Shown here: positions 1 through 64,000 of the stretch, piece by piece | How the letters are laid out: the number at the start of each line of letters is the position of its first letter | Position numbering within the stretch: position 1 is the first letter of the stretch | Origin: Hondaea fermentalgiana | Lineage: Eukaryota > Sar > Bigyra > Thraustochytrida > Thraustochytriidae | NCBI GenBank assembly: GCA_014084085.1 | Contig: NPFB01000040.1 | Span: forward strand, 124,885-188,884 | Length of the DNA: 64,000 nt | Direction of reading: 5' to 3' | The notes under the pieces: model-generated | Databases searched by the model: none | What the model was told of the DNA's origin: nothing | Seen by the model: only the letters and a program-made list of their open reading frames with translations | Made by a program: the position numbers and the translations under genes

Positions 1-210
1 GCGGGCGCGCGCGCGCGGGAGGGCGCGCGGGCGGGCGCGCGGGCGAGCGCGGAGGGACGCGCGTGTGTCCATTCATCCGGCCAGACATCCATCCGTCCAT
101 CGCTGTCTGTCTGGCGGGGTGCAGGCGCGCTCTGCCGGGCCGGCGAGGGCGAGGGCGAGCGCGGCGGCGCGCCGCAGGGCGGGAGCAGAGGCGGCGGGTA
201 GCACGGACGC

Positions 211-235
211 GCTGGGCTGGGCTGGGCTGGGCTGA
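211..235. repeat. short GGGCT tandem repeat in the upstream region of the first gene
   Basis: About five copies of a GGGCT unit lie some 30-50 bases before the ATG at 263. The whole stretch 1-262 is very GC-rich, with alternating GC runs in the first 50 bases. I see no gene there; it is probably promoter and 5' leader. Confidence 0.7.
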
Positions 236-262
236 GCGTCGCTCGCGCGCGCCGCGTGCATC

Positions 263-2449
263 ATGGCGCTGAGAGCCCACCTCTGGGCGCTGCGGGCCAC
301 CGCGAGGATACGCGGCGACCACTTCGCACCGCGGCCAGCGTTCGTGGCGACGAGGGCCCTATCCTCTTCGTCGTCTTCTTCGTCATCTTCTTCGTCGTCT
401 TCTTCGTCATCCAAGTCGAACTCGACCCCATCAGATGATGCACAAGCTGAAAATAATAATAGTAGGAATCTCGAACGCCCCGCTATGCGCCGCATGTTGA
501 CGGCAGACTTCTTCAAATCCGGAGCGCCGGCGGCGCCGCACAACGTGCAGCAGCACATCTCTATGGACGACCACAGCGCGAATCTGGAAATTGAACAGCA
601 GAGCCCCGATCAACAGGCACAAAACAATGCATCTGCTGACCAAGGCGGCAAGAACGATCATAGTGACGGCTCGGGACATAGCGACCACGACCTTGGCTTC
701 AAGGCCTTTGGCGAGCCCTCCTCTGACGCTAGAAATGCCAAAGTAGCAGCGGACGCCGACGCCGCCCAGGGGAAAAAACCGGCCATGCACCCCGGGCAGT
801 CCTACGGACAGTCCTTTCAGAGTAGCTTCCAACACAAGACCCGGGCAGAAGCCGCCGCAGCCGCGATGGCCGCCGGAGGCAATTATGATGTAGATGAAGA
901 AGAAGAAGACGCCCAGCATTACGACAAGCGCGCAGAGCTCTTTCAAACGGACAACCTCCAGGTCCTTCCTGGGATGGGCGAGTCCGACCGCGCCAAAAAT
1001 GAACGTCTCACAGGCTACCAGGTTTTCCGCTCCATGGCACCTTACATTGCCGTGCACTTTCAGTCCATCGTCGTCATTCACGTCCCCGGCGAGGTGCTCG
1101 AGTCCGGCATGGCCGAGCAGGTCATGCATGATATCATTCTCCTCAAGACCCTTGGAATCAGGCCCGTCCTCGTCGCCGGGTGCCGTCCGCAGATCCGCCG
1201 CAAGCTCGATCAAGTCGGAAAAAAATCCCTCTTTGTCCAAGGCAATCGCGTGTGCGACACGGAAACCTTGTATCATTGTCAGAGTGTGGCCGGTCATGTG
1301 CGACTTTATATCGAGAGCCTCCTCACGCGTGGACTCATGAACTCACCCACTGGAGTCGGCTCGGTGCAGGTCACTTCTGGCAACTTTGTGCGGGCCATCG
1401 CCTTTGGCGTCCGTGGAGGAATTGACTTTCTCCACACTGGTATCGTGAAAAAAGTCGCGGCCGACCGCATTCGAAAGCTCCTTGACGAGGGCGACGTCGT
1501 CGTTCTCAGCCATTTGGGCGTTTCGCAAAGCGGGACCATTTATCACTGCCGGTCCGAGGATGTCGCGGTACAGGCGGCCATCGACCTTCGCGCCAACAAA
1601 CTCGTCTTTTTGCACAATGGCGAAGGACTTGTCGACATGCGCAAGCGCGGCGGCGCCATCGTGCATAACTTGCCGCTCAACGTCGCCGATTCCTTTTCCA
1701 CGCGTCTGGCGCGAGAGCTCGGACAGGATGGACAAGACTACGTGTCGCATTCCTCGGACGTCGACCCCAAGACGCAATGGAAGCTTCAGTTTCTCGATTA
1801 CATGCAGGGCGCCATTCGGGCCGTGCGCAACGGCGTGCATCGAGCTCACTTGGTATCCCGCCATATTGAGGGCAGTATCATTTCCGAATTGTGCACACGC
1901 GATGGTGTTGGCCTCCTCATCTCTACCAATCTCTACGACGGGGTCCGTGGAGCCACCGTCCACGACGTGCCTGCCATCAAGGGACTCATTGCGCCGCTCG
2001 AGCAAGCCGGAATCCTCATCACTCGCCCGCCCAAAATGATCGAAAAGGACGTTGATAATTTTATCGTCTTTGAGCGCGATGGTGTCATTCTCGCATGCTG
2101 TCACCTCAAGCATTATCCGGACCCTCGCTACGGTCGCGGCGCTGTAGAAATGTCTTGCGTAGCCGTATCGAAGGCGCTCCACGGCGCAGGCATCGGCAAC
2201 TCACTCTTGTCTTACTGTCTTCGCCGCGCGCTCTCTCTCAACATCAACAACCTCTTTGTGCTCACGACGCAAACCCAAGGTTGGTTCATTGATCGCGGAT
2301 TCCAAGAGGTAAGTCCCGACCATCTTCCTCCAGGAAAGCTCAAGACCTACGATTACTCGCGCGCTTCCAAGGTATTCATCAAGACTGTTAATTCCGCGCG
2401 CGAGATTGACGAAGAGGAAATCATTTGGTTCAAGCACAAGTCTGCATGA
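263..2449 (+). CDS. N-acetylglutamate synthase (ArgA type: amino-acid kinase + GNAT), mitochondrial
   Basis: The 728-residue protein should acetylate glutamate with acetyl-CoA, the first committed step of arginine/ornithine synthesis (EC 2.3.1.1). The N-terminus is rich in Arg and Ala and lacks acidic residues over about 30 residues, as in a mitochondrial targeting peptide. A poly-Ser run (about 34-50) and a long acidic, low-complexity linker to about residue 245 follow. Residues about 255-545 match the amino-acid kinase fold (GIRPVLVAGCRPQI near 298; VVVLSHLGVS near 412). Residues about 555-710 match the GNAT domain of bacterial ArgA, with LEQAGIL near 579, the acetyl-CoA loop HGAGIGNSLL near 640 and the ArgA-specific LFVLTTQTQGWFIDRGF near 664. 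The start is the first ATG, in context ATCATGG. The long N-terminal linker is unusual compared with bacterial enzymes of about 440 residues. The family assignment is firm; the mitochondrial location is inferred. Confidence 0.92.
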   Translation: MALRAHLWALRATARIRGDHFAPRPAFVATRALSSSSSSSSSSSSSSSSSKSNSTPSDDAQAENNNSRNLERPAMRRMLTADFFKSGAPAAPHNVQQHISMDDHSANLEIEQQSPDQQAQNNASADQGGKNDHSDGSGHSDHDLGFKAFGEPSSDARNAKVAADADAAQGKKPAMHPGQSYGQSFQSSFQHKTRAEAAAAAMAAGGNYDVDEEEEDAQHYDKRAELFQTDNLQVLPGMGESDRAKNERLTGYQVFRSMAPYIAVHFQSIVVIHVPGEVLESGMAEQVMHDIILLKTLGIRPVLVAGCRPQIRRKLDQVGKKSLFVQGNRVCDTETLYHCQSVAGHVRLYIESLLTRGLMNSPTGVGSVQVTSGNFVRAIAFGVRGGIDFLHTGIVKKVAADRIRKLLDEGDVVVLSHLGVSQSGTIYHCRSEDVAVQAAIDLRANKLVFLHNGEGLVDMRKRGGAIVHNLPLNVADSFSTRLARELGQDGQDYVSHSSDVDPKTQWKLQFLDYMQGAIRAVRNGVHRAHLVSRHIEGSIISELCTRDGVGLLISTNLYDGVRGATVHDVPAIKGLIAPLEQAGILITRPPKMIEKDVDNFIVFERDGVILACCHLKHYPDPRYGRGAVEMSCVAVSKALHGAGIGNSLLSYCLRRALSLNINNLFVLTTQTQGWFIDRGFQEVSPDHLPPGKLKTYDYSRASKVFIKTVNSAREIDEEEIIWFKHKSA

Positions 2450-3005
2450 TCTCTCCCAACAAATTACAAATTCACAAAAAAGGTATCTTCGTTTGCATTC
2501 ATTCGCTGTTTCGCGGTCTCTTGCAGCTTTTTTTGTTTACTTCTTTATCCTCATTCAATATAGAAGCAAAGGTGTCTACTACGCAATGTCGTTGGCCTAC
2601 GCCGAGTCTTGGATTGTCAGTTTTGTTTTCATCAAGACGTGGTTCAACGATGATCTAAAAGTGGAGGAAAAGAAGCCGCGGCGAACGAGTTGCAACGCAT
2701 GTTTAAAAAAAAAATGGACCCGTACAAGGGGCGCATCCCATGGCTTTTTCATTCCCAGAGTCCATGAATGCTTGACATCACCTGACATAGAATCACCAAA
2801 CCAAATTCCAAAATAACCCCCCCCCCCGAAAAAAGAAAGAAGAAGAAGAAAAGGAAAAGATAAAGCAATGTTTATCGAATGCCAAGCAGAGATCTATGCG
2901 CCCTTGATCGAGCGGTGTGTACATGAATTTGCTTGCATGCATAATCGAGCACGCAAATCCGAGAGGGACGGATATCATAAAAGAAGAGAGAAATCAACGA
3001 TGCTC
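2450..3005. other. intergenic region / 3' UTR of the NAGS gene
   Basis: This AT-richer stretch follows the NAGS stop codon and holds a run of about 11 C residues near 2817-2827 flanked by A-rich sequence. Short open frames here have no recognisable protein content. It probably holds the 3' ends of the two convergent flanking genes. Confidence 0.5.
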
Positions 3006-3239
3006 TCAACACGAGCATGGATCCTGCATCGTGTACTTGAGCAAATGCAAAAGCATGAGGAAGAGCATTGCGGCGCCCAAGTTCACATCGCCAAAGATAT
3101 CGTGCACTTCGCCCTCCTGGCTCTGCTGTTGCTGCTGCTGCTGCTGCTGCGAAGGATGGCCCTGCTGCTGCGAATCTTGCTGTTCGCCACCGCCGCCGGC
3201 CCCTGAGCCGCCACAGCTTGGTGCCTCCTGAGGCGCCAT
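3006..3239 (-). CDS. small poly-Q protein with C-terminal hydrophobic segment
   Basis: This 77-residue protein is not recognised. It starts at ATG (3237-3239) in the context GAGGAGAATGG, much like the starts of clear genes in this window. A Gly/Ser/Gln-rich N-terminal half ends in about nine Gln residues encoded by CAG/CAA codons. The acidic motif EVHDIFGDVNLGA follows, then a hydrophobic helix (AAMLFLMLLHLLKY) and the C-terminus DPCSC. The helix could be a tail anchor. The CxC end is of the kind used for prenylation or palmitoylation, but both roles are inferences. The gene is divergent from the Crooked-neck gene. An expressed real gene is likely but unproven. Confidence 0.5.
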   Translation of the reverse strand: MAPQEAPSCGGSGAGGGGEQQDSQQQGHPSQQQQQQQQQSQEGEVHDIFGDVNLGAAMLFLMLLHLLKYTMQDPCSC

Positions 3240-3524
3240 TCTCCTCTTCCCCAAGGATAAGAGGCGGCTCGTCCGCTGCACGCCGCAGAGCCGCGCGAGC
3301 CCGGCGCGCGGGCGAGCGCTCGCCTGCTCGCGGTCCGCGGCTGGGTCACGCGCGTCCAAGGACCCGCCGGTCCTGGACGATCTCCGGTCGCGCCGCTCGG
3401 CCGCAGCCGCGGGAGAGAGGAACTCCGGCGCCGCGGCTGCCTCGCCGCGCTCGCGCGCGCGCTCCTGCCCGGCCCCGCGCGTGCTGTGCTTGCTCGAGCC
3501 TCGCTCCGTTCGCGTGGCGGAGCG

Positions 3525-3578
3525 TGTTTGTTTGTTTGTTTGTTTGTTTGTTTGTTTGTTTGTTTGTTTGTTTGTTTG
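3525..3578. repeat. (TTTG)n microsatellite
   Basis: About 13 perfect copies of TTTG, followed by degenerate TTTC/TTTG units to about 3610. It sits in the 830-base divergent intergenic region 3240-4072 between the small poly-Q gene and Crooked-neck. That region also holds a GAA tract near 3793-3830 and a CGG-rich stretch just before the ATG at 4073. No gene is seen in 3240-4072. Confidence 0.9.
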
Positions 3579-4072
3579 CGATTTGTTGTTTCTTTGTTTC
3601 TTTGTTTGTCGAGTCGCGACCGAGTCCAGGAACAACAACCCAATCAAGAAAAAGAAGAAGAATAAGGAAACGAAAAAGTGGCTCTCAGGGTCGCACGTCT
3701 GGATCTTGCGCAACGCGATTTGGGAGCCGGCCCTGAGTGAGATGTTTGGGAGCCATCGCCGACGCGGAGGCCTTGGACCAGCGAGCTCGCCGAAGAAGAA
3801 GAAGAAGAAGAAGAAGAAGAAGGAGAAAAACCGGCAGCAGAAGAAGCGTTGCTGCGGCTGACGCGGCTGCTCACGCCGCGCCACGCCGTGCAGGGGGAAT
3901 AACACAAGCAGCGGAAAAACCTGCCTGCCTGCCTGCTTGCTCGCCAGAGGCCAAAACCAAAACGTGTTGGCCTTTGCCAACCAGCCAGCCAGACCGGCGC
4001 GGCGGCGACAGCGGCGGCGGCGGCGGCGGCGGCGAGCGCCGGGAGGAGGAGGCGGCGAGCGCGAACGGCAGG

Positions 4073-6199
4073 ATGGAGGAGCGCCAGGTGAAGAACCGCG
4101 CGCCCGCGCAGGTGCAGGTGACGGCGGAGCAGCTCGTCCGCGCCGCAAGGGAACATCTCGTGGACGACGAGAAGAAGCTCCGCGAGCTGCGCGTGAGCAC
4201 GCGCATCCACGATGAGGAGGAGCTGCGCATGCTCCAGGCGGAGAAGCGAAGGGCTTTCGAAGATGCACTGCGTCACTCCATGGTCAATCTCTCACATTTC
4301 ACGAGATATGCCAAATGGGAAGAATCGCAAATGAACTATCGCCACGCGCGGTCCGTGCTGGAGCGCGCAGTTGAAGGCCACAATCGCGATCCCAAGCTCT
4401 GGATTTTCTACGCGGACTTTGAAATTCGCAATGGATTCGTGAATTTTGCGCGTAATGTGCTCGGGCGCGCCGTAAGCCATCTGCCCCGCATGAACCAGCT
4501 CTGGACAAAGTATGTTCTTCTTGAGGAGTCGCTTCGCGAAATTGACCTCGCTCGCCTCGTCTTTGAGCGTTGGATGAAATGGGAGCCAGACGTAGAAGCA
4601 TGGTCGGCCTACGCAAACTTTGAAATGCGCCACGGCGAAGTCGCAAAGGCGCGCGACGTGATGGAGCGCACCTGCGGTTGCCATCCGTTAGCCAAAACGT
4701 ACATTCGCTACAGCCGGTGGGAAGAGCGGAATGCGCAGCTCGCGCTGGCGCGCCGCGTCCTCGAACGCGCTTTCGAAGAGCTCGATCCCGCCGAGTCGAA
4801 ACGCCCGTCCCTCTTCTTGGCCTTTGCACAATTCGAGGAGCGTTGCAAAGAGTTTGAGCGTGCGCGTGCAATCTACAAGCAGGCCCTCGAGCTCTTGCCA
4901 AAGTCGGAATCGAGGCAAGTTTACGAGGCCTACGCCGCCTTTGAGCGCCAGCACGGTGACAGCGATGCCATCGAAGCCGTCCTGGTCGAAAAGCGTCGCG
5001 AACAGTATGAGGCTGCCGTCAAGTCGAAGCCTTACGCCTACGATGTCTGGTTCGACTGGACGCGCATGGAGCAGGCGCAGGCAGTCGCCGAGGCACACGC
5101 TCTCGCTGCGCGCTCCTTCCTCACTGATCAGGACAAGGCATTTGCGCGCAAGCGTCTCGGCGCCGCGCGCGATCGCGTGCGCGCAACCTTTGATCGCGCA
5201 GTCGCTTCCGTGCCTCCATCTCAGTCTGACAAGCGCATGTGGAAGAGATACATTTACCTCTGGATCAATTTCGCCATCTTCGAGGAAATGCACATGGAAG
5301 ACCTGGCTCGCGCACGCGCAGTGTACCGTCGCTGTCTGGACTGCATTCCGCACAAGATCTTCACCTTTAGCAAGATTTGGATCTTGGCGGCGCAGCTCGA
5401 GATCCGTGACAAAGATCTTACCGCTGCGCGAAAGCTTCTCGGCGAGGCCATTGGTCGCTGCCCGCGCGACAAAATCTTCAAAATGTACCTCAACCTCGAG
5501 CTCCAGCTCGGCAACGTCGACCGTTGCCGCTCCATTTATGAAAAGTACCTCGAGTTTGCACCGCAAAACTGCCTCGTTTGGGAACGCTACGCCGCGCTCG
5601 AACATAGCGTCGGGGAGACGCGCCGCAGTCGCGCCATATTCGAACTCGCCATCAACCAGCCCGTGCTCGACATGCCTGAGACGCTCTGGAAACGTTACAT
5701 CGACTTTGAGATCAAAATCGATACGACAAAGTCCCGCGCAAATGCTCGCAAGCTCTACGAGCGCCTCCTTGAGCGCACCGATCATGTCAAGGTATGGATA
5801 TCTTTTGCCAAATTCGAGGCCTTTCACAACCGCGCCGATCCTCAAGCCGGGCGCAACGTCTTTCAGCGTGCCTATGATAAGCTCAAGGCTCGTCAAGCAG
5901 ACGCTCCCGACGATATTGACATCAAGGAAGACCGCGCGCTTCTCCTACGTTCGTGGCTTGACACAGAGCGAAAGCTTGGCGACGCTGCCATGGTTGCAAA
6001 GGTTCAAGCCATGCAACCAAGACAGCTCAAGCGGCGTCGTGAAATGGATGACAACGGCGGCGTTGAAGAGTACATTGATTACGTTTTTCCCGACGATCCT
6101 CAAAAGGGTCTTGCTCTTCTACAAAAGGCCAGAGCATGGATGCAAAGCAAGCGTCAGAAAACCGACGATGCCAACGAAATCGATCTCGACGATGTGTAA
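4073..6199 (+). CDS. CRNKL1: Crooked-neck/Clf1-like pre-mRNA splicing factor (HAT repeats)
   Basis: The 708-residue protein is the spliceosomal scaffold of the Prp19/NTC complex. It begins with the family hallmark QVKNRAPAQVQVTAEQL at residues 5-21. Close-packed HAT (half-a-TPR) repeats follow from about residue 75 to 640, each with a W-x(2)-Y/F pattern such as LWIFYADFE, LWTKYVLLEE, AWSAYANFE and VWERYAALE. The length matches yeast Clf1 and the short human CRNKL1 form (about 690 residues). The frame is open upstream to 3737, but that part is GC-rich low-complexity sequence. The ATG at 4073, directly before the conserved N-terminus, is therefore the best start. The tail is acidic (DDANEIDLDDV). 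AATAAA-like sequence lies about 10 bases after the stop codon. Confidence 0.95.
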   Translation: MEERQVKNRAPAQVQVTAEQLVRAAREHLVDDEKKLRELRVSTRIHDEEELRMLQAEKRRAFEDALRHSMVNLSHFTRYAKWEESQMNYRHARSVLERAVEGHNRDPKLWIFYADFEIRNGFVNFARNVLGRAVSHLPRMNQLWTKYVLLEESLREIDLARLVFERWMKWEPDVEAWSAYANFEMRHGEVAKARDVMERTCGCHPLAKTYIRYSRWEERNAQLALARRVLERAFEELDPAESKRPSLFLAFAQFEERCKEFERARAIYKQALELLPKSESRQVYEAYAAFERQHGDSDAIEAVLVEKRREQYEAAVKSKPYAYDVWFDWTRMEQAQAVAEAHALAARSFLTDQDKAFARKRLGAARDRVRATFDRAVASVPPSQSDKRMWKRYIYLWINFAIFEEMHMEDLARARAVYRRCLDCIPHKIFTFSKIWILAAQLEIRDKDLTAARKLLGEAIGRCPRDKIFKMYLNLELQLGNVDRCRSIYEKYLEFAPQNCLVWERYAALEHSVGETRRSRAIFELAINQPVLDMPETLWKRYIDFEIKIDTTKSRANARKLYERLLERTDHVKVWISFAKFEAFHNRADPQAGRNVFQRAYDKLKARQADAPDDIDIKEDRALLLRSWLDTERKLGDAAMVAKVQAMQPRQLKRRREMDDNGGVEEYIDYVFPDDPQKGLALLQKARAWMQSKRQKTDDANEIDLDDV

Positions 6200-6824
6200 T
6201 CTTTTGAAAATAAAATTAAAAAATGTCATTTTCTTGCCTTTTTCTTTTCACGATCTCGTATCAGAGAGCTGTTGTGGCTCATTCGATCGCTCGATCGACC
6301 GATCAACCGAACTGTAGTAAGCGAGGCTCTCGAATGTTTGCATTTTTCAGCCACGTACTCTCACTCGAGCCTGAGCCTGGGCCTAAGGCCCTAGAAGTTT
6401 GACGGTGTAATCGGTAGTAATCTGCTATAAAAAAACGGTTCCCCTCCATGTGGTCGGCCAAGTAGGAAGCCGCTGGCTTGTATGCAGCTGCGACTGCAGC
6501 AACCGCTGTACACATTGACAATCCCTTCCTCCCCCGCCCCTTCTATTTGGTCAAGATGTCTGTTGGGAGGAAACTGACAATGAATAAAGAAAAATACGTA
6601 CCAACTCCGTGTGCAGTGTCGTGAGGCACTCTGTCAGTTATTAACAGGGCCCCAGCGACCCCCGTGCGACACATAGACATGAGACAATCGTGTCCACGGT
6701 TAGCTGTTCCCTAATGGAAGCTGAAAGGGCTTGAAGAAATTCATCGTGGCCATAACGGTCAAATTGTGAGACTCTCGGACCGGATTCACACTGCCTTGAA
6801 GGCCTAGGGCAAAACGCATTCACG
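6200..6824. other. intergenic region between Crooked-neck and the ABCA gene
   Basis: No gene is seen. It contains a cluster of CGATCGA-type sequence at about 6283-6308, a palindrome-like GGGCCTAAGGCCCTAG at about 6379-6394, and GGCCTAGGGC about 15 bases before the ABCA ATG. It probably holds the polyadenylation region of the first gene and the promoter of the second. Confidence 0.5.
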
Positions 6825-9800
6825 ATGCAGGAGCTCAAAGCGTACGCGCGCGAGTTCGTTCGCCAGGTGAGCGTCCTGGTGAAAAAGAATGCCATCTTAC
6901 AATGGAGGAACAAAGTGGCCACAGCCACGCAGCTTGGGATCGGTGTCTTTTTTCTCTTACTGCTGCTCATCATGGACAATGCCGTGACACGTCTCAACGA
7001 GCAAGACCAGTACTTGGTGGAGACGCTGCGTCCGAGCGTCGTTCACGCTTCAACAATGCGACACTGTGTCGCTCCCGTCGACTGCTACGATTTTGTATAT
7101 GCCACTGAGTATCAGGTCTCCAGCGACGCACTCGATGAGTTCGAACTCGTCATGGACATTGTTCGCTCGCGCCTCGACGTTGAGAAGGCTCGTACTAGGC
7201 GCTTTGACGCTGCTGACGAGCTTAAGTCGTGGATTCTTGCACATCAAAACCAAACTCTGGCCGCTGTCTACTTTACAAATGTTGAGGATTGGACCAGCAT
7301 CGAGACTTGGGACGACCACGATGTCTTTACGTACGTGTTACAAGTCAACGAAACCAAGCATTGCGCAGCCATTGGAACCTGGGGATGCGACAATCCCTAT
7401 GCCGAGGTCGCCATTCCCATGCAGACCGCAATTGACGCGGCCCTTGCTTCTCACTTTGGCGCCGAGGAGGCGGATATCCGAGCATCCTTCTCGGACTTTC
7501 CACATCCTGACATGGCCTCAAATTTTGACGTTGTCGCTTCCTTTGGGCCTTCTTTTCTCTACATTGCGGTCAGCTTCAACTATGTCATCCAGCTCACGCT
7601 CATCGTTGAGGAAAAAGAGCTTCATCTCGTCGAGGCCATGAAGCAAATGGGCATGACCTACACGGCATACTGGACCTCTTGGTTCCTCGTCAATACTTTT
7701 GTCAATACACTCATGGTCCTCTTACTCGTGGCCTTTGGCACAATTTTCGGCCTCGAGCTCTTCGCCGAGACTGCGACAAGCCTTTTGCTCGTTTTCTTTT
7801 GGCTCTCCTCCATGTCCTTTACCTCGCTTGCCTTTCTCTTTTCTACGTTGACGCGCAATACCTCCAACGCAAGACTCATGGGCATAGCCATCTTCATTCT
7901 CACATTCATCGCGGCCCCGGTCATGGTCCCGCTACTCATGCAGACTGGCGATCCGGCAGATGACACAGCACGCATGATCATGAGTCTGCTGCCCATCTTC
8001 TCCTTCTTCCACGTTCTTGACAAGATGATCGCTGAAAGTTCTGGGTCCTCTAATCTAGGTCTAGCCTGGGGAGACCGCATGCTCAACATCCTCCCACCCA
8101 ATGACGATGGCGAGAGTGCTATTTGGACTCTTCAGGACTCCTTTGGAGCCCTCGTTCGTGGTTTTCTCATTCTCACCTTTGTCGCATGGTACCTGGACCA
8201 CGTGATTCCCAACGAATATGGCAAGCGCGACTCCTTCATCTTCTTCCTCAAACCTTCCTTCTGGATCCCGATTCGACCTTCTCCTCGCCGCGCTCAAGTC
8301 ACGCCGCAAACACAAAAAGCAGACGCCGCCACTCGCGAGGTCGCTGCGAAAGACATTGAACCAGACACAGACCAAGATGTAGCAGACGAGACCATCGCGG
8401 TGCGCTCACGAGACTTTGGAGGGCGCGAAATTGCAATTCTATTTGACCACCTTCGCAAAACCTTTCGCGGAGGCTTCTTCGAAACCGATTTCCATGCCGT
8501 TCGCGGCATCGATCTCGGCATCGACACAAACTCATGCTTTGTTCTCCTTGGGCACAACGGCGCAGGAAAGACCACCACCTTGCGCATGCTCGCGGGCAAC
8601 GCAGATGTCACCTCAGGCGACATCTCCGTCTTTGGGCGTTCCGTCGTGCACGACATGGGAGAGATCCGCAAATTTATGGGCGTATGCCCCCAACACGACA
8701 TTCTCTGGGACAAGTTGACGGCGCGGGAGCACTTGCGTCTCTTTGCTGTCATCAAGGGCATGTCACAGGATCAAATTGAAAACGAGGTCGCGCTTCGTCT
8801 CGAACAAACCTCGCTCACAAGTGCTGCGGACAGCCCTTCGGCAGCCTTTAGTGGCGGCATGAAGCGACGACTCTCCATTGCGATCGCGCTCATCGGTGAT
8901 CCTAAACTTGTGACACTCGACGAACCGACCACGGGCATGGACGTCGAAACGCGTCGCGAAGTATGGGACATGATCAACCAGGCCAAAAAAGGTCGCGTCA
9001 TCATCCTCACCACGCATTCCATGGAAGAAGCTGATATCCTCGGAGACCGCATTGGCGTGATGAGCAAGGGTCGCATGCAGGCTTTAGGAACAAGTCTCCG
9101 ACTCAAGTCCAAGTACGGCCGGGGCTACCGTCTCTCGCTGCTGCTCAATTCCGGGGCCTCTCGCGCGAAAGTCGAGGACATGGTGCGCAGCAAAGCTCCG
9201 CAGGGGACCGAAATCGGAACCAGCGGAGGCGCTGCCCCAACCTCGAGCGCAGGAGACAATCATATTGTCGCCCAGCTCCCTCGTGTCGAGAATCCAGATG
9301 TCCTTGTTGAGTTTTTGGCTGCGCTCGAATCATCCCAAAAGGAACTTGGAATTGCCGACCTCGCTCTCAGCCTCTCAACATTGGAAGAGGTCTTCATCCA
9401 TCTTTCGCAAAGCGACCACTTTATCGACAATACCGAGCAAGGCGCACAGAGTGTTCAGGATCGGACGCGCGAATTCAAGGTTCGTGATATGGGGGTCAGA
9501 GTTCAGTTTAACGCACTCTTGCGCAAGTCCATGACCTATCAGTGCAAGCAAAAGACGAGCTGCTGCATGATCACGGTTTTCCCCGTCTTCATCATGCTTC
9601 TCTTGCTCCTTCTCGATGCCGCCTTGCTCACACCATTCAAGCTGGAGGCCATGTGCGGATCCGGCATTATCACCAAAGAGGAATGCCTCTCTGTCGGTTA
9701 TGATCTCGAGTGCATTGAAAATCTTGCTACCGCCAGCTTTCCGTCCCAGCTGCGACCCTCAGTCGGCGAAATTGCAGCCTCGGGTCGAAGAGGCGGCATT

Positions 9801-12800
9801 AACCCGAATTGCGGTGCAGATGGATGCTTTACGGGCCTTGAAGTCCCACTTTACAAGGATGTGCCAATCTTTGCCGACGCGCAGCGGACGGCGCAGCTTG
9901 GTGCTCGTGCTGTCGACGTAAATGCGAGCATCGCCACACGCGAAGCAAGCGCCGAGCTTTGGGAGTGGTGGGCGAATCTCAACTTCCTCTTGCGAAACAA
10001 TACCTGCGAGCTCATATATGCGAACCATTTTGACGAAAGTGAAGCCTGCCAAGGCCTCGCTGGCACCGCCGCAGCATCATGCCAGACCGAGATCCGTGCA
10101 TTACAGACTGCTGCAGACTACGTTGACTCAAACAATGGTACCAGCACCCAAAATTCTGGCCTTGGTATTTGTTCCCGCGCTGCGAACGGGGATACAATCG
10201 TGCCAACCGATGCGCAAATGACTCAAATTTACGCATGGCAAGAGGAACGCGAAGATTGTCTCGCCATCTCGGACGCCAAACTTTGGGCGCACTTTGATGG
10301 CACAGACCTTGCTAGCTACATCGAGACGCTCGATACAGTAACGACAAAGAGCGAACTGCTTGGAAACATTCGGCTCGATACATTTATGCAGTCGTACGTA
10401 CAAGACTTTGCCCAGCGCGCTGCCACTAGCTTTGCCGGTATGGCAGCATATTTTGAGATTTACACGACGCGCATTGACCCTCTTACTTACCTCAGTCGCT
10501 CGTGTAATGTGCCAGGCTTTAGTCTTGCTGCCGAAAACGCCATTACCGCAGACGCGAATGCCAGTGGCAATGCACTGAACGCAACCCGTACCTTTGCCAA
10601 CCTGTGTGCCTTTGCACAAAATTTTGACGCCATAAGAGGACTCTCCTTTGATCAAGCCTATGCCACCGGGGATATCATGCGCAAAGAGGGCATCTTTGAT
10701 CAATGGGGCGGCAAGCACGTCGAAACAGACCTAATGCGTGCCGCAAGCGTGTACTTGCCGCCAGCCTCGGAGCACTTTAAGCACCAATATCACGCCCACT
10801 GGCAGGCTTACGAAGTTCACGAAAGCACAGCAACCTCGCTCAACTTTACAGCGTTTTACAACAATTCAGGCACCTCTAATTCCAAACATGGCAATTGGAA
10901 AGCTCTCGTAAACGCTATGGACGATGCTTTTGTGCGCCGGGCGACCGGCCACGGTGTGCAGCTTCTCACAGAGACATTTCCGCAGGCCTTTTACTGTAAC
11001 CGGGACGCGTGGCTTAATGGCTCGGAAACAACACTAAAATGCGACCTTCTCCAAGGTTTCTTGGCGCTTTCGGTCCTTGACTTCATCGGCATCTCCCTGT
11101 TTCCGTACCTGCTGCTGGCACACATGTTTGTTGTGGTCAACTTGGTCGTCTACGAAAAAGAGAATCGTCTGCGCATGATCATGAAGATGATGGGGCTCAG
11201 TATGCGTGTTTACTGGGTAGTGAACTACATTTTTTACTTTGCACAGTACGTGCTTATGGCGGCCATGATGTGGATTATGGGCATTGCTGCAAACGTACAG
11301 ACATTTGCATTGCACGATTCTGGCGTCATTTTCTGGTTCCTCTTTTCATGGGGCAATCTTCTCGTCATCTTTGCCATGTTCCTCTCTGTCTTTTTCAAGT
11401 CATCGCGCACGAGCACGGCTGGCGTCTTTCTCTTCATGCTCATACTCAACACCACGGGTGCAAGTCTTATCCAGACGCTGACGGAAGATCCGAATTCCAC
11501 AGAGTCCGCATTCACGGTGTATATGCTTGTGCCGCCTCTCGTCATGATTCGCGCTGTACTCTGGCTCGGTCTTGCGGGGGCTTTCAAGGAACCCATCACG
11601 ATGGCGAACTGGTCAACCTTTGCCGACGGCGCTGTACGTCGGTGCATCATTTACATGTGGATGCACATTTTCATTTTTGGCGCGCTGCTGTGGTACTTGG
11701 ACAAGGTCCTCGCCGTTGGCTACGGTGTCCCAGAGCACCCCCTCTTCTTTCTTCGCAAGTCGTTCTGGAGTCCGTCTTCTGTCGACGAGTCAAAGGGTCT
11801 TGCAGGGGAACCCGTGCCGCCTGGAATCGACGAAGCTTCCCTTCCAGCAGACGTCAAGGCCGAGCATGAACGCGCTGTGCGCGAAGATGCGGATGAACTT
11901 GTCCGCGTCGCACGTTTGCACAAGCGATACAACAAAGACAAGGTTGCTGTCAAATCCGTCTCATTGGCGATCCGTGCGCAAGAATGCTTTGCGCTTTTGG
12001 GTCATAACGGCGCCGGAAAGACGACCACAATTAATTGCCTGACTGGGCTATTTCCCCCTACCTCTGGCAATGCTGTCGTGCAAGGCTTTTCGATCCGCAC
12101 GGCTTTGGACAAAATCTACCAGCGCATGGGTGTCTGCCCTCAACATGACATTATCTGGGAATCGCTCAGCGGTCCAGAACACTTGCGATTCTACGGCCGT
12201 CTTAAGGGTTTGCGCGGCACAGAGCTCGCTCAAGCCGTGAAACAAGCCCTCATTGACGTCAACTTGGCATATGCTGGCAAGCGGCCTGCAGGAAAGTACT
12301 CGGGCGGTATGAAGCGTCGTCTTTCCACGGCCATTTCCCTCATCGCAGATCCCCTCGTCGTCTATCTCGACGAACCGAGCACAGGTCTCGACCCTGCTTC
12401 CCGACAACAGCTTATCCAGGTTATTTCTCGTGCCAAGGGCGACAAAGCCGTCGTTCTCACCACGCACTCTATGGAGGAGGCCGATTTGCTCGCGGACCGC
12501 GTTGCCATTATGTCGCATGGGCTCGTGCAGTGCATCGGAACTCCCGCGGAGCTCAAACAGCGTTTTGGAAAGGGATACACGTGTTCCATCACTACAAACG
12601 AAAAGACAGACGCCGCTCACGAGCGCGTGCTCGCCTTTGTCACGTCGGTTTTTCCTTCGGCCAAGTTGCGCAATGAGCAAATCGCTGGTACTTCTAACTT
12701 TGAGATTGATCGTGCCGAAATCGTTCTTTCCGAAGCAATTCGAAAGATTGAAAGTGCGCGAGACGAACTTGGCATTGTTGACTTTGGCCTTTCGGCCACG

Positions 12801-12851
12801 ACACTCGAGGAGGTCTTTGTGCATCTTTCCCGGAACCAGTCTGCTCCTTAG
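6825..12851 (+). CDS. ABC transporter, ABCA subfamily, full-length
   Basis: The 2008-residue protein has the complete ABCA layout TMD1-NBD1-TMD2-NBD2. A first membrane helix (about 33-52) precedes a large extracytoplasmic loop, then a cluster of membrane helices up to about 480. NBD1 has Walker A GHNGAGKT (576-583), signature FSGGMKRR (675-682) and Walker B LVTLDEP with Asp699-Glu700. The second half begins with a helix at about 905-925. A long Cys-containing extracytoplasmic loop (about 930-1390) and membrane helices (about 1410-1640) follow. NBD2 has Walker A (1726-1733), YSGGMKRR (1825-1832) and Walker B Asp1849-Glu1850. Both ATP sites look intact. ABCA proteins move lipids across membranes; the substrate here cannot be read from sequence. 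The MEEAD switch-region motif follows each NBD core. There are no introns. The gene starts at the first in-frame ATG. Confidence 0.95.
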   Translation: MQELKAYAREFVRQVSVLVKKNAILQWRNKVATATQLGIGVFFLLLLLIMDNAVTRLNEQDQYLVETLRPSVVHASTMRHCVAPVDCYDFVYATEYQVSSDALDEFELVMDIVRSRLDVEKARTRRFDAADELKSWILAHQNQTLAAVYFTNVEDWTSIETWDDHDVFTYVLQVNETKHCAAIGTWGCDNPYAEVAIPMQTAIDAALASHFGAEEADIRASFSDFPHPDMASNFDVVASFGPSFLYIAVSFNYVIQLTLIVEEKELHLVEAMKQMGMTYTAYWTSWFLVNTFVNTLMVLLLVAFGTIFGLELFAETATSLLLVFFWLSSMSFTSLAFLFSTLTRNTSNARLMGIAIFILTFIAAPVMVPLLMQTGDPADDTARMIMSLLPIFSFFHVLDKMIAESSGSSNLGLAWGDRMLNILPPNDDGESAIWTLQDSFGALVRGFLILTFVAWYLDHVIPNEYGKRDSFIFFLKPSFWIPIRPSPRRAQVTPQTQKADAATREVAAKDIEPDTDQDVADETIAVRSRDFGGREIAILFDHLRKTFRGGFFETDFHAVRGIDLGIDTNSCFVLLGHNGAGKTTTLRMLAGNADVTSGDISVFGRSVVHDMGEIRKFMGVCPQHDILWDKLTAREHLRLFAVIKGMSQDQIENEVALRLEQTSLTSAADSPSAAFSGGMKRRLSIAIALIGDPKLVTLDEPTTGMDVETRREVWDMINQAKKGRVIILTTHSMEEADILGDRIGVMSKGRMQALGTSLRLKSKYGRGYRLSLLLNSGASRAKVEDMVRSKAPQGTEIGTSGGAAPTSSAGDNHIVAQLPRVENPDVLVEFLAALESSQKELGIADLALSLSTLEEVFIHLSQSDHFIDNTEQGAQSVQDRTREFKVRDMGVRVQFNALLRKSMTYQCKQKTSCCMITVFPVFIMLLLLLLDAALLTPFKLEAMCGSGIITKEECLSVGYDLECIENLATASFPSQLRPSVGEIAASGRRGGINPNCGADGCFTGLEVPLYKDVPIFADAQRTAQLGARAVDVNASIATREASAELWEWWANLNFLLRNNTCELIYANHFDESEACQGLAGTAAASCQTEIRALQTAADYVDSNNGTSTQNSGLGICSRAANGDTIVPTDAQMTQIYAWQEEREDCLAISDAKLWAHFDGTDLASYIETLDTVTTKSELLGNIRLDTFMQSYVQDFAQRAATSFAGMAAYFEIYTTRIDPLTYLSRSCNVPGFSLAAENAITADANASGNALNATRTFANLCAFAQNFDAIRGLSFDQAYATGDIMRKEGIFDQWGGKHVETDLMRAASVYLPPASEHFKHQYHAHWQAYEVHESTATSLNFTAFYNNSGTSNSKHGNWKALVNAMDDAFVRRATGHGVQLLTETFPQAFYCNRDAWLNGSETTLKCDLLQGFLALSVLDFIGISLFPYLLLAHMFVVVNLVVYEKENRLRMIMKMMGLSMRVYWVVNYIFYFAQYVLMAAMMWIMGIAANVQTFALHDSGVIFWFLFSWGNLLVIFAMFLSVFFKSSRTSTAGVFLFMLILNTTGASLIQTLTEDPNSTESAFTVYMLVPPLVMIRAVLWLGLAGAFKEPITMANWSTFADGAVRRCIIYMWMHIFIFGALLWYLDKVLAVGYGVPEHPLFFLRKSFWSPSSVDESKGLAGEPVPPGIDEASLPADVKAEHERAVREDADELVRVARLHKRYNKDKVAVKSVSLAIRAQECFALLGHNGAGKTTTINCLTGLFPPTSGNAVVQGFSIRTALDKIYQRMGVCPQHDIIWESLSGPEHLRFYGRLKGLRGTELAQAVKQALIDVNLAYAGKRPAGKYSGGMKRRLSTAISLIADPLVVYLDEPSTGLDPASRQQLIQVISRAKGDKAVVLTTHSMEEADLLADRVAIMSHGLVQCIGTPAELKQRFGKGYTCSITTNEKTDAAHERVLAFVTSVFPSAKLRNEQIAGTSNFEIDRAEIVLSEAIRKIESARDELGIVDFGLSATTLEEVFVHLSRNQSAP

Positions 12852-13622
12852 CAAAATGACGTACGATAATTTTTTTAGAAGCCCGAGCAGGCTGAGCTGA
12901 GTTCAAAAAATCGTTTCGGCCTTTTTTTCTTGACCTTTTCTCTTGTTTTTCTCTTCTTTGATGACTATGATAACGTCAGACAGTTCATTTGCTTTTTGCT
13001 GCAGTCTTTGCATCATAATGCATGCTGAGGAGCAAGAGTGAGACAAATGAACAGTGAGTGACCTTCTCGTTCACCCAATCCAGAATGCCGGACGGCTCTG
13101 CTTGTCTTCTACCCTTTCTTTTTCGTTCCTTTGCTTTCCCTTTTTTCCTTGACAAGAAATGATAAACAACAACAAGTCAAGCCCAGTCGATAACAGTACA
13201 AACCCCAAAAAATGACACTCGAGCATCCATCGCACCGAATAAAGGAACCGAGAGTACCGTTTGGCCGAGGGGGGCACGCGCGGAAGGAGTTTGAGCCTGT
13301 TTTTTCCCAGCTTGAGAGCGCGGCACAGAAACGTATACTTTCCATTATGTGCAATGCACGGAGTCTTGTGTTTTTCATATAGAAACAAGACCCAAATAGT
13401 CATAGAGTTCCAGAATACGCCCCTTGCCAGAGGGGCTCGGCGGGCGAGAGAAGCGCGACACCACCCTCGAGCGCGTTGCAGACGTACATGCGAGCGTGCG
13501 TTTGCGCGTACCCGAGGGTCATCCGTCAAGAAAAAGAGGTGCTGGTGGTTCTCTTGTGCCGCGCACGTAATCAGTGCCGGGTTTGGCAAGAGCACAAAAG
13601 TCGACAAATAAAAACACAAATC
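12852..13622. other. intergenic region between ABCA and GAF genes
   Basis: No gene is recognised. Pyrimidine-rich tracts lie at 12920-12960 and 13105-13160. The sequence just before the GAF start ends in AAAAACACAAATCATGG, a typical A-rich leader. An open frame continues upstream of that ATG to 13476 but has no domain content. Confidence 0.5.
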
Positions 13623-15146
13623 ATGGCGACGGCGACAGAGGAGACCCCGGCCCAGGGCGGGGTGAGCAAGGCCAATGAGCTCGAAGCGTCTTCCGCTTAT
13701 CTGGGCCGACACAACTTTAAGGTGCTCGTGGAGTACCTGACCGCAGAAGTGATCCTTAACAGGCCGAAAGACCCGGTGGCGTTCTTGCGTGACGTCCTCG
13801 ACGAAAAAGTGCAAGCCCGTGAAGGCAAACCATACTCGCCTGCGGACTGCGTGCAATATGCCAAGGACTGCTACAAAGAAGCTTCGGCCTCCGCAGACGA
13901 GGACGGTGAAATTCATCCCCGGAAAGCACCCCGGAGACCTGGGACGCTCTCTGATACGATTGCCATTAAAAAGCGGCTTGAAATCCTTGAGCAGGCGATT
14001 GCTTCTTCTCGCGCCATTGCCGGGCAGCTTGATCCGTATGATGCCACCGAAGTAATCATCAAGGAAACGTGCGAACTCTTGCACTGTGATCGCGCTTCGT
14101 TGTTCACGTTGGACGAGGGATCAAGAGAGCTTCAACTTATGGTTGCCAAGGGCGCAAAGAGCATTCGTCTCCCGATCGGGCAGGGCGTGGCAGGTTCTGT
14201 CGCCGCCACGGGCGTGCGTTGCAATATTGCTGACGCCTATGACGACTCGCGCTTTAACAGTGAGCATGATGCCAACACGGGCTACAGGACTAAATCCATC
14301 CTCGCCGTCCCTGTCCAGGATGCCGACAGCAAGGTGATTGGTGTTCTTCAGGCCATTAATCGCTTTCCAGAAAGCACAAAGCAGTACCAAGCCGGCTTGG
14401 AAAATTACGAGGACGAGGCCAAGGATGGAACTGGCAAAGATGAAAAGTACGTGCCCTTTTCAGACGTTGACGAAGAAATGGTGGGGATTCTTGCCGCGCA
14501 GGCTGGGATTGCGCTCAATAACGCGAGTTTGTACCAAAACATGGCCTCATCGCAGAGAAAGGTGCAGTCGCTTCTCGACATCATTCAAGCTATGCACAGC
14601 AACCTAGGCGTGAACTCTCTCCTCTTCACAATCACCCAGCGAGCCCACGAACTCGTCGAAGCAGATCGTTGTACCATGTTTCTCCTCGACAAAACTGCCA
14701 AGGAACTCATGTCTTTGCAAGGTGAAGTCAATTTACGCATGCCAATGGACAAGGGAATTGCCGGGGAATGCTGCATCAACAATGAAATCATCAACATTCC
14801 CGACGCATATGAAGATCCGCGCTTCAACCAAGAGGTAGACAAGAAGAGTGGATTCAAAACAAAAACCATCCTTTGCATGCCATGTCAGGACAATGATGGC
14901 ACCGTCGTTGGCGTCATTCAGCTCATCAACAAACTCTATGGCGATTTCAATGAAGACGATGTCAGCGTCATGAGGTCCTTTCTCATGATTGCAGGCCCTG
15001 TGCTGGCGCAGTCCCAGCTCTACCAAGCACATGCACAGGACGCATCAACTGAGTTCGCTGGCAAAACAATCGCGCGTGGGCCCTCATCTAAAATTCAGCA
15101 TCAGGAGCTTATTGAGGAAGGGGAAGAGGGCGAAGGCGACGAATAA
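13623..15146 (+). CDS. tandem GAF-domain protein with N-terminal RIIa-like docking segment
   Basis: The 507-residue protein has two GAF domains (about 137-300 and 318-470) of the cyclic-nucleotide phosphodiesterase/adenylyl cyclase type. GAF1 carries an N-R...F-x3-D-E form of the NKFDE motif (Asn246, Phe279, Asp283, Glu284). GAF2 has a similar N-K...F-x3-D form (Asn436, Lys437, Phe442). No phosphodiesterase, cyclase or kinase domain follows; the protein ends in an acidic tail. Residues about 26-62 (YLGRHNFKVLVEYLTAEVI, then PxDPVAFL) resemble the RIIa/DPY30-type dimerisation-docking fold of PKA regulatory subunits. This suggests a regulator that binds cAMP/cGMP and docks through its N-terminus, perhaps at the flagellum. 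The GAF calls are firm, the docking domain is probable, and the ligand is inferred. ATG at 13623 is preferred; the upstream frame extension looks like leader. Confidence 0.85.
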   Translation: MATATEETPAQGGVSKANELEASSAYLGRHNFKVLVEYLTAEVILNRPKDPVAFLRDVLDEKVQAREGKPYSPADCVQYAKDCYKEASASADEDGEIHPRKAPRRPGTLSDTIAIKKRLEILEQAIASSRAIAGQLDPYDATEVIIKETCELLHCDRASLFTLDEGSRELQLMVAKGAKSIRLPIGQGVAGSVAATGVRCNIADAYDDSRFNSEHDANTGYRTKSILAVPVQDADSKVIGVLQAINRFPESTKQYQAGLENYEDEAKDGTGKDEKYVPFSDVDEEMVGILAAQAGIALNNASLYQNMASSQRKVQSLLDIIQAMHSNLGVNSLLFTITQRAHELVEADRCTMFLLDKTAKELMSLQGEVNLRMPMDKGIAGECCINNEIINIPDAYEDPRFNQEVDKKSGFKTKTILCMPCQDNDGTVVGVIQLINKLYGDFNEDDVSVMRSFLMIAGPVLAQSQLYQAHAQDASTEFAGKTIARGPSSKIQHQELIEEGEEGEGDE

Positions 15147-15190
15147 GTCAAGGTAGCAATGAGCAGAGCAAATACATGTTGATTTATTTC

Positions 15191-17290
15191 TCAATGAAAA
15201 AGATACGACCCGCGACGGCTTGCTTGCGTAAAGGACGGAGGCGTCTCCTTCGTATTCATTCGTCTTGTCGACGTTGATGTTGTTGTTGCTGCTGCTGCTG
15301 GTGATGACGACAATATTGGTATTGATGTTGCTGAAGCATCACCCGCGGAGCGAGCCGCTCGACCACTGTTGACCTCGCGCACCTTGAAGTGAACGCTGGG
15401 CTCGTACATATGCCCCTCATCCTCGTCGTCGCTAAGACAATCGTTATTATTGTTGCTATTGCTGTTGTTTTTGTTCATGCGATTATTGCTTTCAGCAGGC
15501 TTTTCACCGCGCCTTGTATATGTTGTTGTAGAAGCACTTGCCAGGGCCGGCTTGAAAGAAGAATTTGAGGTCAAGGGCGGAAACCTCGTCTTTCGTGGTG
15601 AAGGCAAAATTTGCACCTGAACTCGATTTGCCAATGTGGAACCTAGTGTGGTGTTTGGCCTTGGTTTGGTCTTCCTGCTTGTTCGAGCGTATTTTGCCTC
15701 TTCTTCCTCTCGTACACTCCGCGCAACCTTGATAAAACGCTCTCTGCGCTCACGTGTAGCGCGGCGCATTTCTTCCTCAGAGAGTCGCGTTTTAGCAGTT
15801 TCGCCACAACTTCGGCCCGATGTTGGTTCTTGCTGCGCTTGAAGCGCAGCCTGTGCGGCACGAAGGGACTCTTTGCGTAGACGAACCCTCTCGCGCGATT
15901 TGCGAACGAGGTCGGGTGTTTCAGTTCGGCTGGTGGAAGAACCCTCAGAGTTCGAATTCGTGGCTTTCACTCTCTCTTGCGTTTCTGCGAGACTTTGTTT
16001 CCTTTTTTCGCGAAGTCGATGCTGAGCAATTCGTTTGCGACTCAGCTCGGCCGCCCGAATAAGCTCGTCCTGAACTCTGGCTTCTTGCTTAACGCGTTCC
16101 ATAGCTTCCATGGCTTCCGCTTCTTGTTTCGCTTTTTCAGCAGCGCGACGCTCTCTCGCTTGCTTCTGCAATCGGGCTTTAGTTCGCGCGCGGAGCTCCG
16201 CAGCTTTCACTTCCAAGGCTTGCTTCCGCTGGTCTTCAGCCGCTCGCTGCCGCTGACTCGCTTCCTCGACTGCCATGAGTTTGCGCTCTGTTGCCTCTCG
16301 TCCTCGCGAGGACCGACTTGATGCTTGAATGAGGCCGTAGACGTGGCCCTTCCCGCAAAGGCGCGCCCGCCGTATTTGCTCCGTGGTAAGCTTATGATGG
16401 CACATCTTGGCAAATACCTTGACGAATCCTTCGTTGTCTTTGTCGCGCTGCCGGGCTGCACTGACAATTGCAGACGTCAGGATCACCTTGACTCCACCGG
16501 ATGATACCTTTTCAATTGAGGCAACACGGTACACGTGTCCACAAACAAGAATGTCCTGGGCAACCTTTTCGGTGAAGGCATTGGGCTCGCATATGTCTGA
16601 CTGGAAATAAATCGTATCTGATCCGCGGGCCGTCATGCCTCCTCGCGCAAGTGGGACCCACATGTACGTTTTCGGAGGGTTGGCAGCGCGAGGCGTGCAA
16701 AGCGAATCATCACTGGCGATCGACTGTTCGTCAAGATCTGGCGTCTCATCTTCTTTTTCAAGATGCACAACGCTCTCTTTTGTTTCGGCTGGCACCGCGT
16801 CCGGGACGTAATCCTCTTTTTTGGAGTCAGGAAAGAGCGCATTTGCTTGGCGCACAAATTCCCTCGCACGCGCAAGTAAATCATCGTCTTGAAAGCTCAC
16901 TTCGACCCTGGCACCGACATCACAAGTAAGCTTTCGAGCATCGTCATGCTGGACAGCTTCGGCATTGATATCTTCTAATGGATTCGCTTCGCTTCTTGCG
17001 CTTTTTGCACTTTTATTTGGTTGTGCAGGTATGTTATGGTCTCGGCGAACCGCATGGGAGGCACCCTGGAGTTCCCTCGATGTATTTTCGCTGCCTCGCG
17101 CCTCACAGCCCTTTCGAGCTCGTGGGTGAGAAGCATGTTTCTCGAGCGAGTTTTTGTTCGCTCGAGCGCCTTTGTGCGATGCTGTCTTCTGCACCTCGCG
17201 GTCTTTGCTAGTTGCGAGGTTGCCCGTAAGTCCCTTGAGCAGGTCATCGAGTCCTTGCAATTGGGCCTCAACCGACTGCAGAATGACCAT
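15191..17290 (-). CDS. unknown coiled-coil protein
   Basis: I do not recognise this 699-residue protein. The N-terminus (VILQSVEAQLQGLDDLLKGL) is a short amphipathic helix. A charged low-complexity stretch follows. A possible small globular part at about 215-320 has TYMWVPLARGG, DILVCGHVYRVASIEKVSSG and HHKLTTEQIRRARLCGKGH. A long Arg/Glu/Ala-rich coiled coil runs from about 325 to 545. The C-terminal third is Ser/Thr/Asn-rich with an acidic patch (SDDEDEGHMYEPSVHFKV). The longest frame begins at GTG (17323); the first ATG (17288-17290) is taken as the start. The gene is convergent with the GAF gene (stop codons 45 bases apart) and divergent from the ODAD1-like gene. A cytoskeletal role is possible but not shown. 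Confidence 0.75.
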   Translation of the reverse strand: MVILQSVEAQLQGLDDLLKGLTGNLATSKDREVQKTASHKGARANKNSLEKHASHPRARKGCEARGSENTSRELQGASHAVRRDHNIPAQPNKSAKSARSEANPLEDINAEAVQHDDARKLTCDVGARVEVSFQDDDLLARAREFVRQANALFPDSKKEDYVPDAVPAETKESVVHLEKEDETPDLDEQSIASDDSLCTPRAANPPKTYMWVPLARGGMTARGSDTIYFQSDICEPNAFTEKVAQDILVCGHVYRVASIEKVSSGGVKVILTSAIVSAARQRDKDNEGFVKVFAKMCHHKLTTEQIRRARLCGKGHVYGLIQASSRSSRGREATERKLMAVEEASQRQRAAEDQRKQALEVKAAELRARTKARLQKQARERRAAEKAKQEAEAMEAMERVKQEARVQDELIRAAELSRKRIAQHRLREKRKQSLAETQERVKATNSNSEGSSTSRTETPDLVRKSRERVRLRKESLRAAQAALQAQQEPTSGRSCGETAKTRLSEEEMRRATRERRERFIKVARSVREEEEAKYARTSRKTKPRPNTTLGSTLANRVQVQILPSPRKTRFPPLTSNSSFKPALASASTTTYTRRGEKPAESNNRMNKNNSNSNNNNDCLSDDEDEGHMYEPSVHFKVREVNSGRAARSAGDASATSIPILSSSPAAAATTTSTSTRRMNTKETPPSFTQASRRGSYLFH

Positions 17291-17324
17291 CGCGCAGAGC
17301 GCGTCAGCGTCTGCGCTGTTCACA

Positions 17325-17391
17325 CCAATCGGCCTCGCGATCGACCAATCAATCGGTCTCGCGATCGATCGATCAATCGATCGTGCGTACG
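17325..17391. repeat. imperfect tandem repeat rich in CGATCGAT
   Basis: Two near-copies of CAATCGGYCTCGCGATCGA (about 17326-17344 and 17351-17369) are followed by CGATCGATCAATCGATCG. It lies just upstream of the minus-strand gene and in the divergent interval 17291-17776. Downstream in the same interval are CTTGC/CTTGT repeats (about 17421-17456) and TCTCGTCC repeats (about 17460-17505). The interval otherwise holds no gene and is probably a bidirectional promoter. Confidence 0.75.
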
Positions 17392-17776
17392 TGCCTGCCT
17401 AACAATTACGCTCAAGCATCTTGTCTTGCCTTGCCTTGGCTTGTCTTGTCTTGTCTAACCTCGTCTCGTCCCGTCTCGTCCCGTCTCGTCTCGTCTCGTC
17501 TCGCCCTCATCTCCATCCAAGATGTCCGTTGAAGCGAACGGTGAATCCTCCTTATAATCGATGGTGATGATGATGATGCTGATGACCCGAATCTGAGCCC
17601 GAGTCAATCAGCCTCTCTCTCTCTCCCTTCCTCGCTCGAGAGGGCTCGAGCGGCCTTTGAAGCGTCGCTTCGAAGGCGACGCCAGTCCGGACACGGCGCC
17701 GCGAGCGCGCTCGCTCGCTTGCGTATTTGCTGGTGCGACTGCGGACGCGCGCAGCGAGGCAGGTCCGCAGAGCAAG

Positions 17777-19826
17777 ATGTTTGGGAAGAGCAGCGCCGCG
17801 GGCATGGCGAGCCTCGTGCACGCTGCAGCGGTGAACGGCGCAGCGACAGGCGACGCGACGGCGCCGGCCAGGAAAGACTCTGCCGCAGGCGAGATCCGAG
17901 ACGCTAGCCTTGTCGGCAGATCTCGAGGGACGACGGGGGCGTCAGCTTTCGTCCCAAGTCGTGTCTCGCGCGTCTCTCTCAAGCCGAAGTCGTCGTCGGC
18001 GTCATCTGCGAATGCAGTGCGCGCGGCAACTGCAGCTCCAGGCAGCAGCCAAACCAAAGACAAGCTGTGGCGCCCGGATCTCGATGGGAAGCGCATGCGT
18101 CCAAAGACCTCGAGCGCCAGCGATGCCAAGAGACCCAAACGAAAGAAGAAGCGGCAGATTCCTTCCTCATCGAACTCCACGTCTGCAGCATCGACGTCTC
18201 CTGCACGACGAAGACGACTCAAACCCAATCCTTTTGCCAAGGCGCTGGCAGCTCGGCCTTCCATCATGGACCGTGCGACCCGAAGCAAGACCTCGGAGAT
18301 GATCTCAAAGCTCGTCGAAAAGAAGCGGGGCGCTGATATGCCCACAACTCAAGAGGATACGTCCGGAGGCGCTGCAACCGCAAATACAGGGGAGAGCGGC
18401 CAAACTGCATCAGGGCGTGGTATTAAGTTACTTCTTCGCATCACAGAAGAGAGCAACGAAATGACGCGAAAGGTGGAGCGACAGAAGCGAATTCTCGAGC
18501 GCCAAAACGAGCAAGCTGCCGATCTCGAACGAAAAGTCGAGCAAGCGCGCAAACGTCTGGGGATGCTTTTAAAGAGTGACCGCGGCATGCGTCGCGGCAT
18601 GCCCAAACGCGAAGGATATATTGTGCGGCTCGATGCCCTCCACACGAGGCTCAACGAGGCCACTACACACGACACCGTTCTGCGCGAACAAATCAACGAG
18701 CTCCGTTTGCAGCAGCTCGATGACTTTGCTTTGCAGCGCGAGCTTGCTGGCGTGCGCATGCAGCTCGAGGAAGCGCAAAAGGATATATTACAGCAAGTTG
18801 CTGCCGCGCGAGAGCGCGAAGAGGCGCTCCGTCTTCAGGCAAAGGATATTTCGGAGAAGTCTTCTGCAATCGTCAGCGAGCTCAAAGAAGAGTGGGATGT
18901 GCTGAGCATCTTTGTCAACGCCAAGACGGAAAAAGAGCGTGAGCGTCTCTGGTCAGAGCGCAAAAAGCAAGAGGTCCGAGTCGCAGAAGAGGAGAGACAA
19001 AGGCAAGAAGAGGCCAAGAAGGCGATTATGCAGTTGTCTCCCTTTGGGTCCGTACTTCTCAAGCACAATCAACAACAAGGCGAGGTGCAAGGTTCGGGCG
19101 GACGGAGTCATCGCTTTAATTCTGGCGATGAAAAGGAATCGAACCAGTATTCTTCCGATAAGTCTCGTGACTCGACGCAGCACGCCCGTCGGCGAAGTTC
19201 GCATGAGACCAAGTTGCGCCAGACATTGGCTGGAGGCTTGCATGGCAAGCTTTTGCACTCGGACTCCCTAAATGACTTGGCTCTCGCGGGCAATTTGACC
19301 GTCAATGAAGAAAAAGCACTCAAGACGAACATTCAGCAGAGCAGGTGGCAGATTGCTCGCGGCCAGGTCGCCCTGCACACACTGGAAGGAAAGGCGAACT
19401 CGTTGGAGCAGGGCTTTGAGCTGATCAAGGCTAAATCAGGCATTGACTCGCCCGCGGAAATGGTCGAGGTCTTTTTGCAGCGCGAAGAGGAGATTTTTCG
19501 CCTTTTCACTCATGTGAACCTCCTCAGTGAGCAGATTGAGGAGCTGGAGAGCAGCGTAGAAATGGAACGCGAGGAAATTGAGCGCTTCAAGGGCAAGGAC
19601 GGGGATACAAGTCAAGGGCGATCGATTTTGCGCCAGCTCGACGAGCGTCTGCAAACCTTACAGCGGCGAACTGTGCGTCATGAAGAGACTGGTACGCAGG
19701 CTTCTAGACTTGTGGACCGTGTCAAAGCTTCTGTAGCCTCTCTCTTTGTCCGCATTGGGTGCGACACCAAGCTCATCGATAACTTTGTCATTCACAATGG
19801 GGCGCATGCATCCTTTTCTGTTCCAG

Positions 19827-19873
<47 letters not shown>

Positions 19874-20383
19874 CAACAACAACAAAAACAGCAGCAGCAA
19901 CAACAGCATAGCGGCGCAGATTGCGCCAAGCCGCGCAACAAGCGGCGTTACAAGTCGCCGGAATCGGAACGTGCTGCGGCCGAGGCAGAGACGATCTCGA
20001 TGAAAAAGTATGAGATTACCGAAAAGAACTTGTTGCAATACATTGGAGTCATTGAGCAGCGTGTCTCAGAGCTCTTGCTCCTCTATTCGATTGCTACACG
20101 GCAAAAGCCCACTGAAACTGCTTACTACAAGCAGCAGCAAGCACTTCAGCAGCAGGCAATCCAAGCTCAAATCTATCATTTGCAGCGACTGCCGTCGGTC
20201 GCCACCTCATCGGGCGGAGGCTGGTCTGATGAAGATGACGAGGACGAAGACGGAGATGACTCCGGCCTCAGAGCAAGTGGGAGCCGACCTTCAGCTGGAG
20301 ACGGCTCAAACCCGAAGCCACTTTCGCACCAAGAGCTGCTCCGACGCATCATGGCTCAAGAAGGTCACACCACGTCGCGTTGA
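17777..20383 (+). CDS. ODAD1/CCDC114-CCDC63-like outer dynein arm docking protein
   Basis: The 868-residue coiled-coil protein resembles the ODAD1 (CCDC114)/CCDC63/Chlamydomonas DC2 family, which anchors outer dynein arms to axonemal doublets. Supporting segments are a coiled coil at about 215-450, then DSPAEMVEVFLQREEEIFRLF and FTHVNLLSEQIEELE (about 555-590), and a late LLQYIGVIEQRVSELLLLY (about 752-770). These match the order of conserved blocks in that family. The N-terminal 200 residues are basic and Ser/Ala-rich. A long poly-Gln run at about 685-715 (CAG then CAA codons) interrupts the C-terminal part. The longest frame starts at TTG (17657); ATG at 17777 is used. The call rests on remembered family features and is good but not certain. 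It implies motile flagella in this organism. Confidence 0.72.
19828..19910. repeat. CAG/CAA trinucleotide tract (poly-Gln) inside the ODAD1-like gene
   Basis: About 28 Gln codons, first pure CAG, then CAA, then one AAA (Lys) and mixed CAG/CAA. It is in frame and keeps the reading frame open. Such tracts vary in length between strains. Confidence 0.9.
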
Positions 20384-20824
20384 AACACCAAATGTCTACG
20401 GAAACGTGTAAACTATTACAATCTGTCACGGGAGATACAACATCCGGCTTGCTCTACAAGTCTTGGAAAAAGATAATAAAGGAAAAGGAAAAGATGGAGG
20501 AAAAATGGGTTACACAACTTCCCCTTAAGACCCCCAAGGAGAGAAACCCCGAATGGTGTGTAAAGTGTACAAGGAAATTATGATCATATGCGAGTTACGC
20601 TTCGCCCTCCATAAAAGTGTAATGGAACAGGCAGCTTCATTTTAATGCATGACTTTTTGCGAGATTGCTGCCCGTGCCTTGGCTCCTTCCTTGGTTCACG
20701 AACAAAGACGGCAATCAACAAGACCACATCACTGCTCCATTGCTGTTTCTCCCCCTTGTCATTTCCAAAATAAAATTTGGAGAGGCGAGAGATGCATTGA
20801 CTGTGAGCGCGCACGAAAATACTT
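20384..20824. other. convergent 3' intergenic region
   Basis: No gene is seen between the ODAD1-like stop codon and the cyclin stop codon. AATAAA-type and A-rich segments at about 20470-20500 and AAAATAAAATTT at about 20767 fit polyadenylation regions for the two convergent genes. Confidence 0.5.
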
Positions 20825-22726
20825 CTATACGTGAAACACTGTGTTTCTACGCGCTTGTCGTCGACGAGCCTGGTTGGCCGGTAGCGCGTCGTCCTGTGAC
20901 TTGATAATAGGAATGCCAAGCACCTTGCGCATCGAGCGCAGCTGGAAAAAGTACTTTGTGTACTGACTCGAAGATACCCGGACCTCGTACGCCATGGCCT
21001 CCAGCAAGCACACCTCGATCTGATTGATTCGTTTGAGAGCAAACGAAGGGCAGATTTTTGCAAAGTCGCCATTGCTCATGGATAGATCGTCCCATACCTT
21101 GCTTGCCAAGATCATCGTACTGAGCACGACGCCCTTCCAGTTTGACTCGTTGAGCGCAAGCTGACCTCGTGTAGCCTTGAGTAAACGCTCCAAATATACA
21201 AATGACATGAGAATACACTCCTTCTCCATTTGCGCTCGCAGGTAGACGTTCTGTATGAAGGCAAAGATGGCGTTCCGTGTTGGAATGGCAATGCCCAGGC
21301 TGCTGCGTCGACGTCGATGTCGTCCTCGCACAGCATTCACATCCGACGAGCCCGCAGCCTTGCCTTGACCAGCCACCTCTGCACTTTGCTGCATGCACGA
21401 CTTGTCGGCGTTCCTGTTCGCAGCAAGAACGGCGCCGCCGCCCGCGATGTCAGCACCAGAAGGCAGAGAAAGAGAGCTGGGCGATTCTTGGAAGATGGCG
21501 AATCGCGGGGAAATGTACGTCGATGACGCAAGCACAAATTGAACTATGTGCGCGTGAATGACTGCACTCACGCACAAGAGATCCTCGGTTGCATCAGGAT
21601 TCGTTATAGCGCTTTCAAAGTCGCCCTCGCCCAGAGACCGGCTGCGCAAACGGGGATATAAACGCTTATCTGAGACTCCATGCGCTGCAGCAAAGCTCGA
21701 GCCTCGTTGGCGTTGGCCTTTGGACTCTTTTGCAGCAGCGGATTTGGTCTCGGAAGACGATGACGCCTGCGTCGTGGACGAGGAAGACGAAGATGAACTG
21801 GAAGGATGTCGCTTCGGACGACGTTTTCGCCCGTACGCTGCGAGTTGCTCGAGACTTTGTTTGTCGATTGAAGACAGAGATCGGAAGCGAGCATGGGCAC
21901 TTGCCATGGGCTCTGGGCCGTCTTCGCTAACGTTTCGCAAATGGGCTGGGCGGCCCCAGCACCTCGCGTCAATCAGACCCTCAAAGGAGTCCTCGACCGA
22001 GCCATTGTCAGAGTCATCGCATGAGTTGCGATCGGAAAGACTCTCTTCTGCCTCTGTCGACACGGTTGGGCGCTGTGCCGTATTTGCATCTGCGTCTACG
22101 TTCGTGTCTGCGTCCAATACAGTCTGATCGCTCGCAGAGAGCGTGGAAGTGCCAGAAAATGTGCCTGCACTGAATGCCGCCCCGGAAACGGCACCTAAAT
22201 GATCAGGTTCGTGGCCAAGAAAAGCAGAATGATGCTGCCACGATGACGTTCCCGCCGAAGGTTGCGAAGGTGCATGGTCTTTGACAGAAAGCAAAGATTG
22301 GTCAGGTGCAGCAACGACCCCTGTTTCGTGCTGCGGGTACACAAAGGCATGTGTCGGGTTTGCAACAAGGAAACCTGGGGGTGGACACCACGACGTCTGG
22401 CCCGTCACGGTGTTAAAATAGTACATTCGGCCAGAGTTCGCGTCAAATACTTGCATCCATACCGCATGGCGTGGGTCAACCCCGCCACTGGGCATATTGT
22501 ACAGCTGCGATGGGAGAACTTCATGCTGCTGGTGTTGCAAGTTGCCATTTGCGAGGTGTGCGTTTACTTGGACTCCGGCACCATTTTGCTGCAGCTCAAG
22601 ACTCGACTCGAGCGCGTGGAACCCAGCGTACTGATGATTTGCGAACGGGAGATGCTGCTGGCCTTGCTGCAGCGCGACCTCCTGCGGCTGCTGCTCGTGC
22701 GTTTGCGACCACCGGCCCCGGTGCAT
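20825..22726 (-). CDS. WW-domain / cyclin Y-like fusion protein
   Basis: The 633-residue protein has two recognisable modules. Residues 90-117 form a WW domain: Trp90, the aromatic run MYYFN at 101-105, Trp113 and Pro116, in correct spacing, so it should bind proline-rich or phospho-Ser/Thr-Pro ligands. Residues about 380-605 form a cyclin box of the cyclin Y/Pho80-like type. Diagnostic blocks are CVSAVIHAHIVQ, FVYLERLLKATRG, NWKGVVLSTMILASKVWDD and SSSQYTKYFFQLRSM; cyclin Y has close counterparts of each. A Ser/Gln/Arg-rich insertion of about 75 residues (about 402-480) splits the box after its first helix. Cyclin Y partners CDK14/16-type kinases at membranes. The region between the modules is acidic and Ser-rich. 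An unspliced intron within the insertion cannot be excluded. The start is ATG with a Gln-rich leader. Confidence 0.85.
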   Translation of the reverse strand: MHRGRWSQTHEQQPQEVALQQGQQHLPFANHQYAGFHALESSLELQQNGAGVQVNAHLANGNLQHQQHEVLPSQLYNMPSGGVDPRHAVWMQVFDANSGRMYYFNTVTGQTSWCPPPGFLVANPTHAFVYPQHETGVVAAPDQSLLSVKDHAPSQPSAGTSSWQHHSAFLGHEPDHLGAVSGAAFSAGTFSGTSTLSASDQTVLDADTNVDADANTAQRPTVSTEAEESLSDRNSCDDSDNGSVEDSFEGLIDARCWGRPAHLRNVSEDGPEPMASAHARFRSLSSIDKQSLEQLAAYGRKRRPKRHPSSSSSSSSSTTQASSSSETKSAAAKESKGQRQRGSSFAAAHGVSDKRLYPRLRSRSLGEGDFESAITNPDATEDLLCVSAVIHAHIVQFVLASSTYISPRFAIFQESPSSLSLPSGADIAGGGAVLAANRNADKSCMQQSAEVAGQGKAAGSSDVNAVRGRHRRRRSSLGIAIPTRNAIFAFIQNVYLRAQMEKECILMSFVYLERLLKATRGQLALNESNWKGVVLSTMILASKVWDDLSMSNGDFAKICPSFALKRINQIEVCLLEAMAYEVRVSSSQYTKYFFQLRSMRKVLGIPIIKSQDDALPANQARRRQARRNTVFHV

Positions 22727-23444
22727 GGCTCAGCGTTCCCTGCCACCGGGACGGCGGGCGGCCTCGCCACGAACGCGTGCCGAGGCCCAACTCCGCTTTG
22801 GCGACTTTGGCTCGCGCAGTGGCGCGCCCGCGCGGCTCTGCTCTGTCCTGCTTCGCGAGGCGCTGCGCTGCGTTGCGAGCGCGGCTTTGCTCGAACTAAC
22901 TTGCGCTGCGCAGCGATACGCTGTGCAAGGTTGAGCCGCGGCCGCAAAGCTGGTTTGGCGCATACATCATAATGCTAGGCATCATACTACTACTACTACT
23001 AGGCCTGTGCCTATGAGAAGCTAGGCTATGTGGCGACCTTGCTCCCGGGATGATGGACGGGGAGGAGATACTGTCGCTGCATGATTTGTTGTGACTTCGT
23101 GGACTTCGTAAATTTCGTAAAATAAAGAGTGGCTTGTGTATAGGCCTAGCTGCTTCTTCTAATCGAGAGTCGATGAAAAATGAAGAAGCAGTTGGTCTTG
23201 AGCACGGCCTAACGCAGACGCTCCCAAGATTGCCCTGCAAAAAGACGATCTGCTTCTTTTTTTAGTCGTTCAAAGAGCTAGGCAAGAAAAAAGGGTTAAA
23301 AAAAAGTAAAAAAGAGAAACGACATCGTGAACTTTGACCCAAAAAAGCCGATTAAAAGCTGCAGGGACGGGCGCGCGCGCGCAGAGATAAAAGAACAAAA
23401 GAGAAAGAGAGGGAGAGAGAGAACAACGGAAAGCTTTGGAACGC
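22727..23444. other. intergenic region between cyclin Y-like and PH genes
   Basis: No gene is supported. It contains a TACTAC microsatellite at about 22985-23000 and several TAGGCCT-type sequences (about 23001 and 23139). It is probably the cyclin promoter and leader plus the 3' region of the PH gene. A purine-rich AGAGAGGGAGAGAG stretch sits at about 23405-23422. Confidence 0.5.
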
Positions 23445-24404
23445 CTATCGTGGAGAGTCATCCTCGTCGTCATAAGCGGCCTCGTCGTCATCGTCGTTGT
23501 CTTCGTCATCTTGACCCTCTTCTCCCGGAGACGCCCCGCCAAAACGCTGATTCATAAAGGACTTGATCGTCTCGATATGCTCCTGAAGCTCCGGATTTGG
23601 CTCCATACCGGGAAGGTCTGTACGCTGACGACGCTCGACGGCAGCCTCGAGCTTGGCGATGGCCTTTACAGCATCGTCGAGCTTTTGTTGAAGCTCTTCC
23701 GCATGCTGAAGCTCGCGCTCCTGCTCTTTTTGTTCGCGCAAAAGATGAGCCTCGTGCTCGGCGACTTCATCCTCGAGCGCAGCCGCGCGCTCGCGCTCCT
23801 GTTGCAAGTCCTCCTCGAATTTACGGTGACGCTCGAACTGGGCTTCCATGAGACGAAGCTTTTCTTCGCGCGCCTCGGCCATGAGCTCGGCAGCGCGGCG
23901 CGCCTCTTGCAGGGCCTCTTCTCGCTCTTTTTCGGCAGCAGTACCAGCGTGTTTGAGCTTTTGGATCAGGGCGTCGCCGAGCATCGCGTTTTGCCACGTG
24001 GCCTTCGAGCTTTCCTCGAGAACGCCGATCCAGTCGTCGACCTGCGCCTTGTCCTTGCTTTTCAACTGCAAGGTGTTGCCGTCAAAGTCCGGGTGCGAGA
24101 TTTCGAAGACGAAGCCCCCATCCTTTTCCCTGCCCATGGGGAACACGGAGCAGCCGCCCAGCGGCAGACACCCGGCCGGGTACATGTCAAAGGCCGAGCT
24201 GGGCTTGCTCGTGTACCACAACAGAAAGCTGTCCTTGAGCACAAAGTACCTGCGCTGCCATTGCCCGCGCCTGTTCGAGCTGAACGGCTTCTTGTACAGG
24301 AACCCCTGCCGCTGGACCTCGAGCACGCGGCTCTTGCTGTTCGGCCCCAGGCCCAGCATCTCCTGGGCCTTGCTCCCCACCGTCCTCGACAAGCTCTTGC
24401 GCAT
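23445..24404 (-). CDS. PH-domain coiled-coil protein
   Basis: The 319-residue protein has a pleckstrin-homology domain at about 28-140. It starts with RQGFLYKKPFSSNRRGQWQRR and YFVLKDSFLLWY, shows the basic beta1-beta2 loop of phosphoinositide-binding PH domains, and closes with VDDWIGVLEESSKA containing the conserved Trp of the last helix. A coiled coil rich in Glu, Arg and Ala runs from about 155 to 265. The C-terminus is very acidic (EDNDDDDEAAYDDEDD). The open frame runs upstream to a GTG at 24632 through GC-rich repeat-like sequence. The ATG at 24402-24404 (MRKSLSRTVG) is the better start. The protein is probably a membrane-recruited adaptor; no catalytic domain is seen. Confidence 0.85.
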   Translation of the reverse strand: MRKSLSRTVGSKAQEMLGLGPNSKSRVLEVQRQGFLYKKPFSSNRRGQWQRRYFVLKDSFLLWYTSKPSSAFDMYPAGCLPLGGCSVFPMGREKDGGFVFEISHPDFDGNTLQLKSKDKAQVDDWIGVLEESSKATWQNAMLGDALIQKLKHAGTAAEKEREEALQEARRAAELMAEAREEKLRLMEAQFERHRKFEEDLQQERERAAALEDEVAEHEAHLLREQKEQERELQHAEELQQKLDDAVKAIAKLEAAVERRQRTDLPGMEPNPELQEHIETIKSFMNQRFGGASPGEEGQDDEDNDDDDEAAYDDEDDSPR

Positions 24405-25142
24405 CTTGCCGCGCCGCACTGCCGCTCCGCGCGCTTCGTGATCTCCCGCGCCTCGCCCTCCGCTCCCGGCTCCTCCGCGCGCGACCTCCTGCGCAGGCGC
24501 GGCGTCGCGAGAAGGCCGACTGCCCGCGCCTCCTCGCTCGTACGTCTCGTCCTTGCCCTCGTCCTCGAGCGCGTGCACGCGCCCTCTTTGCGCGCCGCCT
24601 ATTCCGCACTGTGCGCGCCGCCCATTCCGCACTGTGCGCGCCGCCGCGCAAGTGGCCTATCCGCCGCGCCCACTCGGGAATGGCCCCCGCCCGCGCCCGC
24701 CGCGTTTACTCCACTTGCGCTGCCCCGCCGCAAGTGCGCGTCGCGCTGCGCCCACTTGCCGCCACCGATACCCGACTTGGGCCGCGTGCACACGCGCCCG
24801 CAGCCCACCGGACTGCGCGAACGTGCAGAGGGCGCCCCCGGAGGAAACGCGATCGTGTGTGCAGAGGGGCGTTGATATCGGGGAGAAAAAGTACCAGCCA
24901 GCACAAAGGGGGCAGAGGATGAGTTTACGCATGGACACTGCGAGAGCCATAACGCGTTCGTGGAAGGAGAAGCAAAGCACACCACGGGCACGTCATAGCC
25001 CATGGACGGTGCTGTGAATGGAGAAGGGGAAGCGAACGAAGACGAGTTGCGCAGCAAATCACACATGGAGGTGAAAAACCCTGCTCATCTTGTGGTGGGC
25101 CAAGACTTTTTAGATTACTAGGTCTACTACCTTATTTATATC
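24405..25142. other. intergenic region between PH and TRUB1-like genes
   Basis: GC-rich upstream region of the PH gene with two adjacent copies of ATTCCGCACTGTGCGCGCCG at about 24601-24644 and related CCGCAAGTG elements to about 24740. The part nearest the pseudouridine synthase is AT-richer and probably its 3' region. Open frames here are GC-driven shadows with no domain content. Confidence 0.5.
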
Positions 25143-26881
25143 TTAGGGCATTTCGAGGAGCGTCGAAGGGACGAAGTTCAACTTGATTTTGGAATGACCG
25201 TGCGGGTGGAACTCGATGAGACACAAAGGCACGTCGTCGGCGTAAATTGTTGCAAAGGTTCCTGGTTTCAAATTCGTGTCTCTTTTGTCGAGCATCTTGG
25301 CGACAGAAACGGACTGCGCGAGACGCGTGCAGGTCGTCTGCAGATCGTACTTTGAGCGCACGCGAGGAAACTGCCCAAAGAGATCGAAAAGGTCCATGAG
25401 GAGAGCCTTGTTTGAACCAAAACTGTCAAGACGCACAGCGCCCATCGCCGTGCGACGAAGGCCGATGAGGTGCCCACAAGTCCCGAGCTTTCGGGCGAGA
25501 TCTGAGCCAACAGTTCGCACGTATAAACCTGCAGCAGCAGTGACATCAAATTCGATGACCGTAGGCGAGATGATCCTGGAGGTTATATCATGTACAAATG
25601 CCTTTCGCGGTTTCATTTTGACCTCCTCGCCGCGACGCGCCTTTTTGTAAGCACGTTCACCATCTACGCGGATTGCAGAGTACATGGGCGGCGTCTGGAG
25701 AATATCACCAAGAAAGTGCTCCTCACAAAGTGCCTGCACAACCTCTGCTGATGGCATCTTCCAGTCGCTGGGACCTCGCTCAATCTCTTTGCCCTTCAAG
25801 TCATCCGAATCCGTCGCCACGCCGAGCTGCAGCCTTGCTGAGTAGGTCTTGGTCTGAAGTGGGAGCAAGTCGCCAAATTTGGTTCCATGGCCAAAGCCGA
25901 TAGGCAAAAGTCCCGTGGCTGCAGTACACTCACAGAGGCAAGAGTCGAAAAGCGACGCCAGCATGTCGTTAAAGTTAGTTTGAAATCCCTTTTTCGCCCG
26001 AGAGGATTTTGTCAACCCCTTCCCCATTTACCCCCTTTCGAAAAAAAGCAACGGAACGTACCAAATGGATCAAGCGTGCCGAAGTGTCCATACTTGAGAC
26101 GCTTATTGACGGATTTCTTTTTCTGCTTTTGCACATGAGTATTCGTTTGCGGTTTTCTGGCCCAGGGATCCATTCCCAAGTCCTCGAAATACTCCGTGAG
26201 ACTCGCTTTGTCTGCGTGTCGCGACGTGACTCCTTCAGGTTTGTCGATGAAAAGAATTCCATTCGTTTGCCAAATCTTGGCAAAGTCAATTGTTTGGTCG
26301 CCAACTCGAACAGTCTTGCCCGTGTGCGCCCAAGCCTTTCGGACAGGCCATGCCTCGCCCGACGTATTTCTCTTGAGAGGCGGCGAGGGACTTGTCGATA
26401 TTGTTATTGGTAGGCCAGATCTCTGCGCAGACTCTTTCGATGAGGATTTTCTTTCTTTAGGAGTGGGTGGAATGCCCTTTGACGGAGATGATGACGGGGA
26501 CTTTGGTACAGTTTCGTTCCCCCTTTGCTTTCCTTTCTCTTTTTCTTTTCCTTTTCCTTTACCTTTCCCCCTTTCCTTTCCTTTTTCTTTTTCCAATACG
26601 AATTTCCCCTTGTCGGATAGTAATGAAGACAGAGTTTTCGTCTTGGATGACCTGAGAGATGACGAAGAGTTTGCTCCCTTCGACAAAGGTTTCTTCGAAT
26701 CTGTTGATAGCGACCTCTTTGCAAGCAAGCATCCCGGGCGAGCAAATACAATCTGGTTCGCGCCACACGATGCGGTCATGTCTGGTATTATCCACAACGC
26801 CGGCTGAAGCTTCTTGGGCTGCGACAACGAGAGCTCCTTGCTGCTAAAGTAGAAACGCTGCCTGCGCACGATGCCGGCCAT
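25143..26881 (-). CDS. TRUB1/TruB-type tRNA pseudouridine synthase, two exons
   Basis: This enzyme converts U55 of tRNA to pseudouridine. The coding sequence joins exon 1 (26881-26062) to exon 2 (25918-25143) and gives 531 residues. The 143-bp intron starts GTACGT and ends CTGCAG. Splicing restores the TruB core motif GHFGTLDPFATGLLPIGFG with catalytic Asp271; the intron splits the Ala274 codon directly after the GTLDPF block. Exon 2 continues with KTYSARLQLGVATDSDD, PPMYSAIRVDGERAYKKAR and AAGLYVRTVGSDLARKLG, all TruB hallmarks. The first 180 residues are a Lys/Ser/Pro-rich extension absent from bacterial TruB, perhaps for targeting. The start is ATG in an AAAATGG context. The family call and the splice are both firm. 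Confidence 0.93.
25919..26061 (-). other. spliceosomal intron in the TRUB1-like gene
   Basis: The donor is TTTG|GTACGT and the acceptor TACTGCAG|CC, 143 bp. It is recognised because it interrupts the invariant TruB catalytic motif, and its removal rejoins that motif in frame. Confidence 0.92.
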
Positions 26882-27476
26882 TTTCTTTTTCTTTGCACGG
26901 CGACTTGTCTTTGCTCCTGCCCCAGCCCCAGCACTCTCTTCCTGGGATTACAGACAGAAAACCTGTGCACGCACGCGACGTCTCTTGCGCGTCTCGCGCG
27001 GGCCCTGCGCACAGCAGGATTGATGGAGATTAGATTGATCGATTGATTGTCTCGAGAGGCGAGAGAGCCTTGTGAGGCTGCCATGCAGCGAGCGCTCATG
27101 GCTCGCTGGCTCGCCAACCTATCGTTGCCTTCGGCCGGCAGTCAACTCGAAAAGAATGTTGTTCTTCGCCGCATCCGGCATTGGGATAGCCCCCTTCGAG
27201 GAAAGAAAAGTTGTGTGTCAAAAATAAGAAGATTCGCACTCACGTTGCGCCGTTATTTCGCGATAGATTTCATCCGATCCATTCTACTGGCACTTTTGCG
27301 ATCGTCACCAACCCAACCTTCGCAAGAACAAGAACAGATTGATGCGTTTGTGGCGCGGTGCACGGAAAATCCTATTCAGCGTCGTGGTGCTTTCGCGTTA
27401 CGATTTTTATCCAATTTTCAAAACACAGGCAAAGGGTAATACGGGATACTCTAGCCTAACTTTTGGCCAGGGCCTC
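26882..27476. other. intergenic region upstream of the TRUB1-like gene
   Basis: This region separates the start of the TRUB1-like gene from the stop codon of the ankyrin gene. A plus-strand open frame with an ATG at 27083 runs to 27439 (118 residues, Arg/Leu-rich). It has no recognisable domain, so I do not call it a gene. A CGATTGATTG-type stretch lies at about 27022-27049. Confidence 0.45.
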
Positions 27477-30400
27477 CTAACCATCAAGACCACCAAAATA
27501 ATGCTCCTGAAAAGCAGTAAAATTGGCTCGGCGCTGACGGTCCTCCACTGCGAGCTCTCGACCCTGCACTCGCGCCGCATTGAGTTGCGCTTCAAGAATG
27601 TCCTCTTGGGCGCGATGATGGAGCGCACGCAAGGTGTCGAGTTGCGACATGCTTAATTCTGAAAGCTGCAGACCAAGAAAGTGCTCAAATTTGAGACCGA
27701 GAACGCTTGCCTCTGGGTTGAGCTGCTCAAAGAGAACGCGGTGGCTCGCGTTCGAAGACACTACATGCGCCGGCTCCTCTCGTGAGACAGACGAGGGCGG
27801 ATGAGCTGCATGGAGCGCCGGAGGCACTGTCTGGATCACGTCTGGACCTCGTTCCGATCGATAATGGACTTGGGTCGCACTATTTCCGGCAAAAGTCGAC
27901 GGCGGCATCCCCAAAGTGTTCTCAGAGAGGATCGTCGAGTTTCTTCCATCTGTTCCTTCCTGAGAACTTGGATTCGCGCCCCATGCCGTAGGTTCTTCTT
28001 CTGTCAGCGCGAACTGCTGCATGAAGCGTCCAATATCGAAAATTTCTCGCTGTCGGAAAGGGCTCACAGTCTTGGCCGTTTCGTTTTTCGGATCGGGGCT
28101 AAGAGGAAGAACCGGGAAAGGCGTTGGGGTTGATAATGACTGCGTTGGTTTCGTTGGCGGTGACTGCTTTGGCGGTGAATGTGCGCGCGAAGCCGTTGGA
28201 TCCAGAGGAGGTCCTTTCTGCTGTTCCCCCGCATCGCTCGTTTGCGAACTAGCATCATGCTGACTCGTCGCTGCATCTTTGGCTGGCACACTCGAAAGCT
28301 TGTCAATGTTTGATCCCGGAATTTTCTCTGGTGCCGTTGGCTTTTCGTCCCGCTCCGACTGCGGCTCGCGTGTTTGCGATGGACGAGTTTGCTGAAGCGA
28401 CTCTTGCAAGGACGCCACAAGGCGGCGTTGCAGGTCGCGCTTTTGCATCATTTCTTCAGTAGCAAGGCCAGCCCCGGATGCCTCATGATCAGCAAATTTC
28501 ACCTTTCCGCCCTGAGCCAAGACCCATCCTTGGCCATCGTCGTCCACTTCTTCAGCGCCGGTGCGTTTCTCTGCACCTTGCGATTTTTTATGAGAGTCTG
28601 CAGAACATGCCGTCTCGTGATCGGACGCTGAGCCTGAAGAGCCCGCGTCCTGGGACAGCGCGTCATCATGAGCGTTTTCGCCTTTTTCAGGGGCGTTTTC
28701 GTTTCCTTCCGTCGCCGGAGAGACTTTTTGAGCGGACGACGCAGAATGCGCCGAGGTTCTCTTTTTGGATTTCTTCTTGCTGCGTCTGGTGCGTTTCTTC
28801 CGCGATCCTGCGCCGGGGACTTTCACGCTATCGTCCTTTGCAGGCGAGCGGACATCAGCGTATTCGTGCGAGCTAGGTTCTGCGGACCCCGTTGCTTCGC
28901 CAGCTCCATGCACCTCATCCTGAAGCATAGCTTCCATTGTTTGATCAGCGCTCACGCGAAGTCTTTCCCATTCAGCAACAAGGCTTCGCACCGCACGCAG
29001 CGCCGTAGTGTTTTCGGGTTTTAAAAGAAAGGGCATCGAGCAGTCAACTGCTGTTTCGCCCTTGACGTTGCGCACGGTCACGTCCGCGCCGGCATTGAGC
29101 AGAGCCTGCACGCAGCGGCCTCGACCCAGTCTTGCACCGACATGCAGCAAGGTATCCCCTCGGATCTCGGTCGGTATATCTGCTTTGCCAGGCACCCCCT
29201 TGTAGTGCATGGAAAGGACCTTGGAGAGCTTTTCCGGGGGCAAAAAATTCGAAATGTTGGTGATGATCTCTGCGCGTGCCTCGTCTTGCGTGACCTCATC
29301 CTCTTCACCAGCATACGAGCTCAGAGCCAACAGCATGCTGCGAAACATGAATGGAACAAGTCCTTGCCGCGCTACAACACTCTCGGGACGATGCGCCGCT
29401 GAATCTGCGGCACTGCCGGACCTTGAGTCCGGTGCGTTGCCATCCTTGCCACGTTGGGGCTGCTCGACGCTCGCCCGACTTCTACGCACGAGGGCGGCCA
29501 CATCCGAGGAGACCATGTGTAAGATGGCCCTGACAGCATTGCTGGAGGCAAAGATGGCCGCTGTTTCGAAAGCCGAGAGTCCGGCAATATGGAGAGAATC
29601 CTGCGATTCATCCACTGAAGAACCAGCGAGTGCCCCTGACGGAATGCTGCGCCGCTGTCCGCTTGCGGCCTGTGTGAATGGGTCTTGGTCGGTGCGAAAC
29701 ATGAGAAACTTGACCGCATCGGCCCGATCGCGCGCACAAGCAAGGTGCAGCGGGGATGTGCCGTCGTTGGCCAACGGCGAGGGCTCGGCACCTGCCTTGA
29801 GCAGGTATGCAATAATGTCAATATGGCCGCCCATGGCCGCTGCATGCAAAGGTGTGGCCCCACTCGAGGCGTTTCCTCGGCTCCGACGATTCACGTCGTC
29901 TTCGCCCGTCTCTACGAGGCACCGCACACACTCGAGATAGCCATGGAGGCAAGCCATGTGAATGGCAGAATTATTGGCTTCGTCCATGATGCCGAGGTCT
30001 AGCGAAGGCGAAGGGCCGATCTCATCGATAAAGTCAGAGAGCTCTACCGTGAATTCGGAAACAAGAGCCATAGACACGAGCGACTTGAGAGCATCTGCGT
30101 GCCCGTTTCGGCAGCACTCAATGATGAGCATATCAAAAAGGTGCTGCCGCACTGCGAGAGGGATGCGCGCCGCATGAAACATGACAAGATTTACGTGCGC
30201 ACCGCTTGCGCACGCTGCCAGGGCCAAGTCATGCATGCATTTCCACGCTTGCGGATCGTTTGGGACCTCGTCTTTGCTCTGTGTTTGCGTGTTGCGCAGA
30301 AATTCTTGGTAAGCTCGTTTGGCCCATGTAGAGGTCTGTGAGCCTTGCGGCGTCTCATGCAGCGCGCCGCGATACATTCTGAACAACTTGCTTTCTAAAT

Positions 30401-30533
30401 CTTCTTGATGCTTTTCCCAGAACGCATCTTCGTCTTCATTCGCCGCATCGGATACTACAATCTCCTTTTCCTGCGTGGTGGTCGTTGTCCCTGCGTCCGT
30501 ATCGTTCGCGTTGTTGCCTGCCTCGGTCTCCAT
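27477..30533 (-). CDS. ankyrin-repeat protein with long disordered region
   Basis: The 1018-residue protein carries ankyrin repeats in two groups. One, at about 190-285, has NSAIHMACLHGYLECVRCLV, GATPLHAAAMGGHIDIIAYL and GTSPLHLACARDRADAVKFL. The second, at about 475-525, has GDTLLHVGARLGRGRCVQAL. Between and after them is Ser/Ala-rich sequence, then a Lys/Arg-rich patch (SRKKRTRRSKKKSKKR, near 600) that could act as a nuclear signal. A Pro/Ser/Gln-rich segment follows. The last 100 residues are helical, with LNPEASVLGLKFEHFLGLQL. There is no catalytic domain. The product is probably a scaffold or regulator, with partners unknown. The start is ATG (30531-30533); the N-terminus is acidic and Thr-rich. 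Confidence 0.85.
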   Translation of the reverse strand: METEAGNNANDTDAGTTTTTQEKEIVVSDAANEDEDAFWEKHQEDLESKLFRMYRGALHETPQGSQTSTWAKRAYQEFLRNTQTQSKDEVPNDPQAWKCMHDLALAACASGAHVNLVMFHAARIPLAVRQHLFDMLIIECCRNGHADALKSLVSMALVSEFTVELSDFIDEIGPSPSLDLGIMDEANNSAIHMACLHGYLECVRCLVETGEDDVNRRSRGNASSGATPLHAAAMGGHIDIIAYLLKAGAEPSPLANDGTSPLHLACARDRADAVKFLMFRTDQDPFTQAASGQRRSIPSGALAGSSVDESQDSLHIAGLSAFETAAIFASSNAVRAILHMVSSDVAALVRRSRASVEQPQRGKDGNAPDSRSGSAADSAAHRPESVVARQGLVPFMFRSMLLALSSYAGEEDEVTQDEARAEIITNISNFLPPEKLSKVLSMHYKGVPGKADIPTEIRGDTLLHVGARLGRGRCVQALLNAGADVTVRNVKGETAVDCSMPFLLKPENTTALRAVRSLVAEWERLRVSADQTMEAMLQDEVHGAGEATGSAEPSSHEYADVRSPAKDDSVKVPGAGSRKKRTRRSKKKSKKRTSAHSASSAQKVSPATEGNENAPEKGENAHDDALSQDAGSSGSASDHETACSADSHKKSQGAEKRTGAEEVDDDGQGWVLAQGGKVKFADHEASGAGLATEEMMQKRDLQRRLVASLQESLQQTRPSQTREPQSERDEKPTAPEKIPGSNIDKLSSVPAKDAATSQHDASSQTSDAGEQQKGPPLDPTASRAHSPPKQSPPTKPTQSLSTPTPFPVLPLSPDPKNETAKTVSPFRQREIFDIGRFMQQFALTEEEPTAWGANPSSQEGTDGRNSTILSENTLGMPPSTFAGNSATQVHYRSERGPDVIQTVPPALHAAHPPSSVSREEPAHVVSSNASHRVLFEQLNPEASVLGLKFEHFLGLQLSELSMSQLDTLRALHHRAQEDILEAQLNAARVQGRELAVEDRQRRANFTAFQEHYFGGLDG

Positions 30534-31842
30534 CTCGGAACAGGCTTGCGAGCTTCTTCACTTGCCGTCGCTAGCCGCGCCGCACGAATATGAAAGTCGG
30601 CACTCTGACGTCTGTTCCTTTCGTGGCCTGCGCCAAGGCAGCTAGCAGCCGTGGCTTCAGCTCGCGACGAGGGCGCGAGTTGACTATCGAAAGCCTCCAA
30701 CGAGTTGTCGTGCAGCGTGAATCGCGACGATTTCCCGGCACAACGTGCTACTTTCCGCACGCGCAGGCAGACTTTGCTTGCTCGGCGGCTCGCTCGATCG
30801 CGCGCGGGTGCACACGCGCGCACAGGTGTGCCCCCCTCCCGCACGCGCTGGCGGCCGGGGTCGTTCTGGCCATGATGGCTCGCTTCATCTCGACGCGTCG
30901 AGGCCGCTCTCATGATCAATTTGAGTTGACTGTGAGTGAGGTGAGGTGAGTTGAGGTGAATCGACGACGGAGATTGACCAGTGTTCCGTCGTGACATTTG
31001 TCTCGCCTTAGCGTCGTTTGCCATGGACATAATCAAAAGTCTTCAATCTATTCCAGAAGTGGCTCTTCGACCAGCAGCAGTGTGCGATGAACGTTGTTGT
31101 AGCCGACGTCATCTCCGATTGGTCGGAAACATCTCAAGTCTGTTGCAGCAACCAATGACGACTCCATGTGTGCCGAGGCTGCAGCTATCGAGTTGCCTGG
31201 GAGCGATTTAGTGTACCTGCTGGAGAACTTTCACATGAGCAGGTCTATCATCATTGATGCGAGCCACTGGACGCGCACGAAGGCACTCTCAGTGAGCATT
31301 TTGTCTCCTCGTTATTTTTTTTTCATCATGTCTCGAGATGCACATAATTTCTTTCCATTGCTGTCAAAGCAGTCCAGACATACTGCAGGAAATCTCCGCC
31401 CACTCCATCTAATATGCTGAAAGCATGTTCAAGTAGATTTGCGGCCGGACGTTCGACCATGGCATGCGAGGGACATCTTCTCAGGAGCAATCTCTTGGAG
31501 TCGCAAGACTGTCATCACACTTTATTACAAAATCTGATGTTTCTTCTTTCAGCCTTGGTCAACTTATAATAGCACGTGCCCAGATAGCGAGAAGAAGAGG
31601 AAGAAGATGAAAAGAACGAATGAACAAATGAATGAAGGAAGATTAATGGGAAAATGGAGTGCTGGCTTCGACGAACCAACCCATCCGGATCGCGAAAGCC
31701 GCCAGCCAGATGGGCGGTAGACTGGCTGCTGATAAAACATGTGCCGGGAGTGTGTAGCCTGCACGCGCAAGCAGGCAGGCAGGCAGGCAGGCAGGCTGGG
31801 GAAGGAAGGAAGGAAAGAATGAAAGATACTTTGTCACGGTGC
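30534..31842. other. intergenic region between ankyrin and CHMP1 genes
   Basis: About 1.3 kb without a supported gene. It contains GAGTGAGGTGAGGTGAG-type sequence at about 30930-30955 and a (GCAG)n tract at 31771-31796 followed by GAAGG repeats. The left part is probably the ankyrin promoter; the right part is the CHMP1 3' region. Confidence 0.5.
31771..31796. repeat. (GCAG)n microsatellite
   Basis: Six to seven copies of GCAG, followed at 31801-31815 by GAAG/GAAA units. It lies in the probable 3' UTR of the CHMP1 gene. Confidence 0.85.
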
Positions 31843-32460
31843 TCATGGGTTCGAGTTGAGCGCTGCCAGGCGCGCCTCGAGATCGCTGGCGCCCTCAGTT
31901 TCCTTGGCTGCAGGAGTTTTCGTAGAGACGACGCCGGCGTCGTCAAGGTCGCCTGCAACCTGGAGGCCGTGCTCGTCCGCGACCATCTGGATGAGCTCCG
32001 AGACCTCGCTCTCGGGCGTGACACCGGCAGTGGTACTGTCCATAGCCTCCGTCATATATGCGCTGCGGACATCGAGGTCCTCAAAGTTGGCCTCGAACTT
32101 GTCCATGACCTTACCAATCTTCTCCACGTCCATGCTTTTGAGCGTCTTGTCCATACCAGCCACGGTCTTTGTCATCGTCTTGCTGAGGCGGCCCATGCTG
32201 ATGGCCGTCTGCACGCGTTGCGATACGGCTTCTATACGCGATGCGAGTCTTAGATAATTGAGAGACTGGTTCTTATCCCGAATCGAATTCGAGGCGTAGA
32301 TCTTGGCGCCCTCCATGTCGCCGCGCTCGATCGCGGCCTTGAGCTTGGCCTTGGCGGCCTTGGAGTTCTTCTCGCACTTCTTCGCCTCGCGCTGCAGCTG
32401 CTTTGCCGTGAGCCGAAGCTCCAGCAGCTGCTTCTGCATCGCGGACTCCCCGTTGCCCAT
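31843..32460 (-). CDS. CHMP1: CHMP1/Did2-like ESCRT-III protein
   Basis: The 205-residue protein belongs to the Snf7/CHMP family and matches CHMP1. It helps membrane scission in multivesicular-body sorting and recruits VPS4. The basic N-terminal core begins LLELRLTAKQLQREAKKCEK, with ASNSIRDKNQSLNYLRLASR and VQTAISMGRLSKTMTKTVAG following, as in human CHMP1A/B. The acidic C-terminal half ends with the MIM1 motif DLEARLAALNS, which binds the VPS4 MIT domain. The length is close to the usual 196-204 residues. The longest frame starts at GTG four codons upstream; ATG at 32458-32460 is used. A CTG/CTCCTGCTG-rich leader lies upstream. Confidence 0.95.
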   Translation of the reverse strand: MGNGESAMQKQLLELRLTAKQLQREAKKCEKNSKAAKAKLKAAIERGDMEGAKIYASNSIRDKNQSLNYLRLASRIEAVSQRVQTAISMGRLSKTMTKTVAGMDKTLKSMDVEKIGKVMDKFEANFEDLDVRSAYMTEAMDSTTAGVTPESEVSELIQMVADEHGLQVAGDLDDAGVVSTKTPAAKETEGASDLEARLAALNSNP

Positions 32461-33265
32461 CTTCTCCACCTCCTTCTCCTGCTGCTGCTCGGCCTCCTGC
32501 TCCTGCTGCTCGACCTCCTGCTGCTAGCTACTGCTTGCGCTTCGCACACTCCCTGCTCGCTGATCGAGCGGGGGACCGCAAGCGAGCGCGGGCGGGAAGG
32601 CGCGCGGGCGGGAAGGCGGGCGGGCTGCGGGCGGCCTCGGGCGCGGCGACGCGGCGTGTTGGCGATCTGGACTCGAGCAGATCGCCGACCCCGGCACCCG
32701 CTTTCCCCCATCTTATTTTTGTAGTAACCTTCGCGAGCAAAAATATCGCCAGCCCCGTAGTATATTCTCGAGTTCGCAGAAAGGATATCCTCAAACATCT
32801 CGCGCTGGCTTTCCGACCAAGGGTTCTGAAAGTTCACAGAAGAAGCGATCGATGACCTTGGCGTCAGGACCATCTTGAACACTTACGGCCCAAGGCGTGA
32901 GACGCCGACGCCAACGAAATGCAATGCTTTCAAGCTTCATTTGAGACGGCGTCTCGCGTATGCCTTCTCTCTCGATATATAAAAAAATCGAAAAAAGACT
33001 TGTGGCAGCCGGATTGAGTCGCCGAGTCGGGTCGGATCGGTCGCCCGCGGGCAGTTCCGCGTGCACATGGACCGTACATTCGCCAAAGTGCCAGTTTGGT
33101 GATCATCAAGCAAAGACAACAAATTAAGAATAGGGCCGAGGGACCCCTCGTCAAGATTGTTGTGCCTCTGTGTGCTTTATGTAACCATCATGCACTCCAT
33201 GCAATCATGGTAAACTCATGTTATCACGCTTTAGACCTCGACCTACTTCTAGTTTCAAGGCAGAG
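32461..33265. other. intergenic region upstream of CHMP1
   Basis: The first 200 bases are GC-rich with CCTGCTGCTC repeats and a GCGGGCGGGAAGGC-type repeat (about 32584-32625). The rest is AT-richer. No gene is supported; it is the CHMP1 promoter and the 3' region of the large coiled-coil gene. Confidence 0.5.
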
Positions 33266-36200
33266 CTAAGCAAGTTCCTTTCCAAAGGCTGAGAGGTGAG
33301 CCTCCTCCGAGGATGATGCATACGCAACGTACTCATCGTCCGAATCGTCCTCGGAATCATCCGAATTGCTAAAGTCGTCCGAATAGGTCTCGCCGTTCGC
33401 AGCATCGCGAGCGCTTGCGGGGCGGCTCGAGCGACGCGTGGCACTTTCAAGCGCGCCTAGAGCACCACCGCCCGTGGTGCCGCCATTCATCCCCGCGCTC
33501 GCACCAAATCGTTTCCCCGCCCCGTCGCCAAAGCCAGAACGGGAAAGACCGCTTGCTGTTCTGGAAGAACCGCTCGCGCTCCCAGCACCCGGCGCATCGG
33601 CGTGCTCGTTTCGGTACACCATAAAAGACGGTTGCGCCCAAGCTTTGGCACTGCGGGCCGCAAGTTTTTGCGTCGCTTTGCGCGGCTCAAACGAAAAGGC
33701 ATCTTTGTTGCTCTCCGCCGTCTGTACAAGAAAGCGCCCGGCATTGGCCGCCTTGCTTGCGTTTTCCTGTCTCCGTGAATCCTTTGCTCCCTTTGGTGCT
33801 GCAGAAGACTGTCGCCGTCGCGATGATGATGCTTCCGAGGCCGAAGACGACGATGAGGAAGACATGGACGAGGCAGACGACGCAGACGAAGATGGACGAT
33901 GTCGAGTCATGAAGGAAAGCCTGGCGCCTGGCGACAACGGACTCGAGGAGCCGCCCGGTGCTGCGGAGAGCATAGCGTCGCGACGCTGTCCAAGCGGGGT
34001 CTCAATCCGTCGCACGCCTTTGGAGAGCTCTGGAGGTGATTTGAGAGGATTACCTCGTCGACGTGGCGCAGCAGGGCTGTCTCCTGTTCCGTCGCGTGTG
34101 CTCTCCTCGTCTTCGGAATGTGCGGACGCGCGCTGCAAGGCCATGCGAGCGGCTTGCGCCGTGCGAACCCTGCTCTGCTCGAGGTCGTTGAGATCGGCAA
34201 TCCCCTCGCTCCCGACATCATCCTCATCGTCCTCGTCACCGAGATCATCATGAGCACTTTGACCGAACGAGCTGGCCCCAAGCCGGTCCGCGCGAGTCGG
34301 GGTCTGATCAAATGAGGCAAAAGTGTCGTCTCTCTCATAACGCCCGGCATGCGTGCCAGCTTTGATCTGGTGATCAAGATCACTGTCGTGATCACCCTCA
34401 TCATCGTCCTCAAAGTCACTCATGTCCGATGCGGGCTCTGCATGCTGGGGTCTCGCACCGTGCCGCGACATTTGCCAATCGCCCGGGGAGTCTCTCTCTG
34501 CGTCAGAGACATGAGGCCCCCGCACAGGCGTCATCGCGCCGGCGTGGGGAGAAATGTACTCCGCCGTTTCGGCCCCTCGTTCAAGGTGGAACCTTCTCTC
34601 GCCAGCATGGTGTGCCACCGGAGATCGCGTGGCTGAGGCGGCGCCTACTGAGCCTGAGAGCGACTGGGACGCACGCACGTCTGCATTGTATGTTTGAGCA
34701 TCGAGTCGCGCGCCATCCTCGTCAAATAACAGCACGTTCGGCTCCTCCTTCGAGCCGCCCTGACTTGCCTTGGGAGATACATAGACAAAGCAGCGACTAA
34801 TAACGCGCAGGGTTTGATCAAGATCGCCCTCTGAGCCCATCGTCCTATCCAGGTAGCTTGACTCACCGGCTTCATGCACGCTTGCCAGACTACGATCCAA
34901 GGCCGCCTTGCGACTCGCTGCAGGCCCCTTTTCGCGGGAGCCAGAGGACATCCAGGTATCCCCGAGGCGACGACCGTGATTGTGCTCAACGTCGTTCGAT
35001 CGCCCTCTCGCGGCACGATCAGGAATTGTCAATAGCTTAGAACGTGAAGGCATGCTATGCTCCAAAACAGATGATCCGTTCGTTGCAGAGGTGAATTCAC
35101 GGTCTCTATCACGTGGAATAAATCCTCCATTGCCCTCTTTAAGAGCAGGTGACCCTGTCCGCTCAAGTTCCATTGAGTTTCCCACCTTGGGTCGGCTCTG
35201 AAAGGCAGGGTCCAACGCAACAGGTGTACGAGGTCGCAAGTGCGAGCGATGCCTTGCGCTCTGGGACAGCTGCGCATCCATCGGCTTGTCGAATGGCGAA
35301 ACTCGGGCTTCATTGGAGCTTGCTTCTCGCAATCTCGCGAGCTCGAGACGCTGACGTTCGAGTTCACGTTGAAGTTCTTCTTGCTGGCGCCGCATTTCTT
35401 GCATTTCACGTCTCTTACGGACCAGCACGGGATCGGCCTCGAATGATGGATCATCAATCGACGGCTTCGCGAGCGAGGCGACCTGCGTTGTCGATTCCTG
35501 CGCGGGTGGAGGACTCGATGCTTCGTGCTGCGAGCGCCCCGAAAGAAGCGCGTTGTCTCGTTCTGCGGCGAGCTGAAGCTCTTTGAGTTCGCGAGCAATA
35601 CGTTCTTCTTCAATGGCTTCCTCTTGCTGTCTCCGCAGCTTTTCCCGTTCGGCGCGTCTTTCATTTTCCTCGATTTGCTGCTTGAGCGAAAGCTGCTGCA
35701 ACTGCTGCTGCTGCTGTTTTCGCAGAAGAGCTTCTTGCTCGCTGGGATCGAGACGATCGAAACGAAAGCGAGCGCGTGTGTGCGTCATGTTGCTGTTGCT
35801 GCTGTTACCGATGTTCTCATTATTGTCGCTGTGCCAACTCGCTGCAGCTGGCGCCCGGTCGTCGTTAGTCTTCGTAGGGGGCCAGGAGTCCCTCGAATCA
35901 GGCATTCCATCCGTTCCAGACGCAATCGATTCGAGTCCTCCCTGGGACCCTACCTGCGTGTGATTGGCAGTCCATGAAGGCTGGTCAGGCTCTCGAAAGC
36001 CGCCCCCGCTTGCCCCGTACATTCCTGGCGGCGATGCAACCCCGCTGTAGCGACGCTCGTATTCTTCCTCTTCTTGCTTTTCCCGCGCCTGCTGGCGCTC
36101 GCGCTCTTCCATTTGCTCCTTGAGAATACGTGCGTACTCTTCTTGCTTTTTGCGCTGCAAGGCTCGCGCTTCTTTCTCACCCATATCTACGGGCATGGGC

Positions 36201-37072
36201 AGTACAGAAGATACCGGCGAAGACGTTGTCGGGGGACCGCCACGACTCGAGTACCTGTTTGAGCTCGTGGGCATCATCGACGTTGTGGGTAAAGGCGCCG
36301 GGCGTTGCGCAGCAGTTTGCTGTGGATACGGAAGAGAGGATTCGTTCGAGAGATGCTGGAGCTTGCGGTGGTTGTGGTGGTGATCTTCGTTAACCATGGG
36401 CGCAGAATTCCGTGAGCGAGTATCGCGTGAGGAACATTCGAGCTTTCGTTTCTCTGCCAGCTGACGATCGAGCTCTTGCTGGTACCTTCGCTTCTTTTCC
36501 AGATCCAGTCGGCGTGCGCGTGCGAGTTCCTCCTCAGAGGTGCCGGCCTGAAGCGAGTGGAGACCTCGACCAAATCCGATTCGCGAAGTCACTGGCGGTG
36601 GAGAATCTGATGACGTCATTGGCATTGATGTGAGCGTAAAAGTGCGATCATGTTCAGCAATGTCATGTTTGGGGCGGGGGGATGCTGAAGATGCTGAAGA
36701 CATGGGTCTCTCTGGGGCTTGACGAGAGGTTTCCAGTTGGGCTTCCCGAAAGGCTTCCTGCGCACTTGGATAATGCCGTGGCGGACGACTTTGTGTCCGC
36801 GACTGCAGCGTCACGTCGCTAGCATCATCTCGCTCGAAATCGGCCACGCTTTCCCTGGATCTCGCACTGGCACCGGCACTGGCACTGGCACTGGCACCGA
36901 TACTGTTGTTTTCCATCGCTTCTAGTCGTGACATTTCCAGTTCGACGAGTCGGTCAAAGAGAGCACTTCTTTCGGCCGTGGCATCCCCGAGCTCGCTGTT
37001 CGAGCGCTCGATAAAGCTGTTAATCCCAGCGTCCACTCCTCGCGCCGGCATTCCAGCATAAAGAGATGACAT
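33266..37072 (-). CDS. large coiled-coil protein, possibly centrosomal/ciliary (CSPP1/CCDC66-like)
   Basis: This 1268-residue protein is mostly disordered and low complexity. Its informative parts are three short charged coiled coils. One starts near 190 (RLDLEKKRRYQQELDRQLAE), one near 300 (ALQRKKQEEYARILKEQMEE) and one near 465 (LKQQIEENERRAEREKLRR); another Arg/Glu stretch lies near 590. The pattern KKxxYxxELxxQLxEK is reminiscent of CSPP1 and CCDC66 centrosome/cilium proteins, but I cannot confirm homology. The N-terminal 60 residues (INSFIERSNSELG then LFDRLVELEMSRLEAME) are the most protein-like. The C-terminus is acidic. The longest frame begins at TTG (37321); ATG at 37070-37072 is chosen. 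Its divergent neighbour is CEP20, a basal-body gene. Confidence 0.7.
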   Translation of the reverse strand: MSSLYAGMPARGVDAGINSFIERSNSELGDATAERSALFDRLVELEMSRLEAMENNSIGASASASAGASARSRESVADFERDDASDVTLQSRTQSRPPRHYPSAQEAFREAQLETSRQAPERPMSSASSASPRPKHDIAEHDRTFTLTSMPMTSSDSPPPVTSRIGFGRGLHSLQAGTSEEELARARRLDLEKKRRYQQELDRQLAEKRKLECSSRDTRSRNSAPMVNEDHHHNHRKLQHLSNESSLPYPQQTAAQRPAPLPTTSMMPTSSNRYSSRGGPPTTSSPVSSVLPMPVDMGEKEARALQRKKQEEYARILKEQMEERERQQAREKQEEEEYERRYSGVASPPGMYGASGGGFREPDQPSWTANHTQVGSQGGLESIASGTDGMPDSRDSWPPTKTNDDRAPAAASWHSDNNENIGNSSNSNMTHTRARFRFDRLDPSEQEALLRKQQQQQLQQLSLKQQIEENERRAEREKLRRQQEEAIEEERIARELKELQLAAERDNALLSGRSQHEASSPPPAQESTTQVASLAKPSIDDPSFEADPVLVRKRREMQEMRRQQEELQRELERQRLELARLREASSNEARVSPFDKPMDAQLSQSARHRSHLRPRTPVALDPAFQSRPKVGNSMELERTGSPALKEGNGGFIPRDRDREFTSATNGSSVLEHSMPSRSKLLTIPDRAARGRSNDVEHNHGRRLGDTWMSSGSREKGPAASRKAALDRSLASVHEAGESSYLDRTMGSEGDLDQTLRVISRCFVYVSPKASQGGSKEEPNVLLFDEDGARLDAQTYNADVRASQSLSGSVGAASATRSPVAHHAGERRFHLERGAETAEYISPHAGAMTPVRGPHVSDAERDSPGDWQMSRHGARPQHAEPASDMSDFEDDDEGDHDSDLDHQIKAGTHAGRYERDDTFASFDQTPTRADRLGASSFGQSAHDDLGDEDDEDDVGSEGIADLNDLEQSRVRTAQAARMALQRASAHSEDEESTRDGTGDSPAAPRRRGNPLKSPPELSKGVRRIETPLGQRRDAMLSAAPGGSSSPLSPGARLSFMTRHRPSSSASSASSMSSSSSSSASEASSSRRRQSSAAPKGAKDSRRQENASKAANAGRFLVQTAESNKDAFSFEPRKATQKLAARSAKAWAQPSFMVYRNEHADAPGAGSASGSSRTASGLSRSGFGDGAGKRFGASAGMNGGTTGGGALGALESATRRSSRPASARDAANGETYSDDFSNSDDSEDDSDDEYVAYASSSEEAHLSAFGKELA

Positions 37073-37877
37073 GCTTGCGCAGATCTTGTCTTGCTGGGCG
37101 TGGTGGTTGGGTCCCCTCGATCGTCTGTCTCCACGTTGGGATCTAATATTCGCGTGGCAGCGCAAGTCCTTGTCTCCTGTGGCAAATATACAGCGTTCTC
37201 GACGCAGCCCGCGCCAGCAGCTGCGCACTTCGCCCCAGGCCGGCCGACCGGCGTTTGGCGCCTTGGGCGAGCGAGGCCGCGTACGGTGGATGAGGTTCTG
37301 GCGTTTGCGTTTTTTGGTCAAAAAGTCAAAAAGAGACCCAATTCAGGATGGGTCTCTTTCTCTAACGACCACGAAGGTCCTTGGCTATACTACAACAGTG
37401 GCGGTTGCAGCTTCAGATTTCTCGACTACAACAAGGACAACGACAAGAAGGAGGACGACAGTCAAGACCACAACCACGACCACGACCACGACGTCGTAGG
37501 CCACGACAACAACGAAGACAAGGAGAAGGAGAAGGAGACGAAGAAGGAGACGAAGAAGGAGACGAACCACGAGGCTCGTGCGCAGGAGCTGGTGATTGAC
37601 TGACGGGGGGAAGAAACCGGAGACTGGCGATCGTGACAAGCAAGAGAGAACGTGACGTCCAAAAGCTTGCTTGGGACTGGTGCGGAGACAGTCATACGAG
37701 ATTGAGGAAAAGAGAGCATTTTATCGAAGGAATTGGTCTTTTGCGTTGACAAACGGACAAGGGAGATAGGCTCTGTCGTCGTAGTTACTAGTTCATCGAA
37801 GGTGTGAACGAACGCTGTACTGCTCGACGCTTGTGACTCATTATCCGCCCCTGCTGCTGCGAAAACAGATTGACGTC
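37073..37877. other. divergent intergenic region between the coiled-coil gene and CEP20
   Basis: It is probably a bidirectional promoter. It includes a hairpin at 37331-37358 and a GAC/CAC-rich low-complexity block (about 37428-37570: ACGACC and GAAGGAGAC repeats). Open frames across that block encode only Asp/His/Lys/Glu repeats and are not called. Confidence 0.5.
37331..37358. repeat. perfect 10-bp inverted repeat with 8-base loop
   Basis: AAGAGACCCA and TGGGTCTCTT flank the loop ATTCAGGA. It lies in the divergent promoter region, about 260 bases upstream of the coiled-coil gene ATG and 520 bases upstream of the CEP20 ATG. It could be a dimeric factor site or an RNA hairpin. Confidence 0.75.
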
Positions 37878-38418
37878 ATGGCATCCCTTGAAGAACTCAA
37901 TGACGGTACGTGAATTTCTATGAAGGCAACCGACCGACCGACCGACCGACCACCTTCTACATGTTGGACAACAATGGCTAACCTGCAATTTCCTTTCTTC
38001 ATAATTTGGATTCGTAATATCGTGTGCAGCTGTCGGCGAAAACCTTCGGGCACGAGGTGTGACAGACGCGATCAAGGCAAGACTCCGTGCAGAGATATTT
38101 GCCGTTCTCGAGGGAGAAGACACGCCGCGAGCTCCGCAGCCTGACAACGAGACTCTTTTGATCAACGAGCTCATCCGGGAATACCTGGCCTTTAACGGGT
38201 ACAAACATGCTCTTTCAGTCTTCATTCCTGAAAGTGGGCAACCCAAGGATGAAACCCTTCCTCGGGAACTTGTGGCTCAAGATCTTGGTCTTGATTCAGC
38301 CGCAAACTTTCGTCAGGATCTCGGCCGACCTCTGCCCTTGCTATACCAGCTCGTGCACGCTGCTCGGCAATCGTCAGACTCTTCGGACGGAGCACATGCA
38401 CGGCCTTCCCGCAGGTGA
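37878..38418 (+). CDS. CEP20: CEP20/FOR20 (FOPNL)-like centrosomal/basal-body protein, two exons
   Basis: The coding sequence joins exon 1 (37878-37905, 28 bases) to exon 2 (38030-38418) and gives 138 residues. The 124-bp intron is GTACGT...GTGCAG, and the junction forms an Ala codon. The product MASLEELNDAVGENLRARG runs into LKARIRAE-like sequence (IKARLRAEIF), then LLINELIREYLAFNGYKHA and PESGQP. These are the LisH-containing core of CEP20/FOR20, needed for centriolar-satellite and basal-body assembly. The LLINELIREYL block is nearly identical to animal CEP20 and makes the call strong. Without the intron the conserved N-terminal helix would be missed. The C-terminus is shorter than in animals, and a CAG|GTGATG just at the stop codon could allow an alternative 3' exon. 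The intron contains a (CCGA)n tract. Confidence 0.92.
37906..38029 (+). other. spliceosomal intron in CEP20
   Basis: Donor GACG|GTACGT, acceptor GTGTGCAG|CT. It contains five copies of an ACCG unit at about 37929-37951. Confidence 0.9.
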
Positions 38419-38429
38419 TGATGAATGGA

Positions 38430-38564
38430 GAGTGACTTGGCGCAGAAGAAAGAGACTGCCTATGAGTGACTTGGCGCAGAAGAAAAAACTGCCTATGAGT
38501 GACTTGGCGCAGAAGAAAGAAATTGCCGATGAGTGACTTGGCGCAGAAGAAAGATACTGCCTAT
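38430..38564. repeat. 33-34 bp tandem repeat, four copies
   Basis: The unit begins GAGTGACTTGGCGCAGAAGA and ends CTGCCTAT. Copies are 34, 33, 34 and 34 bases with few changes. It starts 12 bases after the CEP20 stop codon. Each copy carries an in-frame TGA, so it is not protein repeat in the CEP20 frame. Beyond it, 38565-39233 is intergenic, with a CAGCAGGAGCAG tract near 38605-38625 and CATGCCATGCC sequence near 39011-39035. Confidence 0.9.
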
Positions 38565-39233
38565 GACCTCCACCACTACCACCACCATCGTCATCATCAT
38601 CAGTAGCAGCAGCAGGAGCAGCAGCAATAGTACTGACTTCCTTGACGGGGGCAATTTCTCGCCATCCTCATTTCTTTACAGATGGTCGCTCGCCATCACA
38701 CACATTTCGTAGCGTCGTCATCAGCTGAAGTGCGAGTTCGCCTCGCACTATTTGGCTTCGTTCGCGATGGTAAACGCTCGTCCATCCAAGAAAGGAGATA
38801 TAGAGCTCTCGCAGGGCAGTGCCGGACCGTGCAGTGCAGGGCCCGCAGAGCCCCTGCACCTACGCCGCATCGATGTGATTCTTCGTCCTCTGAGCCAGCC
38901 GCCCTGCGCTCGCACTTTCAATCTATTGCGTCTCGCCTCGCCTCGTCTCCCTCTCGACCATCGCCTGCACGTCCCCAGAATTGCAAGGCGGCGGCGGGCG
39001 GCATCTCGTGCCATGCCATGCCCTGCCGTGACATGACATGACCATGGGAGGGAGACACCATGTCCTCGTCTCGTCTCGGCAGTTACTTTGCCATGCTCGC
39101 CTGCTTGCTGGGCAAACCAAACAAACTATACACCGTCAGCACGCGACGCTGTCCGCCGCGAGCGGGAGCAGAGCAGGAGCAGGAGCGCGAGCGCGAGCGC
39201 GAGCGGAGCGGGAGCCGGCAGGAGCGCGGCAGG

Positions 39234-40115
39234 ATGGACGCGGAGAACAGCCCGCTGCGCGGGAACGCGCTGGTGCGCGCGGAGAAGGAGGCCGTGCGCA
39301 AGGCGGCAGGCATGGTGACGGCGCAGCTGGCGAACAAGGCCAGCTCGCTGCGCGCCGACCGCGTGCCCGTCGCGCAGACGCTGGCGTCGCCGCGGAGCCC
39401 CGGCGGAGAGGAGGCGCGCGGCGGCAGCGGCGCCTCTACACCCGGCCCGCGGGCCAGCAGTGAGGCCGCCGGAGGCAGCAGCGAGGGCGTCGAACAGGCG
39501 CGCGCAAAGGTGGCCCTCCTGAAGCTCGACGTCCACCGCCTGCTCGAGGACCTCGAGAACCTGGTGTGGTGGACGTGCACCAACGACACGCAGAAGAAGA
39601 CGTGGCAAGGCCTGCTCGTGGAGGTGCGCGCAGCTGTGGACAAGCTCGAGGCGCAGGCCGATGGAGCCATGAACTCGACCCGCGCTACGCTCGAAATCGC
39701 TCGCGCCGAGCTCGCCGCGCTCCGTGAAGCCGAGCGCAAGCGCTGCTCGGTGGCACCCTGGCGTCCCGACGCAGAGGCGCAGGAGTGCGCATGCTGCTCT
39801 GCGCCGTTTTCCTTTCTTTTGCGTCGCCGGCATCATTGCCGCTGCTGTGGCGAGGTCGTCTGTGCTGGTTGCTCGCCCAATGTGGCGCCTGTCCCGCAGT
39901 GGGGCTACCAGGGTCCTGTGCGCGTCTGCGAAAAATGTTTTGGCACAACAAACTCCCCCGAGGGAACACCGGCGTCGAGCCCGCGTACTGCCGTCCCTGT
40001 ATCCTCCGTCGCCGTCGCGAGCCGTCCTTCGTACGTGGACACCTTGATGGGATCAAGGCCGTCGTCTTCGTCATTTTCCTCGCCAACCGGGGCATCGTCC
40101 GCCATTTCCCCGTAA
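39234..40115 (+). CDS. FYVE zinc-finger protein
   Basis: The 293-residue protein carries a FYVE finger at about 176-235. It has the WxxD motif (Trp176, Asp179), paired cysteines CACC and CRCC, the basic RRRHHCRCCG at 197-206, and the closing PVRVCEKC. This finger binds phosphatidylinositol 3-phosphate on endosomes. A helical region at about 85-170 (ARAKVALLKLDVHRLLEDL, then VRAAVDKLEAQADGAM) may be a coiled coil. The tail is Ser/Pro-rich. An upstream in-frame ATG at 39060 would add 58 residues of Glu/Arg-repeat sequence, but the ATG at 39234 in GCAGGATGG context is preferred. The 3' end overlaps an antisense spliced gene on the minus strand. Confidence 0.9.
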   Translation: MDAENSPLRGNALVRAEKEAVRKAAGMVTAQLANKASSLRADRVPVAQTLASPRSPGGEEARGGSGASTPGPRASSEAAGGSSEGVEQARAKVALLKLDVHRLLEDLENLVWWTCTNDTQKKTWQGLLVEVRAAVDKLEAQADGAMNSTRATLEIARAELAALREAERKRCSVAPWRPDAEAQECACCSAPFSFLLRRRHHCRCCGEVVCAGCSPNVAPVPQWGYQGPVRVCEKCFGTTNSPEGTPASSPRTAVPVSSVAVASRPSYVDTLMGSRPSSSSFSSPTGASSAISP

Positions 40116-40445
40116 ATACCTTGGCATGCACAAACATGAAGCAGGCCGGTCTCGATCACCTTTTCCCGCAATTCAGTCGTTTCTAGGCCTATTTCCTCGC
40201 GATAGCCCTCTGGCTGGTTGAAAAGTCCCTGAGGCTGGCGCATGGTGAATCAAGTCGGCATGCGCTCTGGCGAGTAGCTGATAACTTGCTACTATACTTA
40301 CGTGAGAACTGATTTTATTCTTTTTTATGATATTTGAAAAAATGTCGTCATTAAAAGCTTCATCGGGGCTTTTGAACCGGAGTCCGACCAAGCCAACTTG
40401 AATAACCTCCTTTTCGTCTTTAACGAGGAAAGCGATTTTACTCAT
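39905..40445 (-). CDS. small two-exon gene antisense to the FYVE gene 3' end, function unknown
   Basis: Exon 1 (40445-40302, 48 codons) begins with an ATG and reads MSKIAFLVKDEKEVIQVGLV then RFKSPDEAFNDDIFSNIIKK. It ends at CAC|GTAAGT, a consensus donor. Exon 2 (40234-39905) begins after CGCCAG in the same phase and reads PQGLFNQPEGYREEIGLETT, then ELREKVIETGLLHVCACQGI and an acidic tail. The joined product is about 157 residues; the intron is 67 bp (40235-40301). An acceptor six bases further on (CCTCAG|GG) would also keep frame. I do not recognise the protein. The last third of exon 2 runs antisense over the FYVE coding sequence, so the true 3' end may be shorter or spliced again. The balanced composition of exon 1 and the clean splice support a real gene. 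Confidence 0.6.
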
Positions 40446-40597
40446 TGAACCTCTGTGACGAGTGCTCGATCGAGCAATGCGGCATCAGCGCGGTCTGCGT
40501 CGTCCATTCAATAAATCGATAGGCACGTTCTTGAGCTCAGCTGCTATTTCGAGCAACCTTTTTAACAAACACTGCGCTGCAAGGTGGTAGGCAGCGT

Positions 40598-42588
40598 TCA
40601 CGTGTAATGTCGACAATACGGGGTGGGCTTGGCCGGTCGCGGCTCTCGAGGCGCCCAGATTGAACGATAAAGATCCGTGTCCTCGAGTCGCCCGGTGCCA
40701 TCGCGCCTGTGATCTTGTTTCTGCTCGGCATCGACGTCGATGTCCTTAGCCAACTCCGCAAAGTGCATGTAGACTGCATGTCCTCCGTTCCGCCGTTGCA
40801 TGTTGATTGGCCTCTCGTCACTACTTGAGCGCTTTTTATCGAATGGCGGCAGACGCAAAGCCGAGCCGGGGTTCTGGGGGTCGCGAAGGTGAGATGTGAC
40901 AGAGTCTTTAAGGTACCTATACTGGGTTTGGTTGAGTTCCTTCTGCCAAATGATCTCCAGATAGATAGTCTCTCTTGAAAGCGAGCCCATGGGGGGCATG
41001 AACTTTAGAACGTGGATCATGACATGCGCAAGGTGCGAGCAAATATCAACGCCCGCATCTTTGCCCAAGCAGGAGCAGCACAGATACTGGCCGAGAATCA
41101 CCATGCTCGTAGGCGCGACTCGATCGAGCATGTCTTTGACGGAGAGCTCGAGGCCGAATGTGGATGTGGCGACATTGACCACTTCATACCGCCTTGGCGA
41201 CTTCAAAACGTCACGCAGGACCTTGTATGTGGGCATGTCAAGCGGCAAGTACGGCCGGATGATGTCGCGGCTTCCTTGATTATGTGAACGGTAGAGTCGA
41301 TACTGACGGCGACGCTCATAATCGAAACGCCTCTCGAAATGCACTGGTGGGGTGTGCAAGCATTGGAGATCAAATGGGAGACATTCCTTGACCTTCTTGC
41401 TTTCAGGATCTGAGACACCCACCACAAGACATCGCAGTCTAATGACGGCGTCATCCTGGACCACCACAGTCCGCGGACAAGATGATTTTGTGAATGCTGA
41501 AGAGTCTCTCACAATTTCCACCAAAGCCATAATCCGAGTTGACGTGTGGTGCAGACCACAGGCTATCCAAGGCCAGCACCTATGGCAGTCGGTGACAATT
41601 TCTTCCTCGCGTCTTGCGAGCACGTTTCTTCTCCATGTACGTTTGGAGTATCCAAAGGACTGCGACGTTTCCGTGGAGGTATACACGCCGGGCCCACGGG
41701 CGGCGCCATGGGCTTGATGCTTGGTGCCTGATAGATTACATAGGCCACCTTGAAGAATAGAGTAGAAATTTGCAAGTGGACTACCGTGAAAGGCAAAGAA
41801 GGAGCCAAAGATGTGACGCCGGCTCTCGAACGCGGCGGATTTTTTGGACGAGGGTCGAGGGTCATTTACCCAAAGCTGCATGCGCGGGAGGTGCCCGAGC
41901 ACATCGCGTTTGGTTCTGAGCTTGACGACTTCGTCACTTGCCAGATACTGGAAGATTCTGTAGAAGCGCTTGTCAATCTGGTCCAGATGCGCCTGTAAGG
42001 CCCGTTTAGCAGCTTTACCCTGCTTGCGTGCAACAGGGTTGCTATCACTGATGCAGGTCGGAGACCGCTTGACCTCATCATCGAGAACCAGGGCGCGAAG
42101 GGCGGTCACGTGTGGAAGCTTTTCGAACGAGAGGATAAGGGAAAACGTATCGACCTCTAGTTTTGTGGCATCACCTTCGCAGATGATGTCGATCGGAAGT
42201 TTGCATTCCGACAGCTCACTGTCATGCACAAGAGCAAGAGAAAAGAGAAAGACCATGACTTCGAACGAGTTTGGATCATGGAGAATCCACGACTCCACTT
42301 CGTCCGGCTCTTGCCGGGGTTCTTGGGCCATGGTGCGTGTGTTAGTTGAATGCACTACAGCATCTGGGGAGTCTGTGTCGAGCTCAACAATGGTTACTTC
42401 GTCTGTCTCGCTGTCACCTTTTATCTCCTCAATAATGGTGACTTCATGGATCTCGTTGAGACTTGTGTGCATGTTCTCATTGTTCTTGGTCTTGGTCTTG
42501 GTGTTGCTGGAATTGGCTGGGACTTTGAACGTGTTGTTACTGGATGCAGAGGGGAGTGGCGAAAATGACGAGCACGAAGAAGAGGACA

Positions 42589-42619
<31 letters not shown>

Positions 42620-43354
42620 AAGTGTCGATGACAACGAGGAAGAAGAAGACGACGATGGCGCCGCCGCCACTGCCGCCACCGAAAATGCCGACGACGACGA
42701 CGATGACGACGACGACGAAGATGTTGATGATGTTGATGACAGAGACGTAAAACTGGCGCTTGCGGACAGCTTGCTTGGGTTGTGAGGCTGAGGCCGGAAT
42801 ACGCGTTCAGTGAGATCGATGAATTGGGTCTCATCTAGTGCAGGAGGACTCACAGGTGACGTCTCGTTCCTGGCTTCTTGTGAAGGACGTGAAGAGCTCT
42901 GGGCCAGACTTTTCCTTTTCACGAAAGCTTTTTTGGGGCGCTTGGATTTCCGGCTCGTACTTTCATCATCACTATCATCTTCATCGTCGTCGTCGTCGTC
43001 GTCGTTGCCATCCCGACGATCACGTGGCGCCCGCGGACGTTTCTTGGGATCTTTACCAAACAGTCGTTTCGAAGCACCGACTGGAGAGATCGAGTGATTC
43101 CGGACGCAGGGAAGAGGTGTCTCGGCCGGTTTGTTGGTAAGAGGAGACTTGTCGCTCGATTCCCCTGTGCTTGCTTTATCGTCCAGAGAACGCTGACCCT
43201 CCGTGCCTCTCTCTGCCGCCGGCATGAACGGTATGATATCGTCGCCGCACAGGTCCACCACGTCCGCCACAGTGCAGTGAATGCCCCCTCCTCGCGCGAC
43301 GTTTTGGCTGCCCGCAAGCTGGCGTAGGTTCCCCGCGGACGGGTTCGCGAGCAT
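40598..43354 (-). CDS. PARP-like mono-ADP-ribosyltransferase with C-terminal SWIM zinc finger
   Basis: The 918-residue protein has a PARP catalytic fold at about 515-650, closest in feel to PARP6/8/16. It shows FHGSPLANFYSILQGGL with His523, GPGVYTS with Tyr558, and a last strand TVVVQDDAVIRLRCLVV where the usual catalytic Glu is Thr629. An H-Y-non-Glu triad predicts mono-ADP-ribosylation or no activity, not polymer synthesis. Residues 760-774 read C-S-C-x9-C-S-H followed by a LAHVMIHVLKFM helix, the CxCx(n)CxH pattern of SWIM zinc fingers. The N-terminal 340 residues are acidic, Lys/Arg and Ser-rich, with short SIM-like acidic/hydrophobic repeats (VTIIEE, VTIVEL at 305-324; DVVDL at 31; FIDLTE at 178) that might bind SUMO. 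The start is ATG. It diverges from CCT4. Confidence 0.82.
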
Positions 43355-43409
43355 CTCTGCAAGTGCGCGTAGTCCGCTTCAGCGCGAGCAGCGAGCCGCG
43401 AGCCCCGTG

Positions 43410-43441
43410 CGAGCGAGCGAGCGAGCGAGCGAGCGAGCGAG
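43410..43441. repeat. (GCGA)n microsatellite
   Basis: Eight perfect copies of GCGA about 55-90 bases upstream of the PARP-like ATG. Confidence 0.9.
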
Positions 43442-43828
43442 TGTATGTATACACGCACACAATCGACGTCTGGAATCGATCGAGCCCCTCTTTTCCCTCC
43501 CTCTCCGCAGGGCTCTCGATCGGGGCCGCAGGCCGTGTCCGCGGAGCTCGAGAGCGCTCCTCCCCTCCCCGCGCCGCTGCGCGCTGCCCTGCGCGCGTCG
43601 TCTCCCGCGCCGCGCAGCCCGCGCTTCCTCGCCTTGCCCGCTTCTCCGTCGCTCCTAATACCGGTCTGCTGTCGCCGCTTTCCTTCTCGCTTTCTCGCTT
43701 TCTCCCCTGCTTTCTCCGCTTCGTCGATTCGATCCGCACATTCATTAACCCGGAGAACGTCGCTCTCGCCTCGCTCTCGCGCCGCTCCCGCGCGGGAGCG
43801 CGCGGGAGCGCCGCGCGTCCGCGCGCGC

Positions 43829-43928
43829 NNNNNNNNNNNNNNNNNNNNNNNNNNNNNNNNNNNNNNNNNNNNNNNNNNNNNNNNNNNNNNNNNNNNNNNN
43901 NNNNNNNNNNNNNNNNNNNNNNNNNNNN
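43829..43928. other. assembly gap of 100 N
   Basis: Exactly 100 unknown bases in GC-rich repeats. A round number suggests a scaffolding gap of unknown true length. Confidence 0.98.
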
Positions 43929-44330
43929 TCTCGGCCGCGGACGCCCGCCCGCCCCCGTCTCCCTCCTCCGCCAGCCCGTGCCGCCCGCGAGCGCGGCGCT
44001 CGAGCCGGCGTCGAGGGCCGCTCGCTCGAGAAGGAGGACACGACCAACGACCGTTGCGAAGACGCCCTCCTCGTCGGGCCTGCTTGTGCGCGACGCGAGC
44101 CAGCCAGCGAGCGAGTAGAGGGAGGAGGAGGAGGAGAGAGGCGCAACGGAAGGCGGGCGCGACGCAGACTTGGTTGCGACGATTGGGGTAAAGGACGCGG
44201 AAGACTGACTTTGACGTTGATTCGCTCGCTCTTGTGTTTCCACGCAGAAAGGAGAAGGCACGAAAAAGGGAGCTCGCTTTCGCGACAGGCGAAAGAGTTG
44301 AGCAAGGCAAAGCAAATCAAAGCAAGCAAG

Positions 44331-45914
44331 ATGGCGGCCGGCGGCTCGACGGAGACGCTCCGCAAGCGCGAGAAGGAGAAGGATGTGCGCGAGTCGAACA
44401 TTCTGGCCGCCAAGGCAGTCGCGGATGCCGTGCGAACGAGCTTGGGCCCGCGCGGCATGGACAAGATGATCCAGGCCGATGACGGCGAGGTCATCATCAC
44501 CAACGACGGTGCCACGATTCTGTCCAAGATGAAGTGCATGCACCCGGCCGCGAAGATGATGCAGTCCCTGTCCAAGTCGCAGGATATTGAGGCTGGTGAC
44601 GGCACGACCTCGGTCGTGGTCCTTGCTGGCGCCCTGCTTCGGTCGACGCAGCAGCTGCTCAGCAAGGGTATCCACCCGACGACGATTGCAGAGGCCTTTC
44701 TCGAAGCCTCGCAGGAGGCGGAGCGCATTTTGGAGTCCGTTTCTCGACCTGTCCGCCTCGATGATCGCGAGGCGCTCATTCAGGCCGCGACCACCTCGCT
44801 CAGCTCCAAGGTCGTCTCTGGTGACAGCCAAGTTCTTGCCCCTATCGCCGTCGACGCCACCCTCCGCGTGATCGACCCCTCTGCGGACTCTAACGTGGAC
44901 ATTGACGAAAACATTCGCGTGGTGCAGCAAGTCGGCGGTACCATTGAGGACACGGAGCTTGTGAACGGCCTCGTCTTCCGCAAAAAGGGCGCGGCCGTCT
45001 CTGGTGCCCCGACGCGCGTGGAGAATGCCAAGATTGGTCTGATCCAGTTCTGCCTCTCGGCGCCGAAGACTGACATTGAGAACAATGTCGTTGTTTCCGA
45101 GTACGCCGCAATGGACCGCATTCTGCGCGAGGAGCGCAAGTATATTCTCAAGCTGTGCAAGAAGATCAAGGACTCTGGTTGCAACGTGCTTCTTATCCAA
45201 AAGTCCATTCTGCGCGACGCTGTCAACGATCTCTCGCTGCACTTCCTCGCCAAGATGAAGATCATGGTCATCACTGACGTGGAGCGCAACGACATCGAGT
45301 TCATCTCGCGCACCGCTGGCTGCACGCCCGTCGCGCACGTCGATAGCTTCACTGCGGACAAGCTTGGTTCTGCCTCCCTTGTCGAGGAGGTCAGCCTCGG
45401 CTCTGGTCGCGTTGTCAAGGTCACCGGCTGCGAGGCCAAGGCCAGCACTGTCACGGTTCTCGTCCGTGGCTCCAATAAGCTCGTACTCGGTGAGGCTGAG
45501 CGCTCGCTTCACGATGCCTTTTGCGTTATCCGCTGCCTCGTGAAGAAGAAGTTCCTTATTGTCGGTGGCGCCGCGCCCGAGGCCGAGCTCGCCCTCCAAC
45601 TCGGCAAGTTTGCCAAGACGCTTCCTGGCCAGAAGCAGTTCTGCGTCAAGGCCTATGCTGACGCCCTCGAGGTGATCCCGTACACCTTGGCCGAGAACGC
45701 TGGCCTTAACCCAATCGAGATCATCACTGAGCTGCGTCGTCAGCACGCCGAGGGCATTACCACCAGTGGCATCAACGTGCGACAGGGTAAGATTTCCGAT
45801 CTGGCCGAAGAGAATGTCTACCAGCCCCTTCTCGTCACCATTTCGGCCATTTCTCTTGCGTCCGAGGTCACCCGGATGCTTCTCAAGACGGACGATCTTG
45901 TTGGCGTGCAGTAG
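44331..45914 (+). CDS. CCT4: T-complex protein 1 subunit delta (CCT4)
   Basis: The 527-residue protein is one of eight subunits of the cytosolic CCT/TRiC chaperonin that folds actin and tubulin. It has the group II chaperonin motifs [12 protein letters not shown] (36-47), TNDGATIL (57-64) and the ATP-binding GDGTTS (89-94). The late [14 protein letters not shown] and [12 protein letters not shown] blocks are also present. HPAAKMM...[18 protein letters not shown] and the [13 protein letters not shown] block point to the delta subunit specifically. The length matches the family (about 530). The frame is open upstream to 44211, but the ATG at 44331 (AGCAAGATGGC) gives the expected N-terminus. 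The gene uses strongly C-ending codons, as expected of a highly expressed gene. Confidence 0.96.
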
Positions 45915-46302
45915 AAGACGGCGAGGTGTTGATGTATGCCTCTAGAACGGGATTCGCACAACAATTATCACATCAAACCAAACCAGACCAGACCAGACCA
46001 GACCAGACCAGACCAAATTAAAGGAGGAAAAGGAAAAAAAGAAGCACAAAAAGAAAAAGAAACGAGCTAGCGTGTATGGTTTTGACGTTGTCTCTTTGCA
46101 GCAGCTAAAAAGAAACAAATAGCTTGACTGATCTGATTTTGGTCTTTTCACGTCCAAAGCGCTTGCATTCGCGACCTGGATCCATTGTATCTTTCCAAAA
46201 AACGAAAAACGAAGTTGTGCATTCTATCTCGTCACGAAAGTGACGTCGAAGCGATCAATTTTCGCGTCACTTCCATGATGTAAATTGTAAGTGCTCGCGA
46301 CG
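45915..46302. other. convergent 3' intergenic region
   Basis: The region between the CCT4 and glycosyltransferase stop codons. It contains a (CCAGA)n tract at 45983-46014 and an A-rich stretch (46020-46065). No gene is seen. Confidence 0.5.
45983..46014. repeat. (CCAGA)n pentanucleotide repeat
   Basis: Six copies of CCAGA in the CCT4 3' region, about 70 bases after the stop codon. Confidence 0.9.
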
Positions 46303-49300
46303 TCAAAGCTCCATCTGGCGCAGCGCTGTCTGAAAACGCTTCGCCACCGCTGACCAAAGCAGCTCGCTTCGCGCCCAAGCCTTCATTTCCTGACGTTGCG
46401 CGGTCAGTGAGGCCTTGGGCAAATTGGCAGCGGCAATAACGGCAAGGCCAAATTCTTGTAGAAAAGAAGGGTCCTTGTCAATGCTCGGCGCCCCTGGCGG
46501 CCGTGCGGGCGGACCGAGGTCCCACTTTCCCGTCAGGTCTGGAAGTGCAGAATTCTCGAATCGACTCGTGATTGGAATCGATCCCATTGCCATCGCCTTC
46601 ATCATAGATACGCATCCGGTCTCTGGAAAAGATGTTGGATACAGCGAGAAGCCTGCGCGCGCGTAGGCCTTGGCAAGGTCCTGATGTGACACCATGCCGA
46701 CATACTCGACACCTTCGGCAGCCAAGGTTTGGATCGTCGTGTTGAGTTGGTGTACCCACGTCTCAAATTCATGGATGCTTGTTGCGCCCCAGCGCATGAA
46801 CGAAGGTGAAAATCCGTAATAGATGCGCAAGCGGGCGTCGCTGATAGAAGCTCGAATGCGTGGCCATACGCGGAGTAGCTGCTCGAGCCCTCGATTTGGA
46901 GCAGATGCGTAGATGAACTCGTTGTTGGCATTTCCCCCCTGGGTAAAGTATGTGGACTGAAGACCATTCCCAATCACGACGGTGCTACGCTGCACATCTT
47001 CGGGCATGCTCGATACGTGAAAGCGACTGATGGCAAGAACTGCGTGGAGAGCACCTTGTTTATGTTGAAGTGCAATTTGAGGCCCGAGTGAACTCACAAC
47101 ATCATGAAGCCAGAGCAGTCGCACCTTGGACGATTGCCCTATTGCGAGCGAAATGTGATATCGCCATGCCACAAAAACGTCCGCAGGATCCTGTGCATCG
47201 TACGCGGTGTGCGGAAACCAGTATACCTCGTGCGCCTCCTCGCGGCCCACGTCCTCGTCCGGAGGATCTGCGTAGATTTCCACAAGGTAACCCAGATCAG
47301 CCAGTTCACGTGCGAGAAAAATGACGGCTTCCTCAGACCCACCGACCCCATTTGTCGAAGGCGAAGTTGGACCCCAGCGCGGCCACCAGGTCTGGCCGTA
47401 CTCGTTGCAGTAAAATGCAATACGCGGTCGACCGCGCGGAGCAAGAAGCTCTGGCCTCGCTTGAAAGCGCGCTGCATGTTCAGCAACAACCGTTTGGGAA
47501 TGCAACGCAAGCGCTTCAGCGTGGCGCCCCGCTGCGGACAGGAGCGCCCCGGCATCGTAGAAACGACGAAAGTATTGATCGCTAGATGGATCGAAAAGGG
47601 TCGCAGACTGCTGCTTGATGTGAGCAGCAAGGACAAGGTCTTGGTGATGGCGCGCAAAGTAGTCCACCATGGTGTCCAAGGCAGCCAGGAGAATTTCCGT
47701 GTTCGCTTTCGCCCTCGGGGAAAATTTTCTCTCATAGGTTACGAAGCGTTCCGTGAGAAGCCGGGCGTCGCGTGCCGTTTGCTCAGGCGCCGCAACGAAA
47801 GAAAGATGAACAGCAGCATTGAGGATATCTGCAAAGTTCCCAAGTCGGTTTCCTTCCGCCAGCGCAGCGTCGAGTGCATTCCGAAATGCAGCACGAGCGC
47901 CTTCGAGCCGCGCTTGTTGTCGCTCAATATGTCCCAAGTTGGCGTAAACAAGACTCGTTGCTGTTCCGCTTCGCTTTGAGAGCATCAACGCTGCCCGAAG
48001 AATCGTTGTGTCCTGCTCGAGAATGCCGAGTAAGTGACTTGCTTCTGCAGCCCTTGCCAGGTCGGGCTCGCGACGCATGCTCCCCGCAAGCGCGCGACGA
48101 TAAAGATTTGCAGCATGATCTTGGTTTGTGTAGTGCAGCTCTCTTCCCTCTTGAAGGAGTGCATCGAGGCGGCTGTATGCTGAAGCGGTTGCATCGCTGT
48201 TGTCGAGAATGAAAATTGCGCCCTCACGAGAACCTGAGGAGGAGGAGGGGGAGGAGGAGGAGGAAAGAACAGTGTCCTCTGCAACTACGCGCATGGCATC
48301 CTCGAAGAAACGCGCAAATTGTCTCGGATCAAACGTGTGTTGCTGAACGAGGGCAGACGCCAGGCGTGCCTGCAAGGCGTCAAGCCTGTATGGGTGCGTG
48401 GCGAGATCGACAGCAGTGTCCTCAAAATCCTTGACGGAGTCGACGGCGAGGACGTCGTCGAGACGAAGTGTCCTCAAGAGGCTCGAGGCGACGCGTCCTG
48501 GGAAGAGGCTGCCACGCAACGTGAGGAGGGGAACGCCCGACCAGAGAACATCTGCTGCAGTTGTGTGCGCTCCGTATACAAAGGAGTCCAGAAAGAGGTC
48601 AACAGCCGCAATGCGATCGAGATGGCCATTCTTGTCAGCACGCGACAGGAAAACGAGTCTGCTAGGATGCACGCCGCGCGCCGCTGCCTGTGAGCGCAAG
48701 TTCGCCGTGATGTTGACCCCGCTGCGAGGCCGAGGTTCGATAAAAAGCATCACGCTGTAGGGAACCCGACGCAAAATGCGCATCCACGTATCAAAGGAAG
48801 CTGGCTCGAGCTTGTGCAGCGTGTTAAAGTTGGCGAAGCGAACGAGCCGAGGTGCTCGAAGTCCTTCCTTGGCGGGAAAATTTGCAGACAAAGGCAAGGT
48901 GGCGCCCCCAATTGCAGTGACAATTTCTCGATCTGCAGTGGTCGCTTGACGACAAGCTCTACGGCCGTGCTCGCCCTCAATAAAGCTCTGGCAGAGCCGG
49001 ACGGTTCCATTATAATCATTGGCTTGGTATGTCCCGGGAAGGTAAACTGGGCGCTCCGAGATTTCCGCAGCAATATGCTCGGCAGGGAGCACGGTCTTGT
49101 CTACGATGACATAGGCGTTTGGGCTCGCGAACCCGCTCGTGCCTGGGTAGCCAAGAAAGTTGACATAGACTGGAGTGCGTGAGAGAGCAGCAATGTCGAC
49201 ACGCGCTCCACGTGTGTGAGCCATGAGATCGATAAGGATGTCAATTTCGTCAGTCTTGAAGCGATTGACAATGGCGTCAGTTGGAGCTCGTGCCACATTG

Positions 49301-50625
49301 ACAAAATGGTCTGCAGCGCGCGCAACACGATCTTGTTGCCAGCTCCCGTTACGTGGACCATACATGTACACAGAAACATCGAAATGAGCGCGGTCGTGAT
49401 GCGCGTACAGGCCGCGCATGAGAAATCCCATGGGGTGGTTATTCATGTCATACGAAAGGTAGCCGAGTCGGAGCAAATCGGGCCGATGGCCATCCGAACG
49501 TGCGCGCGGTCCACCATGCGGCTGTGGGCTGGTGTGCAAGCCAGAAACAGCGCGGCGTGCAACTTGCGCAGGCGAAAGTTCTCTTTGTAAAAGTGATGGT
49601 GGAAAGAGAAGACTATCATACGGCGGAAAAGCCTCCGCGTCGCCAAAGCTGATATTTCCGGCTGCCGCGTCACGCAGAATTCCATGTGCCAGACGAATAT
49701 GAGTTTTGTCCCAATCTTTCCAGAGACAGAGTGAGCGAAGAGCAACGATGCGCTGCACTGCAGCTGCCATCGAGCTCGGATCCATCGTGAGCGCCCGTTC
49801 GTGCTGTGCGAGGGCCCCATAGAGGTCTCCGCCCTCGCGCAACGTTTGTCCAAGGTTATTGATTGTGTCCAATTGCGTTTGTAAACCCTCGCCATGCGCT
49901 TCCGTCGCGCCCGCGGCTCGTCCATGATAAAGCGCAGCCTCCTGGAAGCGATTGAGTTTGATGAATAGGTTACCCAAGTTCATGTTTGCGCGTACATGAA
50001 GAGGGTTAAGCTGCAAGACGTCCATGTAATTTCGGTAGGCAAGGTCCGTTTCGCCCAAAAGCTGGTATGCGTTTGCGAGATTGTACCGTGCGTCAATCAA
50101 TGATGGATCGTGCTCGATGGCAGCACGGTAGAATGGTATGGAAATGGTGCGAATGGTAATCGGTTCGAGCGCAGTGTGCTCGGCACCTTGGGTGGCTTTT
50201 AGGAATGAAACAAGACCTAGGTTGTTTGAGGCTGCCGCAACGAGATCTATGCGCTTCGCGTCTTGCGCAGCGCTCAAGAGCTGCTCGTAGCGCACTTGTG
50301 CAGCGTCGAGCTCGCCCCGACGTTTATGAACTCCGCCCATGTTGTTGATGGCTTCAAGAAGATCTGCTTTGAGCCCCAAGGCAGTCTTGTACGCAGTTTC
50401 GGCGGACTCCAAGTCCCCGGACCTCTCTGCATTGACGCCGTTGTTGTAGGCCGAGTACGCCTCGAACTCCTCGGCATTGCGAATGAGCACAATCCCGTTT
50501 CCAGCCCCTCCGGGTCCTGCGGCGGCTTCGTCGGCAGCGGCAGTGCCAACATGATGTAGCAACGCCAGTGCAAGCGCTGCTCGCAGCGCGAGACCTGCAG
50601 CTTGTGCCAGCGCCTCGCGCCGCAT
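46303..50625 (-). CDS. secretory TPR double glycosyltransferase: OGT-like GT41 + GT4-like domain
   Basis: The 1440-residue protein opens with a likely signal peptide or anchor (ALRAALALALLHHVGTAAA, about 13-31). TPR repeats cover about 55-300 (EAINNMGGVHKRRGELDAAQ, ARYNLANAYQLLGETDLAYR, VRANMNLGNLFIKLNRFQEA). Residues about 385-760 match the O-GlcNAc transferase catalytic region (GT41). Markers are LGYLSYDMNNHPMGFLM with His397, YVNFLGYPGTSG, RFANFNTLHKLEP with Lys605, and LFLDSFVYGAHTTAADVLWS with His687. After about 300 residues of helical, TPR-like sequence, residues 1066-1440 resemble a GT4/GT-B transferase. They hold RIAFYCNEYGQ, NGVGGSEEAVIFLARELADL and SLYPTSFPETGCVSMMKAMA. In the EX7E position the second Glu is Lys1343. 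The UDP-GlcNAc donor is inferred for GT41 only. A fused, secretory-pathway GT41 is unusual. The start is ATG. Confidence 0.85.
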   Translation of the reverse strand: MRREALAQAAGLALRAALALALLHHVGTAAADEAAAGPGGAGNGIVLIRNAEEFEAYSAYNNGVNAERSGDLESAETAYKTALGLKADLLEAINNMGGVHKRRGELDAAQVRYEQLLSAAQDAKRIDLVAAASNNLGLVSFLKATQGAEHTALEPITIRTISIPFYRAAIEHDPSLIDARYNLANAYQLLGETDLAYRNYMDVLQLNPLHVRANMNLGNLFIKLNRFQEAALYHGRAAGATEAHGEGLQTQLDTINNLGQTLREGGDLYGALAQHERALTMDPSSMAAAVQRIVALRSLCLWKDWDKTHIRLAHGILRDAAAGNISFGDAEAFPPYDSLLFPPSLLQRELSPAQVARRAVSGLHTSPQPHGGPRARSDGHRPDLLRLGYLSYDMNNHPMGFLMRGLYAHHDRAHFDVSVYMYGPRNGSWQQDRVARAADHFVNVARAPTDAIVNRFKTDEIDILIDLMAHTRGARVDIAALSRTPVYVNFLGYPGTSGFASPNAYVIVDKTVLPAEHIAAEISERPVYLPGTYQANDYNGTVRLCQSFIEGEHGRRACRQATTADREIVTAIGGATLPLSANFPAKEGLRAPRLVRFANFNTLHKLEPASFDTWMRILRRVPYSVMLFIEPRPRSGVNITANLRSQAAARGVHPSRLVFLSRADKNGHLDRIAAVDLFLDSFVYGAHTTAADVLWSGVPLLTLRGSLFPGRVASSLLRTLRLDDVLAVDSVKDFEDTAVDLATHPYRLDALQARLASALVQQHTFDPRQFARFFEDAMRVVAEDTVLSSSSSPSSSSGSREGAIFILDNSDATASAYSRLDALLQEGRELHYTNQDHAANLYRRALAGSMRREPDLARAAEASHLLGILEQDTTILRAALMLSKRSGTATSLVYANLGHIERQQARLEGARAAFRNALDAALAEGNRLGNFADILNAAVHLSFVAAPEQTARDARLLTERFVTYERKFSPRAKANTEILLAALDTMVDYFARHHQDLVLAAHIKQQSATLFDPSSDQYFRRFYDAGALLSAAGRHAEALALHSQTVVAEHAARFQARPELLAPRGRPRIAFYCNEYGQTWWPRWGPTSPSTNGVGGSEEAVIFLARELADLGYLVEIYADPPDEDVGREEAHEVYWFPHTAYDAQDPADVFVAWRYHISLAIGQSSKVRLLWLHDVVSSLGPQIALQHKQGALHAVLAISRFHVSSMPEDVQRSTVVIGNGLQSTYFTQGGNANNEFIYASAPNRGLEQLLRVWPRIRASISDARLRIYYGFSPSFMRWGATSIHEFETWVHQLNTTIQTLAAEGVEYVGMVSHQDLAKAYARAGFSLYPTSFPETGCVSMMKAMAMGSIPITSRFENSALPDLTGKWDLGPPARPPGAPSIDKDPSFLQEFGLAVIAAANLPKASLTAQRQEMKAWARSELLWSAVAKRFQTALRQMEL

Positions 50626-51776
50626 CGCGCGCGACGGAAAAGGCGGTTGTGTGATTGACGCGCTTGGTTGATTTCACTCGTCAAGGGCCCGTCCGAAGAT
50701 CAAGAAACTTGGAATAAAAAAAAAGTTGAGGAAAAAAAGTTATCAACCGTCAATCGTTCGTTTCGTCGCTGTCGCGATCTGCTGCTGGCCAGCTGCGCAG
50801 CTGGCTGCTCGCATCGCCGGACAGTGGTCTTCGCCGAGCCACGTTCAGCAGAATCATTCTTTTTGGGGGGTATGCATTATACTCTTCCTGAGACTGCGAG
50901 CGCGATGGATGGCAAGAAGCAAATGTGCAGCGCGGCGGATGCTAACTAGGTCTCACTTTGCTTTTATCATTGTTGTTGAATCCTGCACTGTAGAAGCGTA
51001 TCCGTTCACTCACTGACGACGTTTTCCTCTCTCCCCATGAACCGCGTGTGTGGTGGGTGGGCCTATAAACGTATCAAAGAGAGACGCCTCTTCGCTTCAC
51101 ACGTGGTGTCGGGAAGCAAAAAAACCTGCTTTTTTCGTGGGTCGTCGTCGCCGAATTCGAGCCTGGTCATGTATTCGTTCCTTACCCTGACGCAACCAAA
51201 ACGAATGACTTCTTTCTGCATTCCAGCCTCAGAAACCACGACTCATCTATCTCTCCGCCCTCGACGCTCTCCGCGTGCCTGCCTCCGCGTAGCCCAAGCT
51301 CGCTCCCTCCATCTCGCCCGGCCGGCGAAACTCGCCCGAGACTCGCCGCGCCCCCCCCCGGCCCCGGCCCCGCGAGCAGGCGAGGGGGGCACGCGGGGCG
51401 CCCTCGTGGACGTTGAGTCGCGGGTTTCCCCGGCCCCCGGCGGCCGCCAAGCCAGGGCGCGGCGGCAGACCGCTCCGGCCTGCGAGGCGAGCGCGGCGAC
51501 GCGAGGCAGCGAGCGCGAGGCAACGCCACTCGAGCCCGCGCGGGAGGCACCGCCGCCGCCGCGCGCGCCCCGATCCGACCCGACCCGGGCCGCTCGCTCC
51601 GCCCTCTTCCTTGGCCCCCTCCCTGCCTGGGTCTGGCGCCGCGAGCCAAACTCGCGACTCCGAAAGCTCGCGCACTCGCGCGTGCGCTCGCGAGCTCGTG
51701 CGCTGGTGAGCTTGCCCTGCGCACGCGTACGCGAGCGCGCCCTCTCTCGCGCTCGCACGCGCTGCAGGGCGCGGAG
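50626..51776. other. divergent intergenic region upstream of the GT41/GT4 and FDS-motif genes
   Basis: About 1.15 kb. The left half is AT-richer with no recognisable gene. The right half (51280-51770) is extremely GC-rich with a CCCCCCCCGGCCCC run near 51351 and CTCGCGCACTCGCGCGTGCG-type repeats. It is probably promoter and leader of the plus-strand gene at 51777. Confidence 0.5.
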
Positions 51777-51849
51777 ATGAGCGCAGGAAACGAGGCGTCC
51801 GCGGCCAAGGCCGTGGGCAAGACGGAGGCCATGTCGGGGCAGCAGCTGG

Positions 51850-51882
<33 letters not shown>

Positions 51883-53723
51883 GACAGCAAGGCTTGCAAA
51901 AGGTGGAGTCCGCGCTCAAGGGCCGCCGCGAGCTCCTGGACCACCGTCTGTTTGAGATGCGGCACTTTGATTCGGGCGAGTACTTTTGCCTTCCACGAGA
52001 CCAGCAAGAGGACTACCTGCAAGACATTGAAACTACGGAAGTGGTCGGCCACCATCACGTGCATAGCGCGCGCGGGACGAAGCCGCAACAGGACAAGGTC
52101 AAGCATCGGCTGGAAGAAACGAACCTTCGCAAGAAGAATCTCGACGCCGCGAAGCGGACGCCTGTTTCTGCGGCATCCGCGACAACGGCTTCCTCTGCAG
52201 AATCGGCGTCGTCGCCTGTGGCAGACGAAGCGACATCTTCTTCGCCCAGTTCCAAGTTCCCATTCTCGCCTCCGCGCGGCACTGTCGCCAGCAAGCACAG
52301 TGCCACCACGACTGATGTAGATACCAAGCACGACGGGAGACGAGTACTCTTGGAACGCAGCCTGCGACGCGTTCGCCGCTTTGACAGCGGCGACTTTTTC
52401 GCAGGTGCGCCACCGGACGAAGCGATTGCTGGTACCAGCCCGCCTCGGCTGCGCGTCATGCGCACACGGGCCTTGCACGTGGAAACAAAGCGCAAGGCTT
52501 TTGCAGCTGCGTCGCCTTCCTCATCGTTCTCGTCGTCTTCCGCGTCGGCCTCGAAGCGTGCTCCAAATGTCCAACAAGGCACCAACGGTGCGACCTCGAG
52601 TGCGGGGTCGGAGGGCCGTCTCAAACGAAACGTCTCTGCAAGCGCCCATGAGCTTGTCGAGTGCGAGACGCCTCCGGAGGAGGCTGCAAATAAGCCTATT
52701 GCTGAAAAGAAGCCTGCTTCCAAGCAAGGTAGCCTTCAGGCAGCGGATCGCATTGAGCCGCAGCCGCACAGATTTCGTAAAAAGCAGCAGCATCCGCGCT
52801 TTGACAGCGCCGACTTTTTTCGTGGCGCGTTGACTGACGCTGCTGCAATTGCTCGTGTCAAGGACGCGCCCCCAAGTGTACAGGAGCGCGCGGACGATGC
52901 CGTCACTGACGAAGCTCGCCGTGTGGTTCTCGAGCGCTCGATGCGTCGCGCTCGGCGCTTTGACAGCGCCGACTTCTTCGCTGGCGTCCCTGCCGAGGAA
53001 GACGTTGTCGCTCGCTCGCCCCCAAAACAAACAAAGAACCAGCTCGTGCAAAACGCACTGTCTGCGCCGCCACCGCCTGCCGTGACCCCAGGCGAGCAGC
53101 AGGCTACGCCGCTGTCGAGCGCGAAAATGGCCCAGCACGTCTTGCATCGCCGCATGCAGCGGCAGGATAGCTCCGAAGCTGCAAAACGCAAGGCCCGTCA
53201 GCGTATCGTCGCGAAAATGGAGGGCGTCGCGGGTCGTCACGGTTCCGTGGAGTCCAAGACGTCGGACGACGGCCATTGCGCACCTGCCGAGGGTATCACC
53301 GCGGGCAGCTCGAGGTCATCTTCTCTGCGTCATGGTTCGAATTTGCGCCACGCCAGCTCACTGTCTTCAAAGACCTCTTCTAATTCTTCTCTTCAGAACA
53401 AGTCTCAGTCTGCTGCTGCGGCTGCTAAGGAGCGTTTGCGTGTGCCGCATTCGCCGCGGGTGCATCGCTTCGATTCGGCAGACTACTTTCGAGGCATTGA
53501 TACTGACGCTTTTGCGCTTCAACCCGACACTCTTACGTCGATCACAGCAGCTTCCTCATCTGATGCACCATCATCATCATCGTCATCGGCACGTTCTCCC
53601 CCTGCACAGGCGCCGTATTCGCCACCAATACAGAGTCCACCGCCGGGCCCTTCAAGGCTGCGCAAGACATCGTTCGAGCGTTCGGCTGCCTTTGCGAACC
53701 GCTCGAGCTCTCACAATTCATAA
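51777..53723 (+). CDS. protein with five endosulfine-like FDS(G/A)(D/E)(Y/F) motifs
   Basis: This 648-residue protein is disordered overall but carries a repeated short motif. The copies are HFDSGEYF (63-70), RFDSGDFF (201-208), RFDSADFF (341-348), RFDSADFF (394-401) and RFDSADYF (564-571). Copies 2 and 4 are preceded by the nearly identical helix RRV(L/V)LERS(L/M)RR(V/A)RR, and copy 1 by RRELLDHRLFEMR. A degenerate sixth helix (HVLHRRMQRQDSSEAA) lies at 455-469. The core FDSGDY, with its upstream basic Leu-rich helix, is the signature of endosulfine/ARPP19/Igo1. In that family Greatwall-type kinases phosphorylate the Ser, and the phosphoprotein inhibits PP2A-B55. Known family members carry one copy. 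Spacers are Ser/Ala-rich; poly-Gln is at 22-38. PP2A-B55 inhibition is inferred from the motif only. ATG at 51777 follows a GC-rich leader. Confidence 0.75.
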
Positions 53724-54245
53724 TGCTATGCAGTGCTTGTCGACGGATATAGTAACATGACAACCGACGACGACGACAATGATGATGATGATGATGATGA
53801 CGCGGAACAAAAATAATTGATCCTTTTTTTACTTTATGAATTTCGTTCTTGCTTGCTTGACGCAGGCCAAGTAGGCCTACGCACCATGGGACAAAACCAA
53901 ACAATCGTGTGAGCGAAAGCGCTGCTGCGAGAGGCGCGAGCACGCGCTGCGCGGTGACGAAAGTACCCTGGCGGCCCGAGGACCTGCGCTGGACTGCCGT
54001 GCTGCTTTGCGCGGCAAAAAGGCCTCCTGGTCGTGGGCTGATCGAGTGGTCACGAACACCAGCACCAGCAGCAGCAGCAAGCTCGTGGACCCAGGGGAGA
54101 TCAACGACGACGACGACGACCACGACGACGACCACGACAACGACAGCAACGAAGACGACAGCAACGAAGACGACAGCAACGAAGACGACACAGGAGAGCG
54201 CTCGGACAAGAAGAGGCCGCAAGCAACTTTTGTGACGATATCATC
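53724..54245. other. intergenic region with GAC-rich repeats
   Basis: It contains a GATGATGATG tract near 53782-53800, TAGGCCTA near 53873, and a GACGACGAC/ACGACCACGAC block (about 54106-54145) followed by three copies of a 15-base unit GACAGCAACGAAGAC (about 54139-54185). An acidic open frame across it lacks an ATG and is not called. Confidence 0.55.
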
Positions 54246-55277
54246 ATGAAAGAAAGCAGCGCTTCGGAGCTTGGACACGAAGCAAAAGCTCACTCTGAAG
54301 AGTGCAACCACGACAACAAGGGCAGCAGTGACAGCGATAGTGACAGCGAAGACGGCGACTGGCTCGCGCGTCTTGGCGGTAGTCATGCAGACGATGGTAG
54401 TGCAGGGGCCGAAAAAGATGAGCTCATCTCGAAGAGGGGAGACGTAGCGGACCTCTTTTCAGAGTCAGAAGCGCAAAGGAATCGTAGACTTGTTGCCCTC
54501 GCGAAGCGAGACAGATCGACCGAGAACCGCAAGCTGTTGAGACGTATTCCAGAGGCCGGGCTAGCTCTTTCGCAAGGGGGGAACAAGCGTATTATTGTGG
54601 AGGAAGTTGTCGGGGAGCAAAATCGCATGCTGTGGGATTGCGCTGGTGTCTTGGCCAACTTTCTCGTGCAACGACCTGATTTGGTTCGAGACCGCCGCGT
54701 GGTCGAGCTCGGTTGCGCATTGGGCTTGCCTGGCATCACATCAGCAGCCCTCGGTGCGAAGTATGTCATCTTGTCAGAACGGCCCTCTGCACTGCCATGG
54801 ATTCGACACCAGATCGAACTCAATGCAGAGACCTTGCCTGACGGCTCCCGAATCGAAGCTGCCTCTATTGAATGGGACCGTGATCTCCCATCGCACATTC
54901 TTTCCGAAGGAGCTTTTGACGTAATTCTCTGCTCGGATCTCATTTACGCCGGCGACACCGAGACGACGGAAGCGCTGGCGCGCACAATCGCCGCGTTGAC
55001 ACAGCAATTGCCAGAAGCTCTTGTCATTTCCTGCTTTGAAGTGCGTAACGTGCCAGCTAGCGAGAACGAACAACGTGCTCTTCTCGGCGTCGGATCCAGC
55101 GACGCGGCAGCAGCCACATCGAGCTCTTCGCATGCTCAGGAGCAGCTCTTTTCGCGCTCGCTCGCGACGTTGGCAGGCTTCAGCGACGAGAAAGTCGTGC
55201 CCAACGACCTCCTTGTCGAGGGTTTCCGGGACGACGAGATCATCGTCAAGTTGCACCGCCGTCCCCGTGCTCCTTGA
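54246..55277 (+). CDS. METTL21/FAM86-type protein methyltransferase (Methyltransf_16)
   Basis: The 343-residue protein has a seven-beta-strand, SAM-dependent methyltransferase domain at about 110-310. The nucleotide-binding motif I is VVELGCALGLPGITSA (152-167). A Trp-containing pre-motif helix is MLWDCAGVLANFLVQR, and the post-motif substrate segment is FDVILCSDLIYAGD (224-237), where the D-L-I-Y resembles the DxxY of lysine methyltransferases. The family usually methylates lysines on chaperones or elongation factors; the substrate here is unknown. The N-terminal 75 residues are acidic and Ser-rich (SDSDSDSEDGDW). The gene starts at the first ATG (ATCATGAAAG). A GAC-rich repeat lies just upstream. 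Confidence 0.88.
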   Translation: MKESSASELGHEAKAHSEECNHDNKGSSDSDSDSEDGDWLARLGGSHADDGSAGAEKDELISKRGDVADLFSESEAQRNRRLVALAKRDRSTENRKLLRRIPEAGLALSQGGNKRIIVEEVVGEQNRMLWDCAGVLANFLVQRPDLVRDRRVVELGCALGLPGITSAALGAKYVILSERPSALPWIRHQIELNAETLPDGSRIEAASIEWDRDLPSHILSEGAFDVILCSDLIYAGDTETTEALARTIAALTQQLPEALVISCFEVRNVPASENEQRALLGVGSSDAAAATSSSSHAQEQLFSRSLATLAGFSDEKVVPNDLLVEGFRDDEIIVKLHRRPRAP

Positions 55278-55558
55278 CGATGACGATGACACCGGTGTCA
55301 ATGTCTGTCTGTCTCACCGGTCAGATGGACCATCGTCTACTACGGGCACGAGCAGAGTGAGTATACCCAGGTGACTCGGACTCCGAGCAGAACTACAATA
55401 CGACCACCACAAGCCCGGCTGCGACCGCGCGCGAGCGCCGATCGCCCAAGCGCCTGCGCGCGCGCGCGTCTGCCCGGCGCTCGCGTGCTCGCTCGCTTGC
55501 CCGCGTGCCGCGCCCGCGCGGACGTCGCGGACGGAGCAGAGCGCCGTCGCGGGCCAGG

Positions 55559-56890
55559 ATGACGGACAGACGCGACGACAAGGACCGCGCGAGGGGCCGG
55601 GCCTCGGAAAAGGGGGCCGCCAGGAGCAGGCGAGACCGCGGCGACCGGGACGTGGACGGCGAGGTGACCGTCTCGGCTGGAGGGCCGCAAAACAGGCAGC
55701 AGGTGGCGCTCAGGTCCTCGTTTGACGTGATGCTGAAGGACGCCGTCAGCAGCTTTCAGGTCACAGAGCGCGCCAAAGCAGAAATTGTGCAGCGGCAGCT
55801 GGTGCAATTTAGCGAGATACTCAAAATTAAGCTGCGCAATCGGCTCTTCCAGTACAAGTTCAAGGCACAGCAACTTTGGGCGTCGATTGAGCAAGATGGT
55901 GGCCAATTCTTTATTCCAGATGGCGTGCACGGCGTACATTGGGACACAGAGGCGCGCGGAGGACTTGCGTCGGGGCCATTTAGCGGCGTAGGCGGCAGCG
56001 CAGGGCCCGGAAGCGCATCTCAACTTGCAAGTGGCGCACTGTCCACAGGAGCAAGCGGTATTCGCCAGGTCGGCGACACTCTTTCATTTCTGATGCCGTC
56101 TGGTCTCGGAGCGCGTTTTGTTGTTGTCGGAGCCTCATTTCTGCTTCTTTCCTCTGTTTATCACAAGGTGATCACGAGCTGGCGGGTAGGCATGGTAATT
56201 GCTGCTTCTGCTGGCGTACGGATTGCGGACCTCAAGGCTCGGGCCATGGAGCTTGAGCGCTGCCTCAACGTTTTGCTTGCTTTTGAGGAAACTGGCGAAG
56301 ACGAGCTGGAGAATGAGCGTATCGTGCGCGACGTTGCGGAGCGACTCTCGCTACGACACATTAACCATGTGTCCAAGCTCTCCAAAAATGGGCAAAAGGC
56401 CCTTGCCACCGTTATGGTTGATCGCGTGTGCCGGCATCTCTCACGACATCGCTTTGGGTATGCGGATGAGAGCCCTGTGCCTCTGATGAGCTACATGCAG
56501 CAGCTCTACTGGTGGGCTGAAGCACGTGTGAAGCGTGTTTTTGTGCCCGCTGACAAAATGCCGCAGCGCCCGCGGCTGAACTTGTTACAACGTGTCATTC
56601 GTGGTCTCTCTGCGGAAAATGCGGACAATGATGTACGTACCTTGGAGCTTGAACCCTTTCACCAGGCTAGTGATGGCCCAGGCCCAACGACACGTAAGGC
56701 ATGGACCGCTGCAGAACTTCTCTCCAAATGTGCAATCTATGTTCCAGAATCAGGGCACATGTACGCTCATGAAGAGACGCGATCTGACATTTACGGGTAC
56801 GCCTATGGAACTCTTGATGAGGTTGAACGTCGCCAAATGCGTCTCGTCTCGTCGCAAAAGCAGCCCTCTCCTCTGTCAAGCAAGCTGTAA
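55559..56890 (+). CDS. unknown protein with one or two membrane segments
   Basis: I do not recognise this 443-residue protein. The N-terminal 40 residues are highly charged (Arg/Asp/Lys). A helical part follows at about 55-110 (FQVTERAKAEIVQRQLVQFS). Then comes Gly/Ser-rich sequence to 165. A hydrophobic stretch at about 180-225 (ARFVVVGASFLLLSSVYHKV and VGMVIAASAGV) could be one or two membrane helices. The C-terminal half looks globular and helical (LERCLNVLLAFEETGEDELE, VDRVCRHLSRHRFGYADE, MQQLYWWAEARVKRVF). ATG at 55559 is chosen; the longer frame begins at GTG. The C-terminus is convergent with the VWD-module gene, stop codons about 150 bases apart. Confidence 0.75.
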   Translation: MTDRRDDKDRARGRASEKGAARSRRDRGDRDVDGEVTVSAGGPQNRQQVALRSSFDVMLKDAVSSFQVTERAKAEIVQRQLVQFSEILKIKLRNRLFQYKFKAQQLWASIEQDGGQFFIPDGVHGVHWDTEARGGLASGPFSGVGGSAGPGSASQLASGALSTGASGIRQVGDTLSFLMPSGLGARFVVVGASFLLLSSVYHKVITSWRVGMVIAASAGVRIADLKARAMELERCLNVLLAFEETGEDELENERIVRDVAERLSLRHINHVSKLSKNGQKALATVMVDRVCRHLSRHRFGYADESPVPLMSYMQQLYWWAEARVKRVFVPADKMPQRPRLNLLQRVIRGLSAENADNDVRTLELEPFHQASDGPGPTTRKAWTAAELLSKCAIYVPESGHMYAHEETRSDIYGYAYGTLDEVERRQMRLVSSQKQPSPLSSKL

Positions 56891-57039
56891 GCAGACCTCA
56901 TTTTCACGCTTCTCGGTCTCCACGCCCTTCCTTCTTTTTAAAAGGATGGTAAAACGGCGAAGGGGTATCGAAGGAGGAGAGATGCAACATCGTGTATGAT
57001 TGTGCGAGTTTATTTTATTCATCTTTACATGCATTACCT

Positions 57040-58152
57040 CTAGGCGATAGGTTTGCTGATGCACAGGCCATCACTACCCTCGTCCTCTTCAAGTGTCTTG
57101 AAGCTGGTCTCACCATACGAAACGTCAAACTTGTGCACGTACCAGTTGAAAAAGAGACCGTATTCGCTCTTGTGATTGCTCGCGTACGTGCATTCCGCCT
57201 GCAGATAGAGATTGTCGCCATTGGCAAAGGTATGGCTGGCAGCAAAGCTTTGTCCAGACTTTGTGCAGCTCGACGCGTCGAGAATCTCGTCACCAAAGTG
57301 CACAACGTACGTGCGACCGCTGTTCTTCGTCTCGACCCAAACGTCAAAGGCATTTACATCATGATCATGATCGTACGTGGTGGTGCCATTGATCTCGTAC
57401 ACGGTGAAGTTCTCGGGTCCGCTTGGCTGCACATTGTACTTGTCGCCAAAAAAGGTCTCAATGTGCGGATCCCCGGTGCCTTGGCATGGTTCTTCACTCG
57501 AGCACACCGTGTAACAATCGGCCTCGATCCAGGCGGGACCGGCGGGGCTAAAGGTGCCGGCAGACTTGAGTCCTCTGAGACTGCGTGAAGCCCCGAGTCG
57601 ACGCGAGTCATCGTCTTCAGGCTCATCATTCTTGGCAATGCATTCACCGATGGCACCAAGTCCGGCTTCGATTTGCGCAAAAGTCTCACCATTTGATTGC
57701 GAGTCCACCTTGGTGAGCTGTACAGCAAGAAAGAGCCCCAGCTGGGGGTAGCTGTCGGCCTGCATGCACCAAATGTAGGCTTCCAGATAGTCTGATCCTG
57801 GCTTGTTTTCGTCAAAGAGCTTGACACGGGTTGTGCTGTCGCCCGGTGCACTGCAAAGCGCGTCAGCGGTGATGTTCTCGCCACCGAACGAGAGGCTGTA
57901 AAAGAGCTGAAAGTCGGTTCCGTCTACGCTACGGTGTGTCTGAGGCGCCCACACGGCAAAGTTATCGACCTCATACAGTGTCACGTCCGTGACACTGCTT
58001 TCAATCTTGAATGAATCACCACTGAAATCAATCACATGCGGGTCCTGCCATGTGTTGCAGGTGCCTCGGCACACTGTCTCGCAATTATCGTCGGCCATGG
58101 CGCTCTTTGTCGCGAGGACTGCCATTGCAATCAGTCCAAATGCTGCCTTCAT
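57040..58152 (-). CDS. secreted protein with two VWD-like modules
   Basis: The 370-residue protein starts with a clear signal peptide (AAFGLIAMAVLATKSAMA). Two related modules follow, each opening with a Cys-rich CxGTxxxxDPHxxxFxGD motif: TCNTWQDPHVIDFSGDSF near 34 and CQGTGDPHIETFFGDKY near 225. This is the start signature of von Willebrand factor type D domains, followed by strands such as VTLYEVDNFAVWA and FTVYEINGT. Between them lies a basic RRLGASRSLRGLK (about 184-197), which may be a processing site. The modules are short and lack the full VWD cysteine set, so they are VWD-like. The product is likely extracellular or on the cell surface, perhaps in the cell covering or in adhesion; this is inferred. 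The start is ATG; a TTC microsatellite lies about 80 bases upstream. Confidence 0.82.
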   Translation of the reverse strand: MKAAFGLIAMAVLATKSAMADDNCETVCRGTCNTWQDPHVIDFSGDSFKIESSVTDVTLYEVDNFAVWAPQTHRSVDGTDFQLFYSLSFGGENITADALCSAPGDSTTRVKLFDENKPGSDYLEAYIWCMQADSYPQLGLFLAVQLTKVDSQSNGETFAQIEAGLGAIGECIAKNDEPEDDDSRRLGASRSLRGLKSAGTFSPAGPAWIEADCYTVCSSEEPCQGTGDPHIETFFGDKYNVQPSGPENFTVYEINGTTTYDHDHDVNAFDVWVETKNSGRTYVVHFGDEILDASSCTKSGQSFAASHTFANGDNLYLQAECTYASNHKSEYGLFFNWYVHKFDVSYGETSFKTLEEDEGSDGLCISKPIA

Positions 58153-59076
58153 GGTCTCTTTTCTTGGGCAAGGTGGGGGGTTTTCGGACTTGGGGCTTCT
58201 TGAGGTTTGGGTATTCTATTCCTTCTTCGATTTCTTCTTCTTCTTCTTCTTCTTCTTCTTCTTCCAATGGCTTTTCCTTTTCTTTGGCTTGAAGGTTTGC
58301 AGGTTGCAGATTTGCTTTGCTCGCGCGCTCGCGAAGGTGTCCGAGATCGTGCCGGTCAGTTGCGTTTCAGGGCCGCCTGCGCGTCGTGTCGAACTTGGGC
58401 CTGCGCCAGCTCTACGTCGCTGCTGCTGAACGAGGTCCCTTGTTCCCGCAGTCAGCACGGGCACTTAAAAGTCGTATTTTGAGGGTCTTTCTGTCCCTGT
58501 GTACAAAGTGTCCGGTATAGGCCAATCATAAATTTGTCCAACTTGAGCGAGGGGGTCGCGAATCAGGGCTGAACATGTCGTTGCCAGCTGGGAACCAAGT
58601 GGTGATCTAGCTGTCATTTGCATGTATACATAAATCGGTGAAATGATTACACAAAGTCTTGCATTGCACTTTGGATGAGAAAATGAGACAACGCTGCTCC
58701 TCTTCAAAATGTACGCAGTCAAGCGGTGATTATCATGGCGACCTTGTCCTGCGTCTGGCCTAGACCCATTCCCTAGCTATGCCTCTGCCATGAGGCCTAA
58801 AAGCCTTTTCATTTCAGTTTTTTCAATAGCACTTGGTTCCTCTCTATTTCCAAACGCAAAAACACACGCTCAAACGCAACCTGGCAAATGAGATTAGTTA
58901 ACTGTAGTAAGATCATGGAGCAGCCTTGGAGAAGATGTATTTCTCTTGCTGCTCTAGAACCTCACCACACGCGTCTCATCGCGCTCCGTCCCGGACCAGC
59001 ATCAATTGTCGAAACAAACATAAACAAGGTAGGCCCAGCTAGCTCGAGGTCTAGGCCCAATTCTTGATCGGTGACG
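58153..59076. other. divergent intergenic region with GAA/TTC repeat and TAGGCC elements
   Basis: It contains (TTC)n at 58223-58264 and repeated TAGGCC/GGCCTA sequences near 58517, 58757, 58793, 59031 and 59051. No gene is supported. It probably serves as promoter for both flanking genes. Confidence 0.5.
58223..58264. repeat. (TTC)n microsatellite
   Basis: About 12-14 TTC units, read as GAA on the gene strand, in the leader of the VWD-like gene. Confidence 0.85.
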
Positions 59077-60240
59077 ATGACAAGCGCGAAATGGACGCTC
59101 GCGACGCTGCTCGTGGCGGCTCAGCTAGCGACACTGCGCGTGTCGCTAGCGGAGAACGTGGTAGGACGCCTCGCGCCAGACCTCGGTGACGAGGCCGACG
59201 AGGCTGTTGCGGCGCGCCATGGCGCAGGATCTGACGAGTCAACGTGCGCGTCAACGTGCGCGTCAACGCTTGGAGACAAGATACTCTGGAATGGCGTAGT
59301 GATGCCGCGCGTTGGGTTTGGCACAGCGGGCATGGTAGGTTGAGAGAGCTCGGGCATGCGTTCCTGGGACGGCATCCTTCTCGTCTGCGAACTCACCAAA
59401 TATCTTTCTTCGCCTCCCCTTTTTACTTCTTGACAGAGAGGGCGGACGACTGAGAAGGCCGTCCGTCTCGCGCTTGACGCTGGGGTCAGGTACTTTGACG
59501 GCGCCGAGGCTACCGAATGGTATGACGATGAGGCCCTTGGGCGTACGATCGTGGCATATTTGCAGGAAAATCCGACACGTCTTGGGCGGGAGGAACTTTT
59601 TCTCACGAGCAAAGTGCATCCAAAGAATCTTGGCCATGAACGGACGCTAGCGGCGGTCAAAAAAATGCTCGAGCGTTTCCAGACCGAGTATCTTGACCTC
59701 GTCCTTCTTCACTATCCCCGGTGCGGCGACTGGATACCCGACTGCCAGGGCGTGAGTCCCGAAGGTGATTGGCTCGACTCGTACGCAGCGCTTGAAGATC
59801 TTTACAATGCAGGTCAAATTCGCGCGATTGGACTGTCAAATGTCGGCAGGTACGAAATATCGCAAGCCTTGAGTGAGGCAAGTATTCGTCCACATGTTGT
59901 GCAAAATTGGATGGACCCATTTCATCAAGATGCCGCAGTACGTGCCGATTGTGAGCAACACAAGATTGCGTACACCTCGTACAGCACACTCGGCGGCCAG
60001 TGGGAGCACCGTGCGCCTTACCGACGCAATCTTGTATCATCCAACGATGTAATTGGTGAGATTGCGGCGCAAACCGGCAAGTCTGTGCAGGCGGTGACCT
60101 TGCTTTGGGCTTTACAGCGCGATGTCATCGTCATTCCACGCTCGACAAGTCCGGAACACATTCGAGCAAATGCCGCAGTTTCGGAGGAATCCTTTTTGAG
60201 TGAAGCAGACCTTGCTCAAATCGACGCACTTGCAATGTAG
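59077..60240 (+). CDS. aldo/keto reductase with N-terminal signal sequence, two exons
   Basis: The coding sequence joins exon 1 (59077-59334) to exon 2 (59437-60240) and gives 353 residues. The 102-bp intron is GTAGGT...TTGACAG, between codons. The product is an NAD(P)H-dependent aldo/keto reductase barrel. Exon 1 holds the entry strand MPRVGFGTAGM; exon 2 continues KAVRLALDAGVRYFDGAEAT. Of the catalytic tetrad, Asp107, Lys145 (LFLTSKVHPKN) and His178 (LVLLHYP) are clear. The Tyr is probably Tyr115, three residues further from the Asp than usual (DGAEATEWYD). Later blocks IRAIGLSNVG, VVQNWMDPFHQD and VIVIPRSTSPEH fit. The first 27 residues (TLATLLVAAQLATLRVSLA) look like a signal peptide, so the enzyme may be secreted or ER-located. 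A TCAACGTGCGCG repeat encodes STCASTCAST near residues 55-64. The real start is the ATG at 59077. Confidence 0.88.
59335..59436 (+). other. spliceosomal intron in the aldo/keto reductase gene
   Basis: Donor CATG|GTAGGT, acceptor TTCTTGACAG|AG with a pyrimidine-rich tract before it. Removal joins two halves of a conserved aldo/keto reductase domain in frame. Confidence 0.88.
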
Positions 60241-60716
60241 CAATCGTCACCAAAAGAATTGAATCTTGTCAGGAACAAAGGAATCACGAGAAATTGAGAT
60301 GGAAAGAAAAAACAAAAGTAAAAGGAACACAACTCTATTTTATACTTTGTCTTTCGGCTGGAAAGAAATCGAAGGCACACGTATAACGAAAAAGGTGACA
60401 ATAACAACAACAACAAAAAAAGGTTGCGTGAGACGACGTCTTTCATTCTGGCCATAGAAGGATGAAGAAGGAGGCGACAAGGAAGGATGCAAGAACAGAT
60501 TCACTTGATGCAGGGTTCCCGCGTTGAGACGAGCTCCTGGTGTCTATGCGATCTTGCACTTACTTGGTTTCGGAATCGCTCGAAAACGTACATGAACGCA
60601 TCGCTTGCACGAGTGCGTACTCTTCCATCACGTGATCTGGACAAATCGGATCCGATACGATCGGATCGGATCGGATCGGATCGAAATTGGCGCTAATGGA
60701 CGAGACGCAGTGTGAC
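60241..60716. other. convergent 3' intergenic region
   Basis: AT-rich 3' region of the aldo/keto reductase gene, with ACAACAACAACAAAAAAA near 60402-60420. A (GGATC)n tract at about 60658-60684 lies next to the stop codon of the minus-strand gene. No gene is seen. Confidence 0.5.
60658..60684. repeat. (GATCG)n pentanucleotide repeat
   Basis: Five copies of GATCG just downstream of the SUFU-like stop codon. Confidence 0.9.
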
Positions 60717-62021
60717 TCAACGGCTGACGACACGAACCTTAAAGTTGATCGAACCACCAAACTCAGCGCTGAGATCAATGACCTCAACATTGCTGTCCTG
60801 TGCATCGCGAGCATCGTCATCGCTTGGAAAGGCAAATCCTCGTCTGCCAAAATGCTCCTCCTTTGCATTCCAAACAGAGGCAATGAGACAGCCATAGAAT
60901 TCATCGCCAGAGTCGATGATAATTTCACTTGGGCTAAGCGCATCGATTTGCGAGGCATGTCGTCTATTCCGAAAGACGAGCTCGCGCTCGCCATTCGTAT
61001 CGCGAGGCGCTAGGCGAAGGGTCTTGAGTGAAAAAATGTCCCCTAGAAGCTGATCCTCGAGAACAGAAAAGATGCCTGTGACTTGGGACCGTGGGATGGT
61101 GAGCTCAAAGCTCGTCGAGGTGACTCGAGCGTGAAAGTCGATATCCTTTGCCGTCTGCGAGGCCAGCGCCGGGTGCAACTCGGGCGCATAAATGCGAAGC
61201 TCCTCGACAGCGCCAAGGTCTAGCATGCTAGGACGCCGCGCGCTGTTGACCAGGAACGGGTTGGCGCAGCCCGTTTCTGAAGAAATAAAAGCGTGGAGTG
61301 GAATAGAGGGCACCAGCTTGGCGAGCTGCCACTCTTCCGGCTGGAGAGCGAGAAGGGCAATAAACTTGCGCTTGCGATTGTTGAGCGGTTCAAGGAGCAC
61401 GTCAGGAAGAAGGAGGAGCCCGTGTTCCTTGCCCTGCCCCACCAGAATTTCTGGGTCCCAGGGAAAGAGGTCGCAGTCCACGAGCTTGTAGGCGTCAATA
61501 CTTCCTGAAGAGGTATCTGCGATTCTTGCGAGCGTATTGGCCAGTCTTCGCAGGCCAAGAATGGTTTCTTCATCGCCGACCTTGTTAATCACACGAATGG
61601 TAAGCTCCAGATGGTGGCCAAAGCCCTTGGTGATAAAGGTGCGCACACCATCGGGCTCGGCGCCGACGGCTTCAAGAACGGCAAACTTGTTGACGCCGGC
61701 AGGAATGGACACGACGAGCTCTACGGCGCCGAGTGCCTCGATGACTTCTGCTTCTGTCCAATGCGCGGGCTGTTGCACGCGGCGTCGGCGGCTGAGTCGC
61801 CTGCGCAACGAGGACCCTGCTGTGCCTTCAGACCTGCTCAGACTTTCGTCGCCGCGAAAGACCACCGTGGCGTCCACCTCGAACGAGGTGTCTGTCGACT
61901 GAAAAGAGGTTGCCATCATGCTCCTCGACGTGAGCATGAAGTCGATGTCGTCCACGTCGCCCGGCACGTGCTTGACATCGTCCGTCGCGCGCCTCGGCTC
62001 GTGGCTCTTTCCGTTGCCCAT
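60717..62021 (-). CDS. protein with possible suppressor-of-fused (SUFU)-like domain
   Basis: The 434-residue protein has a region at about 90-245 that resembles the SUFU domain of bacterial and animal proteins. A beta segment TFITKGFGHHLELTIRV is followed by LRRLANTLARIADTSSG (compare the WPxxLLxxLARY helix of SUFU), then HGLLLLPDVLLEPLN and KFIALLALQPEEWQLAK (compare LLLPP...FYCLYPLYEEE). The similarity is judged by eye and is moderate. The C-terminal 180 residues are a second beta-rich part with no name I can give. The N-terminus is basic and Ser-rich (SSLRRRLSRRRR). The longest frame starts at GTG; ATG at 62019-62021 (MGNGKSHEP) is taken. The MG start could be N-myristoylated, which is speculative. 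Confidence 0.65.
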   Translation of the reverse strand: MGNGKSHEPRRATDDVKHVPGDVDDIDFMLTSRSMMATSFQSTDTSFEVDATVVFRGDESLSRSEGTAGSSLRRRLSRRRRVQQPAHWTEAEVIEALGAVELVVSIPAGVNKFAVLEAVGAEPDGVRTFITKGFGHHLELTIRVINKVGDEETILGLRRLANTLARIADTSSGSIDAYKLVDCDLFPWDPEILVGQGKEHGLLLLPDVLLEPLNNRKRKFIALLALQPEEWQLAKLVPSIPLHAFISSETGCANPFLVNSARRPSMLDLGAVEELRIYAPELHPALASQTAKDIDFHARVTSTSFELTIPRSQVTGIFSVLEDQLLGDIFSLKTLRLAPRDTNGERELVFRNRRHASQIDALSPSEIIIDSGDEFYGCLIASVWNAKEEHFGRRGFAFPSDDDARDAQDSNVEVIDLSAEFGGSINFKVRVVSR

Positions 62022-62260
62022 GCTGGCTGCCGCGTGCGTACCACCACCGCGCCCCGCGGCCTCCTTTCTCAAGGAGGGCCGATCGAGTTCTGTCTGCACA
62101 CGGCAGCAGCCTCGCCGCGCCTCGCCGCGTCACGCGAGCGGCCTAACGCGACTGCGGCTCGCCTGCCCGCGTGCCCGGCTGCCCTGGCTGCCTGCCTGCA
62201 CCCGGCGGCAGGCCAGCTGGCTCTGGACCAGGTTTGCTTCTCCGCCCGCGCGGTGTTGCT

Positions 62261-62308
<48 letters not shown>

Positions 62309-63230
62309 CTCCTCTCTCAAGTCGTCGCCGTGCTGCTGCAGTGCGACGCGCACCATCACCTGCGCTGTGTCTCCGTTCGCACGGTCCCTCATCGCCTGCC
62401 GGTCCCTCGTAACTAACCACCTCGCGGGCCGGGGCAGGGCCAGGCTCGCCCGGCCTGGCGCGCCTGGCCTCGCTCGCCCGGCGCGGGCGCCTCGAGCTCG
62501 CCCGGCCGGCGCCAGGAGCGAGAGCGGCGGCGGCAGCAGCTCGTTGGCGCGGTCGGTCGGGGTCGGGCTTGCACACGCAAGTTGTCTTGTTCACTGTCAT
62601 TGTGTCCTCTTGTTTCCCCGGTGCACCGGCTCATCTAGGGGCGGCACGTGCCGCGCCCTCTCCGCGCGCACCCCCTTGGTCGCCGACGTTCTCCGCGCGT
62701 CGTATTTTTCCGAGGGGGTACTCCGCGCGTCTACACAGTCGCTGAATACACCTGTAGGCTGCCGTGGCTTCAGCGGCGCCGATGCTCGTGAAATCTCGCG
62801 CTAAGGGGGCAGTAGAGAACTGTTTGCGCGAGTAAGGCCGGCCGGGGGCACGCGGATTTCAGAAGAACGGGGGACATCCACCATCCACACAGACGAATCT
62901 CGAAGAACTCAGACCTGCACGAGGCTCGCGCCGAGCCGAGCCGAGCCAGGCCAGGCCAAGCGAAGCCAAGCCGCGCGCGGGCGAGCAGCCTGCCAGCGTG
63001 CGGAAGCTTGGGATAAAGCTCCGAGCACACCGGCGACCTTGTGTGCGCGCACGTGCTGCTGATTGGGCTCCTTCTGCTGCTGGCTGCTCCACGGCCCGCC
63101 TGCCTCGTTTGAAGGTAAAGGCGACGCAGAACCAGAGCAAGCACCAAGCCTGGCTTGGAGAGAACAAACGTGCTGCACGCGTCTACAACATATCAACCAT
63201 TTTTTGTACGCGGCAAGAGTACATTTCACG
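62022..63230. other. divergent intergenic region, GC-rich with repeats
   Basis: About 1.2 kb with no supported gene. It holds a (TTGC)12 tract at 62261-62308, CTCGCCCGGC repeats at about 62446-62510, two CTCCGCGCG elements near 62660-62725 and a CCGAGCCGAGCCAGGCC stretch near 62935-62965. Open frames here are GC-driven. Confidence 0.5.
62261..62308. repeat. (TTGC)n microsatellite
   Basis: Twelve perfect copies of TTGC about 240 bases upstream of the SUFU-like ATG. Confidence 0.92.
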
Positions 63231-64000
63231 ATGCAGAAAATCTTGTTTCCTTCTTCAAGCCTCTTGCGCAGAGATCAAAGATATGCGCTGCCCTTTCTGT
63301 GCGTATACGTCCTTCTCGCAGTAGCTTTGCATGGCGCTCAAGCCTCCTTCGACGACCATGCTGCTCATCTCATTATCGAGAGCGTCCCGGATAAGCCTGA
63401 ATTTGATTGCGTCGAAGCACAATTTTCAGGACTCGTCCCTACCAAGGGTATCCACGGCGATGCTATTTTGTGGGGAGCATGCAATCTCGCAGAACTAAGC
63501 GAAACGATGCTGGCTGGCTGGGCGCGAGGCGCAGCAGAATCTCTCGTCTTTATCGCCGCCGAGTCGTGCTCTGACCAAATGCATAGACTTGTAGACGTTA
63601 TTGCCTCTGCGCCAAAAATCCGAGCCGTGGTTGTCGAGGACTGGCTTTCAGGGAACGATGCAAGCACGCCAGCCGCGCTTCCCTCCTCCATCAAGAAATC
63701 TTCGATGCCTTCGCCACCGGTGTGCACCATCACGCACAATGCGATGAAAAGGATGGAGCTGATTTACGGCAAAATGCCGCCGCATCGTCACTTTGCGAGA
63801 GTTCGACTCAACAATCGGCAATTCGAAAATCTTTATGTATTTTGCGACCAATGCGCGGTGCAGGGAGTATACATTGACGGGGTGCCGCTTGACATCAATA
63901 CAGATCAGCCTACCCTGGGGGTAACGGTTTCGGAGCACTACCGCACCGTGGCCGTCACCGTCCGCGCGAAAGCGAGCGGTGCCAGCTTTGTGCTCGGATT
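63231..64000 (+). CDS. secreted or membrane protein, cut by the window end
   Basis: An ATG at 63231 (TTCACGATGC) opens a frame that runs without a stop codon to the last base, giving 256 residues plus a partial codon. The N-terminus has a basic stretch (LLRRDQRYA) and a hydrophobic segment (LPFLCVYVLLAVALHGAQA, about 21-39), so it is a signal peptide or anchor. Residues about 50-140 (DCVEAQFSGLVPTKGIHGDA, ARGAAESLVFIAAESCSD, IRAVVVEDWLSG) look like an extracytoplasmic alpha/beta region, somewhat like protease-associated domains. Residues 190-250 look beta-rich (VRLNNRQFENLYVFCDQCAV). I do not recognise the family. The rest lies beyond the window. Third-codon-position composition matches neighbouring genes, which supports coding. 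Confidence 0.7.
   Translation, partial: MQKILFPSSSLLRRDQRYALPFLCVYVLLAVALHGAQASFDDHAAHLIIESVPDKPEFDCVEAQFSGLVPTKGIHGDAILWGACNLAELSETMLAGWARGAAESLVFIAAESCSDQMHRLVDVIASAPKIRAVVVEDWLSGNDASTPAALPSSIKKSSMPSPPVCTITHNAMKRMELIYGKMPPHRHFARVRLNNRQFENLYVFCDQCAVQGVYIDGVPLDINTDQPTLGVTVSEHYRTVAVTVRAKASGASFVLG

What the first reader, a model, noticed from the sequence alone, without database searches (positions are those of the whole stretch)
51777..53723. Multi-copy endosulfine-type motif protein: a possible multivalent PP2A-B55 regulator
Five copies of FDS(G/A)(D/E)(Y/F)F, three preceded by a basic Leu-rich helix, lie in one 648-residue disordered protein. The core FDSGDY is the Greatwall-phosphorylated, PP2A-B55-inhibiting signature of endosulfine/ARPP19/Igo1, which normally occurs once per protein. 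Five spaced copies would allow graded or cooperative inhibition, or simultaneous engagement of several phosphatase molecules. Three copies carry Ala instead of Gly after the Ser, so they may differ in strength. I know of no described protein with this layout.
Basis: partly seen in the sequence, partly recalled or inferred. Interest (0 to 1): 0.9.

Follow-up and report, generated by a model that had tools for sequence, protein, structure and literature searches.

The report
Five-site endosulfine-like phosphatase regulator
A protist protein carries five copies of a short phosphorylation motif that usually occurs once in endosulfine, the cell-division switch that blocks the phosphatase PP2A-B55, and related proteins carry several copies too, which points to an unstudied multi-site version of that switch.

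Summary
In detail: one 648-codon frame (51777-53723, +) encodes five FDS[GA][DE][YF]F copies; 0 of 20,000 shuffles gave two. An orthologue (P0001, 41-50% identical) keeps all five 7-mers unchanged (35/35 residues; 38% away from motifs). A repeat profile found four further multi-copy relatives (one weak), one from the thraustochytrid clam parasite QPX; two of the four pass Pfam's Endosulfine cut-off. The window protein does not. The genome holds one B55 locus, 16 of 18 checked inhibitor-contact positions identical, and a MAST/Greatwall-lineage kinase with a long activation-loop insert. Motif scans of 36 Mb showed no second endosulfine-type motif after a basic Leu-rich stretch. Best reading: a multi-site endosulfine-type PP2A-B55 regulator phosphorylated by that kinase. 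Against full inhibition: ARPP19's -3 Tyr is Arg/His in all 31 copies collected, and the C-terminal crossover/cassette peptide was not detected, so sites may be fast substrates. The Ala variants match Arpp19 G72A, reported to bind B55 more. New variant of a known kind.

The parts
51777..53723 (+). 648-aa multi-motif endosulfine-like protein (single open frame)
   Evidence: orthologue P0001 over 94% of length
51966..51986 (+). motif 1 FDSGEYF (aa 64-70)
   Evidence: identical in P0001
52380..52400 (+). motif 2 FDSGDFF (aa 202-208)
   Evidence: identical in P0001
52800..52820 (+). motif 3 FDSADFF (aa 342-348), no Leu-rich stretch before it
   Evidence: identical in P0001
52959..52979 (+). motif 4 FDSADFF (aa 395-401)
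   Evidence: identical in P0001
53469..53489 (+). motif 5 FDSADYF (aa 565-571), no Leu-rich stretch of that pattern, conserved SP site six residues before it
   Evidence: identical in P0001; SP site
51918..51965 (+). basic Leu-rich stretch before motif 1 (aa 48-63), inferred B55-docking helix
   Evidence: 16 of 16 residues identical in P0001
52332..52379 (+). basic Leu-rich stretch before motif 2 (aa 186-201)
   Evidence: 11 of 16 identical in P0001
52911..52958 (+). basic Leu-rich stretch before motif 4 (aa 379-394)
   Evidence: 13 of 16 identical in P0001
53118..53165 (+). possible relic of a further ancestral site (aa 448-463): basic stretch kept, FDS motif absent
   Evidence: matches the stretch before the WDSxDYN site of P0003 (3 of 2000 shuffles as good) and P0005 (12 of 2000); weaker for P0002 (63 of 2000), not significant for P0004 (429 of 2000); the full alignment placed that site on motif 4 instead

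Best explanation
A multi-site endosulfine-type regulator of PP2A-B55. Shown: five conserved FDSxDF/Y sites in one low-complexity protein, conserved as an array; a B55 gene and a MAST/Greatwall-lineage kinase in the same genome. Inferred: that kinase phosphorylates the motif serines; the basic Leu-rich stretches dock on the B55 platform as the ARPP19 helix does; each phosphoserine then sits in the PP2A active site as a tight, slowly processed substrate, so the protein outcompetes other PP2A-B55 substrates. Several sites on one chain would make the block last longer (rebinding, sequential dephosphorylation) and steepen its dependence on kinase activity. Gly and Ala sites would differ in off-rate, the Ala sites being slower. 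Phosphorylation, binding and inhibition are all unshown.
For: Array conserved in P0001: 35 of 35 motif residues identical against 152 of 396 away from the motifs and their flanks. Four further multi-copy relatives from a repeat profile, besides P0001 and P0002 (P0006 only at E 0.022); P0004 and P0005 exceed the PF04667 cut-off (30.5 and 33.3 against 29.8), P0003 reaches 25.7 and P0006 19.5. The full-length family profile's only PDB match at E<=10 is ARPP19 of the PP2A:B55 complex, 8ttb_D, E=0.027. Of 30 repeats scanned singly, 6 match Endosulfine at E<=1; three other families match one repeat each. B55 locus 68-69% identical to the query; of 18 B55 positions named as ARPP19 or FAM122A contacts in passages of PMC10765524 and PMC10943098, 16 are identical, C334 is Ser and D340 is Glu. 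Kinase at C108: best PDB match human Greatwall, 258 bits against 227 for the next kinase; one SGK/S6K-like control kinase of the genome does not list Greatwall among the 60 rows shown of 174; about 100 residues between DFG and GTPDY, and PMC12024977 (passages) describes long inserts there in MAST-lineage kinases of protists and plants. Ala at +1 matches Arpp19 G72A, which bound B55 more and accelerated oocyte maturation (PMC8196004 passages).
Against: Position -3 is Arg (29) or His (2) in all 31 copies collected, never Tyr; Y68A in Arpp19 loses B55 binding. The crossover/cassette peptide of ARPP19 scores no better than shuffles in 7 of 7 proteins (86 to 214 of 300 shuffles as good), and C-terminal deletions of Arpp19 lose B55 binding and are dephosphorylated fast, though for all but the shortest thio-phosphorylation rescued activity. 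The ARPP19 helix peptide alone is not significant in the window protein (72 of 300 shuffles as good). The helix pattern, written after seeing the sequences, precedes 14 of 30 copies. Window protein below the Pfam cut-off (16.4 of 29.8). The 30-repeat profile did not list ARPP19 among PDB matches, and with its phosphoserine read as X the ARPP19 fragment scored below the best shuffles; with Ser it ranked above 5000 shuffles, but the match is essentially the FDSGDY core.
Confidence: 0.6

Rival explanations
1. A multi-site PP2A-B55 substrate or scaffold rather than an inhibitor: the basic stretches recruit B55, a MAST- or CDK-type kinase phosphorylates the sites, and B55 removes the phosphates quickly, so the protein reads out the kinase/phosphatase balance for some other output.
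For: The -3 Tyr is absent from all 31 copies collected and the crossover/cassette peptide was not detected in any of seven proteins. Arpp19 lacking either loses B55 binding and is dephosphorylated faster, for Y68A less clearly so with purified PP2A-B55 than in extract. Eight of 14 SP/TP sites are conserved in P0001, one of them (S559) six residues before motif 5.
Against: Ala at +1 in 20 of 31 copies is the change that in Arpp19 increased B55 binding, with a decreased dephosphorylation rate in one of two assays. No other endosulfine-type protein was found in the genome to carry the inhibitor role (motifs split by introns would be missed).
Confidence: 0.22
2. A convergent array: FDSxDF/Y repeats bind a different partner (a 14-3-3-like or trafficking adaptor, or another basophilic-kinase target) and resemble endosulfine by chance.
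For: The match to ARPP19 is essentially the FDSGDY core; the 30-repeat profile gave no ARPP19 hit in the PDB, and its one match there (4jgi, RFDSGEYFIG, E 0.05) looks like chance. Arg at -3 and Phe at +4 (22 of 31) are not endosulfine features known to me.
Against: Two relatives pass a curated endosulfine cut-off; endosulfine is the only Pfam family matched by more than one of the 30 repeats.
Confidence: 0.16
3. Chance or low-complexity artefact in a spurious frame.
For: Much of the protein is Ser/Ala/Gln-rich.
Against: Shuffle test, and an orthologue from transcript data (MMETSP) with 35 of 35 motif residues identical.
Confidence: 0.01

Closest known systems
Endosulfine / ARPP19 / Igo (PF04667)
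   Same: FDSGDY-type core with aromatic -2, Asp -1, acidic +2, aromatic +3; in copies 1, 2 and 4 a basic Leu-containing stretch just before it; relatives P0004 and P0005 pass the Pfam cut-off
   Different: Five sites (four in P0003-P0005, three or four in P0006) against one; Arg/His at -3 instead of Tyr; mostly Ala at +1; no crossover/cassette peptide detected; 377-648 aa against roughly 110-170 aa (recalled)
FAM122A, IER5 and other proteins with B55-docking helices
   Same: Helices docking on one conserved surface of B55 (PMC11446282 passages; PMC10765524 passages)
   Different: No FDSxDY active-site motif is mentioned for them in the passages seen
MAST / Greatwall lineage kinases
   Same: Candidate upstream kinase in this genome (C108): best PDB match Greatwall, long activation-loop insert
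   Different: A kinase, and not in the window; MAST and Greatwall were not told apart here

Membership tests
Endosulfine (PF04667) | Whole-protein score above Pfam's curated cut-off | tested here: not met
   window protein 16.4 of 29.8 bits, P0001 18.1, P0002 7.4, P0003 25.7, P0006 19.5; met by 2 of 7 family members, P0004 30.5 and P0005 33.3
Endosulfine (PF04667) | FDSGDY-type core, conservative substitutions allowed | tested here: met
   five copies of FDS[GA][DE][YF]; the exact string FDSGDY does not occur in the window protein, but does in P0002, P0003 and P0004
Endosulfine (PF04667) | Tyr at -3 (QKYFDSGDY) | tested here: not met
   Arg or His at -3 in 31 of 31 copies
Endosulfine (PF04667) | B55-docking helix F-L-R-x-R-L-x-K before the core | tested here: inconclusive
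   looser pattern before copies 1, 2 and 4 (14 of 30 in the family), but the helix peptide alone is not significant in the window protein; helix formation could not be predicted
Endosulfine (PF04667) | C-terminal crossover/cassette that slows dephosphorylation | tested here: not met
   peptide EVTGDHIPTPQDL no better than shuffles in 7 of 7 proteins; a diverged equivalent would be missed
Endosulfine (PF04667) | Phosphorylation by Greatwall/MAST and inhibition of PP2A-B55 | not testable with these tools
   kinase and B55 genes present; no biochemistry
MAST/Greatwall lineage (candidate kinase, not in window) | AGC kinase with extended DFG-to-APE insert, closest to Greatwall | tested here: met
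   best PDB matches 5loh and 8v5h; about 100 residues between DFG and GTPDYMAPE; Pkinase E 1.2e-57 in two stretches

The most novel reading that the evidence does not exclude
In this protist lineage the single-site endosulfine has been replaced by one multi-site protein that is the only endosulfine of the cell: an inhibitor of PP2A-B55 that counts phosphorylations, with slow Ala sites and faster Gly sites, giving a switch-like or timed block. Site number is kept at four or five although individual sites are lost and gained.
Probability: 0.3. Interest if true: 0.82.

Novelty: new variant of a known kind. Interest (0 to 1): 0.64.

Why it matters
The Greatwall-endosulfine-PP2A-B55 module times mitotic entry and quiescence in animals and fungi, and endosulfine and ARPP19 work through one such phosphosite. 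A lineage with four or five sites on one chain offers a natural experiment on whether site number sets how sharp or how long the block is, and which endosulfine features (the -3 Tyr, the cassette) can be dispensed with when avidity might replace them. It would also give a handle on mitotic phosphatase control in thraustochytrid-type protists; searches of the held open-licence library for endosulfine with stramenopile or with thraustochytrid returned no paper.

Tried and rejected
Pfam Endosulfine against the six-frame genome gave nothing at E<=0.001 or E<=10, not even this ORF, and no control genome rang, so it is uninformative. A phmmer of the protein against the PDB at E<=10 gave five weak matches (best E 0.032) that look compositional, none of them ARPP19. 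A search with residues 335-425 of P0001 found P0001 alone among 1036 candidates; the repeat profile was needed to reach the relatives. A 33%-identical genome hit to motif 1 (C25, E 0.099) overlaps what reads like a desaturase gene and was dropped as chance (that name is recalled, not searched). Of the 29 places of the wider motif pattern, an FDSGDW in an 88-codon open frame (C230) and a YDSGDY in a 147-codon frame (C88) remain unexplained; neither has the Leu-rich stretch. A motif split by an intron would be missed. Species of the window: not established. P0003 is from sample MMETSP0098, a QPX strain, a thraustochytrid according to a reference title seen; that the window comes from that group is inference. 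P0002 bears the label Durusdinium trenchii, but its 551 codons fill most of a 1930-base contig, which leaves little room for introns; a contaminant is suspected, not shown.

Full report
Observation. The window encodes, at 51777-53723 on the + strand, one uninterrupted frame of 648 codons. It contains FDSGEYF (aa 64), FDSGDFF (202), FDSADFF (342, 395) and FDSADYF (565). Shuffling the protein 20,000 times gave a copy of FDS[GA][DE][YF] in 3 shuffles and never two. In the 36.0-Mb genome the degenerate DNA pattern occurs 12 times, 5 of them here; only one of the other seven encodes FDS[GA][DE][YF], in an acidic stretch. Read backwards, the pattern occurs 4 times. The residues before each motif are basic (net +2 to +5 over 16 residues). 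Three copies (64, 202, 395) follow a Leu-containing basic stretch of one pattern.

Constraint. A protein search found an orthologue, P0001 (MMETSP/EukProt, 613 aa, organism not named), 41% identical by BLASTP over 94% of the query and 50% in the global alignment. All five 7-mers are identical, 35 of 35 residues, including which copy bears Gly or Ala, Asp or Glu, Tyr or Phe. The 16 residues before the motifs are 57 of 74 identical, the ten after them 31 of 50, the rest of the protein 152 of 396 (Fisher P 3e-14 for motif against rest, which treats residues as independent). The linkers drift while the sites do not.

The family. A profile of ten repeat units (five of the window protein, five of P0002), padded with X so that long proteins would be considered, was searched against 5.8 billion proteins. 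Only the 8000 candidates sharing most words were scored; six proteins came back at E<=10: P0002 and P0001, already known, and P0003 (E 5e-31, 411 aa), P0004 (1e-24, 389 aa), P0005 (6e-21, 410 aa) and P0006 (0.022, 377 aa). P0003, P0004 and P0005 carry four sites each; P0006 three, plus one WDSVDH; P0002 five. P0003 belongs to sample MMETSP0098, a strain of the clam parasite QPX (passages of PMC6011583), whose reference list calls QPX a thraustochytrid. P0002 is labelled Durusdinium trenchii but sits on a 1930-base contig and may be a contaminant. P0004-P0006 came without an organism.

Anatomy. Across 31 copies, the residues F/W, D, S, small, acidic and aromatic (or His) were required by the pattern used to collect them, so their invariance proves nothing. 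Not required were Arg (29) or His (2) at -3, Lys or Arg at -4 (21 of 31) and Phe at +4 (22 of 31). The first sites of P0002-P0005 and of the window protein share a stretch like GRRELLxRxMF, the second sites of P0002-P0004 one like GxRxLLxRKL; the second site of P0005 looks like a copy of its first. A third site, WDS[GA]DYN, of P0002-P0005 has no FDS counterpart between motifs 4 and 5 of the window protein or P0001. Its preceding basic stretch seems to survive at aa 448-463 of the window protein: 3, 12, 63 and 429 of 2000 shuffles are as good against P0003, P0005, P0002 and P0004; for P0001 the numbers are 2, 0, 1 and 64. MAFFT on the full proteins placed that site on motif 4 instead. So one site seems to have been lost and others gained, with the total staying at four or five; that reading is inference.

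Relation to endosulfine. Pfam Endosulfine is the only family matched by the window protein at E<=10 (0.0098, 16.4 bits, cut-off 29.8). P0001 scores 18.1 and P0002 7.4 (P0002 matches two other families, also below their cut-offs, more strongly), P0003 25.7, P0006 19.5; P0004 (30.5) and P0005 (33.3) pass the cut-off. A profile of the seven full proteins, run on 177,635 PDB sequences, matched one at E<=10: ARPP19 in the PP2A:B55 complex, E 0.027. Scanned singly, 6 of 30 repeats matched Endosulfine at E<=1, best 0.0063; ANAPC8, NUP50 and Spike_JR2 matched one each. Against this, the window protein alone did not match ARPP19 in the PDB, nor did the 30-repeat profile. The ARPP19 fragment with its phosphoserine as X scored 2.9 bits in its best stretch, below the best of 2000 shuffles; with Ser it ranked above 5000 shuffles at 13.4 bits, but the aligned part was the FDSGDY core and four residues. 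The ARPP19 helix peptide alone is not significant in the window protein (72 of 300 shuffles as good), and the looser helix pattern, written after seeing the sequences, precedes 14 of 30 copies. The sequence link is thus there but short.

Partners in the same genome. A B55 consensus found one locus, C207:175830-177038, 68-69% identical, whose best solved matches are chains of human B55-alpha. Eighteen B55 positions that passages of PMC10765524 and PMC10943098 name as contacts of ARPP19 or FAM122A were compared: 16 are identical, C334 is Ser and D340 is Glu. A kinase consensus gave 221 matches; the best, C108, lies in a 1245-codon frame with about 100 residues between DFG and GTPDYMAPE. Its best PDB match is human Greatwall (258 bits; next CBK1, 227). 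One control AGC kinase of the genome gave SGK1 and S6K first and no Greatwall among the 60 rows shown of 174; the other kinases were not compared. PMC12024977 (passages) describes protist and plant kinases of this lineage with inserts of intermediate length, so the kinase is called MAST/Greatwall-lineage, not Greatwall.

Only endosulfine? A wider pattern gave 29 places. Apart from this ORF none shows the motif after a Leu-rich basic stretch; an FDSGDW in an 88-codon frame and a YDSGDY in a 147-codon frame are unexplained. P0004 as a query hit this ORF three times (E 1e-6 to 3e-4) and nothing else below 0.1. Motifs split by introns, more diverged, or lying in assembly gaps would be missed.

Mechanism. 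In the ARPP19 structure the helix SDFLRKRLQK docks on B55, Tyr59 and Phe60 are splayed at the interface, and phospho-Ser62 lies over the active-site metals; the C-terminal crossover holds this pose (passages). Arpp19 works as a tight, slowly dephosphorylated competitor (passages of PMC8196004). The motifs here keep an aromatic -2, Asp -1, an acidic +2 and, in 30 of 31 copies, an aromatic +3; alanine at any of these positions abolished B55 binding of Arpp19, while the substitutions seen here (Trp, Glu, Phe) were not tested in the passages seen. They lack the -3 Tyr in 31 of 31 copies, and the crossover/cassette peptide is no better than in shuffles in 7 of 7 proteins. In Arpp19, Y68A loses B55 binding and is dephosphorylated faster in extract (less so with purified enzyme), and C-terminal deletions do the same; for all but the shortest deletion thio-phosphorylation rescued activity. 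On the other hand Ala at +1, in 3 of 5 copies here and 20 of 31 overall, is the Arpp19 G72A change, which bound B55 more, had a decreased dephosphorylation rate in one of two assays, and speeded oocyte maturation. The most likely picture is a multi-site competitor in which avidity and Ala sites stand in for the cassette; the main rival is a multi-site substrate or scaffold. Nothing here decides between them.

Literature. Searches for endosulfine with FDSGDY (3 papers), stramenopile (0), protist (1, a cell-size review by its listing) and thraustochytrid (0), for six motif spellings (9 papers; every occurrence is of FDSGDY), and for ENSA, Greatwall and multivalent (3) showed no multi-copy protein in titles or abstract starts; two broader searches (13 and 15 papers) showed none either. 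The library holds open-licence papers only. Papers were seen as passages (PMC10765524, PMC11446282, PMC10943098, PMC8196004, PMC12024977, PMC6011583) or as listings; none was read whole.

Verdict. Observation confirmed. Interpretation partly supported: an endosulfine-type multi-site family with the right partners in the genome, two defining inhibitor features not found, function unproven. New variant of a known kind; interest 0.64.

Noticed in passing
window 46303-50625 (-): 1440-aa protein joining TPRs, an OGT-type glycosyltransferase 41 domain (E 2e-62) and a C-terminal group-1 glycosyltransferase match (E 1.5e-5, just below its cut-off), with a hydrophobic N-terminus that looks like a signal peptide (the signal peptide was judged by eye).
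   Followed up: partly
window 20825-22726 (-): 633-aa protein with a WW domain and a cyclin domain in one chain, an unusual pairing as far as I recall.
   Followed up: no
window 263-2449 (+): 728-aa protein joining an amino-acid kinase domain and a GNAT acetyltransferase domain, NAGS-like (the name is recalled).
   Followed up: no
window 17777-20383 (+): 868-aa protein with an ODAD1 (outer dynein arm docking) coiled coil, which suggests a flagellated organism.
   Followed up: no
L064 572-4306 (-), that is G000:C108:106571-110305 (-): MAST/Greatwall-lineage kinase frame with a Cys/His stretch before the kinase domain (CCRICEEVIPKAQAATHFESC) that resembles, from memory, the zinc-finger-like part of plant IREH1; Pfam gave no domain for it.
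   Followed up: partly
P0002, Durusdinium trenchii 1930-base contig: Multi-motif protein filed under a dinoflagellate on a very short contig; possibly a thraustochytrid contaminant in that assembly.
   Followed up: no
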